DNA of 64,000 nucleotides, from positions 7,602,501 through 7,666,500 of the forward strand of contig NC_080577.1 of NCBI RefSeq assembly GCF_029962835.1, written 5' to 3'. A program made the translations under genes and the position numbers. Under the pieces are notes generated by a model that was given only the letters and a program-made list of their open reading frames with translations, was not told the origin of the DNA and did no database searches. Positions within the stretch are counted from its first letter, which is position 1; every line of letters starts with the position of its first letter. The DNA comes from Magnolia sinica. Its lineage: Eukaryota > Streptophyta > Magnoliopsida > Magnoliales > Magnoliaceae. Positions 1 to 64,000 of the stretch are shown piece after piece.

Positions 1-775
1 CAAATTTCAACCGTTCGATCCCTGTGAAAGTGGCCTAACGGACAAATTAGCCCCTAAAATCCAGATTATGGGCCCACCTGCAATCTGGATATGCCTCAAA
101 TTTAGTCCCAACGGTTAAAAAAATATAAGAAAAGAGATAGACGGAACGGATTGTATATATACATCACGATGGATCCCACATGGCCAGTGCGTGTACACCA
201 TGTGCATGGCCATAAAAACCAAAAAAACGGGTCATCATGCGCTGACCCGTCTTCTTTGCGTTACCAGTTTCAGCGGACAGGCGTTCGTCAGTCAGTTTTC
301 ACCAGTGGGCCCCACTCATCATCCGTTTACAAGTTCTGGACCGTCCATCGCGTCCAGAGGGGAGGCTGGACCCCCGCCTAGGTGTCCTTCTATTCCCATG
401 CATGCACACACGTATAAATAGCGATCAAACGCAGGATGGACGGTGAAAGAAAAAATTGAATGGGCCGAACCAAAAGACTTACAGAAATACCCTTTTCCAG
501 TTAGTTTTTCGAGAGGAACGCAATGAACGGATTGAATTTTCCTTCTGAGGTCAATCTGGGACCCACCAGCCATCACAGCGCTAAATGCGCAGGCTCTGTT
601 TCGCAACAGAGCCTGTGGACGAATCTTGTGGGCCACCATCGTACATCAACGGTTTGATCCAGACCGTCCAAGAGAGTCCCTCATTCCATCTCATTCACGC
701 CTAGGTGACGGACTTGAAAAAGACAATGACGATTGGTTTTCAACCGTTCAAATGCCCAGTAGACGTCACCAAGAA
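1..775. other. Intergenic stretch, no gene seen
   Basis: No exon-like reading frame or RNA gene is recognisable. Short open frames here lack any family signature. Phrases such as 'gggcccacc' and 'gaccgtcc' recur, as in the degraded palindromic repeats found throughout the window. The last five bases, AAGAA at 771-775, are the left target duplication of the solo LTR that follows. Confidence 0.6.
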
Positions 776-3700
776 TGTAATGACCCGAAAAATTTCGTGC
801 CAAGACCCAAGTACTACCTCTATTTTCCTTAGAAGTTATTTGTGAGTTAATTAGCGTTAAATTCGATTACTTGTGAAATTAGCATCAATCACTTTAAATT
901 TGATCTGCAGGGCTCAAAACCTGTAGACTCGTTAGCGCTATGTTACTCTGAAATCTGGGATTCAACGCTAAATCCAGTTGCTCTTGGGAACTTTTAGAAG
1001 CTTTGGATCGGACCTAGACCGCGCGTCGAAAGTCTGATAGCGATTATCTTAGACAGTTATGGTCACCATGTTGGACTTGACCATCACCTCAAAAATCAAG
1101 TCCAGATAATGTCCTGGGTCGATTTGATTGAGTCCGGAGTAAAGAGTGTGAGAACGGTGAGAAATTAAATATAATTTTATGAAATCTGAGTCATGTCGCT
1201 TGCGCGACGATTTTAAGCAATCTGACCGTTGGATTCTGACCCAATTTCACCATCGGATCAGGGAAGATGGCTCAGGCATGTCATAGTGCTTGTGGACCTA
1301 ATCGAGATTCGGTAACCGTTGAATTGAGTGTAGTCCGCCACGGCTGATCTGTAAATTTGATCGGTACGAAAACTCAGCCAGACCTAGATCCATGGTCAAT
1401 GAGTTTAAGTCCGACCGCACGTGGAGAAAGGACCACCGAAAGTACTCCGTTGGATCGAGAGAGGCTTAATTTGGTTATAACCTAAGTATACCTTGGCCCT
1501 GGGGCTATTTTCACCAATGTTAGGCCTATATAAAGACCTTAAAACCCTCACTCTCTCTTCCATACGAATTTCCTAACCCTACCTAAGAAAGAGAGAGGAA
1601 AAGAGAGAGAGTGAGAGAAAAGTTAGTGAATCATCATAAGATTCTTTCCTGTTACTCTACATCCTTAAACCATCACTTTTGAATCGTTATTCCAGCGATT
1701 CTAAGTTCCTTCTTGGGTAAGTGAATCTAACCCTAATCTGTTTGGAGCTTAGAATAGTTTATGTGTTGATGTAGCTCATTTCTATTCTTGCCTTAGGTTA
1801 TCTAGTCGCCGTTGACGAAGACATATCGTCTAAATCAGTTCGCTGTGCTTTTTCTGGTTTAAGGTGCGGACTATATTCGTATAGGTTATGGTTTTCAAGG
1901 CTTTCAATGTCAGTTAATGGTTTATTCTTGTTATGGGTGCAATTTCACATGTCAAATGCTATGTTTATTTTGCATTCCTGATATGTATGTGTTATATTGA
2001 GATTTGTGTATTCTATGTATATGTATGAAGTATCGTATACGTATAAAATATGAACATGTATTTGCCATGATATTTGTCGTGTACTTGTGCTAATTGTATG
2101 TGTGTCAACTCCTTGGCAAAAGGAATTATCCAAATGCGTGTATTCCAACATACGTCATATATGTTGAACTATGTAGTCTAAGTGTTTGTAGAAATGTCTA
2201 AATGGTTTAAAGTGTAATATATTATCCTATTTGCGGGCGTTGAGAAGCGATTCTCAACTCTCCTATTGGTGTGTATGATTTCCTACATGCAAGTCACATT
2301 CTTTGTTGTTTAACTTCAAGTATTACTTATGTGTAAATCCATGTTAAGTTGATATTCTTCAAATGCTCACATACTACATGATTTGAATTGTTGTTCCATT
2401 ACTGTTCTAAATTGTATATGCATAGCTGTTATAATGGAATGTGTTTGGGACTATGAAATAGTCCAAGAAATCGGTAATCGGCCTTGAGTTCGTGGCTAAG
2501 GTTGCTTTCGCCATGAAGGACGTGATTTTACGAACCCGAGTCGTATTAGAGTTGTCGGCAGTGGTTTGGCCACACGGAGTGTTTGTGCACTCTATGTTGT
2601 TCAATCCAACGTGCGCTTGTGCTAGTCGAGTTCGTCAAGTAACCCGATTGTCCAATGTATGTTCACCATGTATGGACACTATTGTTTGAATCTAGGATAC
2701 CAAACTTACCGATGAAATCCCGTTAACCGTTGTACCTTGATCCGCTAAGACTCATGAGCCGGACATGGTGGTATGGGACACCGTGGTCGAGCTGTCGGCT
2801 TACGCTGGGGTGACGAGCCTCCCCGTAGTGACCAGTGAGCACACCAGACTCGTGAGCCGATTATGGTGGTATGGGACACTATATTCGTGCTGTCGGCCTA
2901 CATTGATTGGTGACGAGCACTTTGTAGTGACCTCGAGCATACCTTGATACTGCATTAGGGCGACGAGCCTTAGAGTAGTAACGAAGGTATGATAGGCGTG
3001 CATTGATGGGTGACGAGTCCTTTACAGCGACCTAAAACCATATGATCATATGAGATGGCCTAGGACTGACGACCCTAGAATGGATCACTGTGTGGAAATT
3101 GATATGAGAAAGGTACCTTAGCTTCCCAATCCTGCTGTATGAAAAGGACTAATAATAACTTGGTAATCATGTTCATGCACCGCATTTGCATGTGTGTGGA
3201 AGTCGTTGGCACTGCAGGAGGATATCATGCATAACGTAAGATAAAGACACTGAAGGAGTAAGGCGAGGGCATGCATCATTTATACATACATCCTTGCATT
3301 AACAAGAGTACTTTAGACTTGTTTAATTGTATTGCCTTACCATTACTGCTTAATTGATTTGATATCATGTTAACTTTTACGGTATTGTTCCACTGAGTTG
3401 ATCACTCACTCCCACGTTCTGGGGTGGTGTTTAAACACCAACCAGACTCTGTCTTAGATGCAGATGTTGACGCGTCCCCTAAGGCAGAGCAGGAGTTCGA
3501 GGATGATGAGGCCGTGTTTTCTTTTATACAGTTCTCAGGCGGGTTCTCGTGAGCCATGTCCTGATATATATGCGGGGATTCTGGGTTTTCCTTATAATTG
3601 CACTAGATGATGTCATTTAATACTTGTAATTTGAATATAAACACTTGTAAGTATGACCTGGCATGTATACGTATTTCAAGGACTTGCACATGTACACATA

Positions 3701-3889
3701 TGTTTCTTTAAGTCTTCCGCTTGCGTCTTTCACTTATCCCTGAATTATGTTTGCAGTTTGGCTTAATCTATTTCATGTTTTATGTACTCTTACAGACAAC
3801 ATACATCCATCATTAAATATGTTGCATAAGTGATGTTTTGAAACTCGGGAGCTGAGTTATGCTCGACCCCCGAATTTCAGGGCGTTACA
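776..3889 (+). mobile_element. Solo LTR of an LTR retrotransposon (probably Ty3/Gypsy)
   Basis: A 3,114-bp block begins TGTAATGACCCG and ends GGGCGTTACA (TG...CA ends). It is flanked by identical 5-bp repeats AAGAA at 771-775 and 3890-3894, as expected for LTR-retrotransposon integration. No internal retrotransposon genes follow, so it is best read as a solo LTR left by LTR-LTR recombination. A TATA-like TATATAAA at 1527-1534, followed by a CT/GA-rich leader, suggests the promoter and plus orientation. A 98-bp tandem duplication lies inside. The length suggests a Gypsy family with very long LTRs; the family call is inference. Age cannot be estimated without a partner LTR. The intact target repeats argue that the insertion is not extremely old. 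Confidence 0.85.
2751..2946 (+). repeat. 98-bp tandem duplication inside the solo LTR
   Basis: Two diverged units begin CTCATGAGCC (2751) and CTCGTGAGCC (2849). Both contain TGGTGGTATGGGACAC, a 'ctgtcggc' block and a 'gtgacgagc' block. A third, weaker 'gacgagcc' echo follows to about 3070. It lies in the part of the LTR downstream of the TATA-like box. Confidence 0.75.
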
Positions 3890-3894
3890 AAGAA

Positions 3895-5015
3895 AGAGTC
3901 CGTGGGCCACACCAAATCGGAGCCAAAATCAACATATCTGATTGGATTTTCGAGCCGCATCCTATGGAAGGAGTAGATTTTTCCATCGACTGCAATTGAA
4001 GAACCAACGCACGTATCTTATGTTGCTGATGCGTAAAACGTCTGCACCTGCTGTGCGTAAAGAAGACGCCATCTTCACCGCTTCTCTATGCGGAAGTTCT
4101 CACCGACCGACTTGTTTGTGTTATAAAGAGGAGAAGCTTGTAGCACCAAAGGAGGGCTGGAAGGAGGGATTCCAAGGGGAAGCTTGGCTTGGCTGGACGT
4201 GAAGCAAAAGAGCAGAGAGAGAGTTGTTGAATTTTTATTTGTTTAATTCTTTTTTTTCCATGATTATTTTTGAGAGATTTAACCCCATCATGTTGGGCTA
4301 AACCTCTTAGCTAGGGCTAAGAGGTGAAGCTTGTAGCGTGATGGGGAGACTTGTTGTTTATGCCTTTTTGTTTAAATTGAATTGAACTTGATACCAGTTT
4401 AATTAAGGAAATGTTTTCAGTTTTTAATGGTCTGTTGTGACTAAAATTACAACGGGTCTACAATAATTTTGAGCATATTCCCTTCCTTCTTTTGATTATG
4501 ATATCAGGAAGCCCTGCTGTTCACCATCGTCTCCTTGGCATGGTTGGATGACAAAACCTTTCCTAACCCTCATATCATGTTGATTGATTTTAATTAGTTT
4601 AATTCCGTTGTTTACTTTGTCTCCTGGGCATGGTTTGGTAATGAAATCCATTTTAATTCATATACCTTTCATCTCTTGAAAACTATATCAAAAGAAGTTC
4701 AGTTGATTTTCATGGTTACACCCTTCATTAGATAAAGATGAGACTATAAGTCCAGTTGAGTTCTTGAAACAGGCATAAGATCCCCCTGATCTCTACAAGT
4801 GGATCCTCTGAATCCCTAGTTTCCTACCTTTGAATTCTTTAAGTTTTAAATTAATATTTCACCATTATTTTCTCAAATTCATTCGATTTAGATTTCATCT
4901 TAGTCTAGTTCTAGTCCTACTTAGTTTCAGATTATGTACAGGTTTCAATCCATTGGGATTCGACCTAGGTCTCACCGAGTTTATTACTACATCACAACCC
5001 TATACTTGGGGAGTG
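3895..5015 (+). mobile_element. LTR-like remnant, Ty3/Gypsy type
   Basis: No gene is seen. The stretch ends in a block reading GGGATTCGACCTAGGTCTCA (4958-4977), followed by 'accgagtttattactacatc' and 'acttggggagtgaaca'. This resembles the 3' end of LTRs from Athila/Tat-like plant Gypsy elements as I remember them. The body is AT-rich with 'cctaaccctcatatcatg'-type text and no coding frame. The left boundary is unresolved. It abuts the solo LTR's right target repeat at one end and the Harbinger Myb-like fragment at the other. It is a broken remnant. Confidence 0.4.
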
Positions 5016-5029
5016 AACAATAGTCACAT

Positions 5030-5300
5030 GTGTATGTTTTGTTACCACATCAGCCGCTACTTGATACGCTTCTCTCTTGAAGCCATTGTCTGCTTTTCAT
5101 CCCATTACAATTTGTTCCATTAAAGTGTCAAATAGTACTTCATCCATTGGTTTAGTCCATTTGACCTTCGCTACCCGGGACAATGGTTCTGCAAGTGATT
5201 TCATCGTCTTCTCACGAGGTGAACTTCGAGTTGGTGTCACTACAGACCTAATTGGTGACTGTATCGGTGTCGATGCATCGATAGGTGAAGAAATCGACAT
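5030..5300 (-). pseudogene. PIF/Harbinger ORF1 remnant (Myb/SANT-like DNA-binding protein)
   Basis: Read on the minus strand from 5300, the translation starts MSISSPIDASTP and reaches KVKWTKPMDEVLFDTLMEQ. This is the start of the Myb/SANT-like domain found in ORF1 proteins of plant PIF/Harbinger transposons, which help the transposase bind termini and enter the nucleus. After one in-frame TGA at about 5094 the same frame continues KADNGFKREAYQVAADVV, the expected next part of the domain. The piece then runs into LTR-like sequence near 5015, so it is truncated. It lies about 200 bp downstream of the transposase remnant on the same strand, consistent with one two-gene element. Confidence in the domain is good; the element's termini were not found. 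Confidence 0.65.
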
Positions 5301-5510
5301 TGGACCTACGCATATGACGCACAGTTACATGTTGCATCGATGCATTTTTTAAGGTAACACAAATTAATTTTTAAAAAAAGAATGTCTATAACCTGGTTAT
5401 CAAAATAGAAAATGTTGTATAATTTCAAGACACTTAATAGTATTTCCTTTATTCATGCATACTTTGTGCTACATTAATCAAAACATTCATATATTAAGAG
5501 ATATAATACG

Positions 5511-6900
5511 CTATCTAGTCCTACTATTTTGTTGTGAATCTACCCACATCAGTCGCGCAATATCATCTCGCACTCTAACCCACACTTCTTTCTCTCTTTG
5601 AGTGGTTCGAAGTAACCATTGGCTTTCATCGTTTGTTAAGACTTCATGTGGTGTAAGGTTATTATCCACATCATTTACTGGTATATCCGAATCTTGTAGA
5701 TCTTGATGATTCTGACAATTTGATCGTATGAAATTGTGCAAGACACAACAAACTATCATAATTTTCACTTGTGTATAGAAGGGATACTGAATCGCCATTT
5801 TCAAAATCAGAAATCTGGCCTTAATTACGCCGAAACAACTTTCTATGGCATTGCGTAGCTGCTCATGTCGATAGTTAAGTAGCTCCTTCATGTTTGCTGG
5901 TGCTCTCCCAGTTCGATACTCTTTCAAATGGTATCTAACTCCCATGGTAAGGAGCTATAAATCCTAGTGAATGAGCATATCCAGCATTGACGACGTAATA
6001 CTTGCCTACACATTTAAATGATGGCTTTATTAAGGGTCCACTCGAAGCATGATTTCGTAAAGAAAAGTAGGTAAAATGGTTAAGATCACTAAGGACTACC
6101 AGTTGGAACAATCAAATGATCATTAGTGCGACTCAGAGCATTGTGTAGCACCCTCACGTCTAAGGCAGAACCTTCCAACCTGACCAATACATATAAAATC
6201 TTCATATCAAATGAACACGCCGCTGTACGTTTTGAGACAAGACACCTTTCCTGTTGCAGAAACTGACATGTGTCCCATCAATTGTGCCAACACAATCCTA
6301 GTTGCATTTTATGACATTTCAAAAGGCAGAAGAATGCATTTGAATAGTTGTGTATGAACAATGATATATAAAAAATAAACCTTAAGTGATAATATGATAC
6401 CGCCCAATTTAAGTTTGTTTGAATCTCAACGGGTGTCTCTTGTCTGGTTTGATTAACGTAATGAGGATATAGTGACACCAATACATCTAGTACGCGGTTA
6501 AAATGGCGGCTTACGGTTTCACCCGATCAAATGAATCTGTGTCCTATCACCCGATTTTGAACGTTATGACCAACTGTGTGTAGGAAAATAACAAGTTGTT
6601 CTTCTAGACTGATGTAACGAGTATCTGTAAGATATGTCTTCTCGCATATTTCATTACATAGTGCAAAAAATGCTTCCCAACTCATTCTTAGTTGAGTAAA
6701 ACAATCCCGGTCACTGGACCGAATGATTGAGTTTATAAACCACGCCCGTTCATCCTCTCTGTGACGTGCCGACTATTTGAACATGTAATCTCGACAGTAT
6801 TCGCCTACCGCGGCCACGCAAGCTGCTATTGCTTGCATAACAATGGTTCTTTCCATTTCTTCATCCTCTTCACTATCCACATTGAGGACTGGATCACTTA
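5511..6900 (-). pseudogene. PIF/Harbinger transposase remnant (DDE superfamily, HARBI1-like)
   Basis: On the minus strand the family blocks appear in order. The N-terminal helix-turn-helix region lies near 6780-6480 (LRMSWEAFFALC, LVIFLHTVGHNVQNRVIGH, ETVSRHFNRVLDVLVSLYPH). DCVGTIDGTHV with the first catalytic Asp is near 6290. LEGSALDVRVLHNAL carries another conserved acidic residue. KYYVVNAGYAHSLGFIAPYH is near 6010-5945, and a clean C-terminal frame (5945-5511) contains RYHLKEY, SCFGVIKARFLILK and VCCVLHNFI. The gene is dead. An Arg codon before SGETV reads TGA, an extra G at about 5943 shifts the frame between APYHG and VRYHL, other stops occur, and the usual VDAGY is VNAGY. Family members move DNA by cut-and-paste with 3-bp TTA/TAA target duplications. 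The partner ORF1 remnant lies just downstream. Confidence 0.85.
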
Positions 6901-9442
6901 CACTTAGCTGTGGGAAGTTGTGTTTAATATAAATCACTAGTCTTTTTCATATGACCAATATCAATAATCCTTAAATATTCTAGTGTCCATACAATATTTA
7001 TTAAGCACTCATCTTGGAGATACTATTGTGATGGAATGGTGGGATTGAGAATGATGTAGAGAGTAGTTCTCGATAGAACTATTCATTTTTCGAAATGAAC
7101 CAAAATTGGAGAAAAAATAATAATAAATTTGGGACTTCATCCGTGTGTACCTAATTGGGATCTCATCCCTACTAAGGACTCGATTTGTACAATGTTTCAA
7201 CCTAGGAGATCCTACTGAATGCTTCATTCAAAGTGAGACCCACCATAACATAAGCCCTGATCACTGAACCATGGAACTCGCTTGTACAACTAAAAACCAA
7301 GTGAAGCCATGCCGATGATTTGGGGGCGTTTGCATGAAATCATCAGTTGCATCTCTGGCCTTTTTGTCTTGTCTACACTAGTTCAGTTAGATTGCATTCT
7401 ATGCCATTAGTTGACCTTTAATTAGACATTACCTGCCGTTTCCATTGACAAGAATGCATAAATTTAAAGAAAATAAAAAAACAAAACAAACAAACATTGG
7501 AAAATAACATTATCATGGGTCGTCCTATTCCTTCAAGGATATTAACCATGCTACAGAGGTAAACCCCTATCATTACTTTCTTGTTTCCTATTTCGACTTT
7601 CAACATTTGGGTAACTACAATAACAAACATTCTGAAATGAGATACAAACAACATCCATTTCTCTCACAACTACAGATTCGAGACATGGTTTGTGCCAAAT
7701 CAAAGTGTTATTCTCATGTCCTAGACTTGCATTGGGCAATCATAAGGAAAAAGGAAGTCATTTGCAATGACATTATCATTTCTTACAGACAATTAAGTAA
7801 TTCATTCCATTGTTCCCTTAAGTGACAAGCAATGGTAGCTGAACAGGTTGCACAAGTGCCAGCTATCAAAGTGTCTTGCATGGCGGTAAACTCCCTGATT
7901 GTAAACACATGGGCACTTCCTTAAATGCATATTTAATAAATAAACGAATTGATGAAATAAAGAAAAGATGCCTTTAAAAAATATATATGAAATACAGAAA
8001 AGAAAACAATTGAAAATGAGCATTCATTTAGTACCAACCAAAACCAATTAGCAGTGTCCTGAACACTAAAAAATAATCAATAACTTAAACTTGGAAAATC
8101 ATACAATAATTATCCATAGAAATAGTAGTTTGTTAGGAAAAATCCAGAGATCCCAGTGAGAAAACATAACAAAATGACTTAGAATTATTTGTTATATCGA
8201 TTGACCAAAATTATTTATCATGACTTGGAGCAACATAACAAGAAGAGATCCCGTGGTGTATGACCAAAATTATCATAGAATACAAAGTTTTTTCAGTTTC
8301 CCCGACAATGCATGGGTACAGATTTCCATAAAAAGATTCTAAAAATTGTAAAACAGAGAAAATTCATATGTATTATTCTGAACTCCAAAATTGGGCATTT
8401 ATGTATTGTACTGGCAAGGAGCTATTTCATGTCCACGTGACAAACCATTGAAATACTTCAAAGAACCAAGTTCAAGCTTGAATCCTACTTTAAGTTCTTG
8501 AAGGTCATTGACAACAAATTAAGACCACATACAGTGAAGAGTAGAAACAAGAAACTATATGCAAAAAACCGTTTTGTGCTTTGTACAATTTACCAATAAG
8601 AGAAACATGCTCAGCTGCAAATATTAATCAATTAGGTCCTTCAATCAATATTAATTGACAATTACAGATTGATCAATTCGAAGCAAAGCTTCTTTCACTT
8701 TAAGTGATTAATAACTATAAAGTAACAAATTTCTAACAACTACTTGAATGCAACAAAACATGCATTTGAAATAACCATATGGTCTTCCAAACAACAATTA
8801 GTTCCAAACAGCATACCCAGTTCCAAACATATCCGATCTTTCTATCTGTCCGGCCTTGCTGTTCATAGTCATTGGTCTAAAAACAAGTCATCTTGTTCCT
8901 CACATGGGCCACACCATACAAAAGAATGGCCAAAACAATTCTTTCTAGCAATAATTTTTTGTACATCCAGTCCATTTGAGAATACATCTAGAACGCCAGG
9001 CCCACCGTTACCCACATGATGGAAAGCTTGGATCTCACACATGCATCTGATGTTAGCATGCGTGCTTGCATGTGGATGGACAGGGCTCTATAGGCGTGTG
9101 GGCTTAGGAAACTTGTTAGTGGTGGGCAATGAGATCGATGTCCCAACTACTAAGACAATTTCAGGCAAGAAAAATGGTTTATAAAATCCAAACCTCCTGG
9201 CAGTTATTGTGATTTACCCAACCAATTATCAAGACCTCAATTTATATAAATTGGGTCATCTTGGTCATGTGGAGCATTTTCATGATAAATGGTTTCCAAT
9301 TCCTCAAAAGAAGTTGAAAATTCCAATCCAGCAGTGAACCCACCCAAAAATTGATTTCAAGACATGTTTATCAACAAAAACGGGGCACAAACACAACAAA
9401 GGTTGCAAATCCCCATTTTCTATGAGTTGGTTCGGATACCTA
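6901..9442. other. AT-rich intergenic stretch, no gene seen
   Basis: Roughly 2.5 kb without a recognisable exon, RNA gene or transposon core on either strand. Open frames up to 91 codons occur but show no motif. A 'GGGGGCGTTTGCATG' near 7321 and 'GGCCAAACACGCCCTAAA' near 9890 look like MITE-type ends, but I could not pair them convincingly. Confidence 0.5.
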
Positions 9443-9568
9443 CCTACAAACGGTGATCGTCAACACCTTGGCTATGAACGACGGGGAAGAAGAATGACTT
9501 CTCAACCTACGAACAGTGACCGTCAACACCCTGGCTAGTGATGCCAGTGAAGAAAAATGACCTCTCGA
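9443..9568 (+). repeat. 63-bp tandem duplication
   Basis: Two units begin 'cctacaaacggtgatcgtca' (9443) and 'cctacgaacagtgaccgtca' (9506). They continue in parallel through 'acacc.tggcta' and 'gaagaa.aatgac.tctc'. Divergence between them is modest. There is no coding signal. Confidence 0.75.
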
Positions 9569-9999
9569 TTTTCTGCCTATCCCCACAAACCAGCACCTCT
9601 TAATTTATATGGACATGCACGGCAACCATGGCTTGGAGTTGTCCCTTCCATCACCCGACCAGTTCTCCTGCGCCCACCGTCTGAAGACCGTCCTTCCATC
9701 CCATCGTGAATCCCATGGGATATCGAGGGATGGTGAAAATGGCAGAGGGATTTGCCGAATCTGACTCCCATTCCATGTGCTGTTTACGAGGGCAGCGCCA
9801 GGAGAAGTACACTAACTGTCCAAACAGTCGGTGGGATAGGATGTAAGCTGATAACCCTCGTATGTCGTCTTAATTCCATATCCAGCACCCGGCCAAACAC
9901 GCCCTAAAGATGTCAATAAAATGGCATGGATCGTGGCAAGGTTGAAACTCACATAAGGATTATCTAAAAGGTTTTTTTATTATCCAGAAACGAAACGTT

Positions 10000-11230
10000 T
10001 ACTCCCTGCAGTACAACAAAGGGCCTTAATTGTTGAAATAGCGTCATTTGAAACGTCGGCAAATGAGCCGCTATATGATGAGGCTGAGTACCGGGACTAA
10101 TCGATTAATACGGAAGATCTCACTGCACTACTTGATCTTAGACAACAACTTAAGTCTTGTACAGAAAATGGGTCGATAGTCTTCTCCTTAAGTGTTTAGG
10201 AGAAGACGAAACCATGGTAGTCATTGGTGAAGTACATGAAGGCACCGTGGAGCACATCAGGCAGGTCAAAAGATGTGTTGATTAATCCAAAGGCATGGTT
10301 ACTACTGGCCGGCTATTCAGAATCCGCTTGTATGAAGTATGCAAAGGGATATCAGGTATAGTGCACGTCTTAGCATCAAAGCTACATTCGATCATGAAAC
10401 CATGGCCTTTTTAAGGTTGGGTTATTGACATCATATGACAGATATATTTACTTTCCTCAAAACATCAGAATTTCATCATTGTAGCAACCGATTACTTTAC
10501 CAAATAGGTGAAAGTGCACCAACGAAAGGAGTTGGAAAAGTAAAAGTTATGAATTTTATTAAAAAAAACATATCATTCACCCGTTCGACATTCTTGGGAT
10601 GATTATAGTAAACAGGAGAGCAACTTTCTCATGAGGAAAAATACAAGCTTTTACAGCCGCATACAAGTTCAAGTTTGTGTATTCTACACCATATTATGTT
10701 CAAGCAAATGGACAAATCGAGTCTACTAATAAGATCCTAAAGAATAGCATTAAATAGATGATAAGGGATAATCCGCGATCGTGGCATACAACATTGTCTA
10801 AAGTATTATAGGCTTACAAGACTTCACGAAGGACCAATACAGGGATGCTATATTACCCATTGAGGTTAACATTTCATCTTTAAGGGTAGCATACCAGCAC
10901 AAGCTAACCCGTGAAGAAGTTACTGAGTCCATGTTTATGAAGCTAAAAGAGCTAGACAATGTTCGAATGTAGGCCCTGAATAATCTGGAGGTTCATAAAC
11001 TCAAAGTCGCTAGATCCTACAACAAGAAAGTAAAGGGGAAAAGCTTTTCTGAATGAGAGTTAGTGTAGAAGACCAAGCTACCGATTAAAGCGAATGGAGA
11101 GAAGTATGGTAAGTGGTCGCTAACATGGGAAAGACCGTTAAGAGTTAAGAAAGTCGTACGCGGATGAGCATATCTATAGTAAGAAATGGATGGCTGAGAA
11201 AGCAGAAATTCTATTAACGATCAATATTTA
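10000..11230 (+). mobile_element. Ty3/Gypsy retrotransposon fossil (integrase region)
   Basis: The plus-strand translation, in several pieces, recalls the end of a Gypsy polyprotein. A zinc-binding-like stretch with GEVHEGTVEHIRQV is followed by LHSIMKPWPF, then an integrase core piece with IIVATDYFTK, then YYVQANGQIESTN, and finally a C-terminal part with NPRSWHTTLSK and LEVHKLKVARSYNKKVKGK. It is broken at many places and old in appearance. Only the 3' part of pol is recognisable, and gag, protease and reverse transcriptase are not seen. LTR boundaries are unresolved. Confidence 0.75.
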
Positions 11231-13489
11231 AAAAAGCACAATCCAACCCTATAAGAGTCCATGCAAACTGAAGAAGGGATGACCACTAATCAGGACAGCC
11301 GGAATGAGGAATGAAGGAATAAAAAAAGCAAGAAAATTGGTCATTACAAAGATTGGTATGGATCATAGTTTCTTATAAAGTCGATGTTTTCGACCAATTT
11401 TGTTATGAACCTTATTTTCATTCTATTAATAAATAGTGGTCAGTTGTCAAGCTTAGGTCGCTGCCCATTGAGAGTGTCATTTTTTAACTTTATGCATAAA
11501 CCATTGGATTTTGCATCCATAATAAAAGCTGGCAATCATGCTAAGAGAATTATAATGCTCATGTTAACTCGCACGATGGTCGATTATGAACCCCGTGCTA
11601 CCACGTGCCGCACATCGGAACGGCTGCAAAAACTTGAATGTCAAACGTCTCATCACATCTCTCGATATGAAGAAACGTGGAGGGCATTGTTTACACCATT
11701 TTTAGCACCTTGATATGGATCAATGGTAAATTGCCATGTGTCAATAATATAAGCTTGGTACTCAAGGAAATCATACTTGTGCCTAAAGATATATTCAACG
11801 AATCTTCATTCAGAAATACACATTCTGTTATTAATGTGGTGGTACAAACTCTTATGCATGCCTTTAATGGAGCGAATCCTCGTGTGCCATGTAGCAATGA
11901 TCAACGAGCTAATTAATAAGGCAGTGTGCCTAGCACTTCTACAAAGACCCATAAAGAGAATGAATCATACCATGAATTTAGTTATGATACACTCGGTAAG
12001 GCCATCTCTCATAGTCTTTCTAAAATGAGAGATTTTTTCAGAGACACTCGAAGAACTTGCGAAGAGCACAAAGATTCTGAATATCCAAATATCAGACTGA
12101 TATCGAAGTAAATTTAGTTGTGGTTCGGACCCAAATCAAGAGAGGATGAAAATTAGAGAAATCGGATTCCAATCCATACAATAATCGGAATTAAGAAAAT
12201 GGGAGAGCTCGATGAAAAATCTAGTCCAACCCGTTCGATAATAGATTAGGATCAGGTGGATCCAGTCCATCAACCCCTTCAGAAATTCGATCAGAAGGGA
12301 GAGAAAGTTCAGGATAAATGCAAGAGGTGGTTTAATTGGGCCATCGAGATGCATGATCATGATCGATTTCAAGTCTAGGATCAACGGCAGATATTTTGGT
12401 AATTGATTTCAAATCTAAAAGCAGTTGTTTCCTAAAGATGATCAACTCTAAAAAGAATATTTAAAAAACCAACAATTTTGGATCTATCTAGAATCCTTCC
12501 TATTCGGAATGCATGCCGAAAGAGTAGAAGATCCATGATCAGCAAGGAAACCCAGCGAGAGTTTTGCCGCCTTGAAAATTTATAAAAAGAGTACACGAAG
12601 AAGAGATCAAGGCCTACGCTAAACACAATTCATATATTTTTTACATCTTGTACATCTATCTTTACTTTTATCTAGGCATAGCATAGCCTAGCCTGGTCTT
12701 AGCATAAATCACTATTGTCCAGTGTCCACCGCTACAATACCGTAAAATTAAATTAAATGTACACAACCTTAAATTATTGGATCGCAATCAACTGAGTTCT
12801 TACTTAGGCGATCACGCACCTCTGGTCATATCCTGCTAACTATTCGTCTCGATCATTTGTTCTTACTGATAAATCAAGTACTTATCTCTCGTTTATTTAT
12901 CTCTCTATGTTATTTTGATACTTTATTAATTGTAAAACGTCATATATTCAAATATTAATAAAATTGGTATTATTTAACCTTCTTATATTTACTTGTTCTT
13001 TTACATTTTTTAAAAAAATGTTAAAAAATAATTATTAGTGAAAGAGAAGTCCTGAAGGCGTAATGTAATTGAAAAAATATAATTATAAAAGACTAACCTT
13101 TACCATTTCACAAATAGTTAATCATAGCTTGAAACACGCTGCACACAAAATCTAAATAAAGACCTTCAATCTAAATAAAGGCATAGTCTAGTGTTTGAAT
13201 GAATTCAACTAACAATCGTGACTGTGCATTGGTGGGCCAACCTTTCATAATAGAACAACCTTTTCATTAAAGCGACATGAAACCGCAACATTACTGACGT
13301 GCAACCATCACCGTTGGAACATTGATCATTGATAGGACGTTTGCAACCCCACGTGTCATACACCCTTTCACACGTGAACACGTGCCAATCTGACAACTGT
13401 AAGATGCACCCCACTATAAGGAAAGTCAAGCCCATTCATTTAGCAGGATGGACGTTGAATGCGGATTGGTGGAAGTTTTATTAGAGAGT
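11231..13489. other. No gene seen; probably 3' non-coding/LTR-like part of the Gypsy fossil
   Basis: This follows the integrase fossil. A TATA-like TTTATAAAAAG lies at about 12578-12588, and a transcribed-looking stretch follows with 'catcttgtacatctatcttt' near 12640. That fits an LTR promoter region, but I cannot find paired LTRs or target repeats. Open frames up to 109 codons have no family signature. The rest, to 13489, is AT-rich with no recognisable feature. Confidence 0.35.
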
Positions 13490-13810
13490 TAAGTGGTGGG
13501 GAGCAGATTAGGTGCGGCCCATGCCTTACACAAGACAGTAGGGCCCACCTTGATGTATTTTTTCCATATCTATGCCGTCCATCCTTGCCACATGATTTTA
13601 GGGCATGATCCCAAAAATGAAGAAGATCTAAATCTCAGGTGGACCATACTTTCGGAAACAGTGGTGATTGAACGCCTACCATTAAAAACTTCCTAAAGCC
13701 CAACGTAATGTTTCAATAATATTTATTTACCATCCAACCCGTTGATAAGGTCACGTTACCTGGATAAAGAAAAATATAAAATATTAACTGGATCCAAAAC
13801 TTTTTTAACT
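13490..13810 (+). repeat. Half of a palindromic MITE-like repeat
   Basis: It begins 'gcagattaggtgcggccc', resembling the terminus of the element at 14566-15078, and runs through 'gggcccaccttgatgtat', 'ccgtccatcc', 'tctcaggtggaccata' and 'aaaacttcc'. The second arm is missing, so this is a truncated copy. Confidence 0.5.
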
Positions 13811-13837
13811 AACATAAATTTTCAAAAGATTCCCAGC

Positions 13838-13910
13838 TCCGTTGTAGTCTAGTTGGTTAGGATATTCGGCTTTCACCCGAAAGACCCGGGTTCGACTCCC
13901 GCCAACGGAA
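13838..13910 (+). tRNA. tRNA-Glu (anticodon TTC), nuclear type
   Basis: A 73-nt cloverleaf can be folded. The acceptor stem TCCGTTG pairs with CAACGGA. The A box is TAGTCTAGTTGG and the B box GGTTCGACTCC. The anticodon stem-loop is TTCGG CTTTCAC CCGAA, with anticodon TTC, so it would decode GAA/GAG as glutamate. No intron is present. One flaw is a C:C mismatch at the base of the T stem (CCGGG opposite CCCGC). T-runs that could act as a Pol III terminator follow from about 13918. Two decayed relatives sit at 38441-38511 and 38589-38654. It is probably a working gene, but the mismatch and the repeat setting leave some doubt. Confidence 0.75.
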
Positions 13911-14085
13911 AAAAATTTTGGTGTTTTTTTGTTTTTTTTTCTTGGTGGACGGCTGGGATTCGTTTTTTTCCTCTGTTGATTTTTTTTGGTTTTTTTTTTT
14001 TTGTGGACGGCTGGGATTCGTTTTTTTTCCTCTGTTGAATCTCCGTATCATTCATGCACGCATCTCATGTGGTAGATGTATGCAA
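13911..14085 (+). repeat. T-rich repeated tail after tRNA-Glu; uninterrupted relative of the MULE target
   Basis: Two copies of a unit with 'ggacggctgggattcg' plus a T-run plus 'cctctgttga' follow the tRNA, then 'atctcatgtgg'. The same sequence flanks the foldback element at 38749-44506, split exactly at its TTCGTTTTT target duplication. This copy therefore shows what that site looked like before insertion. Confidence 0.8.
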
Positions 14086-14565
14086 GATCTATATCAACCA
14101 CGTTGGGCCTGAATCAGGCCATCCAGTCGCTGTGGGGACAAGATGGGAACGTGAAGTACGAGCGGGTGATTGCCTGATTTATGAGCCATACGGCTAAACT
14201 AATAAGTAGATTGGCCTGATTTACGAGGCAGGACATGTACAGGGCCTTAGTAAAGAAACCATGAATATTGGACACAGATTAGGTGGTGAGGACACGTGGT
14301 GAGATGTGATTGGTGGGACATACACGGATAGAGATGTGCTGAGTACGTACCAAAAAACCTTTAAAAAGGCCGGACTAATCTCTGATACCATACGGCCCCA
14401 CCAATCACATCTCTCAAAATCTCCTCACCGCCGAGTTCATATGATCGTATGGAGACGGGGCGGGATGAACCGTACATGCATTTGGACTTCAGGTAGAACG
14501 TAATATTACTGTTCTAAATGCCTTTCAATATTTTTAAAAAATCTGGTTGCACCACACCCATGAAT

Positions 14566-15078
14566 GGTGTGCGGATTAGGCGTGGCCCGGGCTCGCTCAC
14601 CCAAGATGGTGCGCCATTACCGTGGGTCCCACTTTGATGCATGTATTCTATATCCACACCGTCTATCTGTTTTGCCTAATCATTTTAGGGCATCAGCCCA
14701 GAAATAAAACGGATCCAAATCTCGGGTTGTGGTTGACCATTAACAACTTATAATGGGCCACAAATTTTGGATTAAGCTGATATTGGTTTTTTCTATTCAT
14801 CCAGGCTTATGTGACCTTATCACCAAGCTAGATGGCAAATAAACATTACGGTGAGCCCTAGGAAGTTTTTAATGGTGGGGACATTCGATCACCAATGTTT
14901 CTTGTAGTATGGTCCACCTGAAATTTGTATCCATACTACCTGAAATTTGTATCTGCTTCATTTTTTGGCTCATGCTCTAGATGGGACGGTGTGGATATAG
15001 AATACAAACATCAAGATGGCCCCACAGTAAGGGCCACGCCATCTTGGGTGAGGCTGGGGCTGCACCTAATCGGCTCCC
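14566..15078. mobile_element. Palindromic MITE, MULE-type (513 bp)
   Basis: The ends are inverted copies: 'gcggattaggcg' and 'gctcacccaagatgg' on the left are mirrored by 'ccatcttgggtgaggc' and 'cacctaatcgg' on the right. The interior is partly self-complementary throughout ('aatctcgggttgtgg', 'gtccacctgaaat'). It is flanked by CCCATGAAT (14557-14565) and CCCATGCAT (15079-15087), a 9-bp duplication with one mismatch, typical of Mutator-like insertions. There is no coding capacity. Confidence 0.7.
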
Positions 15079-15087
15079 CCCATGCAT

Positions 15088-16343
15088 ATAGGTATGGCAA
15101 TAGGTCAGGTCCAGTCAGGATCAGTGACCAGTGTACTAAATGGGCCAGAAACCCCACCCACAAACTCCATCAAACCCAAGCCCAAGCTCAAACATACCCA
15201 TTTTATTGTAATCAGGTTGGGCTTGAAGGCATGCCCAGCCTTCTCCAGTTAGGCAGCTGATGTTTAACCTGGACATCAGAAGCCAGTGGCACCAATTGCC
15301 TCGCAAGTCCACTCAACCCATTAGCTTCAATGGGCCATTCTAGCCCAACCCACTACCCACATCAGAAGTCAGTCGGACCAATTGAGCCGCAAGCTGACCC
15401 AACCCAGTTCCACTTCAGAGAGGGAGGGAGGGAGCTCTTGTGTGCATATCAAACCTCTGAGAGAGTCCATTGCAACTAGAGGAAGTTCCCCTGCACAGTA
15501 TCAGGATCATGATTTCACAAATATTTTCTGTTCGAATTAATAATGATAATAATAATAATAATAAAATTGCGAATTCATGTCCATTCAGGATGCGTTTGGA
15601 TGATGCAAAGGTGAACGGAATTGTTAAACATTCAGCTTTAATCAAGAGGAAACGACACAGCTTAATGATGGCTTCAGAGTGCTTGTAATGAGGAAAGAGC
15701 CCCCATTCTCGAGTTTTGCTCCTTTTCAGTCCTACTGAAAACTGCAATTTGGTTAATTTCCACTTACAACTTGTACTTTGATTTGATAATGTATGATGTA
15801 TCCATACACACCCACAGTGCCTAATACTGATTTTGCATTATTCAAGCAGGACTAAAGCAATCATGGTTCTGGCTCCTCTTCTACCACCTCACTTGTATTA
15901 TTCCTACAAGAGTTACATCTCATTAACATCAGAAGTGGTGCTGTTAAACGTTGCTAACTATCAATCAAGCAGTTAAAATAGTGTTCCATTAAGCCTACAT
16001 GCACCTCTGCACACAAATTCCACATGTTGGCTCATGCACCACATGTGAGAGATCCAGGTAGCTCATCGGCCAGGCCACGTCATGTTAGAAGGCCCCAAAA
16101 TCAGGTCACTTGATCTATAGGTGATCATGCATAAGTTGAATGTGAAGCATCAGCAATTTTTCAGACCATACCGTTTTCAAACATGATTAGCTTATCTGAT
16201 GAATGAACCATCTTCATTTCTGGGCCACTGCATTTACACTGTGAGGCCCACCTTCGGAGAGGTGCATGGGTGCTTGCCAGAACTCTCAAAAATAACAAAG
16301 AAACGAAGGTTACACCATGTCTAAATTAATTGCAATGATCTGC
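15088..16343. other. Downstream flank of the DTD gene; no other gene seen
   Basis: This holds the presumed 3' UTR of the minus-strand DTD gene next to its stop codon, then intergenic DNA. I cannot place the polyadenylation site with confidence. An (AAT)n-like tract lies at 15542-15564, and a GA-rich tract at 15418-15432. Open frames up to 111 codons show no motif. Confidence 0.5.
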
Positions 16344-19300
16344 TTACTTGGATGGTAGTAAATGTGATGAATCAAGCTGCATGGTAACAGGTCCATCGTT
16401 TACCAAGTGAACCTTCATACAATCAGGACAAACAAAAGTTAGAACTTGTTGAAGGAAGCAGACTGACAGAATCATCATTAAATCGGTACAGGTAATTTAC
16501 CTTCATCATTGCTCCAAAAACACCATCTGCATGAAATGGCCAAACCCAAGTGGAAATCAATGAAATAAAAGACTCAATAACAGAAATGTAGGCATGATGA
16601 TGCACTCCAGACCACCCATCAAGCAAGCATACGAGTGAGGTCCAAGATGGATTTTCACAGGCTGTCTGATTGAAGAATGGGAGATTTGATTGATGTGTAG
16701 GCCCAGAAGACCAATCAGGTGATGTTCCTAGTGGCCTGATTGAACCTGGGCCCCACAACATGAATCAAATGGGTCAAAGATTTGATTGATGTGTGGACCC
16801 AGAAGACCAATCAGGTGATGTTCCTAGTGGCCTGGTTGGACCTGGGTCCCACAACACCAATCCAATAGGTCATTTACAAGAAACAATTGGACTGTGGGAC
16901 CCACTGCCCAATTGAGTGGTTCCTTTGGGGCATATGCAAACAGAAGGCAAGCGTAGGAGTATTCTAGATGGGACATCCTACAGCAGTTGCAGAATCGAGT
17001 GGTGAGATGCCTCTAGATACGTTCATAGCCACTCCTTTTTCTTCTCTTTTTTTCCAGTGTGACTAAACATATTTATCCTTTTTCCTGTGTTTTTTTATTT
17101 TCTGCTGTAAGTGGAGAGATTATCAATTATATAGCATGATCTTGGAGGTATTGTTCTTCTAATTGGTAAGTCCCTATCCTAATTCAATACCTTCAAGTTG
17201 TACTGCATCGCATGAGCAATGATAAACTTGACAAAAGCACCAAGTTGACTGACTAGGAAAACCCTTCCTAGTCACTCCAAGATTCGTCAAGGGCCCACCT
17301 AGGTCCATTCCTGATATGCCTACGTCCCCAAAGTTTCCCCTCGTAGAGGAATTATATGAACCTTGACCCAGGGATATGCACAGTATACTTGGGTTTTCAG
17401 TTTGTGCATGTGGGCCCATGGTCCACTGATCTAGACCAGTGATTTGTTCAGCCCGAACAGGAATGAACCATGCACCAAAACTTTCCCAGGTGGGAAGATC
17501 CTAGACAGCAATCCTAGGCCTTTTCTCAGTTGAAGGTGGACCATTGCTGAATATCTCTTCTTGACCGTCTATCTGTTTTCAGGCCACAAATGAAAGGCTA
17601 GGATTGTCCCATCTATCTGCTATATTTCTTTTCCACCCTTGAACATGGATGCAGCACCAATCTTCATGTGACCAGGTAATTATCTTCCTAGTTGAGTAAC
17701 TGCAGTTGGCATTCCTCTATAAAATAAGGGAACATGTTGATGAGTTCATATATCAATATGGAAAAGCCAACGAATGACTCTCGCCATATGAAAGCAGTAC
17801 TCTAACCACTGGGTTAAGTACGTTATTTACCATCACAGAGGAAAAAAAGGGGTGGGGGGCATCAAATCGGGAATTATAGATGAAATATTACTTCTAAGCA
17901 ATACCAATCCTTAGCAGGAAAAGGGTCAGAGAGCTAATCTTGCAAACGGACAGAACCAACTCTTCAGTGAGTTAAAGAAAGTACTGATCGATTCTCTTAC
18001 TACAAGTATTTTAGTTGTCAATACATCACAAGGAGATAAATTAGTTCCAAGTGATAAAAGGAAGTTCTGAAAATTTCCAGACAGTCGAGTTTAGTTATCA
18101 GTACCTCTCAAGGAGATCAGTTAGTTTCAAGTGACAGAAGAAAGTACTAACGAATAAATTTCAGATCTGAGTTTACTCAAGCATCTTGAGTTATATAAAT
18201 AACACTAGGGGCCTGTTTGGATTCATGGAAAGCATAGGAAAGGAAATATTGTTTCTTGGGAAACCTTATTTCTAGGAAACTGTTGGAAAGGAAATATTTT
18301 TTCCTAAGATTTTCCTAGAAATTTCAAATCTATTTCAAACTGTTGGAAAGGAAACAAAAAAAAATAATAAAAATCAGGGTGAGGGTGGGGGTGGGGGGTG
18401 GGGATAGATAGTGACAAATGTGGCATACGCAGAATATGTGTGTGCTTGAAGCAGAATTGGGGCACACGTGGTATATGTGAGATGCTTGAAGCTATACAGT
18501 AGCACAAAACGAGCATTGGCATATTTGATACATGGGCACTTGAAGCTAGATGGCAGCACTTGTACACATTAACACCACTGGCAGTGGCATATTTGGAGCA
18601 ATTGAAGATGAACGATGGCATATGTGGCACATTGGTGAATTTAGTGCTTTGCACATGTAGGGTACAAGAGAAGATGAATGGTGGTATGCAGACTGTTAGC
18701 GCATGTGAGGCACAAGAGGAGATGGATGGTGTCACATGTGGGATGCTTTACACATGTGGGTCACAAGAGAATATGGATGGCCAAAATATGGCACATTGGC
18801 ACATGTGAGGCATAACCGAAGGGACGCGAATTGCATGGTGACCCTGCCACCATAGACGTCCATGGTGACCCAACATTGTGGGATTTGATTGCACAACATG
18901 CCGCTATCAGAGATGTGACCTGGTCAAGTACATACTCGGCCTAACAACCTTTAAACATGCTTTGTGTGGACCCAACTTTAATAACAACACATGGCCCAAT
19001 CAAATCCCACCACATCAGGCCACCATAGGCGTCCGTGGTGGCAGGATCACCAAACAATCCACATCCAGTTGATGCACAATGGCTTATTTGGCACATAAAC
19101 ACATGTCAACATATGAGGCAATTGAAGATTGGGGGCTTAACCCTTAAGAAACCAATTTCTTTCTATGAAAATGCTTTTGCAAGGAGTGGAAGTGGGAAAA
19201 TAAATTTGTTAATTTTCCAACGAAGAAAGTGAGGAGTGAGAAATGGTGTTTCGCACAACTTCCCACTAAGAAAGGCTTGACAAATAACGGAAAATGAGTT

Positions 19301-21350
19301 TCATGAAAAACAATGTTTCCTTTCGTTTCCATGAATCCAAACAGGCCCTAACTGAATTCTGCAAAAGGCATCAACTAATACTAGCTTTTGATTGTGCACT
19401 AGAGAAGCAAAAGTATAGATTGTGATTTCAACATTGACCAGGACTTGGGAAAATATTATCTAATGTATAAGTTACCCATGGACCATTTTGAATATCTTGG
19501 GTCGAGAGTAGAGAGATTGAGAAGGATGTTGCTCATAGAATTAGAGTTGGGTGAATAAAGTGGAGATGTGCCTATGGAGTTGAATGTGACCACCACATAC
19601 CAATGAAACTGAAGGAGAAATTATATAGGATAGCTAGAAGACCAGCCGTCCTTTAGGGGACAGAATGCTGGAGCAGCAAAGGAACAAAATGTTCATAGGA
19701 TGAGCAATTGACCATAGTTGAAATGAGGATGCTGAGATAGATGAGTGGCAAGACAATGATAGAATTAGAAATCAAAGCATTCAAGGGAACTTAGGAGTAG
19801 CATCAAATGGTGGTAAAATGAGGGACAATAGAGTTCCATGATTAGTCAATTGCGATGGAGACCAAGAACTGCACTACTTGGGAGTGAATTGGTTCAAGTT
19901 GAAGCTCTAAAAGAGCAAGGGGAAAAGCCCAAAAAGCCATGGGTGGAGTGTGGAGGCAGCACGAAAAGAGTTGATGACCAATTGTTTAACCAAGGACATG
20001 GTACTTTATAGAGTGGAATGGTGGAACAGGATTCATGTAGATGACCCCAATTAGTTGGAATAGGGGGTAGAATGATGATGATGATCTCTTGGAAAAATCA
20101 ACTAAAAGAAGGGTCATGAATTTGATCGACCATCTCTGTTTACAATTCTTCAGAGGAAATGTTGTAGCTGGGAAGACAAAAGTTGCAATGAAGTAAACAT
20201 AGTCACCAATAGCATATAGGAATACCTTTTATGGAATCTGCGTTGTATGATTTGCGAAATTTATCGACTAGAGAATCGTAGAAGGGCTTTGCTTTCTGAG
20301 GTGGCATAGCCACATGAAAATCTGGCTTGTTGCCCTTTAGAATGCCAAATAAAGTAAACTGGCTCACTGAGAAATCAACACAAACATCAAGCATAGCATC
20401 AGGTAATTTGGGTTACTAGTGTCATAATCACATGGACTGTTAGGTACCTATCATCAAGAGAATAAAATCATAAATCTGCAAAAATTGTGTAGCACTTCAA
20501 ATACCCAAGAGAACTCCAAAATTCCTCTGCATGACCTGCAAATAATTGAGAATCATTTCAAAAAGACTACTAAGGGATGGTCAATCAAATATCATTCAAA
20601 GCTCAACCATTATAACTAAAATTTTTTACAGGAACACGAAGGATCATTTATCTGGCTCAACGAAAATATAACTGGGGCCTTGGATGTTCCTCTTATCTCA
20701 ACTTCACAGGCTTCCACTTCCCAAAAATTTGCTAAGAAGACACAACAAGAGGTAGCCATTCAAACAAGTGAGGAAGTTGAGTCAAGCGCCCTAATGCAGA
20801 TGAATAGGTTTGATGGATAGTTTTAAGGGACTGCAATGGATGGCATATAAAGCACGCATGTATTGTCTAAAACAAAGATGTTTTAATTTAGATGAATAGG
20901 TTGATGGATAGTTTTAAGGGACCCTAGAGCTACTCTCAACAAATTGGCCAGATAAACATGGAAAATACTAGGAAGGATATGATCAAGAATGAGGTCATTG
21001 GAGAATGCCTAAGAGTAGCCCCAGTAGGACATAAAATGATGGAGAAAAGATTGAGATAAGTAGACCATCTGCTACGGGAAGCAGAGATGGCCAATGTAAA
21101 AACCAGAATTTAGCAGATGGCCAGAATAAATAGGAGGATTTTTATTAAGATTGAAGAGTATTAAAGGATGAGGGAAAGACCTAAAAGGACTTGGATCAAA
21201 ATGGTGAGAAGGGATATAAATCATGTCTACTTACCAAGGATATAGCCTAAACAGAAATAATTTGCAGAACACGAACCATAAAGCCAACCTCAAATAGTAG
21301 GGAAAATGCAAAGATAATGGTGGTGGTATTTATCTGCATTGTTGCATAAA

Positions 21351-21404
<54 letters not shown>

Positions 21405-24400
21405 TGCTTAAATATAAAAATAGGTCATAGAAGACACTTACATTTTGGTCCCATGCTTTTCCGCTCTTCTCATTTGGAAATAGCCTCATGTTCAATACTT
21501 TCCTACATCTAGAAAACAAAACCATTCCTAAGGTTATCTTCAGCAAAGTCAATAAAATTTATAAAACAGCTCCATAGAACTTCAAATAAAATACAAAGAC
21601 ACATGGGTACTATTTTAGTTGCAAATAAAAATGTGAATAATATCTAAGGTTGATTCATGTGTGCTGCTTCCCTACTTTTAACTCTTTTCAGACCAGGGCT
21701 TAGAACCATGCATAAATGCAGACGTGCTCACATACATATACGGATATCGGTGTCCAATCAAATGAATTTATGGGACAAGACTCCCAAGTTTGTGAAATAT
21801 ATGGCATAAATACTAAAATACATCCCACCAACCACGCCACTACAATAAGAAAATGTAATGGTTTAGAGAGTAAAAAATCTCAATGCTACAAGATAGGGTT
21901 AAACCATTTCGTACAACAGTCTGTTAAGTATCCGGTACAAGCACAAGGGCTTTTTTTGACATTCCCTCTGAAGGAGCATTTGAGGCCTAAACGCCATTTT
22001 GATTCAACCAGCAATTGATGTTGTGTGTTTGGGTGCACTTACAAAGCCTCATCTACCGCTCGACAAAATAGGCGCTAAAAGCGCTGATTGCCAAGTCGAG
22101 CGAAGTAGCAGGCTTGAAACCCCCTTTTCCAGAAACTCCATTTTGAGAAAAAGTGCATCCAAAAGGGCCCCAAGTATTTTTATCATATACAATGCATACA
22201 CGAGTATTTTGGTATAGTAGGTAATGAACGCGAATGCGTACACACTCAATTTCAAGTGTCATGATAATATTGATTGTAAGAGTGCTGGTTCGTATCGTTT
22301 GTAAGAAAGCTTTCATGCACCACTTGTCTAAGAAAGAACGCGAGACTGAAATAACAAGTGCAAATTCATATAGACTAGCAATCTTGTGAACTAATATAGA
22401 CCTAAATCCAAGTGAAACCTATGCACATTGATCCTGGTCGCCCAATCAAGGGGTCAGCTATTAGATGCGCCTGCATTGCAGGCTGCAAACCATTCTTTGG
22501 TGATCCTGGCCCTGTAGGAGTTGGGGGCATTGTTTGGGATTATAATGGGGACATCATGGCTGAGTTCTATGTCCTATTGGGATCAAGGACACAAAACTTC
22601 GTGGAGGCGGGTGCTCTTCTGCAAGCTACAAAAGTTGTGGTTCGGTATGGCTTCTATCCTGCGATCATCAAAGGTGTTTCAACAAATGTGACCGCTCTGT
22701 GCCCGCTGTGCAGTCTCCATGGAAGATTGCTAGCATGATTGAAGAGGTTTGGGACCTGAGTAGGGGAGGAGAGATCTCCTTTTCACAAGTTAAGAGAGAA
22801 GCTAATGCTGAGGCAAATTTCTTAGCTAAATCAGGAGCTGTTGTAGCTTTTGATGCTTTTCTGGTGGTTGGGATGTTGTTCCTTCATCCCTCTGTTGTAT
22901 CTTAATCTTTCTTTTTTCCTAATAAAGTTTGGTTTATCCATCAAATGCATGACATATCTAAGTTGGAGGAATTGTACCTCTGCCATTGTATGGCATATCA
23001 AATGCATGCACTGTATGCATGACCTGCATGTAGCTCAATCCAAACCACCAAGTTGTGATTGCACTGAGGAAAGAGCTGACCTAAAGATCAAGCTGCATTG
23101 ATGATCCTAGGCATCCGATCAGGCTATTATGAATTTATGATCACTCAGTGGCCACCAAAAGGACAATTACAACTGCCCTCACTGTATGATTTTGGATTAA
23201 GCCTCACAGCACTGGGACCTGCGATTTGGACATTTAAAATAGAGCTAAATGCACTAAACGTGCACATTGACTGTGTTCATGAGTAGGATATGCCATGCTC
23301 AAGCAGAGGAGTTCATTTACCCGTGTTGTCATATTACGAGCATGTGTTGCCCATTTCAGGCCACCTATAAAGGTGTTCAGATGATCACAACTACTCATGT
23401 TTAAACCCCAGACAAGCAGAAACTTATGCTGAATGTATAATTCTAACCATGGATAAGAACTGAATGTGCGCCACTAGAGAAACAATGATCAGGATCTCCC
23501 TTTCAGTGTGACCATCCAAAGAAAGGCCACTAAAATTAGTGCTCAGAACATGAACGCTTCCTATCACTGACCATCTCTGCATCTGGACCCCAAGTGGCAA
23601 GACACGCTGCTGATCCTAAATATGGTATGATTCCATAACCAAAACAAACTATTAGCAGAATATGGAATTGGTATGATTCCACAAAATGCCCATATACTGG
23701 AATTTTTTGAGTGCCTGAATACTCTGCCAGAACATCATATACAACCCCCCTTTTTTTGGCATTTTCAGCAAACCACCATCCAAACAGGGGAGAGCTGTTG
23801 TGGGGAGTGATCTGCAACTCCACCTTAAAACTTTTCAAATTTTTCACCATTGGGTTGTAAAAACTTTAACACAAAGACATTATACACCCCATGACTTAGG
23901 AAAAAGTTGCAGGCTATTTCTTACGAAAACACTTGTGTGACTTGCATAGCCATACTCATACTGGCGGCATGACCATACACTAACATGAATGGACGACTTC
24001 ATGTGGATGACATCCACCCCATTCATGGTGTTCTGACCAGGGGGCCAATTCAAAACTCAGGTGTGCTGCACCACGGGGATCCCACTAATAAAATTGTCCA
24101 AATTGTGTGTGAAGTCCATCAAGGTGCATACATGCCATCTGAGCTATTCATCTGACACGCTCCACTAGGATGAAGGGACACCTTGAAAATAAATACATTC
24201 CAACACTCAGATAGGCCACACCACATGAATTTCGAGGTTTTAAGCATGAATTTTACGCCATTGTGGGTATTGACCTGCGACTCCACCTAAAATTTTTCTT
24301 CTTCTTCTTCTCTTCTTCTTCTTCTTCTTCTTTAACCGTTGGGTGGTAAAAGCTACTCATGTAACATTTACTCACCCCAAGAGGTAGAAAAAATTGCAAG

Positions 24401-27400
24401 CTTCTTCTTATGAAAACGCTTGGTTGACTTCCTAGTCACACTCATATAGAAGGCACAACCATTCCTTGACGTGAATGAACGACTTCATGTGTATGAGATC
24501 CATCAGGTGTGTCACCATGTGTTTTAACTGGGACCCAAAACCCAAGCCAATTCAAACTCAAGTGGGTTACAACATAGGGAACGGGCGAGACAGGGACACC
24601 CACCACTAAAATGATGCAATTGTGTGTGGTGTCTACAATGGTGCACATATGCAATCCAACATATTCATTTGACATGCCCCACCAAGATGAAGGGGCACCT
24701 CGAAAATCATGACATTCCAACACTCATGTGAGCCACACCCAGTGTTCGAGTTATCGGTGTCGCTACAAGTTTCGCTGGCCGGAGATAACGATATAATATC
24801 GTTATCGCCGATAACCGGAAATGCAGGGAAAAAGGGGAAAACATGGAGAAAATGGTGGAATTTTTCAGTAAAACTTCAGGACATGCCTAAATACATATAT
24901 TTACATATTCAGGAATAAAAAATTTGCAAAAAGAATATATTAAATTAAAAGTTTTCATTTAATGGGGGCCAAAAGGCATGCGTTGTTGTAAGAAATCACT
25001 CAAATAGTAATCAAAATGAGTTTAATATAATACAAATGCAAGCTTACAACAATTAAGACATGCAAAAGTAAATAAATTTAAAAAATACACATTTCTAGCC
25101 ATTTTTCATCCCCACATAGAGTGACGAGGTGGCTCGTAATCATTGTCTGGATCCCGTGGCAGTTGAGAGTAGTACTGTTGCCCAACATATTGGCAGTACT
25201 GTTCCCAAGTCATCCTCTGCTCGTACCAATTGAGGAACTCTCTTATGTACCTCTGATAATCATCCTCCCCAAACTGTACGAGTACGCCTAGACGTGGGAA
25301 TTGCGTGACATACATCGATGGCATTTCCTGAGCAGGGTACTGAGGGAACAGATCAAGTCTAACCCCTACTCCTTGATAGTATTGCTGCCAGTCGTACGGG
25401 TATCCCGAATATCCACCTGTCAAAGGGTCATGACTCGAAGAACTATCTTCTGGCTGCCTGTACTCATGGGTAGATGAGCGTGACTGAATGTCAGAGCTGT
25501 CACGGCCATACCCATGATATCCCCCATGAGCATAAGGTGGGATAGAGGTGGAGCTCCCCCGATCTGAACTTATGTCCATAGATAACAAGCTGCGTGTGAG
25601 GGCATCAGCCGCGGCGCGTCCAGCTTTCTTCTTCGAACGACGTTCGAACATATATGTGGGCTCCGATGCTCTCGCCCTGGATGGTGGACGAGATCCATGG
25701 TCCATGTCCTGAGTGGCATGGTCAAAGCTTTGCTCCTCAGTGAACTGGCCAACGGATCGTTGGCTCTGAGCCGTCGTATATCCCCCACCACTACCACCCC
25801 TACCCCCACTAGTACCACCTATACTAGTGTCGGTGCCTCCGTCCCCTCTCTCATCACCATTGTCATCGCCGTGGTCATCATCATCGCTGTCGTCGTCATC
25901 CCCAGGACCAGTGTTGAGTGGGGGTTGAGTCTCATCATCATCATCACTCACTACGACTTGATGATGGGGTGGGGGCCGTGAAGATGCTTCCTCACCCTCA
26001 TTGGAACGTGCCGAACTCCTCACCAAAGGATCAAAGGAGTCTGTATCCGCCTTTTGTTCAGATACTACCTGATCAACGTCGATACCTAGAGCTGCTGCTC
26101 CCTCGGCTACCTGTGGAGAAGGGCCTCCCTCCGCATCATCTAAATCAGCTGATTTGACCCACTCATAAAGTGGGTCTTCATCATCATCACCTATCTGTGC
26201 CATGTTACCTATAGACAATAGGTCCAGTGGGTCCTGATTTTCCTCCATGTCTCGATCTACCCTCAACTGCCTCTCTCTTAACTTCATATTGTAGTGGCAG
26301 TAAACGAGCTTTTGCAGCTTCTCATATGCCAACCTGTTCCTCTTGTTGGTGTGTATAAGTGACCATGTGCTCCAATTCCTCTCACACGGTGAGGAGGATA
26401 CAGTCTGTGCGAGAACACGGACTGCTAATAACTGCAGTGCGGGCGTGTCGATTCCGTACATCGCCCACCACTCACCTATATATCCATAAGGAGCTTAGTT
26501 TAGTATGAAGTTTAAACGAAAAATGCAATTACCTAATTATGTTACCATACTTACATGACATCATCGTTTCAGTCGATGCTTTTGCTAATGCAGATGAGAA
26601 CGTACCCCTCGCATCCCTAAACCGCAATAACTGTAAACACAGATTCACAGGTCATTATTTTTAATCACCCATATTTCTAGAGGCTATAAGGAAGAAAATT
26701 TATTGCATTACCTGGTTACCGAAATCTGCTTGTGCAGTCGAGAACAATCGTTCGAACACCTCGTGGACAGCCATCGTCAAATTTTGATTCTCATGGAGCC
26801 GACGTTTGTAATGAAATTTGGGATTCAGATAGTATGCTGAAACCCAAATATTAGTTGCTCAGTTGTATTAACATGCAAACAGAAGTGATGCTTAAGGTAC
26901 TCAGTTGTATTAAGAAACTTACCAGCTTGGTGGAGTGGATGCTGGAGGGTCCTGGTCCATCGATGATACTGATCACCCATTGATACGAACTGGGGATTGC
27001 AGTCATTATTCATTCTCTCATAATTCTCATAAGCTCATACATTGACCCCATCGAAGGCCACATCTCATTATCTACGGCTCGTAGGACCTTGTACATCGGA
27101 TGCAGAAAGGAAACGACGTTGTAAACTTTTTCACAGAAGGAATCGGAAAGCACTATCTTCGAACAGGTCTTTGCACCATCGGTCTTCCTCTGATTCCACT
27201 CCATGTATTTCTCGGATCTGAACAAATTTCTCAGACCCACGCGGTGCCTATATAAGCTGTCGAGTGCAATGAAGTTCGTGGCGAACCGTGTCGTGCCTGG
27301 TCGAACAATGTCCCCTCCACAACACTCACGCATTGCAGCCAACAACCATGAGTGATTGTATATAAAGTTTGTCACTCTCCTCGCATCCTGGATAGTCTTC

Positions 27401-30400
27401 TTGACAGAATCCCTCTGGCCTATCTCCTCGAGCATTAAATCAATGCAGTGTGCCGCACATGGGGTCCAATAGAGATTGAACTTCTTCATCAATTTCTTCC
27501 CCGCCTTAACGAACGCACTGCCATTGTCCGTCACAACTTGGACAACATTATGGGACCCAACCTCTCTAATCACTCTTTTTATGAGAGCATATATGTATTC
27601 GTGCTCTTTTATTTTGGCCGATGCATCAATGGATTTGAGGAAAACTGGTTGTCCTCTACAGTACACCATGAAATTGATAATGGACAATTTCGTAGGTCCC
27701 GTCCACCCGTCACACATGATTGTTACCCCGTACTGCTTCCAGTTTGGCTTGAGTCCACGTACCCAAGCTTGCATCTCCTTGTGCTCCCGATCGAGGTAGA
27801 TGCCAAGAATCTCCTGTGGCGTGGGAGGCTTCACGCCGGGCTCGGCACGCTGCACCTCCTCAATCATATTTTTAAAGTGAGGACTGGCTGCTGCATTTGC
27901 TGGTATATGGCTCGAGATGAACCACCTAGATATACCACCACCTACTTTCTCCCTAAGCCCCTTGCTCCACATATTTTTTAATCTTTTTTGATTAACACCT
28001 GCGATGGATGCATCTGTGACACGAGCGCTTTGCGTCCGTTGTATGACATGCCCGCTGCCTCCCTCAAAACGTCTGCTGGTCCCACCAGTCTCATGTCGGG
28101 ACGTCCCAAACGACGGCCTACTCTCATTAATCCGTCTTCTTTGCTCCCTCTCCCACTCTGAAGCCCGAGACTCATGAATCACTTGTCTAAAATCACTCCT
28201 TTCTCGAGCCGTAACCCAATCATCTGGGTATGCGATCACCTCATCGTCGTCGTCATCATGCTCGTCGATAGCACCTACGCCCCGTCTAGTGCCTCGTAGC
28301 TCTTCCCTCATATCCCTCTCCCAATCATTTTGTTGCAGCTTGCGTGACTTTGCTTCAATCAACACTCTTCTCATCTCCTCTCTCACTGGCCTTGTTACAC
28401 TTGGACAGTCTTTCACGTTCTTGTATCCCCCTGCTAAATGTTCTTTTAGCCTAGACACTCCCCCACTCCGTATCACTTGGCCGCAATAGTTGCATATGGC
28501 TCCATATTTATTCCCCTCCACTGGCCGTCCATGTTTCCACCCTATGTCCCTTGCTCCTTTTCCCGATCCAGACGACATTGTGCTCCCTAGTAGTATACAA
28601 ATTTGCAATAATCGACAAAAAAAAGTGCGGATGGATTGAATTTTACTTTATGAATGCATGTGCATGTGCAGCCCCAACCTCATCCACGACAGTGCAGTCC
28701 TGATTATGGGGCCCACCTTGATGTATTTATTCTTCCATCGCAAGTTTGATGCATGGAGCATTCACATTTGGCCCACCATATCAATGGCTTAGATCACTGA
28801 ATCATGGGCCTTACTTATACAAGTACCAACTGTAACCTGAACAAGTCAGGTTCCTAAATCGAGCATATTGCTTCATCCTTCAAAGCTATTGATGGAGCAT
28901 TAGATCTAGAACATTGGTAAATGAATGGATGGATGATCCAGGCCAATTAGAGGGAGCGTCCACAAATTCAATGGCAATAACAAGTTCTCTGATCAAATAC
29001 TGAGAATATCCGACAAGTATCGAAAATGGGCTATGGACCCTCAATAACAGGTCCCAACACATGAACGGTCCAGATTTTCTAAACGTGCACACGTGTAAAG
29101 AGATGAGAGGTGCTTGATGGCAAAGATAAAAGCATTTAATCAGGTACTATACAGCTAAAGTGCACCATACTACCAATAGATGCTTAACACTTTTTCCCTA
29201 ATCAGGTCCCACCGTTGAAACATTTATAAGGCCCACCATTATGTATTTTTTAGATCCAACTTATTCATAAGTTAACATAGAAATAGATGAAGTGAAAACA
29301 AAAATATCAGCTTGATGGGAAACTTCTTTGGCCCTGGGGAAGTTTTGAACGTTGGATCAGTCCCCATTGTTTTATATGGTGGACTTGAACTTTAAATCTA
29401 TCTCATTATTTTTCTCATGCCATAAAACTCTCTCTCTCTCTGAATGGATGGACGGTATGAATTCAACACATGCATCATGGCAGGGTCCACAAAGCTTGGT
29501 GACGTCACTTCAGTGACGCCCTGGAACAGATTGGCTACTCCCCCTGAAACCAGCCATTGGCTGGTGATCGGTGCTCTATGGGGCCCACCATGATGTATGT
29601 GTGTCATCCATGCTGTCCATATATTTTTATATATCATTTTATACATGATAAAAAAAAATGAAGTATATCTCTATCTCAAGGGGACCACATTACAGGAAAC
29701 AGTGTTGAATGAATTTTGACCATTAAAAACATTTTGGGGGCCATAAAAGTTTTGGATGAAGCTGATATTTATTGTTTCCCTTCAGCTGGGTCTTTATGAC
29801 CAAACCAACAGATTGGATGTCAAATAAACAGTACAGTGGGCCTTAAGAGGATTTTAATTGTGAATATCCATTCATTATTTTTGTCCTGTGGTGTGGCCCA
29901 CCTAAGATTTATATTCCAATCATTTTTTGTATCAAGCCCTAAAATGATCTGTAAGAATGGATGAACGGAATGGATGAAAAACATACATCATGTTGGGGCC
30001 CACAAAGCACCGCCCACAAGCCACGGTGCAGGTGTCAGGGGGAGTAGCCAATCCGTTCCCAGCGCCCCTGGCGGATTCGGATGGTGTACCCCCGAGTACC
30101 CTAAGCGTATTGAGTAAACTCTGTGGGGCCCACCTTCATTCATGCATTTTATCCAACCCGTTCGTCCATTTTACCAGATAATTTTAGGGCTTTAGCCAAA
30201 AAAAAAAAGCCTATAAAAATATCTTGTGGACCACACCAAAGTAAACAGTGTGAATTGAACTTCTACCGTTGAAAAGTTCTTGAGGGCTACAGAAGTTTTA
30301 GATCAAGATGATATTTGTTTGTTTCCCTTCATCCATATCTGTAGATCCTATGAACAGGTTGGATGAAAAATAAACATTACCACGTGCCTTAGAAAGGTTT

Positions 30401-33400
30401 CAACGGTGAAAATAAATATTTCCACTGTTTCACGTGGTATGGTCCAGTTGAGGTGTGGATATACTTCAATTTTGGTCTCAACGCCTACAATGATCTTTAA
30501 AAACGTATGAACGGCGTGGATGAACCACATGCATTTACGGTGGGTCCAACAGAGTTTACGGTATGGTTTGCATCTAAATATCACTGTCGAAAGGTTTCAA
30601 CGGTAGGAATTTTCCAAACCACATTTTCCTTTCGTACGGCTCACTTGAGCTTTGGATATCTTTCATTTTTTACAAGGAGTCCTAAAATGAAATCACAAAA
30701 TCGATGGACGGAGAGGATTTCTTACAAACATCACAGTGGGCCCCACCTGCCCCACCTGAGCTAGCGGACGGTCTTCGGCAGGAAATCCGCGTCCCTGGTC
30801 CGCACGTTGCGGAAAGGGATTAGGCTACTCCCCTGCCGTGTTCTGTGGGCCCCACCATGAGGTATGTGTTTCATCCATGCCGTCCATCTATTTATATAGA
30901 TAATTTTATGATATTTAGAAAAAAAAAAAGGTATATCCCAATATCAGTTGGACCACATTACAAGAAACAGTGTTGAATGAACTATGACCATTAAAAACTT
31001 TTTGGGGGCCATAAAGATTTTGGAACAATCTGATCTTTGTTTTTTCCCTTCATCTGAGTTTTTATGAGCTAATTAACGGATTGGATGTCAAATAAACAGT
31101 ACAGTGGGCCTTAGGAGGATTTAAATGGTGGATATCCAATCACTACTATTTTCCCGTGGTGTGGCCCACCTAAGTTTTAGATCTACCTCATTTTTTGGTT
31201 AAAGCTCTAAAATAATATTTAAAAATTAATGGACAGAATGGATACAACAGATGCATCGTGGTGGGGCCCACATAGCACCAGCATGCACCCAGAGCCCAAG
31301 CCGCCCAAGCTCGTGGTGGGGTGGTGTGCAACCAAGTGAGGTTGCACCGTCCAAGCCCACCTGTGGGGTCCACCATGATTTATGTATTTTATCCACTCCG
31401 TCCATCCATTGTAACAGATAATTTTAGGTCTTGAACCTAAAAAATAAGTATATCTAAACCTCAAGTGGACCACACCATAGGAAACAGTATAAATTGAACA
31501 TTTACCGTTGAAAATATCTTGGGGGGCACAGAAGTTTTGGATCAAACTTCTATTTTTTTTTCCCTTCATCCATGTCTGTGTGATCTTATGAACGGTTGGA
31601 TGAGAAATAAACATCACTGTGGGCCCTAGAAAAGTTTTAACGGTGGAAGTCATTATTCAAACTGTTTCCAATGGTGTGGTCCACTTGATTTTTTTGTGCC
31701 ATTAAATTTTGGTCTCAACCGTTAAAACAATATGGAAAAACGAATGGACCGCATGGATAGACTAGATGCATTCTCGGTGGGCCCCACGGCGTTACTCAGT
31801 ACGATAAGAGCGTACCGCGTAACCGAGTACGCATCTGCCCGCGGCCCTCCCGATCCCCAATTCGCGATAAAAACCCCAAATTCCCTCTCCCCTTCCAAAA
31901 TTTTTGAAATTTCATTCCTTCCCACCGATTTCTCCGAGATTTTCTACCCGAAAGTCTCTCTCCCTAATCCCAAATCAAACAAAACCTCTATTTTCGTACA
32001 AGATCTCGGCCCGCAAGCTGTTTCCGCAACTTGCAGAGGATTTTTCGACGAAAAAAGAAGATATTTTTAGGGTTGAATCTTACCGGAAATGTCGATCTGC
32101 ACTCAAGAGCAGCTGAACTCGCGTCTTCCTCCAAATCCGGGCGAAAAAACAGGTATTTCTTATGTTTTTTGTGATTTTTTCGCTGACAACCCCCTCTTTT
32201 ATCGATAAAAGTGGGTTGGTGGCTACAGTTCCACCCGTGGTTGGTGGGAACAGTGATATGTCGTCCTGATCTTGAAAATATCGATAATATCGGCGAGATT
32301 TCGGCGAAATCTGGAAACGAAACGAAATATTGGGGTTTCGGTGTCGCCAGTGCAGCAACACTGAAATTATCGGTGATATTTCGATAATATCGCCGACAAT
32401 TTGAACACTGGCCACACCACATGAATTTAGAGGTTCTAGCCTAATTTTACACCGTTTCTCATGTGAGCCACGCCGCATGCATGCATACATACATACATAC
32501 ATACATCTGATGCAAGACAATTAACCACTTGCTCTAAAAGCTCGGACTGATAGAGCATGGCGAATTAATCTTTTTATCTCATAGCCCAGGCCCCAAATCA
32601 ATGGATTAGATCCTCGAACGAACCCTCCTCGTGGGCCCCAAATCCATGGATTCCGCCTCACACGAGCCACCTGCCTACACGGGCCCCAAATCACATGGGT
32701 TCTGCAGGCCACCCACCCCGAGTGTGCCCCCGCATCCCACAGGCCACCCCACTCGAACCTGGTGTGAAAATGCCCTTACATTAACATTTGTGCATGTACA
32801 TGTTCCTCCCATGTAGCGCTTAATTGGCACAAGTCACGCCCTCCGCGCGCGCGCGCATGTGTGTCTGCGTGCGGCTGCCAAGGAGGAAAAAAATGACTCC
32901 CATTTTGCACGCTCACACACATGTGCGCACACGGGGGGAGGTCGCCGTATGTGTGCGCGCGCGTGCATGCAAAATGGGAATCGTTTTTTCTACATGGGAG
33001 GAATGCGCACGCACGCACACTCTCAAACTAAAAGGGAAATTGTATAGGATAGCTATAAGAACAGACATGCTATATGGGACAGAAAGTTGGGCAGTTAGAG
33101 ACGACATGTTCATAGGATGAGTGTAGCTGAAATGAGGATGTTGAGATGGATGGGCGACAAGACAAGGAAGAATAGAATTAGAAATGAATGCATTCGAGGG
33201 AACTTATGAGCAGTACAAGTAGGTATTAAGGTGAGGGGAAGTAGACTTAGATGGTTTGGTCATGTGCAGTGCAGACCAAAAGCCACATTGGTTACAAGGA
33301 CTGAGTTGATACAAGTTGAAGGCTCTAAAAGAACAAGGTGAAGGCCCAAAAGGGCATGGATCAAGGTTGTAAGAAAAGACTTGATGACCTATCATCTAAC

Positions 33401-34197
33401 TAAAGTAGTGGCCCTGATAAAGTGGAATGGCAGAACAGGATTCATATAGACAACCCCAATTAATTGGGTTAAGGCTTAGATGATTGTGTAGATGTTACTA
33501 TCCCAAAGGTTCAAAGAGCCTCTGCCTAACTCAACAAGTTCCATCAGTCCTAGGGCTTTTGGCGTATTGATGTCATGTGCTCGAGTAACAAAAGGGGTGA
33601 ACTGTGGAGAAGGCAACCTGCACCAAAGTGAAAGCCGCCATAGCACGGAAAAGGCTACCTGAGCAACCAGAGTGCAGCCGCCATTGCCTGGAAAGGGTCC
33701 CAAAGGTTTAAAAAGCCTAACTTAACGCGCTCCATCAGTCCAAGGGCCTTTGGCGTATTGGTTAGGTTCTTAACAATAGATATGTTTATAAATAAATAAA
33801 TATGTGCGTGTAAGATGTGAACTGATTGGATGGTAGAGATGGTTATACGCCGAGTTTTAGTGGAAAAACTTCGGAATATAACGTTTTTGTTATTGTTATC
33901 GATTGACTGCAAGATTTAATGAATTGCGCATTCGATGCAGAGAGAGTACATGTAGAGAGAGAGAGAGAGTACATGTAGTCTGCATCAGATTCTACATCAG
34001 CTTCGTGAAGACCGACGAGGACGAGGAGGCCGGGGCCGATCTCCGATATCGTGTGCCCATCAACCTGCAATTGCTATCATGCGCCATTCAATAATCTATT
34101 TACCCTTTTAAATTAAAGAGAAAGAGGGTTTACGGTGGGAGAAGAGAGGATTGACCTCAACGCTTGCAGAGAGGACTCGCTGAACTACAGCCCTCAT
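16344..34197 (-). CDS. DTD: D-aminoacyl-tRNA deacylase (DTD), 7 exons, 155 aa
   Basis: It hydrolyses D-amino acids from mischarged tRNAs (and Gly from tRNA-Ala), guarding translation; the enzyme is a cytosolic or organellar homodimer. Exons on the minus strand are 34197-34156, 34064-33973, 21508-21442, 20535-20505, 20366-20226, 16526-16501 and 16412-16344. They total 468 nt including the stop, with every junction GT-AG and in frame. The protein opens MRAVVQRVLSASVE, carries CRKVLNMRLFPNEKSGKAWD, the catalytic SQFTL motif (residues 79-83), GILKGNKPDFHVAMPPQKAK, DGVFGAMMK and the NDGPVT loop (138-143) with the Gly-cisPro pair. Its length is close to bacterial (about 145 aa) and plant forms. Exon 4 is 31 nt and exon 6 is 26 nt. 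Intron 2 (12,464 nt) contains a whole hAT transposon. The family assignment is near certain; the small exons need RNA support. Confidence 0.93.
16683..16870. repeat. 96-bp tandem duplication in DTD intron 5
   Basis: Units start 'gatttgattgatgtgtag' at 16683 and 'gatttgattgatgtgtgg' at 16779. They share 'ccagaagaccaatcaggtga' and 'gttcctagtggcctg' almost without change, so the duplication looks young. It lies 150-350 bp upstream (in gene sense) of the 26-nt exon 6. Confidence 0.85.
17769..17823 (-). pseudogene. Organelle-type tRNA-Met(CAU) fragment in DTD intron 5
   Basis: Read on the minus strand from 17823, the sequence runs ACGTACTTAACCCAGTGGTT, then AGAGTACTGCTTTCATATGG and CGAGAGTCATT. 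From memory this matches the first about 50 nt of chloroplast trnM-CAU (and its plant mitochondrial derivative) with a handful of changes, including the CTTTCATA anticodon loop. The match stops in the T arm and the acceptor 3' half is absent, so it is a dead fragment of transferred organelle DNA. Whether the donor was plastid or mitochondrion cannot be told. Confidence 0.6.
18209..19348. mobile_element. PIF/Harbinger-type non-autonomous element (1.14 kb)
   Basis: The termini are near-perfect inverted repeats: GGGCCTGTTTGGATTCATGG on the left is mirrored by CCATGAATCCAAACAGGCCC on the right. Inverted similarity continues inward for over 100 bp ('ggaaaggaaatattgtttc' against 'gaaaaacaatgtttcc'). 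The flanking trinucleotides are TAG (18206) and TAA (19349), near the TTA/TAA duplication of PIF/Harbinger elements. No transposase is inside. The core holds 'gcacatgtgg.gcacaagaga'-type degenerate repeats (about 18560-18810) and a second foldback at 18837-19052. It sits in DTD intron 5. Confidence 0.8.
18837..19052. repeat. Foldback sequence nested in the Harbinger-type MITE
   Basis: Inverted arms: GGTGACCCTGCCACCATAGA at 18837 faces 'gtggtggcaggatcacc' ending at 19052. Inner arms 'gggatttgattg' and 'caatcaaatccca' also pair. About 216 bp in all. No clear target duplication was found, so it may be a nested MITE or an internal rearrangement. Confidence 0.55.
19440..20095 (+). mobile_element. 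RTE-type LINE 3' fragment
   Basis: The plus-strand translation in pieces gives HFEYLGSRVE, MKLKEKLYRIARRPAVL, VEMRMLR and LKEQGEKPKKPWVEC, then ends 'gaccccaattagttggaata' with a GATGAT tail. These are the C-terminal reverse-transcriptase-linked and 3'-end signatures of plant RTE LINEs as I recall them. It is 5'-truncated, with several stops and shifts. It lies antisense within DTD intron 5. Confidence 0.65.
20900..21250 (+). mobile_element. RTE-type LINE 3' fragment, second copy
   Basis: The plus-strand pieces NEVIGECLRVAPVGHKMMEK and RERPKRTWIKMVRRDI match the region just before the RTE 3' end (compare 'caagggaacttaggagtagc' at 19785). The copy is decayed and 5'-truncated. It lies in DTD intron 3, antisense to the gene. 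Confidence 0.5.
21361..21402. repeat. (TA)n microsatellite in DTD intron 3
   Basis: An uninterrupted run of alternating A and T of about 40 bp, starting 40 nt into intron 3, just downstream (in gene sense) of the exon 3 donor. Confidence 0.95.
21561..22411. other. DTD intron 2 sequence, nothing recognised
   Basis: The 3' part of the 12.5 kb intron 2 (gene sense). I see no exon, RNA gene or clear transposon core here. Small open frames of 60-100 codons have no motif. Confidence 0.5.
22412..22950 (+). mobile_element. L1-type LINE 3' end (RNase H domain) fragment
   Basis: Plus-strand translation: GDPGPVGVGGIVWDYNGDI, NFVEAGALLQATKVVVRYGF, then in a shifted frame ISFSQVKREANAEANFLAKS. These are the blocks of the RNase H domain (RVT_3) at the C-terminus of plant L1 LINEs: a Gly-rich first strand, an acidic helix E.GALL, and the ANxxADxLA-like end. 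It is followed by 'tttcttttttcctaataaag', the usual 3' tail of such elements. It is 5'-truncated, with a one-frame shift near 22690. Inserted in DTD intron 2 in antisense orientation. Confidence 0.75.
23800..24739. repeat. Diverged tandem duplication (about 460 bp) carrying the hAT target site
   Basis: The block 23810-24265 and the block 24270-24739 run in parallel: 'ctgcaactccacctt' / 'ctgcgactccacct', 'gacgacttcatgtggatga' / 'gacgacttcatgtgtatga', 'aaggtgcatacatgc' / 'atggtgcacatatgc', 'cattccaacactca' in both. The second unit is cut at GCCACACC by the hAT element and resumes at 32411. The first unit keeps 'ggccacaccacatgaattt' whole at 24213-24231. Confidence 0.8.
24297..24333. repeat. (CTT)n microsatellite
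   Basis: A pure-pyrimidine CTT repeat of about 37 bp with one CT interruption, at the start of the second unit of the tandem duplication. On the DTD sense strand it reads (GAA)n. Confidence 0.95.
25106..28578 (-). CDS. hAT transposase (BED finger, DUF659, hAT dimerisation), 4 exons
   Basis: It catalyses cut-and-paste transposition in the nucleus. Exons: 28578-26923, 26836-26712, 26630-26555 and 26475-25106, all with GT-AG junctions. The start MSSGSGKGARDIGW (28578) is preferred over an upstream ATG at 28608. A BED-type zinc finger follows (CNYCGQVIRSGGVSRLKEHL). A DUF659/RNase H-like core carries TIMCDGWTGPT, QVVTDNGSAFVKAG, WTPCAAHCIDLMLEEIG and RFATNFIALDSL. Next come WTRTLQHPLHQA and AYYLNPKFHYK, and the C-terminal dimerisation block SSSPCERNWSTWSLIHTKK-like, ending NRLAYEKLQKLVYCHYN. 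A long acidic, Gly-rich, then Tyr/Gln-rich tail of about 300 residues is unusual. One fault: exon 1 changes frame near 27010 (MRIMRE then stop, while ERMNNDCNP continues in the next frame). This could be a single-base indel or a sequencing error. DTD shares the strand. Confidence 0.9.
28579..29522. other. 5' flank of the hAT transposase gene; degraded repeat pieces
   Basis: No exon is recognised. Fragments such as 'gggcccaccttgatgtattt' (28711) and 'ggcccaccattatgtatttt' (29231) are pieces of the palindromic repeat family, without pairable ends. The transposase promoter and 5' UTR should lie here or further right. Confidence 0.5.
29523..30060. mobile_element. Palindromic MITE, 'GGAAACGGATTGGCTACTCC' family, copy 1
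   Basis: Starts 'ggaacagattggctactccc' and ends 'gggagtagccaatccgttcc'; 538 bp. The two halves are imperfect inverted copies for most of their length ('gggcccaccatgatgtatg' against 'catacatcatgttggggccc'). Flanks are not a clear direct repeat. It is nested in the hAT element's 5' region. Eight copies of this family occur in the window, most in the 48-64 kb part. Confidence 0.75.
30115..30770. repeat. Related palindromic repeat, more diverged
   Basis: The left arm 'gtggggcccaccttcattca' with 'cccgttcgtcc' and the right arm 'gatggacggagaggatttct' with 'cacagtgggccccacc' pair imperfectly. The middle is partly duplicated ('ttcaacggt' three times). It belongs to the same broad family but has different ends. 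Nested in the hAT element. Confidence 0.5.
30811..31280. mobile_element. Palindromic MITE of the GGAAACGG family, copy 2 (ends worn)
   Basis: Left end 'ggaaagggattaggctactc'. The body is collinear with the other copies through 'gggccccaccatgaggtatg', 'ggaaacagtgttgaatgaac' and 'aaataaacagtacagtgggc'. The right arm stops at 'gtggggcccacatagcacc', without the 'ggagtagcc' end. Nested in the hAT element. Confidence 0.65.
31365..31795. repeat. Related palindromic repeat in the hAT 5' region
   Basis: Arms 'gtggggtccaccatgattta' and 'gatgcattctcggtgggccc' face each other, with 'aggaaacagtataaattgaa' and 'ggtggaagtcattattcaaa' inside. No clear ends or target duplication. Confidence 0.45.
31850..32152 (+). 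other. Possible captured 5' exon (leader plus short coding start) inside the hAT element
   Basis: On the plus strand, a pyrimidine-rich stretch typical of plant 5' UTRs ('ccctctccccttcc', 'ctctctccctaatccc') follows a TATA-like 'gataaaaa' at about 31866. It leads to an ATG in good context (GGAAATGTCG, 32089). The frame reads MSICTQEQLNSRLPPNPGEK and reaches a consensus splice donor, AACAG/GTATTT, at 32152/32153. This looks like the first exon of a host gene on the strand opposite to the transposase. I do not recognise the protein. It could equally be an outward leader of the hAT itself or a chance resemblance. Confidence 0.3.
33008..33488 (+). mobile_element. RTE-type LINE 3' fragment, third copy
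   Basis: The plus-strand pieces LKGKLYRIAIRTDMLYGTES, VAEMRMLRWMGDKTRKNRI, RLRWFGHVQCRPKAT and LIQVEGSKRTR, plus the 3' 'caaccccaattaattgggtt', match the terminal region of plant RTE elements. It is better preserved than the copies at 19440 and 20900, with a small shift near 33110. It lies in DTD intron 2, antisense, about 480 bp from exon 2. Confidence 0.75.
33502..33759. repeat. Spaced direct repeat (about 65 bp, 195 bp apart)
   Basis: 'cccaaaggttcaaagagcc' with 'ccatcagtcctagggctttt' and 'ggcgtattg' (33502-33570) recurs as 'cccaaaggtttaaaaagcc' with 'ccatcagtccaagggccttt' and 'ggcgtattg' (33697-33759). It lies between the RTE fragment and DTD exon 2. Confidence 0.75.
33946..33992 (-). repeat. 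23-bp duplication that copies the DTD exon 2 splice donor
   Basis: In gene sense, CTACATGTACTCTCTCT occurs twice, 23 nt apart. The first CTACAT/GTACTC is the exon 2 donor (exon ends at 33973). The second would be at 33949. Use of the second would add 23 nt and shift the frame. The CT-rich spacer suggests replication slippage. Confidence 0.8.
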
Positions 34198-34708
34198 TTG
34201 CTTCACCAAGTGCGTAAGATAGCAGACACCGCTAATGTGATGGTCTGTGCACCGGCTGCTCGCTGCGTGATGAGCATTTCTTCGTCCTCCTACGGAGTGC
34301 GGATGCTTGAGACGGACGCGGATTGCCTGTGCCTCCAGCCACATGAAGTTCCTGTAGTCGAAAGTTTTGTGGGGCCCACGGAGATGTCCGTGATAAATCA
34401 CCTCCGTCCATCAGCTTCGTGAGTTCACAATAGTACACGAGTCTAAAAATCAGGAAGATCCAAAATTCATGTGGCCATACCACAAGAAACAACGGGGATT
34501 GAAGGCCCACCATTGGAAATTTTGTGGGGGCCACAGAAGTTTTGTATCATGATGATATCTTTGTGGTAATAACCCTATGAACGGTTTGGATGGCATATAA
34601 AAATACTGCCAGCTCCAGGAATGTTTCAACGGTGAAAATTTCGGTTCCCAATTTTTCATTTTCTGTGGCCCACATAAGTGTGGGATCTGCCTTATTTTTA
34701 GATTTTCT
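34198..34708. other. DTD upstream region with a partial palindromic repeat
   Basis: The presumed 5' UTR and promoter of DTD. From 34366 rightward the sequence becomes repeat-like ('gtggggcccacggagatgtc', 'tttgtgggggccacagaagt'). This means that less than 200 bp upstream of the start codon is free of repeat sequence. No clear TATA box is visible. Confidence 0.5.
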
Positions 34709-34802
34709 TTGTACTGTGGTCTTGCAAAATTGATGGACGGAATGGATTTGCCCATTCCTTGTACTGTGGTCTTGCAAAATTGATGGACGGAATGGATTTG
34801 CC
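34709..34802. repeat. 50-bp tandem duplication, essentially identical
   Basis: The 44-nt core starting 'ttgtactgtggtcttgcaaa' at 34709 and again at 34759 is repeated without a mismatch, separated by 'cattcc'. It is a recent duplication about 510 bp upstream of the DTD start codon. Confidence 0.95.
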
Positions 34803-35164
34803 ACAGGAATCTGTGTGTCCCACGCATCTTCCTATTACATGAACTTAAACGTGCACACAACTTCCTATTACATGAACTTCCAGTTCGGAGTCAAAGCCGG
34901 GCATCGAGTTGGGTCGGACCGAGTTAAGGCTTACTCAGACTCAATCTGGTTTTGAAATGGGCCTGACCCAAACTCAATCCGACTTAATACCGAGTCTAGC
35001 ATGCCTAACTCGATCCGACTGTAGTATTGCCTGGACTGATCTAGACCGAGTTTGATCCCGTCAGAAGTACCGAGTCGGATCGAGTTGGCACCGAGTTTGA
35101 TTGAGAGATGAGAGAGGGAGACACTAAGAGAGTGGAGAGGAGAGAGGAGGAGGACGACGAGAAG

Positions 35165-35292
35165 GGTCCTTAGTCATGCTCTCGTGGTAGACTCTCAAGA
35201 GTTTCAACGCCCAGACGAGGGTTCAAGTACCCATAGGTGGTGAAATTCCACTACGGCGTGAGTGTGTGTGTGCGCGTGTGTGGGGAAAAAAA
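35165..35292 (+). mobile_element. tRNA-derived SINE
   Basis: A head with A-box-like 'tagtcatgctctcgtggtag' and a B box GGTTCAAGTACC, then 'ggtggtgaaattccactac' and a 'gtgagtgtgtgtg' run ending in a short A tract. It is the same family as the copy at 46879-47023. Pol III-type non-autonomous retroposon, lying inside a non-autonomous hAT element. Confidence 0.75.
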
Positions 35293-35411
35293 TGGAGGTG
35301 GCGGTGGGTGGTTATCAGGTTTGAAAGATGAAGAAAATGAAGGAGAGAGGGAGAGAGAGAGCTTGGGATCGAGTCGAGGTAAGGTGCGGCGGATAAGGTA
35401 ATTTCTTAAAC

Positions 35412-35416
<5 letters not shown>

Positions 35417-35489
<73 letters not shown>
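35417..35489. repeat. (AT)n microsatellite, 73 bp
   Basis: An uninterrupted alternating AT run inside the 34892-35719 hAT element. Confidence 0.97.
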
Positions 35490-35491
<2 letters not shown>

Positions 35492-35727
35492 AAACTCGAG
35501 TCGAGTCAAGTTTCAAATCGAGGCAAGTCTAGTCGAATTGAGTTTCAGGTCAAGTCAGGTCAAGTTACTAGGTAACTCAAGGTCAACTCAGTTTGAGTTC
35601 GGATCACGTGAAGCCTATTCGGTTTAAAAAGACTCACTCATTCAGTTCGAGTCGAGTCGGATTTGAACGAGTCCAACGAGTCGAGTTAGTCGGATTGAGT
35701 CATCCCATGCCCACCTCTATTCGGAGC

Positions 35728-36699
35728 ACAGGCAATCCGCACTTGTGAGCAAAGCAACGAGGGCATTGGAAATATGTTAGTCATTCATGAGATGGGCCGT
35801 TTAAAAGAAAAGATCTCAAGTCCAACTGGTTGGACCACAATATAAGGTCCACGAGCTGATAACTTCAAACCTGTTAAATACATGTGAAATCCAACCCTTC
35901 CAATAGGTTGGCCTCACCATGAGGATCACCAAATTCAAAAAACAGCCTTGTCCACCGATCCGTTGGGCCACACCATAAAAACTTAGTATCCAATGATAAG
36001 AGTGTGGCCCACTGGAGTAGTGGATAGGGATGAATTTTTAACTTGGTGTTCCTCGAAGTGAGGCCAACCTATTAGTCGGGTTGGATGTTTATGTTTGGGG
36101 TAAGATGTTGCAATCCAAACAAATTTCAGAGGCATGATTCATCCAAAGTGACATGCAAGAAAACCATGGTTTGGATTGCCCAACCATGCCAGAATGGAAC
36201 CCCGATCATACTCTACAAAGCCTCGAGTTTTTTGTATCTCTGTGATCCTCCTCGTGGCATGGTTGAGTAGCTGATAAGGAGCAGTGGGAGGAAGAACAAA
36301 TCACCAGCAGCAAAGGATGAGAATCTTCGAACGGGGCACCCGAGCTTTGTCGGACCCATCAGTTTGTGAGCGTGACATCCACTCCATTTTACCAGCGATG
36401 CTTCTCTGTATAACCTCAAATTTCCGGCCGAACTAGAACTCAAGTGGGACACATCATATGGCACAACGTAAAATCACACATACAACCGCACCTCATAGTT
36501 CACACGTTAATTTGGCCTCTTGCATCTAGATTGGGCTGATTTTTAGTTCTTGCTTGGTATGGTGAAGTCCACCTAGTGAACAAGTTGGACAGAATGTACA
36601 CACAATGGTGGGCCCAAAGCACAAACTTATTTTTTATGTTGCTGCTAAAGTAAATAAGGAACTTGTGGGTTGTTGTTACTTCACCTTATGGTAAGATGT
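35728..36699. other. Intergenic, no gene seen
   Basis: It includes half of a repeat starting 'tctcaagtccaactggttgg' (35814), related to the foldback element at 54752. Later text ('gggtaagatgttgcaatcc') is unassigned. No exon-like frame. Confidence 0.5.
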
Positions 36700-37550
36700 C
36701 TTCAATCTTTATATGGAATAGGGTTTAATCGGTCAATTTTTATTTTTATTGTTATTTGAAATGAGAGCGATATGTAAAACGAGTCAACTCTAAAACCAGC
36801 ACGGACCTTATGGGTCAAACAACTCACAAGATACCTACTAGCAAAGAAAGGCCGACCACGAAGTAGGTCGGTATAGTCATAGGTCCACATGACTATTGGC
36901 TGATCTATTGAGTAGGCCGGCGCAACTATAGGTCATCTATAAGTCGGCACGACCATAAGTCAGCTATAGGTCAGCCATAACTCAACACAGTCTCTGATAA
37001 AGTCGACAGTCAGTATCAACCTCAAGTGAATGCTGATCTATTGAGACCTTGAGTGAATGCTGATCTATCGAGACCTCAGGTGAATGCTGATCTTCGAACC
37101 GCTCCATATTACCTATGTCTAAGGCATCATCCGCCTTCGCTAACCAACCTTGTCTCAAGCAACCGACCCAAAATCTATCCCAAGATCTTCAGGAGATAAG
37201 ATCGGATTCCGAGGATCTCGAACGCCCGTAATCTCGAATAGATCTCCGGCTTACAGGAAGATTTTCGACGTATCCGGGCTCCTAAATGGAGAACTCTTCA
37301 TACGGTGTGATCTTCCCGCTTATATAAATAGGAAAGCCCATAGACAATGAAAGGTACGCACACTCAATCATATATACAACTAGTGACTCTTTTCCAAAAA
37401 GAACATCTCATACAAAGACTTAAGTTCCTAACTTAGGCATTAGAGGGTCTCATGTACTAGCCAAGGTCTCATTTGTCTCTTTCTTACCTGTGTGCAGGTT
37501 CTTGAGGGTCTATTAAGGGGGGTCTAGAGAAAAATTGCATCAACGCAATC
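36700..37550 (+). mobile_element. LTR remnant, probably Ty3/Gypsy
   Basis: A stretch with several short imperfect repeats ('gtcggcacgaccataagtca', 'gtgaatgctgatct' three times), a TATA-like GCTTATATAAATAGG at about 37319 and a terminal part 'cttaggcattagagggtctc' ... 'gtgtgcaggttcttgagg' ... 'gaaaaattgcatcaac'. That order is typical of the promoter-to-U5 part of Gypsy LTRs. No internal genes follow and no paired LTR was found. Broken; boundaries approximate. Confidence 0.5.
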
Positions 37551-37860
37551 AATCAATTGAACTTCGAATTATATAGATTGGTCTTTGGATAGTTTTAGAT
37601 AATCTCGATTGATCAAATTATTAAATCAATTAATTAATAAAATTCAAAAATATTTGAAAACTCCATGAACACTTTTGAGTATGTTCGATCGAACATGTGA
37701 TGCTCAATCGATATTCGGTTAGTGTCGATTGATCAATGTTAAGATTGATAACGCGCGCGCAGTTTTTCATAATTGCGTACTATATTCCATGTTAAAATTA
37801 GAAAAGAAAATATTTATTTATATAAAATATACTACTAAGGGCTTATGCCTCTTTTAAACA

Positions 37861-38140
37861 GGAAATGGATTGGCTACTCCCCTTGACACCAACCCCCGAT
37901 GGCTGGTGGTGGTCGGTGATCTGTGGGCCCCACCATGATGTATGTATTCCATCCATTCAGTTCATCCAATTTTAAAGATCATTTTATGGCTTGATCTCAA
38001 AAATGAGAGGGATATAAATCTTAGGTGGGCCACACCACAGGAAAACAACAGTGATTGGATATCCACCATTAAAATCCTCCTAAGGCCCACTACTGTTTAT
38101 TTAACATCCACTACTGTTTATTTGACATCCAATCTGTCTG
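37861..38140. mobile_element. Truncated copy of the GGAAACGG-family MITE
   Basis: Begins 'ggaaatggattggctactcc', follows the family through 'gggccccaccatgatgtatg', 'ggtgggccacaccacaggaa' and 'ctactgtttatttgacatcc', then breaks off at 'ccaatctgtctgatacc'. A 19-bp internal piece is duplicated at the break. Confidence 0.75.
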
Positions 38141-38440
38141 ATACCACTTTGGAAATACAGGAAAACTCATCTTCTCCTCCAATTCTCTCTGCTAATGTCT
38201 AGCAAACAGATTTCGGTCAATCCACTTCGGTCGGTCTGGTCACATGGCGAGAGTCTAGATACACTTTACGGGTTGTTGAATCAATCCTGGGGGCATGTTG
38301 CTAAAGAACCAGCGCTCCTAAAACTCCCTGGCTAAACTTGTCTCATTCTTGGCAATTTTCCTACGAGATTTTCAAAATAATTTTTAATAATAACTTAGGA
38401 CAATCAATTAAATAAAATAATTTTTAACAATGTTCACCAA

Positions 38441-38511
38441 GCCGTTGTTGTATAGTTGGTTATAATACCTGGCTTTCACCGAAACGGCCCGATTACAAAT
38501 CCCGGCAATAG
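38441..38511 (+). pseudogene. Decayed tRNA-Glu copy
   Basis: 'gccgttgttgtatagttggt' ... 'ggctttcaccgaaa' ... 'aatcccggcaatag' follows tRNA-Glu order, and the TTC anticodon is still visible. The acceptor stem no longer pairs well and the B box reads 'gattacaaatcc'. It sits 148 bp before the next copy, with similar AT-rich upstream sequence, so the two form a tandem duplication. Confidence 0.7.
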
Positions 38512-38588
38512 AAACTTTTTTTGTTTTTTATATGGAAACCGTTTTTAAATATTAAATAAATAAATTATTTTTTAGCAATATTCATAAT

Positions 38589-38654
38589 TCCGTTGTAGTC
38601 TAGTTGGTTAGGATATTCGGCTGAACGACCCGGGTTCGAGTCCCGGCAACGGAA
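38589..38654 (+). pseudogene. tRNA-Glu copy lacking the anticodon
   Basis: 'tccgttgtagtctagttggt' and 'gacccgggttcgagtcccgg' 'caacgga' match the gene at 13838 and even keep the better T stem (CCGGG/CCCGG). The anticodon region reads 'ttcggctgaacgac', lacking 7-8 nt that include TTC. It cannot decode. T-rich sequence and the foldback MULE follow 95 bp later. Confidence 0.8.
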
Positions 38655-39779
38655 ATTTTTTGTTTTTATACAGTCGACGGGTTTCTTTTACATGGACGGC
38701 TGAGATTCGTTTTTTTGTTTTTTTGGTGGACGGCTGGGATTCGTTTTTGAGAAATTTATGACTGTACGACCCATTTATGGCCCATTTACCCGAAGAAGCC
38801 CACCTCATTTTACCTTACCAGTATAAGCCCCAGCTGTACGGACGACTTGCCAAAGGTCGAAAGTGCTCCTGCTTTTTACTTCAAGCGGATCGGCTGGTGC
38901 TCGAAGACGAGCGCTGACGCTCCTCGACCTCCGAGTTGTACGAATGGTTCAAAAGAAATCAAAGTTACATGGCCCCACGGTTATGTATTTGTTATATCCA
39001 CAGCGTTCATCCATATTTCGAGATCATTTCGGTGCATTATCAATGACAAAAATCATATCCAAAGATCAACTGGACCACACCACAGAGAGCAGCAGAAAAT
39101 TGATTTTCACCGTTGAAACTTTTGTAGGGCCCACCATAACATTTATTTTCCATCCAAACTATTCATAAGGTCACAAAGACCGGGATGAAGTGGGAAAAAA
39201 AAATTCATAATGATCCAAAACTTCTGTAACCCTGAAAGGGTTTCAACGGTAGACGTTTACTATGGAATGGTAATCTCGTTTGCCACGGGCAGATCTATGG
39301 CTACGGTTATAATCCGTACCTATGCATACCCAATCCGTAGCCATAAAGGTCTATCCGGGGTGGGCTAACCGAACTAGTGGCCCCCGTGCCAGTTGCTGGC
39401 CTGTCCGGCGAGGCTATGCTAATCTGACGGCCCCTATGGCTACGGATTATAACCGTAGCTACAAACGGACCACAATCACAACAATATGTGCACTTTTTTT
39501 TTCTTTTTTTTCTTTTTTTTTTTACATGGAGAACTTTATTCTACCTACAATTTTCTCTAAGACATATTTATATAAATATATATAAGCATATAAAAAAATT
39601 TCTCTCTTTTTTTAAAAAAAATTTCTTTCTTTATTCATTTAACAAGAATATCTTCTAACTAAAATTAGTTACTTGATATACCCTATATGATTTTGGGTAG
39701 GAGAAGCTACTTTAACCAACTAACCTGGTTATTTTCCAAGATTCCATCTGGTTGATGGTCGAAAATCTATTTCATTCAC

Positions 39780-42700
39780 TTAGCGGTCAATTTCATTCAT
39801 TTCATTTACTTCGTGATCAATTCTATGCATTTCACGGTCAATTCCGACGATTCCGTTTTGATTCACAGTCATTTTCATGCATTTCACGGTTATTTCCCTT
39901 CACTTCACGGTCATTTTTATGCATTTCACGATCATTTCCCAACACTTCACGGTCATTTTCATGCATTTCATAGTCAATCCCGACGATTCCGTTTTGATTC
40001 ACGGTCATTTCCATGCATTTCACGGTCAATTCCCTTCACTTCATGGTCATTTCTATACATTTCACGGTCAATTCGCTTCACTTCACAGTCATTTCCATGC
40101 ATTTCACGGTCAATCCTGGCGATTCCGTTTTGATTCACGGTCATTTCCATGCATTTCATGGTCATTTCCCTTCACTTCATGGTCATTTTCATGCATTTCA
40201 CGGTCAATTCCCTTCACTTCACGATCATTTCCATGAATTTCACGGTCATTTCCATGCATTTCACGGTCATTCCCGGCGATTCCGTGTTGATTCACGGTCA
40301 TTTCAATGCATTTCACAGTCAATTACCTTCACTTCACGGTCATTTCCACGCATTTCACGGTCAATTCGCTTCACTTCACAGTCATTTCCATGCATTTCAC
40401 GGTCATTCCCGGCATGGAAATGATCGTGAAATGCGTGGAAATGACCGTGAATCAACACGGAATCGCACGGGACTGACCGTGAAAAGCATGGAAATAACTG
40501 TGAAGTGAAGCGAAATGACCGTGAAATGCGAGGAAATGACCGTGAAGTGAAGGGAATTGACCGTGCAATGCGTTGAAATGACCGTGAATCAACACGGAAT
40601 CACTGGGAATGACCGTGAAATGCATGGAAATGACCGTGAAGTGAAGCGAATTGACCGTGAAATGCGTGGAAATGACCGTGAAGTGAAGGGAATTGACCGT
40701 GAAATGCATGGAAATGATCATGAATCAACACGGAATCGCTGGGAATGACCGTGAAATGCATGGAAATGACCGTGAAGTGAAGCGAATTGACCATTAAATG
40801 TGTGGAAATGACCGTGAAGTGAAGGGAATTGATCGTGAAATGCATGGAAATGACCAAGAATCAACACGGAATTGCTGAGAATGACCGTGAAATGCATGTA
40901 AATGACTGTGAAGTGAAGCGAATTGATCGTGAAATGTGTGGAAATGACCGTGAAGTGAAAGGAATTGACCGTGAAATGCATGGAAATGACCGTGAATCAA
41001 CACGGAATCGCCGGGAATGACCGTGAAATGCATGGAAATGACCGTGAAGTGAAGCAAATTGAACGTGAAATGCATGGAAATGACCGTGAATCTAAATGGA
41101 ATCGCCGGAATTGACCGTGAAATGCATGAAAATGACCGTAAAGTGAAGCGAATTGACCATGAAATGCATGGAAATGACCGTGAAGTGAAGGGAATTGATC
41201 GTGAAATGCATGAAATGACCGTGAAGTGAAGGGAATTGACCGTGAAATGCATGGAAATAACCATGAAGTGAAGCGAATTGACCGTGAAATGCGTGGAAAT
41301 GACCATGAAGTGTAGGGAATTGACCGTGAAGTACATCGAAATGACCATGAATCTAAATGGAATCGTTGGAAATGACCGTGAAATGCATGGAAATGATCAT
41401 GAAGTGAAACGAATTGACCGTGAAGTGAAGAGAATTGATCGTGAAGTGCATCGAAATGACCGTGAATCTAAACGGAATCACTGGAAATGATCATGAAATA
41501 CATGGAAATGACTGTGATGTGAAGCAAATTGACTGTGAAATGCATGGAAATGGCCATGAAGTGATGATAATTGACCGTGAAGTGCATGGAAATGACCGTG
41601 AAATGCATGGAAATGACCGTGAAGTCAAGCAAATTGATCGTGAAATGCATGGAAATGACCGTGAAGTGAAGGGATTTGACTGTGAAGTCAATCATTTCCA
41701 CGCATTTCACGGTTAATTCGCTTCACTTCACGGTCATTTTCATGCATTTCATGGTCATTTCCTGCGATTCCGTTTAGATTCACGGTCATTTCCATGCACT
41801 TCACGGTCAATTCCCTTCACTTCATAGTCATTTCCATGTGTTTCACGGTCATTTCCAGCGATTCCGTTTCGATCCACGATCATTTCGATACACTTCACGG
41901 TTAATTCCCTTCACTTCACAGTCATTTTCATGCATTTCACGGTCAATTCGCTTCACTTCATGGTCATTTCCATGCATTTCACCGACAATTTCGACGATTC
42001 CGTTTACATTCATGGTCATTTTCATGCATTTCACGTTCAATTTGCTTCACTTCACGGTCATTTCCATGCATTTCATTGTCAATTCCCTTCACTTCATGGT
42101 CATTTCCACGCATTTCACGGTCAATTCACTTCACTTCACGGTCATTTTCATGCATTTCACGGTCATTCCTGGCGATTCTGAGTTGATTCACGGTCATTTC
42201 CATGCATTTCATGGTCAATTCCCTTTACTTCACGGTCATTTCTATGCATTTCATGGTCAATTCGCTTCACTTCACGGTCATTTCCATGCATTTCATGGTC
42301 ATTCCCGGTGATTCTATGTTGATTCACGGCCATTTCCATGCATTTCACGATTAATTCCCTTGATTGTCAATTCGCTTCACTTCACGGTCATTTCCATGCA
42401 TTTCACGGTCATATCCGGTGATTCTGTGTTGATTCACGGCCATTTCCATGCATTTCACGATTAATTCCCTTCACTTCACAGTCATTTTCACTTATTTCAC
42501 GGTCAATTCGCTTCACTTCATGGTCATTTCCATGCATTTCACAGTCATTCCCAGCGATTCCGTGTTGATTCACGGTCATTTCCACTCATTTCACGGCCAA
42601 TTCCTTTCGCTTCACGGTCATTTCCATGCATTTCACGGTCAATTCGCTTTACTTCACAGTCATTTCCATGCATTTCACGGTCATTCCCGACGATTCCGTG

Positions 42701-43480
42701 TTGATCCACGGCCATTTCCACACATGTACGTCATTCTCGACGATTCTGTGTTGATTCATGGTCATTTCCATGCTGGGAATGACCGTGAAATGTGTGGAAA
42801 TGACCGTGAAATGCGTGGAAATGATCGTGAATCAATACGAAATCGTCAGGAATGACTGTGAAATGACCATGAAGTGAAGCGAATTGACCATGAAATGCGT
42901 GGAAATGATCATGAAGTGAAGGGAATTGATCGTGAAATGCATTGAAATGATCGTGGATCAACACGGAATCGCCGAGAATGACCGTGAAATGCATGGAAAT
43001 GACCGTGAAGTGAAGCGAATTAACCGTGAAATTCGTGGAAATGACCGTGAAGTGAAGGGAATTGACCGTGAAATGCATGGAAATGACTGTGAATCAAAAC
43101 GAAATCGCCAGGATTGACCGTGAAATGCATGGAAATGACCGTGGAGTGAAGGGAATTGACCGTGAAATGCATGAAAATGACCATGAATCAAGACGGAATC
43201 GCGGGGATTGGCCATGAAATGCATGGAAATGACCGTGAAGTGAAGTGAATTGACCATAAAATGCACAGAAGTGACCGTGAATCAAAGCGGAATCACCGGG
43301 ATTGATCGTGAAATGCATGGAAATGACCGTGAAATGCATAAAAATGACCGTGAAGTGAAGGGAGTTGACCGTGAAATATATGGAAATGACTGTGAATCAA
43401 AGGGGAATCACCGAAATTGACCGTGAAATGCACGGAATTGATCACAAAGTAAATGAAATAAATGAAATTGACCACTAAGT
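39780..43480. repeat. 21-bp satellite array in four alternating-orientation blocks
   Basis: The unit is TTCACGGTCATTTCCATGCA plus one base. Alternating units differ in the second half (TTCACGGTCAATTCCCTTCA or ...GCTTCA). Every few units, a 31-32 bp variant carries 'cattcccggcgattccgtgt'. Blocks: plus 39780-40413, minus 40414-41690, plus 41691-42773, minus 42774-43480. Adjacent blocks are inverted copies able to form hairpins up to about 1 kb. Because 21 is a multiple of three and stops are absent in some phases, long open frames appear on both strands. They are not taken as genes. Confidence 0.92.
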
Positions 43481-43668
43481 GAATGAAATGGATTTTCAAC
43501 CATTAACCTGATGGAATCTTGAAAAATAACTAGGTTAGTTGGTTAAAGTGTCTTCTCTTACCCCAAAATCATATAGGGTACATCAAGTAACTAATTTTAA
43601 TTTAGAAGATATTTTTGTTAAATGAATAAAGAAAGAAATGAAAAAGAGAGAGAAAATTTTTTTATATG

Positions 43669-43671
<3 letters not shown>

Positions 43672-43734
<63 letters not shown>
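43672..43734. repeat. (TA)n microsatellite in the right arm of the foldback element
   Basis: About 63 bp of alternating A/T. The left arm has only a short, interrupted counterpart (39567-39590), so the run expanded after the arms formed. Confidence 0.95.
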
Positions 43735-43738
<4 letters not shown>

Positions 43739-44515
43739 TGTGTTAGAGAAAATTATAGGTAGAATAAAGTTCTCCATGAAAAAAATAATAATAAATTGTA
43801 AAAGCAGTCCGTCTATGGCTACGGTTGTAATCCGTAGCCATAAGGGCCTCCAGGTGCGCACGGCCCCACTGGACAAGCCAGATCTGGGGGCCGGACGGTC
43901 CTTTATGGCTATGGATAGACCATCTATTGCTACGGTTATAATCCGTAGCTATAGGTCTGTCCATATCATATGGCATTACCATTCTGCTTTGAACGGCCAC
44001 AGTTGAAATCCTTTTAAATGACACAAAAGTTTTTGATTATTATGAAATTTGTTTGTCCTCTTCATCCCAGTCTTTGTGACATTATTGATAGAATGGATGG
44101 AAAATAAATGTTATGGTGGGCCCTACAAAAGTTTCAACTATGAAAATCAATTTTCTGCTGCTCTTTGTGGTGTGGTCCAGTTGATCTTTTGGATATAATT
44201 TTTTCTTTTTTCTTTATAATGCTCCGAAATGATCTCGAAATATGAATGAACGTTGGGATATAATAAATATATGACTGTGGGGCCACGTAACGTTGATCTC
44301 TTTTGAACTGTTCGTACAACTCGGAGTTTGAGGAGCGTCAGCGCTCGTCGTCGAGCACCAGCCGATCCGCTTGAAGGAAAAAGCAGGACCATTTTCGACA
44401 TTCGGGAAGGCGTCCGTACAGCTGGGGCTTATTCTGGAAAGGGAAAATGAGGTGGGCCTCAACGTTTAAATGGGCCATAAATGGGTCGTACAGTGGGAAG
44501 TTTCTCTTCGTTTTT

Positions 44516-45979
44516 TTTCCTCTGTTGATTTTTTTTTGTTTTTTAAATTTTTTGTGGACGGCTGGGATTCGGCTTTTTCCCTCTGTTGAATCTCCATGTC
44601 ATTTATGCGCGCATCTCATGTGGATTCAGAACCGTTGGTTATGTCCTCATGATCCACATGGCTAGATCAAATAGGCAACTGCGATTTTGAGCCGTGGACA
44701 ACTTATAATAAGAACCGTTCATCGGGTAGGCTGGAACCCAGAAATCATGATGATAAAAAACGCAGGCAGGCGGGACCATAGGATTCCGCCGACCTTTGGT
44801 TTGTATTGAACCCTACATTGTTGTCTATATTTCATCCAATCCATTGGTCTAACTTATCTCATCAGGATGAAACCATTCTCAAAAAACCACACTATTCCAA
44901 AACTACGGTGGTCCATAACATCAGAATCTGGGTGTTTAGCCATAATTCCCTATCATATGGCCCACCCGAGTGTTACATCAGCATGATTTTTGGGATCAAG
45001 GGCCAACACCGCATGTTGTATCTGATGGACGGGGTAGATCTCATATGCAAAGTTTTCTCCAGTGTCTACGGCTCATTATGCTACTACCACCCAAAAAAAA
45101 AAAAAAAACTGTTCACCACAGCATTCCTCTTCCCTTTTTCACAACCATCCATCTTTACACGTTGGTTCGACTCAACATGGCCCACATCTGATTTTTAGGT
45201 TTTTCTTAGGATATTATTGGGAAAATCTCCCCAAAAATAAAAGTATTTATTTTGAGTTATTAAATAAATCTAAAATATAAATATACGTTATATAATAATT
45301 TCCTTAATAATTTTTCAAGTTAATATCACCATAAAAATGCAACATTTTAAAATCAATTGACATAAAATCGTGTGATAATATTGTTTAGTGTATTTCTCAA
45401 GATAATATTTTATAACACTGCTAAATACAACAATCAAATATCATTCGGTCTCCGATTTTGCATTGTTGCACCACTCAACAAAAAAGAAAAAAGAAAAAAA
45501 AAGAAGACTTATCAGAGCATCTGATTCACCTACAGCCACCATTTGCTAACCTGGTCTTCTTTTGCAGCCCATTTTTGTAAAATCATCATGGTTTGCATCC
45601 CCACGCCATTGTTCCCTGTAGTGTGGCCGACCTAAGTCTTTTATCTGCCTAATTTTTGCCCCCGGTAGCCAACATCAAGAGGTGAACCTGATGAACAGAG
45701 TAGATATTATACACACAACACGGTGGGCCCACGGAGCTCAGGTTAGGAGTTGTCAAGGAATCCGGTCAAAGAGCAATGAGCCTTTTACTTTCTCTCTTGA
45801 GACGCGCACACACTAGCTTAGGAACATTTATATATAAAATGCAATTTTCAGCTTTCAGTCGACTACTCTCCGCAACATTCACATGGGTCTCCTCTTTAAA
45901 ACAATGGACGACCAAACAATCCCCAAACCAAATGCAAAAACACCCCACACTAAAAACAATAAATGTGTGTATCCTACTA
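44516..45979. other. Right flank of the foldback element and 3' flank of the peroxidase gene
   Basis: 44507-44640 continues the T-rich tRNA-tail repeat ('cctctgttga', 'ggacggctgggattcg', 'gcgcatctcatgtgg'). After that, AT-rich DNA with one A-run (45094) and no exon. The last few hundred bases should include the minus-strand peroxidase 3' UTR. I cannot place its polyadenylation site. Confidence 0.5.
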
Positions 45980-48900
45980 TCAAAGACGCTTAGAGCAATA
46001 CCGCCTTACCTCCCCTTCCGTTCCCAACTTCACTCCTATAGAGCCCATCTTTTCCATTCCCATAGAGAATGCCTGAAAAAACTGGGTCTTGTCCTTCCCT
46101 AGTGCTTGAACCATGGGCCTAGTCCTCGGGTCCAAAAACAGAGCTTGATCTGTGGTTAATAACCCCATCTTAGCCTCTAAATTGCCATAGTACATGTGAT
46201 CGAATGTAAACGGTGTGTTGACGTCGAACGGCACGACCACGTCCTTATTGCCGCCACGATGTGGGCACGACATTTGTAAGGCCTTTAGCAGCCTTCGATC
46301 GATGTACGGGTCCGGCTTCTTGGTCCCGCGATAATTGTACAATCGACTACCGAATTGATTGCAATGTGAGAATCCAATCGTGTGTGCGCCCGAAAGTGCC
46401 ACTAGGTCTGCTTGGCTCAGGCCTTTGGATGCAAAGAGGTTGAGAAGCTGGTCGACGGTGGAGTTTGCACGTGGAAGATTGTCTTTCACCCTCGATGCTA
46501 GTGAAACTTGTCCATCCCTCCTCCCTTTCTTAACAGCATAGTAAGGGCCCCCTGCCTGCAAATGAAAAAAGAACCAAGGTTAGCTACGAAAGTGCAATAA
46601 GGGCTGGTCTGCAGTACCGTGAATCCAGTTGATATGCAAATCAGCTTTTAAGTAGGAATGCAAAAAAAGGCTCTGAAATTCCATCAATTCCCTTTGAATC
46701 CATGCTCTTTTGGCAGCATCGATTTTGAACTTATAGGATTTTCAATCCTGGAATTTGGTGGATTTTTTTGCTAGGATTGAAAACAGTTAACCCAATAATT
46801 TCAATTCTTTCCAACTGCTTTAACTATTCTCTCATCCTCTCCATGAAGAGGCCTTTCAGAAAATCTAAGTTGCCAAACTTCTTTTTTTTTTTTGGTTATA
46901 CACCCGCACGCACACCCCCACACACTCACGCCGAAGTGGGATTTCACCACCCATGGATGCTCGAACCCTTGAATGGGTGTTGAAACTCCTGAGAGTCTAC
47001 CACCCGAGCAAGAGTAAGGATCCATCTAAGTTGCCAAACATGGTTTCTATATTCCATAAGATAGAAAATCAAGGCTGCAAAAGAAAGCCCATAGAATGGA
47101 AATCATAGCTATTTAGAATCCTAAATTTGAATTCTGAAGTTAAAATTCAAATCCAAGGTGCCAAATTTAGAATTCTAGATTTGAATTCTGAAGTTAAAAT
47201 TCAAATCCAAGGTGCCAAACGACCCTGTTGAAAGGGGTATGCATGAATCACTGTGAGGTGCCTAGAATGAAAATTCACTGTGGACAAGGTATTCTAAAAC
47301 GGTTACAAAGCCAACCAGTATGCATTAAGGGGTTGTAACGGTCGTGACATCTATTATGGAAGATTGACACATACGGCCGATAATGATAACCTAACAGTAA
47401 CAGTCCCTTTCGGGAATAAAGTAGATTTTATTTTATTTTTTTCATTAAAAGAAAGAAGTTATAACAGTTATTAGAATATGAGCCCAAAAATGAGGCATAT
47501 CTAAATCTCATGTGAACCACACCACGGGAAATAGTGGGGATTGAAGAGTCTAATGCAAAACAAGGTACGCCAACACCATATGATATTTCAACCTAAACTA
47601 ATTGGGTACAGCGTCCAAACCAATCATCAAATATGCCCCACCTGGAAATGTTTTTTAAGCCTAGTGCCCTCTATGCACCGATTGGGATTCTCCCAATCTT
47701 GTGATCTTCGGTTCAGATTTCAAACCCATGTGACAGATACGCCTAAAGCAAGTCAACCATAAATAGAGCTTACACAAAGCATGCCAACAATGCACTTGTC
47801 TTCAATCGGAGATCGGTGGGCTGCAGCTGCCCAAAAATACGGAAAACAGAACAACCGTTCATAGTCAGCATTCACGAGTTACTAAACCTTTCTAATTATG
47901 TGGATTTCTGCAAAGCTCAGTTCCCAACACAGATGCCATGCTAGCATGTTATAGGTCAGCGAATCCGGAGTCCCTATGATCCCTCTTGGGCCATTTGTGA
48001 TGGCTGTTACATCGTCTTGTCCTTCAGCTTCACTAATTCAAGTGAGCCCCCATAACAAGAAACATTGGAAATCAAGGGCACGTTCGGATACCATCAAATA
48101 AGCGACTTATTTAAGATAAATGAGTTTGGTTTACGATTAGTTATAAATAACTTTTTTACTTGAAAGTATTTAATTGCTCTAGTTAATTTTTTAAACTTTT
48201 TTAATTTCTTATGATTTCTGAAAAGAAACATCAAGAGGGGAGAAGGTGATAAGTATGTTATTTGATAAACATATTTATCTTCTTAATAAGTAAAAAACTA
48301 AAATAAGCTACTTGTGTAATAACTAGCTTATCTTAAGCAACTTACAATCCAAATGGGCCCTAAATGACCATCATTCAGGTATGAAAGGCTAAAAAAGTCA
48401 TGGGTGGATTTGATCCTCATGGGATAATGGTGTGACCGTGTGACATTCACTCCATCTATAGGTTTTCCCAAGTCATGCAAGGACATGAGATGGGCAAATT
48501 AAAAACTCCAGTGGCCTACTGGAGATGGGCAAATTAAAAACTCCAGTAGGCCACTTGCAGGAAACTGTGAGGATGGCACCAATGAAATCTTCTAAGGGAC
48601 TATTGAGATATGTTTATATACCAACTAACCGTTTGATAGGGCAATTCCCAATGGGATAAAGGGAAAATACAAATATCTACCCGTTTTTGGGCTCATCCGC
48701 CAAACATGAGGCGGGGAAATTGATGGGCTGAAAATAATACAGACTCCAGGGATCACCCTAGACAGGAACTCGCCAAGACCCTGGTAACGGGAAATTCATG
48801 TGGCACATACAGCCACGGAGAGGGAAACGGATTGGCTACTCTGGCGGTCGGTGCTATGTGGGCTCCACCACGATGTGTGTGTTTCATCCATGTCATCCAT

Positions 48901-51805
48901 CTATTTTTCTAAATCATTTTATGGTGTGAGACCAAAAACGAGGTATATCCCAATCTCAAGTGGACCAACTTACAGGAAACAGTATTGAATGAACCTCAAC
49001 CATTAAAAACATTTTGGGGGCATAAAAGTTTTGGATCACCCTGATCTTTGTTTTTTTTTTTTTTTTCCCTTCATCTGGGTCTGTATGACCTAATCAACAG
49101 ATTGGATGTCAAATAAACAGTACAGTGAGCCTTAGGAGGATTTAAATGGCGGATATTCAATCACTATTGTTTTCCTGTGGTGTGGTCAACCTGAGATTTA
49201 TATCCCTCTCATTTTTGGCATAAAACCGTAAAATGATGGGTAAAAATGGAAGAAATACATACATCATGGTGGGGCCCACAAAGCACCGACCATCAGCCAC
49301 GGGATGGTGGCAGGGAGAGTAGCCAATCCGTTTCCACGGAGAGGAGTGCAAGAAGCAGTACTGGAAATGGTTTGGCTACTCCCGCTGACACTAGCTAATG
49401 GGTGGTATTCGGTTCTCTGTGAGCCCCACCACGATTTATGTGTTTCATCCATTCCGTCCATCTATTTTTATAGATCATTTAATGGTATTACACAAAAAAT
49501 GAGGTATATCCCGATCTCAATTGGATCACATTATAGGAAACAGTGTTGAATGAACATCGACCATTAAAAACTTTTTAGGGGCCATAAAAGTATTGGATCA
49601 AGCTGATCTTTGTTTTTTACCTTCATCTGGGTCTTTATGACCTAATCAACAGATTGGATGTCAGATAAACAGTACAGTGGGCCTTAGGATGATTTAAATG
49701 ATGGATATCCAATCACTATTGTTTTCCTATGGTGTGGTCCACATAAGATTTATATCCCTCGTATTTTTATTTGAAAGCCCTAAAATTATCTTTAAAAATG
49801 GATGAACGGAATGGATGAAACACATACATCATGTTCGGGCCCACAGAGCACCGACCATCAGCCACGGGGCTGGTGTCAGGGGGAGTAGCCACTCCGTTAA
49901 TCTGGATCCTCTGTCTGCAATAGATCGAAATATTCTGCATATTGCAATCTAATTGAACCACATTATCGTCGTACTCATTTGATGCAGTAGTGCTGACGAT
50001 GTGAACTATGACAATGCAGGAAAGCATGTTTTTCTGCTCGTGTCAAACAGAGTATGCCCATACAGATTCGTATTCACATAGAGTGAATACGAATCCTCAT
50101 ATGGAAATAGCTACTATTGAAACAATCATGGCCCAACCGTGGTGTATACAAGCCATCCAAACAGTTCATAAGATCATTCTAATTGGGATGAAGTGATATT
50201 TTAAATATTAGCCACATTCAAAACTTCTGTGTCCCAAAGGTTTTGACGTTGGGGAATCCGTTCCCACTATTTTCTGTAGTTTGGTCCACTTGAGTTTTGG
50301 ATCCGACTCGTTTTTTGGATCATACACTAACATGTGCCGGAGAAACTGATGGACCGGGTGGATTTATCACAGACGCCTCAGTGGGCTCGTGTGGCTTCCG
50401 ACCGCAGTAACTTCCCGCCGGCCCGGTGTCAGGCAACCCGTGTCCCGCAGCACTGCAGCAGCTTGCAGTCCTGGAAATAAAAATGGACAGCAAATGACGA
50501 ACATACCCTTTCAAGAGGCCCAAGTTGCGACTGTTCCATAATGGCAAACTAGGTAAACAGACTTATATTTTGAAGATTGTGCAGATTTAGTCGTATTGCT
50601 CGCCTAGAAATACGAGAGTCGTGTCCTCCGGAAAATGACGAAACTAACCCTCTTCAACAACTTGTCTCTTCCCTGCCTACTCGCCGAAATAGAAGAATGA
50701 CGGAAGAGCAAACTTCTGAAACAGCCAAAACTCTCAAAAATCGACAAATTTTAGTTGCTGAACTGAAACGATTAAAAAATAAACGTGAGAAATGACCGCG
50801 ATTTGCGGATATATAGGGATTTTTGGTCATTTTCGCTCAAAAACATCGGTCCGGTGTTCCTTCTTTGCTTTGTGTCTGGGTTCGCGGATATTTAGGTGAG
50901 TTACGGATAAGCCCGTCAACCAAGTGGCGCACGTTAGAAGGAAATGCGTTGTGAGAATGTAAGAGAGTACCAGATGGACGAAATCCCTCGCTGCGATGGC
51001 AAGAATGTCTGCACAGGATACGACGCCCGGACACTTGCTCTCCACCAGCGCCTTTGCCTTTTCTATTGTATTGAACGCCTCGACTGCGAGGGGCTTGTTA
51101 TCATGCGCATCTTTCTCAGCTGGAACTCCGCTTCCCGGATTCGACGACAATAAAATCGATGCATCGCAGCCCTTCATTTCAAAATCAAGCAAAAAAATTT
51201 AGAGATCTAAAGAAGAAACGGAGAAGGAAGGAAAAAATAGAGACACGATTTCCATGCAAAATTGGCAACTGTCCACGCTAAAATGCGCCGGGTGACCGTG
51301 TTGCTGAACCGAAGCCGGACAGTCGGGATCCTCAGCCGTCGGATTCATCATTGCTATGCGGCACCCGGCGCACGTCCCACGGATCCTGCTAAAATGCGCC
51401 GGTGACCATGGTGCTCAGCCGGAGCCAGACATTGTCGGGAACCTCGGCCATTGGATTCATCGTTGCGCTGTAGCACCCGGCACAAGCCGCACGGATGCTG
51501 CTAAAATGCGCGCCCGCTTTTGGTTTTTCAGCATTTTCTTGTTTTGGGTGGTGGACTACCTCAACGAAGCAGTCGTGGAAGAAGAGACGAATCGTGGCGG
51601 GTCCGGAAACTGGTGAATCTTGGAACTGCTGGGCCGTAGAGGAGGAGACGAGCTGCTCGAGCTGAGGGCAGGTTTTCGAGTAGAAATCGACAGAGAGCTG
51701 ATGGTTGGGATTAGAGTAGGTAGCAGAGATCGAACCTCGTATGAAGAAGGTGAGAAGGATGTAGAAGATGGCGAGAAAGGACGAAGCGGCTGCAGAAGAA
51801 GACAT
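45980..51805 (-). CDS. Class III secretory peroxidase (PER19-like), 3 exons, 340 aa
   Basis: A heme enzyme of the apoplast that uses H2O2 to oxidise phenolics (wall cross-linking, lignin). Exons: 51805-51560, 51171-50971 and 46555-45980; both introns are phase 0 with GT-AG ends. A hydrophobic signal peptide covers about residues 9-28. LFFHDCFVEGCDAS spans the first junction and carries the distal Arg73/His77 pair. VSCADILAIAARDFVHL, AGGPYYAVKKGRRDG, LVALSGAHTIGFSHC (proximal His near 207) and GLLTTDQALF follow. All eight invariant cysteines are present, so the four disulphides can form. NST at about 180 is a glycosylation sequon. The sequence looks most like Arabidopsis PER19 from memory. Intron 2 (4,415 nt) holds a SINE and three MITEs. 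It appears intact and functional. Confidence 0.95.
46879..47023 (-). mobile_element. tRNA-derived SINE in peroxidase intron 2
   Basis: On the minus strand it starts GGATCCTTACTCTTGCTCGG and has 'ggtggtagactctcagga', B box GGTTCGAGCATCC, 'gtggtgaaatcccacttcgg', a GT-rich part and a poly(A) tail (poly T at 46880-46893 on the plus strand). Perfect 16-bp target duplications ATCTAAGTTGCCAAAC lie at 46863-46878 and 47024-47039. The clean duplications mark a fairly young retroposition, in the same orientation as the peroxidase. Confidence 0.9.
47040..48075. other. Peroxidase intron 2 sequence, no feature recognised
   Basis: A tandem duplication of about 60 bp ('gaattctgaagttaaaattc' at 47133 and 47185) lies near the start. 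The rest shows no exon, RNA gene or transposon core. Confidence 0.5.
48076..48360. mobile_element. Short MITE (285 bp), Harbinger- or hAT-like ends
   Basis: Left 'gggcacgttcggat' and right 'atccaaatgggccc' are inverted. The inner parts 'aagcgacttatttaagataa' and 'ttatcttaagcaactt' also pair. The right flank TAA with left CAA is a weak hint of a 3-bp duplication. It lies in peroxidase intron 2. Confidence 0.6.
48361..48814. other. Peroxidase intron 2 sequence with a 36-bp tandem repeat
   Basis: 'gatgggcaaattaaaaactc' 'cagt' occurs twice near 48489 and 48525. Nothing else is recognised. Confidence 0.5.
48823..49335. mobile_element. GGAAACGG-family MITE with target duplication
   Basis: Ends GGAAACGGATTGGCTACTC and GAGTAGCCAATCCGTTTCC are exact inverted copies. 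The direct repeats ACGGAGAG (48815-48822 and 49336-49343) extend to 9 bp if one terminal G is shared. The body has the family order with imperfect self-complementarity. This is the cleanest copy for defining the family. Peroxidase intron 2. Confidence 0.85.
49363..49898. mobile_element. GGAAACGG-family MITE, second copy in peroxidase intron 2
   Basis: Starts 'ggaaatggtttggctactcc' and ends 'gggggagtagccactccgtt'. The body is collinear with the 48823 copy, which lies only 27 bp away in the same orientation, giving two near-tandem independent insertions. No clear target duplication. Confidence 0.8.
49899..50970. other. Peroxidase intron 2 sequence up to exon 2
   Basis: A diverged palindromic repeat piece (50120-50410, 'gccatccaaacagttcataa' to 'cctcagtgggctcg') is followed by unassigned sequence. 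An open frame of 72 codons at 50577 has no motif. Confidence 0.45.
51278..51501. repeat. 111-bp tandem duplication in peroxidase intron 1
   Basis: Units start 'ctaaaatgcgccgggtgacc' (51278) and 'ctaaaatgcgccggtgacca' (51389). A third start, 'ctaaaatgcg', lies at 51501. The shared text includes 'gtcggattcatc' / 'attggattcatcgttg', 'gcacccggc' and 'cacggat.ctg'. It makes up over half of the 388-nt intron and is unusually GC-rich for it. Confidence 0.8.
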
Positions 51806-52119
51806 ATTTTGAGAGTGGGAACACTACAATTTGTATGATTGAAGTATAAGTATGGGTTGAGGATGTTCAGCTTTGATGCGCAACAGATAGCCATGTTAGA
51901 GAATCACAGACCCGTGAAGAGGAAAAAAAAAATAAAGAGAGAGAGAGAGAGAGAGAGTATTTTGTTGAGTCGCGGAATGAAAATGCCCGGAATGGCAGAA
52001 GGAATTACCTACGGTGGCCATCAGCTTTTCGGTTTGTTGCTTTTCCCTATTATCGGAATATGCTATCATGCGCAGGATGCGCTGAAGATTACGTGCATGG
52101 TAGAACATGTGCAGTGTGC
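51806..52119. promoter_or_regulatory. Peroxidase upstream region with a GA/CT run
   Basis: About 314 bp lie between the peroxidase start codon and a MITE. A (GA)n run at 51935-51957 reads (CT)n in gene sense, about 130-150 bp upstream of the ATG; such pyrimidine runs are frequent near plant transcription starts. A weak TATA-like 'catacttatactt' is at about 51840-51852 in gene sense. No stronger promoter signal is visible. Confidence 0.35.
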
Positions 52120-52640
52120 GGAAGCGGATTGCGTCCTTCCCCGCTTGGACGATTATCCGTCCAGGCAGGGGATCCGTGGGGCACACCGTAATTTATTAGT
52201 TTTATCCGTACCGTCCATATATTTTTGAATTTCATTGTAGGACACGAGACCAAAAATGAGGCAGGTCTAACCATCAAGGGGATCACACCATTAGAAGAAG
52301 CAATGATAATGACACCCACGGTTGAAACCTTCCTAGGGGCTACCGTAATGTTTATTTTCCATCAAACATATTCATAAGGTCATGTGCACCTGTATAAAGT
52401 GAAAAAACAAATATCAGCTTGATCCAAAACTTTTGTGGCTCCCAGGAAGTTTTTAATGGTGAGAGTTCAATCCCCACTTTGTGATCCATTTGAGCCTTAT
52501 GATGCTTCATTTTTATCCAAATAAAATGCCTCAAAAAAATGGATGGACAGTGTGGATAAAAACTATACATCACGGTGGGCCCCAAAGATCCCTGCCTGGA
52601 CGGATTATTGTCCAGCGGGGGCAGGACGCAATCCGCTTCC
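52120..52640. mobile_element. MULE-type MITE (521 bp) upstream of the peroxidase
   Basis: Ends GGAAGCGGATTGCGTCC and its mirror GGACGCAATCCGCTTCC. The inverted similarity continues through 'ggacg.ttatccgtccagg' and 'ggacggattattgtcc'. The flanking 9-bp duplications GCAGTGTGC (52111-52119 and 52641-52649) are identical. The interior is the usual imperfect palindrome. No coding frame. Confidence 0.9.
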
Positions 52641-52649
52641 GCAGTGTGC

Positions 52650-54751
52650 CCCTTCAAAATGCATGTACACCACGGGAGACTCGAAATTGTGCTCAATGAA
52701 ATTCCCCTACCTACATATATGTGGCATTTATTTTAAATAAGAACCGTTCAAATAGTAGATCCAATGTAGATGGATGTTAAACCAAAAAACAAAAACACTA
52801 AAATCGGGGATTTAAGTTGCTGATCGGTGGGCGTCTAATGGACGGTAAAAACATTAAGAGAGTGCAACGGTCCAAATTCAATAAAAAGGAGTCCATTGAT
52901 CAGAGGTCAGGAATGTCCTATCAATCTCATTTTGGGGGGATAACCAATATCCGGTGGGTCCCACTATGCAAGCAATTCGGATTGGAGGTACATTTTTGCG
53001 GAGACAGCTTCGCTGCGCCGTGACAAAAAAACCCGTACGCCAATCGCTTCTATGCTTCGGTTGTATTTGGCACGCATGAGCGTCGTTTTGTGTAAATATC
53101 ATCTTGGGAGTTAGTTAATACTCTGGCTGTAGTGTGATGCTTCGTACGCAGCACCAAGACATTGTACACGTGCCATGTGTGCGTGCAAATTAAACCGTCC
53201 AAATCGAAGGAACAACTAGATGGATACTAGCTCTAAAATCGGTTTCACCTGTCAGTGGATTAATTCATAGTTGTTGGTTGAATCCAGGCCGTTCAGTATT
53301 TTGCATTCAAACCAACCGTTAGACTCTACTAAATCACCCAAATTGTTATTTCTTCACGCGTTCAAAACGAGGCCCACCTTTTGGACGGTCCAACTTGAGT
53401 TACGCATGTCATGTACAACTCACAAGTGCACGTGGCTGAACCATAAAACCGGACGTATCTTTTTGCAATACATAGGGATGTATTGTAGCAAACCTCCCAC
53501 CCCAACCATGGCTACCGTCCTTCTCCCGAATTGCCCCCTAGTGGAAGGACGTTTGTTGGCGTTGGTAATTTTTAAGTTAGAACATCCTGCTCTCTGGGGC
53601 TACATGTTGTATATGTAAATCTTGTCCGTCCATCAGGTTATTACTCTTATTTTAATTGTAAATATAAAAGATCAGCCTTGCGTAAAAATCCGATGGGCCA
53701 AACCAATGGGAGCAATGTAAAATTATCCTAAAACCTTTATGTTCGGTGTGGCATTAATTCCTGAATTTTGAATTAGGTTGATTTTTGCCTGATTAACGGG
53801 TTTAATGCAGGATACACGCCATAGTGGGCCCCACATATAAACATATGGGTGGCATTTCATCTCCATTATTCCCTGCAGTGTGGCCCATCTGAGTTGTGGA
53901 TCTGAATGACTTTTTTTTTTTTTTTTTTTGAGACGAACTATAACCAAGGACAGAACTTAATAGACAAAGTGGAGGTAACATTTACAACAAGGTGGGCCTA
54001 CAGAGCTTGGGTCCAAAAATCAGTTAGATCCATATACAACTCAGGTTTGACCACACCATAGTCAATGGTGAACGGTGGAGATATGATGCTAACCATAAGT
54101 TTGAATATGGGGCTGCCATACTCTATATCTTTCATCAAACCCGTTCGTGTGAATCATTATGGTGAAGGGAAGATATAAAAATTAGCCTGATAAATTTTAT
54201 TTTATTTTTTAAAGTAAGAGGGGCCGCATCAAGTGAACTTGGAACCGCTGGGCTCAGCTATACATTGTTCCTGTTGGTCCAGACTGTCTGAGTTTTTTAC
54301 CAGACTAATCTTTTGCATGTACGGTGAAAATAAGGGTTATCAGCTAATAGACCGAGCGGAATTCAAAAACCATGGATTTGAAGACTCTGGGTGTTTTAGT
54401 CAGCTGTGTAAAACAGATAGTTTACCTGAGAGACGGCGAACTGTCCGAAGAATATCAGAGAGAGTGGTTTTGATACCTCGCATGTATTACTGCCACAGCC
54501 GAACACCCTGATTAATTGGGTGATCGTAACCTCTGATTAATGGACATTTGTTAGTTGATTTGGGCCGCTGATTGTTTCTCACTTTGACCATCCCATAGAT
54601 GTCCATCAATTGGCTTTTTAAAACAACATTACATTATAAATTTTCGTATATTACCCATTAAAGTAGGACACGAGATTTGGACAGTTTAATATGGCTACAC
54701 GTTTTCCAGTGAATGCGTGTGAATCATCACACTGGTGTCTTACCAAAGAGT
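52650..54751. other. Intergenic, no gene seen
   Basis: It contains scattered pieces of the palindromic repeats (53370, 53830, 54060), a T-run (53911-53930) and several 'gtccattgatcagaggtcag'-type motifs recurring at 54511 and 62468. Open frames up to 115 codons carry no motif. Confidence 0.5.
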
Positions 54752-55112
54752 AAGTCTCAACTAGTTGGACCACAAAGTACGGTCCAACGAATGGATAACA
54801 TACAACCTATCAAGCGCATGTGAATCCAACCCTTTTAATAGGTTGGTCCCACAATGAGGATCATCTATTGCAAAAATCATATCTATCTAGTTTTTAGTGG
54901 GCCACATTAAATAAAATAATTCTTAGCCACTAATAAATAGCAAAAGAGAAATGTGGCACACTTGATGAATAGATATTTTTTATTTCTTTACAAGTGATAC
55001 TTACAACAAGGCGTACATATTAAATAGGGTGGATGTCACACACATGAAAGGTAGAAATTATTGGCTGGGTGGACCAAAACTCATAGTCCAACCGGTTGCA
55101 CTTGAGACCCTC
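54752..55112. repeat. Foldback repeat (about 360 bp)
   Basis: Left 'gtctcaactagttggaccac' faces right 'gtccaaccggttgcacttga' + 'gacc'. 'aacccttttaataggttggt' is internal. A half copy is at 35814. No clear target duplication. Confidence 0.5.
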
Positions 55113-56145
55113 TCTTTCCGGAGAATAATAATAATAATAAAGTTGCAGCTGTGATCGGTGCTACTTCCGCCAAAGAAAAATGATTAACGGTCCACATTCT
55201 ATAGGCAAGAGTCCCCCAAATCAGATAGCTGATGGGTATCTTTTAGGCTATATATAGATAATCCACACAATGATTATTTTAGGAACCGTCCAAAATCACG
55301 GGCCACCCACCTGAATGCACCCACTACTCTCATTCAATGATATATTATATTTTTGAAGAAAAATTATAATATACAAACGGCTGATATGTGTGTGTGTGTG
55401 TGATGGATGATATGCAGGCAGTTATGAGTTACTCAGATATTGCATTCAGGAGAAATTAGAATAATTCAAATTAAACTGTTCAAACTGTGGGTCCCCGTCT
55501 AAATATATCATTAACCAAAAATTCATGCTTATTTAATTAGCTGACTATATTATAGGAGAAAATTTATTGGACGGTTAAAAATAAGAATATCCCACTCCGA
55601 TCTCAACAAACAACTTTCAACAAATCAGAGGTTAAAATTGCTTTGTCAATCCGATTTATTAGAGATACCAAGTACTACGATTTTGTCGGTTTAATCTGCA
55701 TTAATGTATGCCTTGTGTACGAAATATGAGTGCCTGCGTATCAAACATGATAGGCAGCCAGAGTATCAAATAACTCCTATATGCATATAGTTATTAGATT
55801 ATGATAAAACTAAAAAAATAAAAAAGTAACGGAGGGGTGAGATTCTGTACAGCTTTTGTTGGAAATCAGTACACATTCGCATGCAGATAATATATGTATT
55901 CCGGGTGGCAAAAGGCGGGTACACCTCTGGAGCACTAATTTCATTTCTATTGGGATTCATCCAGGATTCATCGTGGCCGTTCAAATAAAGATCTGACCAA
56001 AAATATTCCAAGATAAAATATTTAACCTAACGAATGATCCTAATCACTTGATTAACAAATGCCTACTAATAAGAAAGCTAACGGCACAAATTCTAGTCCA
56101 TTATCTCTAGTGGGGTGAGATCATACGTCTACCCCCCATAGGCCT
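55113..56145. other. AT-rich intergenic stretch, no gene seen
   Basis: Only short simple repeats (AAT at 55126, GT at 55388) and no recognisable exon, RNA gene or transposon end. Confidence 0.55.
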
Positions 56146-56154
56146 ATATCTTGG

Positions 56155-56683
56155 GGAAACAGATTGGCTACTCCCCCTGCCATCAGCCCCGTGGCTGGTG
56201 GTCGGTGCTCTGTGGACCCTACCATGATGTATGTATTTCATCCACTCCGCTCATCCATTTTTAAAGATCATTCTAGGGCTTTATCCCAAAAATTAGAAAG
56301 ATATAAATCTCAGGTGGTCCACACCACATGAAAACAATAGAGATTGGATATCTACCATTAAAATCCTCCTAAGGCCCACTGTACTGTTTATTTGACATCC
56401 AATCTGCTGATTTGGTCATACAGGCCCAGATGAAGGGAAAAAACAAAAACAAGCTTAATCCAAAACTTTTACGGCCACCAAAATATTTTTAATGGTCTAC
56501 GCTCATTCAACACTGTTTCTTGTAATGTGGTCCACTTGATATTAGGATATATCTCATTTTTGGTCTCATACTGTAAAATTATCTGTAAAAATAGATGGAC
56601 GACATGGATGAAACACATACATCATGATGGGGCCCACAAAGCACCGATTGGCTGGTGTCAGGGGGAGTAGCCAATCCGTTCCC
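56155..56683. mobile_element. GGAAACGG-family MITE
   Basis: Starts 'ggaaacagattggctactcc' and ends 'ggagtagccaatccgttccc'. The flanking 9-bp repeats ATATCTTGG (56146-56154) and ATACCTTGG (56684-56692) differ at one base. It has the body order of the family. Together with the 48823 copy this supports an 8-9 bp target duplication for the family. Confidence 0.85.
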
Positions 56684-56936
56684 ATACCTTGGACGGTTCC
56701 AATCACTCACACGACAAGTTATGTAACATGGTACGCTAGTTGATGACGTGTATTTTCAGTAGAGCTGGGCATTTCATACCCGAACCGGTGGATCCGGCTC
56801 GATCAGACCCGATCCGACTCGATTCGAACAGAACCGATGGTCAAGATCGGTCAGGATTGGGTAGGGATGTGGATACCCACTGTGATGTATTGTTCTCCAC
56901 ACCGTCCAGCCTCCTGGACGGTGTAACCCACTTGAT

Positions 56937-56937
<1 letters not shown>

Positions 56938-57020
<83 letters not shown>
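56938..57020. repeat. (GT)n(TA)n compound microsatellite
   Basis: About 21 bp of GT followed by about 62 bp of TA, then a CT-rich tract (57060-57140), within the 56760-59557 hAT element. The apparent open frames with long alternating Tyr/Ile runs come from this. Confidence 0.97.
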
Positions 57021-57022
<2 letters not shown>

Positions 57023-57289
57023 GCCTAGTCTTTACATTCGGCGCCAAAAAATCCTGCCCAACTCTATCTCTCTATCTCTCTCTATCTCTTTATATCTGTC
57101 GTTCTCTTTATATATGTCTCTCCCTGTCCGTGAAAGAAGAATCTCTCTCCCTATCTGTTGAAGAAGAAAGCAAGTAGAAGGCAAGTGGAGAGAGGTATAC
57201 ATTAGTATGCGAAAGAGAGAAGGAAAGATACTCGTAGCAGGCATCCGCATAAAGCTTCGTCATCTTTACAGGCAGACCCAAAGTTAGAC

Positions 57290-57800
57290 GGAAGCAGATT
57301 GGCTGGTGTAATGTTAACCAGTTCTATGGGTTTTATCACGAGGTATGTGTTATATCTAAATCGTTCATTCATTTAGCAATATCGTATTAAGGCTTAAGAC
57401 AAAAAATAAGATAGATTTAACTATTAAGTGGACCACACTACAGAAAGCAGTGGGGGATTGAACGTTTACCATTGAAACCCTTTTCAGGGTCACAGAAGTT
57501 TTGGATCAATATCAAATTTGTTTTTCCTCTTCATTCAGGTACTCGTGACCTTATGAACAGATTGGATGTAAAACAAACGTTATGGTGGGCCCATAAATTT
57601 TTTAATGGTGAAAATCATTATCTCCGCCAATATTTATGGTGTGGTCTAGATGATCTTTAGATATGATTTATTTTTTACATAATGCCCTAAAATCATCTCT
57701 AAAAATAGATGAACGATGTAGATATAATAAATACATCACTGTGGGGCCATGTAACTTTGATCTCCTTTGAACCGTTCTCACAGCTCAGAGCTCGAGGAGC
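57290..57800. repeat. Palindromic repeat related to the foldback MULE arms
   Basis: 'ggaccacactacagaaagca', 'aagttttggatcaatatcaa' and 'catgtaactttgatctcctt' 'tgaaccgtt' parallel the outer arms of the 38749-44506 element ('ggttcaaaagaaatcaaagt' 'tacatggcccc'). The same MITE family evidently contributed to those arms. Confidence 0.55.
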
Positions 57801-57893
57801 TCCGTGTTGTCTTCGCACGACATGTGCTAGAGCAGTTGGATGCATTTATAAAGCTTCTTCGAGAAGCTATGTAGGGCCATAGGGGAACAGATT

Positions 57894-58420
57894 GGCTACT
57901 CCCCCTGACACTAGCCCTGTGGCTGGCAGTCGATGATCTGTGGGCCCCACCATGATGTATGTATTTCATCCATTCCGTTCATCTATTTTTAAATATGATT
58001 TTAGGGCTTTATGCCAAAAATGAGAGGGATATAAATCTTAGGTGGACCACACCACAGGAAAACAATAGTTATTGAATATCCATCATTTAAATCCTCCTAA
58101 GGCCCACTGTACTGTTTGTTTGACATCCAATCTATTGATTAGGTCATAAAGACCCAAATGAAGGGAAAAAACAAAGATCAACTTGATCCAATACTTTTAT
58201 AGGCCCCAAAAAGTTTTTAATGGTTGAAGTTCATTAAACATTGTTTCCTATAATATGGTCCAATTGAGATTGGGATATATCTCATTTTTTTTGTAATACC
58301 ATAAAATAATCTATAAAAATAGATGAACGGAATTGATGAAATACAGATATCATGGTGGGGCCCATAGATCACCGACCACCAGCCATTGGCTGGTGGCAGG
58401 GAGAGTAGCAATCCGTTTCC
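57894..58420. mobile_element. GGAAACGG-family MITE nested in the hAT element
   Basis: Starts 'ggaacagattggctactccc' and ends 'gagagtagcaatccgtttcc'; collinear with the family. Flanks show no clear direct repeat. It lies wholly inside the 56760-59557 element and so inserted after it, or moved with it. Confidence 0.8.
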
Positions 58421-59565
58421 GTTGTGTAGTGGGTGTACGTGTCGGGCGAAAGCCTTTCACAACGAGTTCCTACGCTTGTAACTTAGGTGAGACCTATAGT
58501 GATTTTATTTTTTGAGAAATCCACATCCATCCATTTTGTGAGCTCATTTTAGGACACAAGCCAAAAACTGATCCTAATTCAATACTCAGGTAGGCCAAAA
58601 ACGTGAGGATTGAACGTCTACAGTTGAAATATTCGTGTGGCCATAGAAGCTTTGAATCATGCTAGTATTTGTGTTTTCATTTCAACCCAATAGGAACGAC
58701 GTAATAAACGGTAAAGATGGCATGCAAACATCACCATAGACGCCAGGAATATTTTAACGGCAGAAATTTCCCTACACATTTTCCTTTATTACCGCTCATT
58801 TGAGTCCTAAATCCTATTCAGTTTTGGTCTTAAGTCCTGAAATGATCTCACAAAACTGATGGAAGGTGTGGATCTCTCGCAAACATCACGGTGTGCCCCA
58901 CCTAACTGCGGTAACTTCTCGTAGAAGGCTTTTACACAAAATCCGCGTACGTGTTGACGTGACAAGACGTCCTGACATTTGGCAGGTGTACCGTGCACCA
59001 GCAGTGTATTTTTGCATATTGACGTTAGCAAATTATGTGGGTCCCATCATGAGGTATGTGTTATATCCAAACCATCCATCCATTTGACAAGCTCGTTTAA
59101 AGGCTTGAGCCGAAAAATAAGACAGATCTAAAGATCAAATGGACTACACTTCAAAAGGCAGTGGGGGTTGAACATCTACCGTTGAAACTCTTTTAAGGGT
59201 CACGGAAGTTTCCGATCAATATGAAAGTTGTTTTTCCTTTACATCCATGTAGTTGTTACGTTATTGATAGATTGGATGAAAAAATAAACATTATGGCGGG
59301 CTCTATAAAATTTTTAACGGTGAAATTTTTATTTTTTTTAAAGAACTTAATCCGAACAGTAGCCAATCAGATCCGACTCAGTTTTTTTTACCAAGTCGGA
59401 CTCGGTTCGGGTTAGTCTAACATTACAATAGATCGGATTGGGTCAGATGACCCAAACTCGGTCCCGGATCTGACCGAGTTCGGGTCAAGCCATGCAAAAG
59501 CCGGACCTGGTTGAGTTGGGCTGAATTCGATTTAACTCGATCCGATGCCCAGCTCTAATTTTCCG

Positions 59566-62500
59566 CGAAGGAAAATGAAATGTCCATTTACGGCCACCAG
59601 TACCATAACTGAACTGCACTTCTTCTCGCGAACGTGGAGTGTGTGTACTGACATGGGTGCTTACTGACAAGCTAACCGAAAAAAATAAACCTACACTTCT
59701 TTTACCGAATGAGTGGTATGTGCAGAGAATCTCAGCCGTGCAAAGGGATTGTCTCATTTGTTTACGGTCATAGTATTAGCTGAAGTAAAAATGAGCTAGG
59801 TGAAAGTTTTAAGTGAGCTACACAGTTAAAATGAGTGAGTGCTCTACAATCCATCATAAGTGGTTCACTTGAGATTTGGATCTATTTCGTTTTCGTAACC
59901 ATGACCTAAAATGAGCTGAAAATACTGATGGGACGGTGTGGATATACAACACATAAAATTAAGGTGGGCCTGATGGCTTGGGCGACGCCACTAAGGCATT
60001 CTGAACAGGGATTATGTTTAGCCGATTCCAAGACAAGTGGCACACCTAATGAGGAAGTGATTGCTGCTGACCGAACCACCAGGGATATCTGAGGTGACCT
60101 GTGTGAGAGGATTTGATTGGCTTGCCATGGGAGATGAGCTCATGCAATGAATGAAATGAAGTTGTATGGTAGATTACTGGGTATCATCTCTCACACCATC
60201 ATATAACCCAATTAAATTCAGGCTACTTAGACGTTCACCAGGTGAGACCCCATATCACATTAATGTATGTGACTTAAATCTAGACCGTCTAATCATTTTC
60301 AAAGCTCATTTTAGGGCAGGATCCGAAAAATGAATCATACCCAAATCTTAAGTGGACCACACCACAGAAAACAGTTAAGATTGAATCTCCACCATTATAA
60401 AATTCATGGAGTCCAGAAGAATATTTATTTTCCATCCAACTTGTTGATAAGGTCACGAAGACCTATATGAAGAGACCACACAAATATCATCTTGATCCAA
60501 ATCTTTGATGGTCCATAAGTTCTTAATTGTCAATTTCAATTGTTTCCTATACCATTATCCATACGAGATTTGGATCCGTTTCATTTTTCTTAGATCACGC
60601 TCTAAAATTAGTTTCTAAAACGGATGAACAGCATGAATGTAATCACATGCATCAAAGTGGGCCCCACAGTCAGGGCCCCACGCACCTTGGTGGGTCCCGG
60701 GCCTCACCTAATCCTCCCCACCACAGATTTCCTACAACCCCATTAGAGGATTTTATTCTAGACAGTTAGGTGGACACGCTATAATATTAGGAGAAATTTA
60801 CCCAGCCTATTTATTTTACTAAAAAAATAGCTAGATCCAATATTCAAGTGGGCCACACAATAGGAAAAATTAGGTAGATAAATGTGAACCGTTGAAACTT
60901 TTGGAAAGTGCACAATGATATTTATATCTTAACATGAGCCATCAAAATGGATTAACATGTTTAATTTCTTACAAACATCACGGTGGACCCACCTAGCTTC
61001 CCATCGCAGAAACTTTCTGCAGTCCGGCACGCAGGCAATACGTGTCGATATATCCTGGTGACCAAATCACCAGGCAATCTGCTTCCACCCGATGAACGGG
61101 GTAGATCTCATCCACGTGAAGCCATTCCCTCCACGTCAGCAAATGTAACCCCCCCTTATCCGTAAGAGAGTCACGCAACAGTTTTCATTCATTAAAAATA
61201 ACGGCTTACATTGCTGCTGCTGGTGGATGGAGTGAGCCCCACTTGCCAGCCAAACACACAAAGAAATGGAAGTCACTAAATGCACAGCACGTGCCACGTG
61301 TGACACGTCAGGTTGGAATATTGTCTGCATCGATATCACAATCCAGGTCCATTTCAACGGTCTGGATTTATAGCGACAGCAGAGGAATTTTAATAGCAGT
61401 GTATTTCAATTTGCATATCAAATGAAAAGAATCGGGTAGCGTACCTCGCGTCGTTACCTGGCTCAGACCTCGCAAAGGTGCTACTGCTGACTGAGAGCCA
61501 TCTGGGTGGAACTTTCATTAGATCCAATCCGTTCATCAGGTACGGTGCCTCGTCTTCACCCGCAACCCAAAAATCATGGTGATAATAAATTCAGGTAGTT
61601 TGCACCGTAGGTAACAGTTGGGATGGGACGTTCACCGTTATCTGTTGCAAGGTTCACCGTGATATTTAAATATCATCTAGTCCATTCATCTTATGTGCCT
61701 CGTTATGATAAAAATACTACCTAAAAATTACAGTATTCCAAGACTCATGCCAATTGTAGCACTAGAATTCAGAGACTTTTGTTTAATCTTAAACTATTTC
61801 AGTGCTGAATCGGTCTCTTTTTTGGAAAAAGGCCAAAAAAAGTGGTGATTTACCTGATGGACGGTGTGGATTTTATGTACGTTGAATCATTCCTACAAGA
61901 TTAGAGAAGGTTGCCCCGTAGGTACCTACGACGTGCGCAGGAGTTTTCCGAAAGAAAAGACAATTGGTGTGTACCTTACATTTCGCGTATGTGGATGCGT
62001 TTTGTGTGAGTGTAGTAAAAGCTATGGACCCTTTGCCAACCTTTAATTGATGACTAGATTCATGGACATGGAAAGAGAGAATCCAACGGCTGACAGGAAT
62101 TTGAAAGTGCGAGTCTACGTGTCGCATGGTTTTCCATAAAATAACATTTTCTCGCGAGAAAAAGAGAAGAAGAAAATTTGCTAGGACGATATACTCGGAA
62201 GGAGAATCGGAATCCCAAGGTTGTCAATGGGCCCGTCTCGGGCCTTCAATCAGAAACTTGAATAAGGCCGGCCCGCATACCCGGTCCGTTAACAGCCCTA
62301 CCCGTAAGGAAGTTATTTGATACTCTGGCTGCGCATGACGCTTGATACGCTGGCACTTAGATTTGGTACATATGGGATATATTAACTCGAGCTAAGCCGA
62401 CTAAACTATGGAACTCCCTCTTCTTAAGTAGGATTCCAAGAATCAGGTTGGTTGAAGAATTCTCACCTCTGATTCATGGACACTTGTTTGTTGAAGGAAG

Positions 62501-63174
62501 ACCGTTGGATACATTTCATTTTTGACCGTCCAATAAATGTCCATCTGTAGATGAGGAAAGAAACATAATTGTGTCTAATGGTATATCTAAACTGGCACAA
62601 ATAATCTATACCATACATTTGAATTAATTTTATGGAACGTATACAAAACATCACGGTCAGCAGTGGCACACGTGTGCAAGATCCAAGCCGTGTACCAGGT
62701 GATTCTCTATGTGAGCATGCGGTGTCCCAACAGCGGGACGATCGTGACCACAGACGAGATGGGCCCCACGGTAGCTAAACCAACCAAGAAATCTCTCAGA
62801 TTGGAGGACCGTAACCCTCTCATCACCTGTTTTAGGAAAAGCCTGCAAGAAACTATTAGCCCACGATCACGTTTGGGTGACATCCATTCCGTTCTTCTAT
62901 TGGGCCATCTCATCTTCTCACATACATCCGGAAATCAGGTGAGCCATACCACTGGAACACGGTTAACTGGTTCGCACGGTGTAGCTTACCTGAGTATTAG
63001 ATCAAAATTATTTTTTGTCCGTCTCTTCATTCCATGGGTCCCACCTGTTAAACGGGTTAGATGGCATATAAACAGCACAGTGGGCCCACGAAAGTTTCTA
63101 CCGTAGGCATACCATCCCCACTGTTCATTGAGGTGTGGCTCACCTGTCTTTGGATCAGCTTGATTCTGGGACTG
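59566..63174. other. Intergenic, no gene seen; pieces of palindromic repeats
   Basis: 60235-60735 is a diverged palindromic repeat ('gtgagaccccatatcacatt' to 'caaagtgggccccacagtca', ending 'gggcctcacctaatcc' like the ends of the 14566 element). A small inverted pair 'ttgtcaatgggcccg' / 'ccggtccgttaacag' lies at 62218-62296. Open frames up to 147 codons (62663) show no motif and overlap repeat text. Confidence 0.5.
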
Positions 63175-63627
63175 GGAAACAGATTGGCTACTGGTCGGTT
63201 CTCTGTGGGCCCCACCATGATGTATATGTTTCATCCATGCCGTCCATCTGTTTTTATAGATAATTTTAGGGTAGGAGACAAAAAATGAGGTATATCCCAA
63301 TCTCAAGTGGACCACATTACAGGAAACAGTGTTGAATGAACGTCGACCACTAAAAACTTTTGGGGGCCATAAAAGTTTTGGATCAAGATGATCTTTGTTT
63401 TTCCCCCTTCATCCAGGTTTGTATGACCTAATCAACAAATTGGATGTGAAATAAACAGTACAGTGGTCCTTATGACGATTTTAATGGTGGATATCCAATC
63501 ACTATTGTTTTCCTTTGGTGCGGTCCAAATGAGATTTATATCCCTCTCATTTTTGGGATCAAGCAATAAAATGATCTGTCAAAATGTATGACCGGCATGG
63601 ATAAAATACATACATTATGGTGGCGGG
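63175..63627. mobile_element. GGAAACGG-family MITE, right end lost
   Basis: Starts 'ggaaacagattggctactgg' with an internal deletion of the 'cccctgacaccagcc' part. Collinear through 'ggaaacagtgttgaatgaac' and 'aaataaacagtacagtgg', then ends at 'catacattatggtggcgggg' without the terminal 'ggagtagcc'. Confidence 0.75.
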
Positions 63628-64000
63628 GTGGATGTCACGAAAACATTAAAATGGGCTAAGGAACTCCGACGTTACATGCTCTTCATGTAATAGGACATAA
63701 GACTTCTGTGGCCCTATGTGCATCATTTCCGGGATCATGCCATAAAATTAGTTGGAAAAAAGGATGGACGGCCTAGATGCACAACGCGTATATCGAGGTG
63801 GGCCTCACGGTCAGGGTACCACGCACATCGCTGGTTCCGGGTCTGTGCCAACTGGCGCCCATCCGCGTCCATCTTATTCACCATCCCTGTCGACTGTTGT
63901 ACGATGAGAACCGTTCACGTACGACTTTATATGATATCGTTTTAATTCTACTAATGGATCAGGTAAGTTGAAAATCCGATACGTGAAAACGGTAGGAAAC
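63628..64000. other. Window end, no gene seen
   Basis: A further palindromic repeat piece (63715-63850, 'gatggacggcctagatgcac', 'ggtgggcctcacggtcaggg') and unassigned sequence. Confidence 0.5.

Follow-up and report, generated by a model that had tools for sequence, protein, structure and literature searches.

A high-copy foldback element family with a strand-switching minisatellite core in Magnolia sinica, probably of MULE type

The window, that is, the whole 64,000-nucleotide stretch of Magnolia sinica DNA that was analysed, carries an insertion at 38749–44506 (5,758 bp), whose first bases are GAGAAA and last bases TTTCTC by direct reading and by script. The left boundary (38748/38749) reads TTCGTTTTT/GAGAAATTT and the right boundary (44506/44507) TTTCTC/TTCGTTTTT, with identical target site duplications at 38740–38748 and 44507–44515 on the plus strand (the right one also by direct reading and script). 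The duplicated sequence TTCGTTTTT occurs singly in a paralogous unoccupied site, a tRNA-Glu-linked repeat at 13932–14035 (plus strand), the second unit of which (13990–14038) runs ungapped through the junction with 47 of 49 positions identical. A preliminary description of this DNA had proposed a single 5.76 kb insertion with GAGAAA ends and exact 9-bp duplications, and the boundaries and the empty-site paralogue bear this out.

The element is bordered by long terminal inverted repeats (TIRs), the left arm at 38749–39760 (plus strand) and the right arm at 43490–44506 (minus strand), the latter with a (TA)n expansion at 43673–43739. These arms, proposed earlier as mirrored and about 1 kb each, are 84.2% identical over 961 aligned columns, with 81 transitions and 71 transversions; gaps take up 166 columns, 47 of which are a longer slice in the right arm. 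With arms only 84% identical, the window copy is old, so there is no sign of present activity. The conserved terminal motif lies at 38749–38783 (plus strand; genome form GAGAAATTTNNNACTGTACGACCCATTTATGGCCC), and the right terminus (44472–44506), which starts GAGAAACTT, departs from it. Part of a dispersed repeat occupies 38970–39257 (plus strand, arm positions 222–509) and is mirrored in the right arm; this segment has 17 further matches in the 64-kb window at 66–80% identity, mostly partial. Two short hairpin-like copies on CTATGGCTACGG / CCGTAGC (direct-repeat family D4) are found at 39288–39463 (plus strand), with a mirror image at 43806–43953 in the right arm.

The interior consists of a 21-bp minisatellite, TTCACGGTCATTTCCATGCAT, within a composite unit of ~136 bp. 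Its matches fall into four blocks in the strand order + / - / + / -, at about 39831–40410 (plus), 40416–41686 (minus), 41706–42769 (plus) and 42775–43427 (minus), and one shuffled copy used as a control gave 0 matches. The satellite-like, strand-switching middle of the preliminary description is thus a minisatellite with three switch points: J1 (+ to -) at 40396–40430, the central J2 (- to +, GGATTTGACTGTGAAGTCAATCATTTCC) at 41672–41720 and J3 (+ to -) at 42755–42789, J1 being nearly the reverse complement of J3. Over its whole length the window copy aligns with its own reverse complement (positions 1–4526 against 1–4690 of the reverse complement, 77%). No Pfam match was obtained in the two window frames tested (frames of at least 120 aa), in agreement with the earlier statement that the element has no transposase. 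The copy reads nearly identically on both strands; genes were searched for and none found.

The same ends are abundant in the genome. The 35-bp end pattern has 495 exact matches and the reversed-pattern control 0, which disposes of the possibility that no other copy has these ends. With the first 200 bp as query, 40 scored matches at 91–100% were obtained, the window copy among them, and related arms were present at 20 of the 20 loci fetched around genome matches. As the preliminary description had predicted, most copies carry 9-bp duplications and core length varies. The 13 two-ended copies read measure 2.4 to 9.3 kb, and all 13 contain the minisatellite core; at three of three core loci that were fetched although no end was listed for them, mirrored arm segments lie on both sides. 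One locus, L016, has an arm end and no core in its stretch. At another, L028, an arm plus flank is duplicated locally.

Where the core is visible between both arms, it begins on the plus strand and ends on the minus strand in 17 of 18 cases, with 2, 4 or 8 blocks; L020, with the order - + -, breaks the plus-first rule. Inverted self-matches cover the full length in all seven elements tested, the window copy included. The central junction J2 GGATTTGACTGTGAAGTCAATCATTTCC of the window copy is nearly identical in L009, L011 and L027 (1–2 differences in 28 bp) and differs in L014 and L025. As four copies share this -/+ junction almost unchanged, the core architecture is inherited among copies. In the tree of arms, one arm each of the window copy, L011, L014, L027 and L028 form a clade (support 0.970). 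Relative to the arms, the interior appears flipped in L011 and L027 versus the window copy and L009.

Target duplications of at least 7 of 9 positions, at an offset of up to 1 bp, were detected in 11 of the 13 two-ended copies and are complete (9/9) in seven, and none of 132 mispaired flanks reached 7 of 9 (12 copies, L020 left out). A clear duplication is missing in L029 (5 of 9) and L020 (1 of 9). Among the first 100 of the 495 ends (C1–C3), all neighbouring pairs no more than 10 kb apart point inward (7 of 7; random mean 0.23). For GCG-type ends (100 of 186) there are 21 inward pairs within 15 kb, 2 same-direction and 0 outward, and for ACS-type ends (100 of 143) 8 of 8 pairs within 15 kb are inward and 0 outward, giving 29 inward, 2 same-direction and 0 outward pairs for these two sets; the three end sets overlap, as C1–C3 ends recur in the GCG-type and ACS-type sets. 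These results bear on two readings without a single mobile unit. Two independent MITE-like insertions that face one another across a local satellite array, a possibility that the preliminary description had raised, would agree with arms that differ by 16% and include part of an abundant dispersed repeat also occurring alone; but the identical arrangement recurs in 13 of 13 two-ended copies with a shared core, one target duplication belongs to the whole unit in 11 of 13, 0 of the listed ends form outward pairs and J2 is shared. The tests of target duplications and of pair orientation refute this reading, which has almost no chance of being correct. A local palindrome arising from segmental inverted duplication, without transposition, might be suggested by the end-to-end palindromic unit and by the local duplication at L028, but the copies are dispersed at unrelated sites, with different 9-bp duplications, and an empty-site paralogue exists; for the family it is refuted and extremely improbable.

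The family is therefore best read, with a probability of roughly 0.86, as a high-copy, non-autonomous class II foldback element of MULE type, whose mobility is most likely due to a Mutator-superfamily transposase acting in trans. The MULE call, already made in the preliminary description, follows from the 9-bp duplications, the long TIRs and the GAGAAA terminus of the family, which we take to be a MULE-type end. A Pack-MULE was rejected, as no captured gene fragment was seen and no Pfam match was found in two window and three middle-domain frames of at least 120 aa; the only acquired sequence noted in the arms is the part of the dispersed repeat. MITEs are about 100–800 bp long, and this class was excluded by the size of the 13 two-ended copies. 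The available part of PMC6446971 gives 8–11 bp for MULE target duplications and states that MULE TIRs are often hundreds of bp long; here duplications of that kind accompany 11 of 13 copies (seven at 9/9), and the arms of ~1 kb have a conserved end with 495 exact 35-bp copies. It is improbable that a transposase of another superfamily drives the same foldback family, as a P-type one does Galileo, with the duplications and GAGAAA coincidental. Foldback build is reported as convergent between superfamilies (PMC3169594 and PMC3573991, in the parts available), and no driver was found among the MULE places compared with listed ends, but 7 of the 13 copies have 9/9 duplications at an offset of at most 1 bp, the sizes agree with those for MULEs (PMC6446971, as above), and open MULE-domain frames are numerous in the genome, though some are FAR1-type.

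The driver was sought among MULE-domain places. For PF10551, 150 of 1,104 candidates were scored, 148 entered and 99 on C1–C12 compared with partial end lists; for PF03108, 150 of 804 were scored and 106 on C1–C12 compared in the same way. One place for each domain lies less than 10 kb from a listed end, and the PF03108 count is close to chance (mean 0.28, with some chromosome lengths rounded or guessed). C12:44620985 was rejected as a driver: 1.2 kb of it match the FAR1-type MULE frame of L034 at 90% identity, it shares no core, and its arm matches are the common dispersed repeat and (TA)n only. C8:30256750 looked unrelated, with no core and only short dispersed-repeat arm matches in the 4.5 kb read, a rejection that is incomplete because this reading leaves out the 4 kb adjoining its end. 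The link of L033 and L034 to the arms (match roughly 65–75%) was given up, since the segment that matches belongs to a repeat recurring throughout the window. A transposase gene with the family ends (GAGAAATTTNNNACTGTACGACCC), the coding MULE by which the preliminary description would have identified the driver, was not recognised in the copies read or among the MULE places compared with listed ends.

In build, the family is a foldback (FB) element, with long inverted repeats that consist largely of internal tandem repeats and vary between copies, and the likeness to Drosophila FB noted earlier holds. As far as the available parts of the sources describe them, Drosophila FB, Tetris and Galileo share with it long TIRs, internal tandem repeats, variable length and mostly non-coding copies. 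Tetris has 8–10 bp duplications and a driver given as not known (PMC4079207, in part), and in the part of PMC3573991 available, tandem repeats partly account for the TIR length variation of Galileo and there are chimeric copies whose duplications do not match, a condition that L020 resembles. In contrast to these three, the Magnolia minisatellite fills the interior, where its 2, 4 or 8 blocks alternate in strand, and the window copy has little or no unpaired middle. The transposase of Galileo is P-type, and the likeness to all three is one of build. We know of no strand-alternating minisatellite core in FARE of Arabidopsis, which resembles the Magnolia family as a plant foldback. A MULE-domain transposase is reported in FARE (PMC3169594), and FARE1 is placed among MULEs (PMC4486113), each according to the available part. 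The same part of PMC3169594 describes Tm1 Mutator/Foldback of root-knot nematodes, similar in its 9-bp duplications and TIRs with tandem repeats, which has composite TIRs with a variable number of short tandem repeats and both MITE-like and coding members; it differs in repeat units of ~14 bp inside the TIRs, named elements of about 1–2.6 kb, an animal host and a known transposase of Phantom type. Plant MULEs with duplicated TIRs are still mobile and their TIRs can acquire sequence, as the available part of Ferguson and Jiang 2012 (PMC3310237) states; in those elements the repeated unit is a whole TIR, mostly in tandem, whereas here it is a 21-bp minisatellite between single arms.

The preliminary description knew of no plant family with this architecture and inferred that it is new. 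Listings of the open-licence literature showed no foldback of plants whose minisatellite core switches strand, which is weak evidence of absence, and no Magnoliaceae foldback paper; the foldbacks named in the available parts of PMC9659126 and PMC2955051 are Drosophila ones only. Plant foldbacks are on record (FARE, Tnr8 and 'Foldback transposable elements in plants', titles cited in PMC3169594), so the novelty lies in architecture and scale, the foldback kind having already been described in plants. The number of complete copies described for a foldback may be very low, as with Tetris, for which the available part of PMC4079207 gives three. The Magnolia family offers high copy number in a chromosome-scale plant genome: its insertions can be dated, its arms fall into two lineages, switch junctions are shared and one subfamily has a middle domain. 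Plants are thus able to build elements shaped like fruit-fly foldback transposons.

Several origins through growth of ordinary TIRs are assumed for foldback transposons. In the MULE-type foldback reading, an ancestral arm would first have taken up the common dispersed repeat and the minisatellite. The founder would then have formed when template switching or inverted duplication added a mirror-image copy of that arm. The transposase would bind the conserved terminal ~35 bp, possibly along with further parts of the arm, and insert the element by a staggered cut; core arrays may afterwards lengthen or shorten via slippage and unequal exchange, and occasional recombination between mirrored arms could flip the interior relative to them. 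A more speculative proposal, which we regard as rather unlikely, is that the interior was doubled as a whole, repeatedly, by self-primed copying of a hairpin, which would account for block counts that are even (2, 4, 8) and for a palindrome running from end to end; the hairpin formed by one half of the element would be copied across the switch point. The element would then lengthen by inverted doubling besides moving, with the minisatellite as switching substrate and the heritable interior flips (L011 and L027 versus the window copy and L009) as by-products. A tree could give the order of the stages that lead from a MULE end to a satellite palindrome of alternating strand, and such palindromes are likely sources of double-stranded RNA and recombination.

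End-to-end distances of listed pairs range over 2.4–14.5 kb. Copies of 14.1 kb were suspected of being coding members, but the three middle-domain frames tested gave no Pfam match. Two sampled copies of this length contain other sequence, and the stretches read hold core, middle domain and other sequence, apparently nested. Altogether, the family includes two arm lineages and a subfamily with the middle domain.

The build claimed for the candidate foldback unit in the preliminary description was seen again throughout the sequence at window positions 38749–44506: inverted termini (GAGAAA...TTTCTC), mirrored arms of about 1 kb each that are 84.2% identical across 961 aligned columns, an identical TTCGTTTTT on both flanks, and a satellite-like interior, which is a minisatellite. 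A paralogous site lies inside the window itself, where the T-rich 58-bp repeat of the element flanks comes after a tRNA-Glu (TTC) gene (13838–13910) and contains a single TTCGTTTTT. The joined element flanks match this site at 47 of 49 bp, gap-free across the junction, and the single-TTCGTTTTT site is an internal control for the insertion. The element sits in the flank of a degraded tRNA-Glu-like paralogue (38589–38654) adjoining the same repeat; this copy is scored as tRNA by Rfam (49.9 bits) and is absent from the ARAGORN list.

Searches of the host assembly (1,838,573,281 bases, 127 contigs) with the first 200 bp of the element returned many further copies: 40 scored matches at 91–100% identity, window copy included (the best 40 of 2,741 first-look candidates). 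The exact pattern of the conserved 35-bp end occurs 495 times, and the reversed-pattern control not once. Twenty of the 39 other scored matches were read, each as a 10-kb stretch. Both ends are visible in ten (L011, L014, L019, L020, L022, L023, L025, L026, L027 and L028), and the remaining ten have one end within the stretch. L016 has one end, and the core is absent from its fetched stretch; L010 and L015 are overlapping loci with an interior below 5 kb. Together with the window copy and two loci picked for having two ends facing each other (L029 and L030), this gave 13 two-ended copies, all of which carry the minisatellite.

The reading of the arms as one insertion unit with 9-bp duplications is borne out by end orientation and by the flanks. 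On C1–C3, neighbours no more than 10 kb apart form 7 pairs among 100 ends, every one of them inward-facing, where random placement expects 0.23 pairs. Pairs within 15 kb number 21 inward and 2 in the same direction for the GCG-type end variants (100 listed of 186), and 8/8 are inward for the ACS-type (100 listed of 143); both lists share some ends with the C1–C3 set, so that the counts overlap. Neighbouring ends thus mostly face inwards, and none outwards among the listed pairs. Target duplications, scored on the flanks over 9 bp with a 1-bp offset allowed, agree at 9/9 in seven copies, 8/9 in two and 7/9 in two, hence at least 7/9 in 11 of the 13 two-ended copies; L029 reaches only 5/9 and L020 only 1/9. 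Mispaired flanks reached 7 of 9 in 0/132 cases (set without L020). The window element is real and was mobile in the past and, as far as read, it is non-autonomous.

The two-ended copy L020 (501–7867, locus turned, match on the + strand), with its 1/9 flanks and a − + − core, may combine parts of two copies, by analogy with the chimeric Galileo copies without matching duplications reported in parts of PMC3573991. In L028, the right flank of about 1.77 kb is present twice (3072–4843 and 5653–7415, locus turned, match on the + strand; 96% identical), and an element end precedes it both times, with tagattcaa as the duplication; arm end and flank were thus duplicated together locally.

A query with the core gave 253 matches (the best 40 of 3,887 candidates scored). 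Of the loci with a core but no listed end, three were read, and mirrored arm segments flank each of them. The core is part of the element. A core block was called from three motif matches upwards, each allowed at most 3 mismatches (4 for L029, whose first + block disappears at 3), and strand maps were drawn only for the 18 cores visible between both arms; L009, L012, L013, L017, L018, L021 and L024, which their stretches do not show in full, were excluded. The predicted variation of the core among copies was found as two blocks (L010, L015, L019, L022, L026, the inner copy of L028, L030, L035, L036 and L037), four (window, L011, L014, L025, L027 and L029) or eight (L023), with two-ended copies of 2.4–9.3 kb. 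The order is + first and − last in 17 of 18, the exception being L020. Self reverse-complement matches cover the whole length in 7/7 elements tested; positions 1–4526 of the window element pair with 1–4690 of its own reverse complement at 77% identity, and the mirrored halves of L029 measure about 3.9 kb each (84%).

The central −/+ switch junction (J2) is near-identical in the window copy, L009, L011 and L027 (1–2 differences from the window per 28 bp) and differs from the window form in L014, L023 and L025, while L029 has a middle domain at this position. The two +/− junctions of the window copy (J1 and J3) are near reverse complements of each other. A tree of the arms groups a single arm from each of the window copy, L011, L014, L027 and L028 in a clade (support 0.970) and places the partner arms elsewhere, from which it is concluded that the two arms of an element travelled together. 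Relative to J2, the clade arm of L011 and L027 lies on the opposite side compared with the window copy; their interior may have flipped through recombination between the mirrored arms, the diagnostic sites per arm segment being mixed. In the inner blocks of L023 a palindromic −/+ junction occurs three times, so the switch points themselves were duplicated.

Arm positions 222–509 (window 38970–39257 in the left arm) are part of a very common dispersed repeat (gggcccaccat...), which the 64-kb window matches at 17 further places, most of them only over part of its length, with 66–80% identity. One copy at 57461–57815 is 80% identical and continues further into arm-like sequence. The segment sits in both arms in mirror image, and would therefore have been acquired before the mirror arrangement became fixed, or copied from arm to arm. 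In the GCG-ended subfamily (186 exact ends), there is sequence between the core blocks that is partly common to L029 (4900–5520), L031 (730–1510) and L032 (6023–7207), with no Pfam match in the three frames tested. The arms of the GCG-ended L029 are 96% identical, and this subfamily looks younger than that of the window copy.

The build of the magnolia family matches Drosophila FB, as well as Tetris, Galileo and Tm1 as described in parts of PMC4079207, PMC3573991 and PMC3169594, respectively. The proposal that no plant family of such build is described would hold for the strand-alternating minisatellite interior, but foldbacks as such are already known in plants, FARE being cited with a MULE-domain transposase in part of PMC3169594. 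The listings of our literature search showed no described high-copy plant family with a one-minisatellite interior alternating strand between inherited junctions. What seems new is this interior with its inherited junctions combined with high copy number, rather than the foldback kind.

The element had also been presented as related to Mutator-like elements (MULEs), for which a coding MULE sharing its ends would identify the driver; duplication and TIR length fit, but no such driver transposase was found near the ends in the comparison of part of the scored MULE-domain places with part of the ends. Because no driver was found, the candidate MULE assignment rests on duplication length, TIR length and the GAGAAA-type terminus, which we take to be MULE-like. 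Duplications of 8–11 bp and TIRs commonly of hundreds of bp are given for MULEs in part of PMC6446971. Two MULE-domain places near listed ends, considered as drivers, both look unrelated, one of them being only half read. On C5 (104687089–105198382), fifteen places with a MuDR-type DNA-binding domain, all on the + strand with open frames of 634–843 aa, lie within about 0.5 Mb, an arrangement that resembles a tandem array of genes derived from Mutator.
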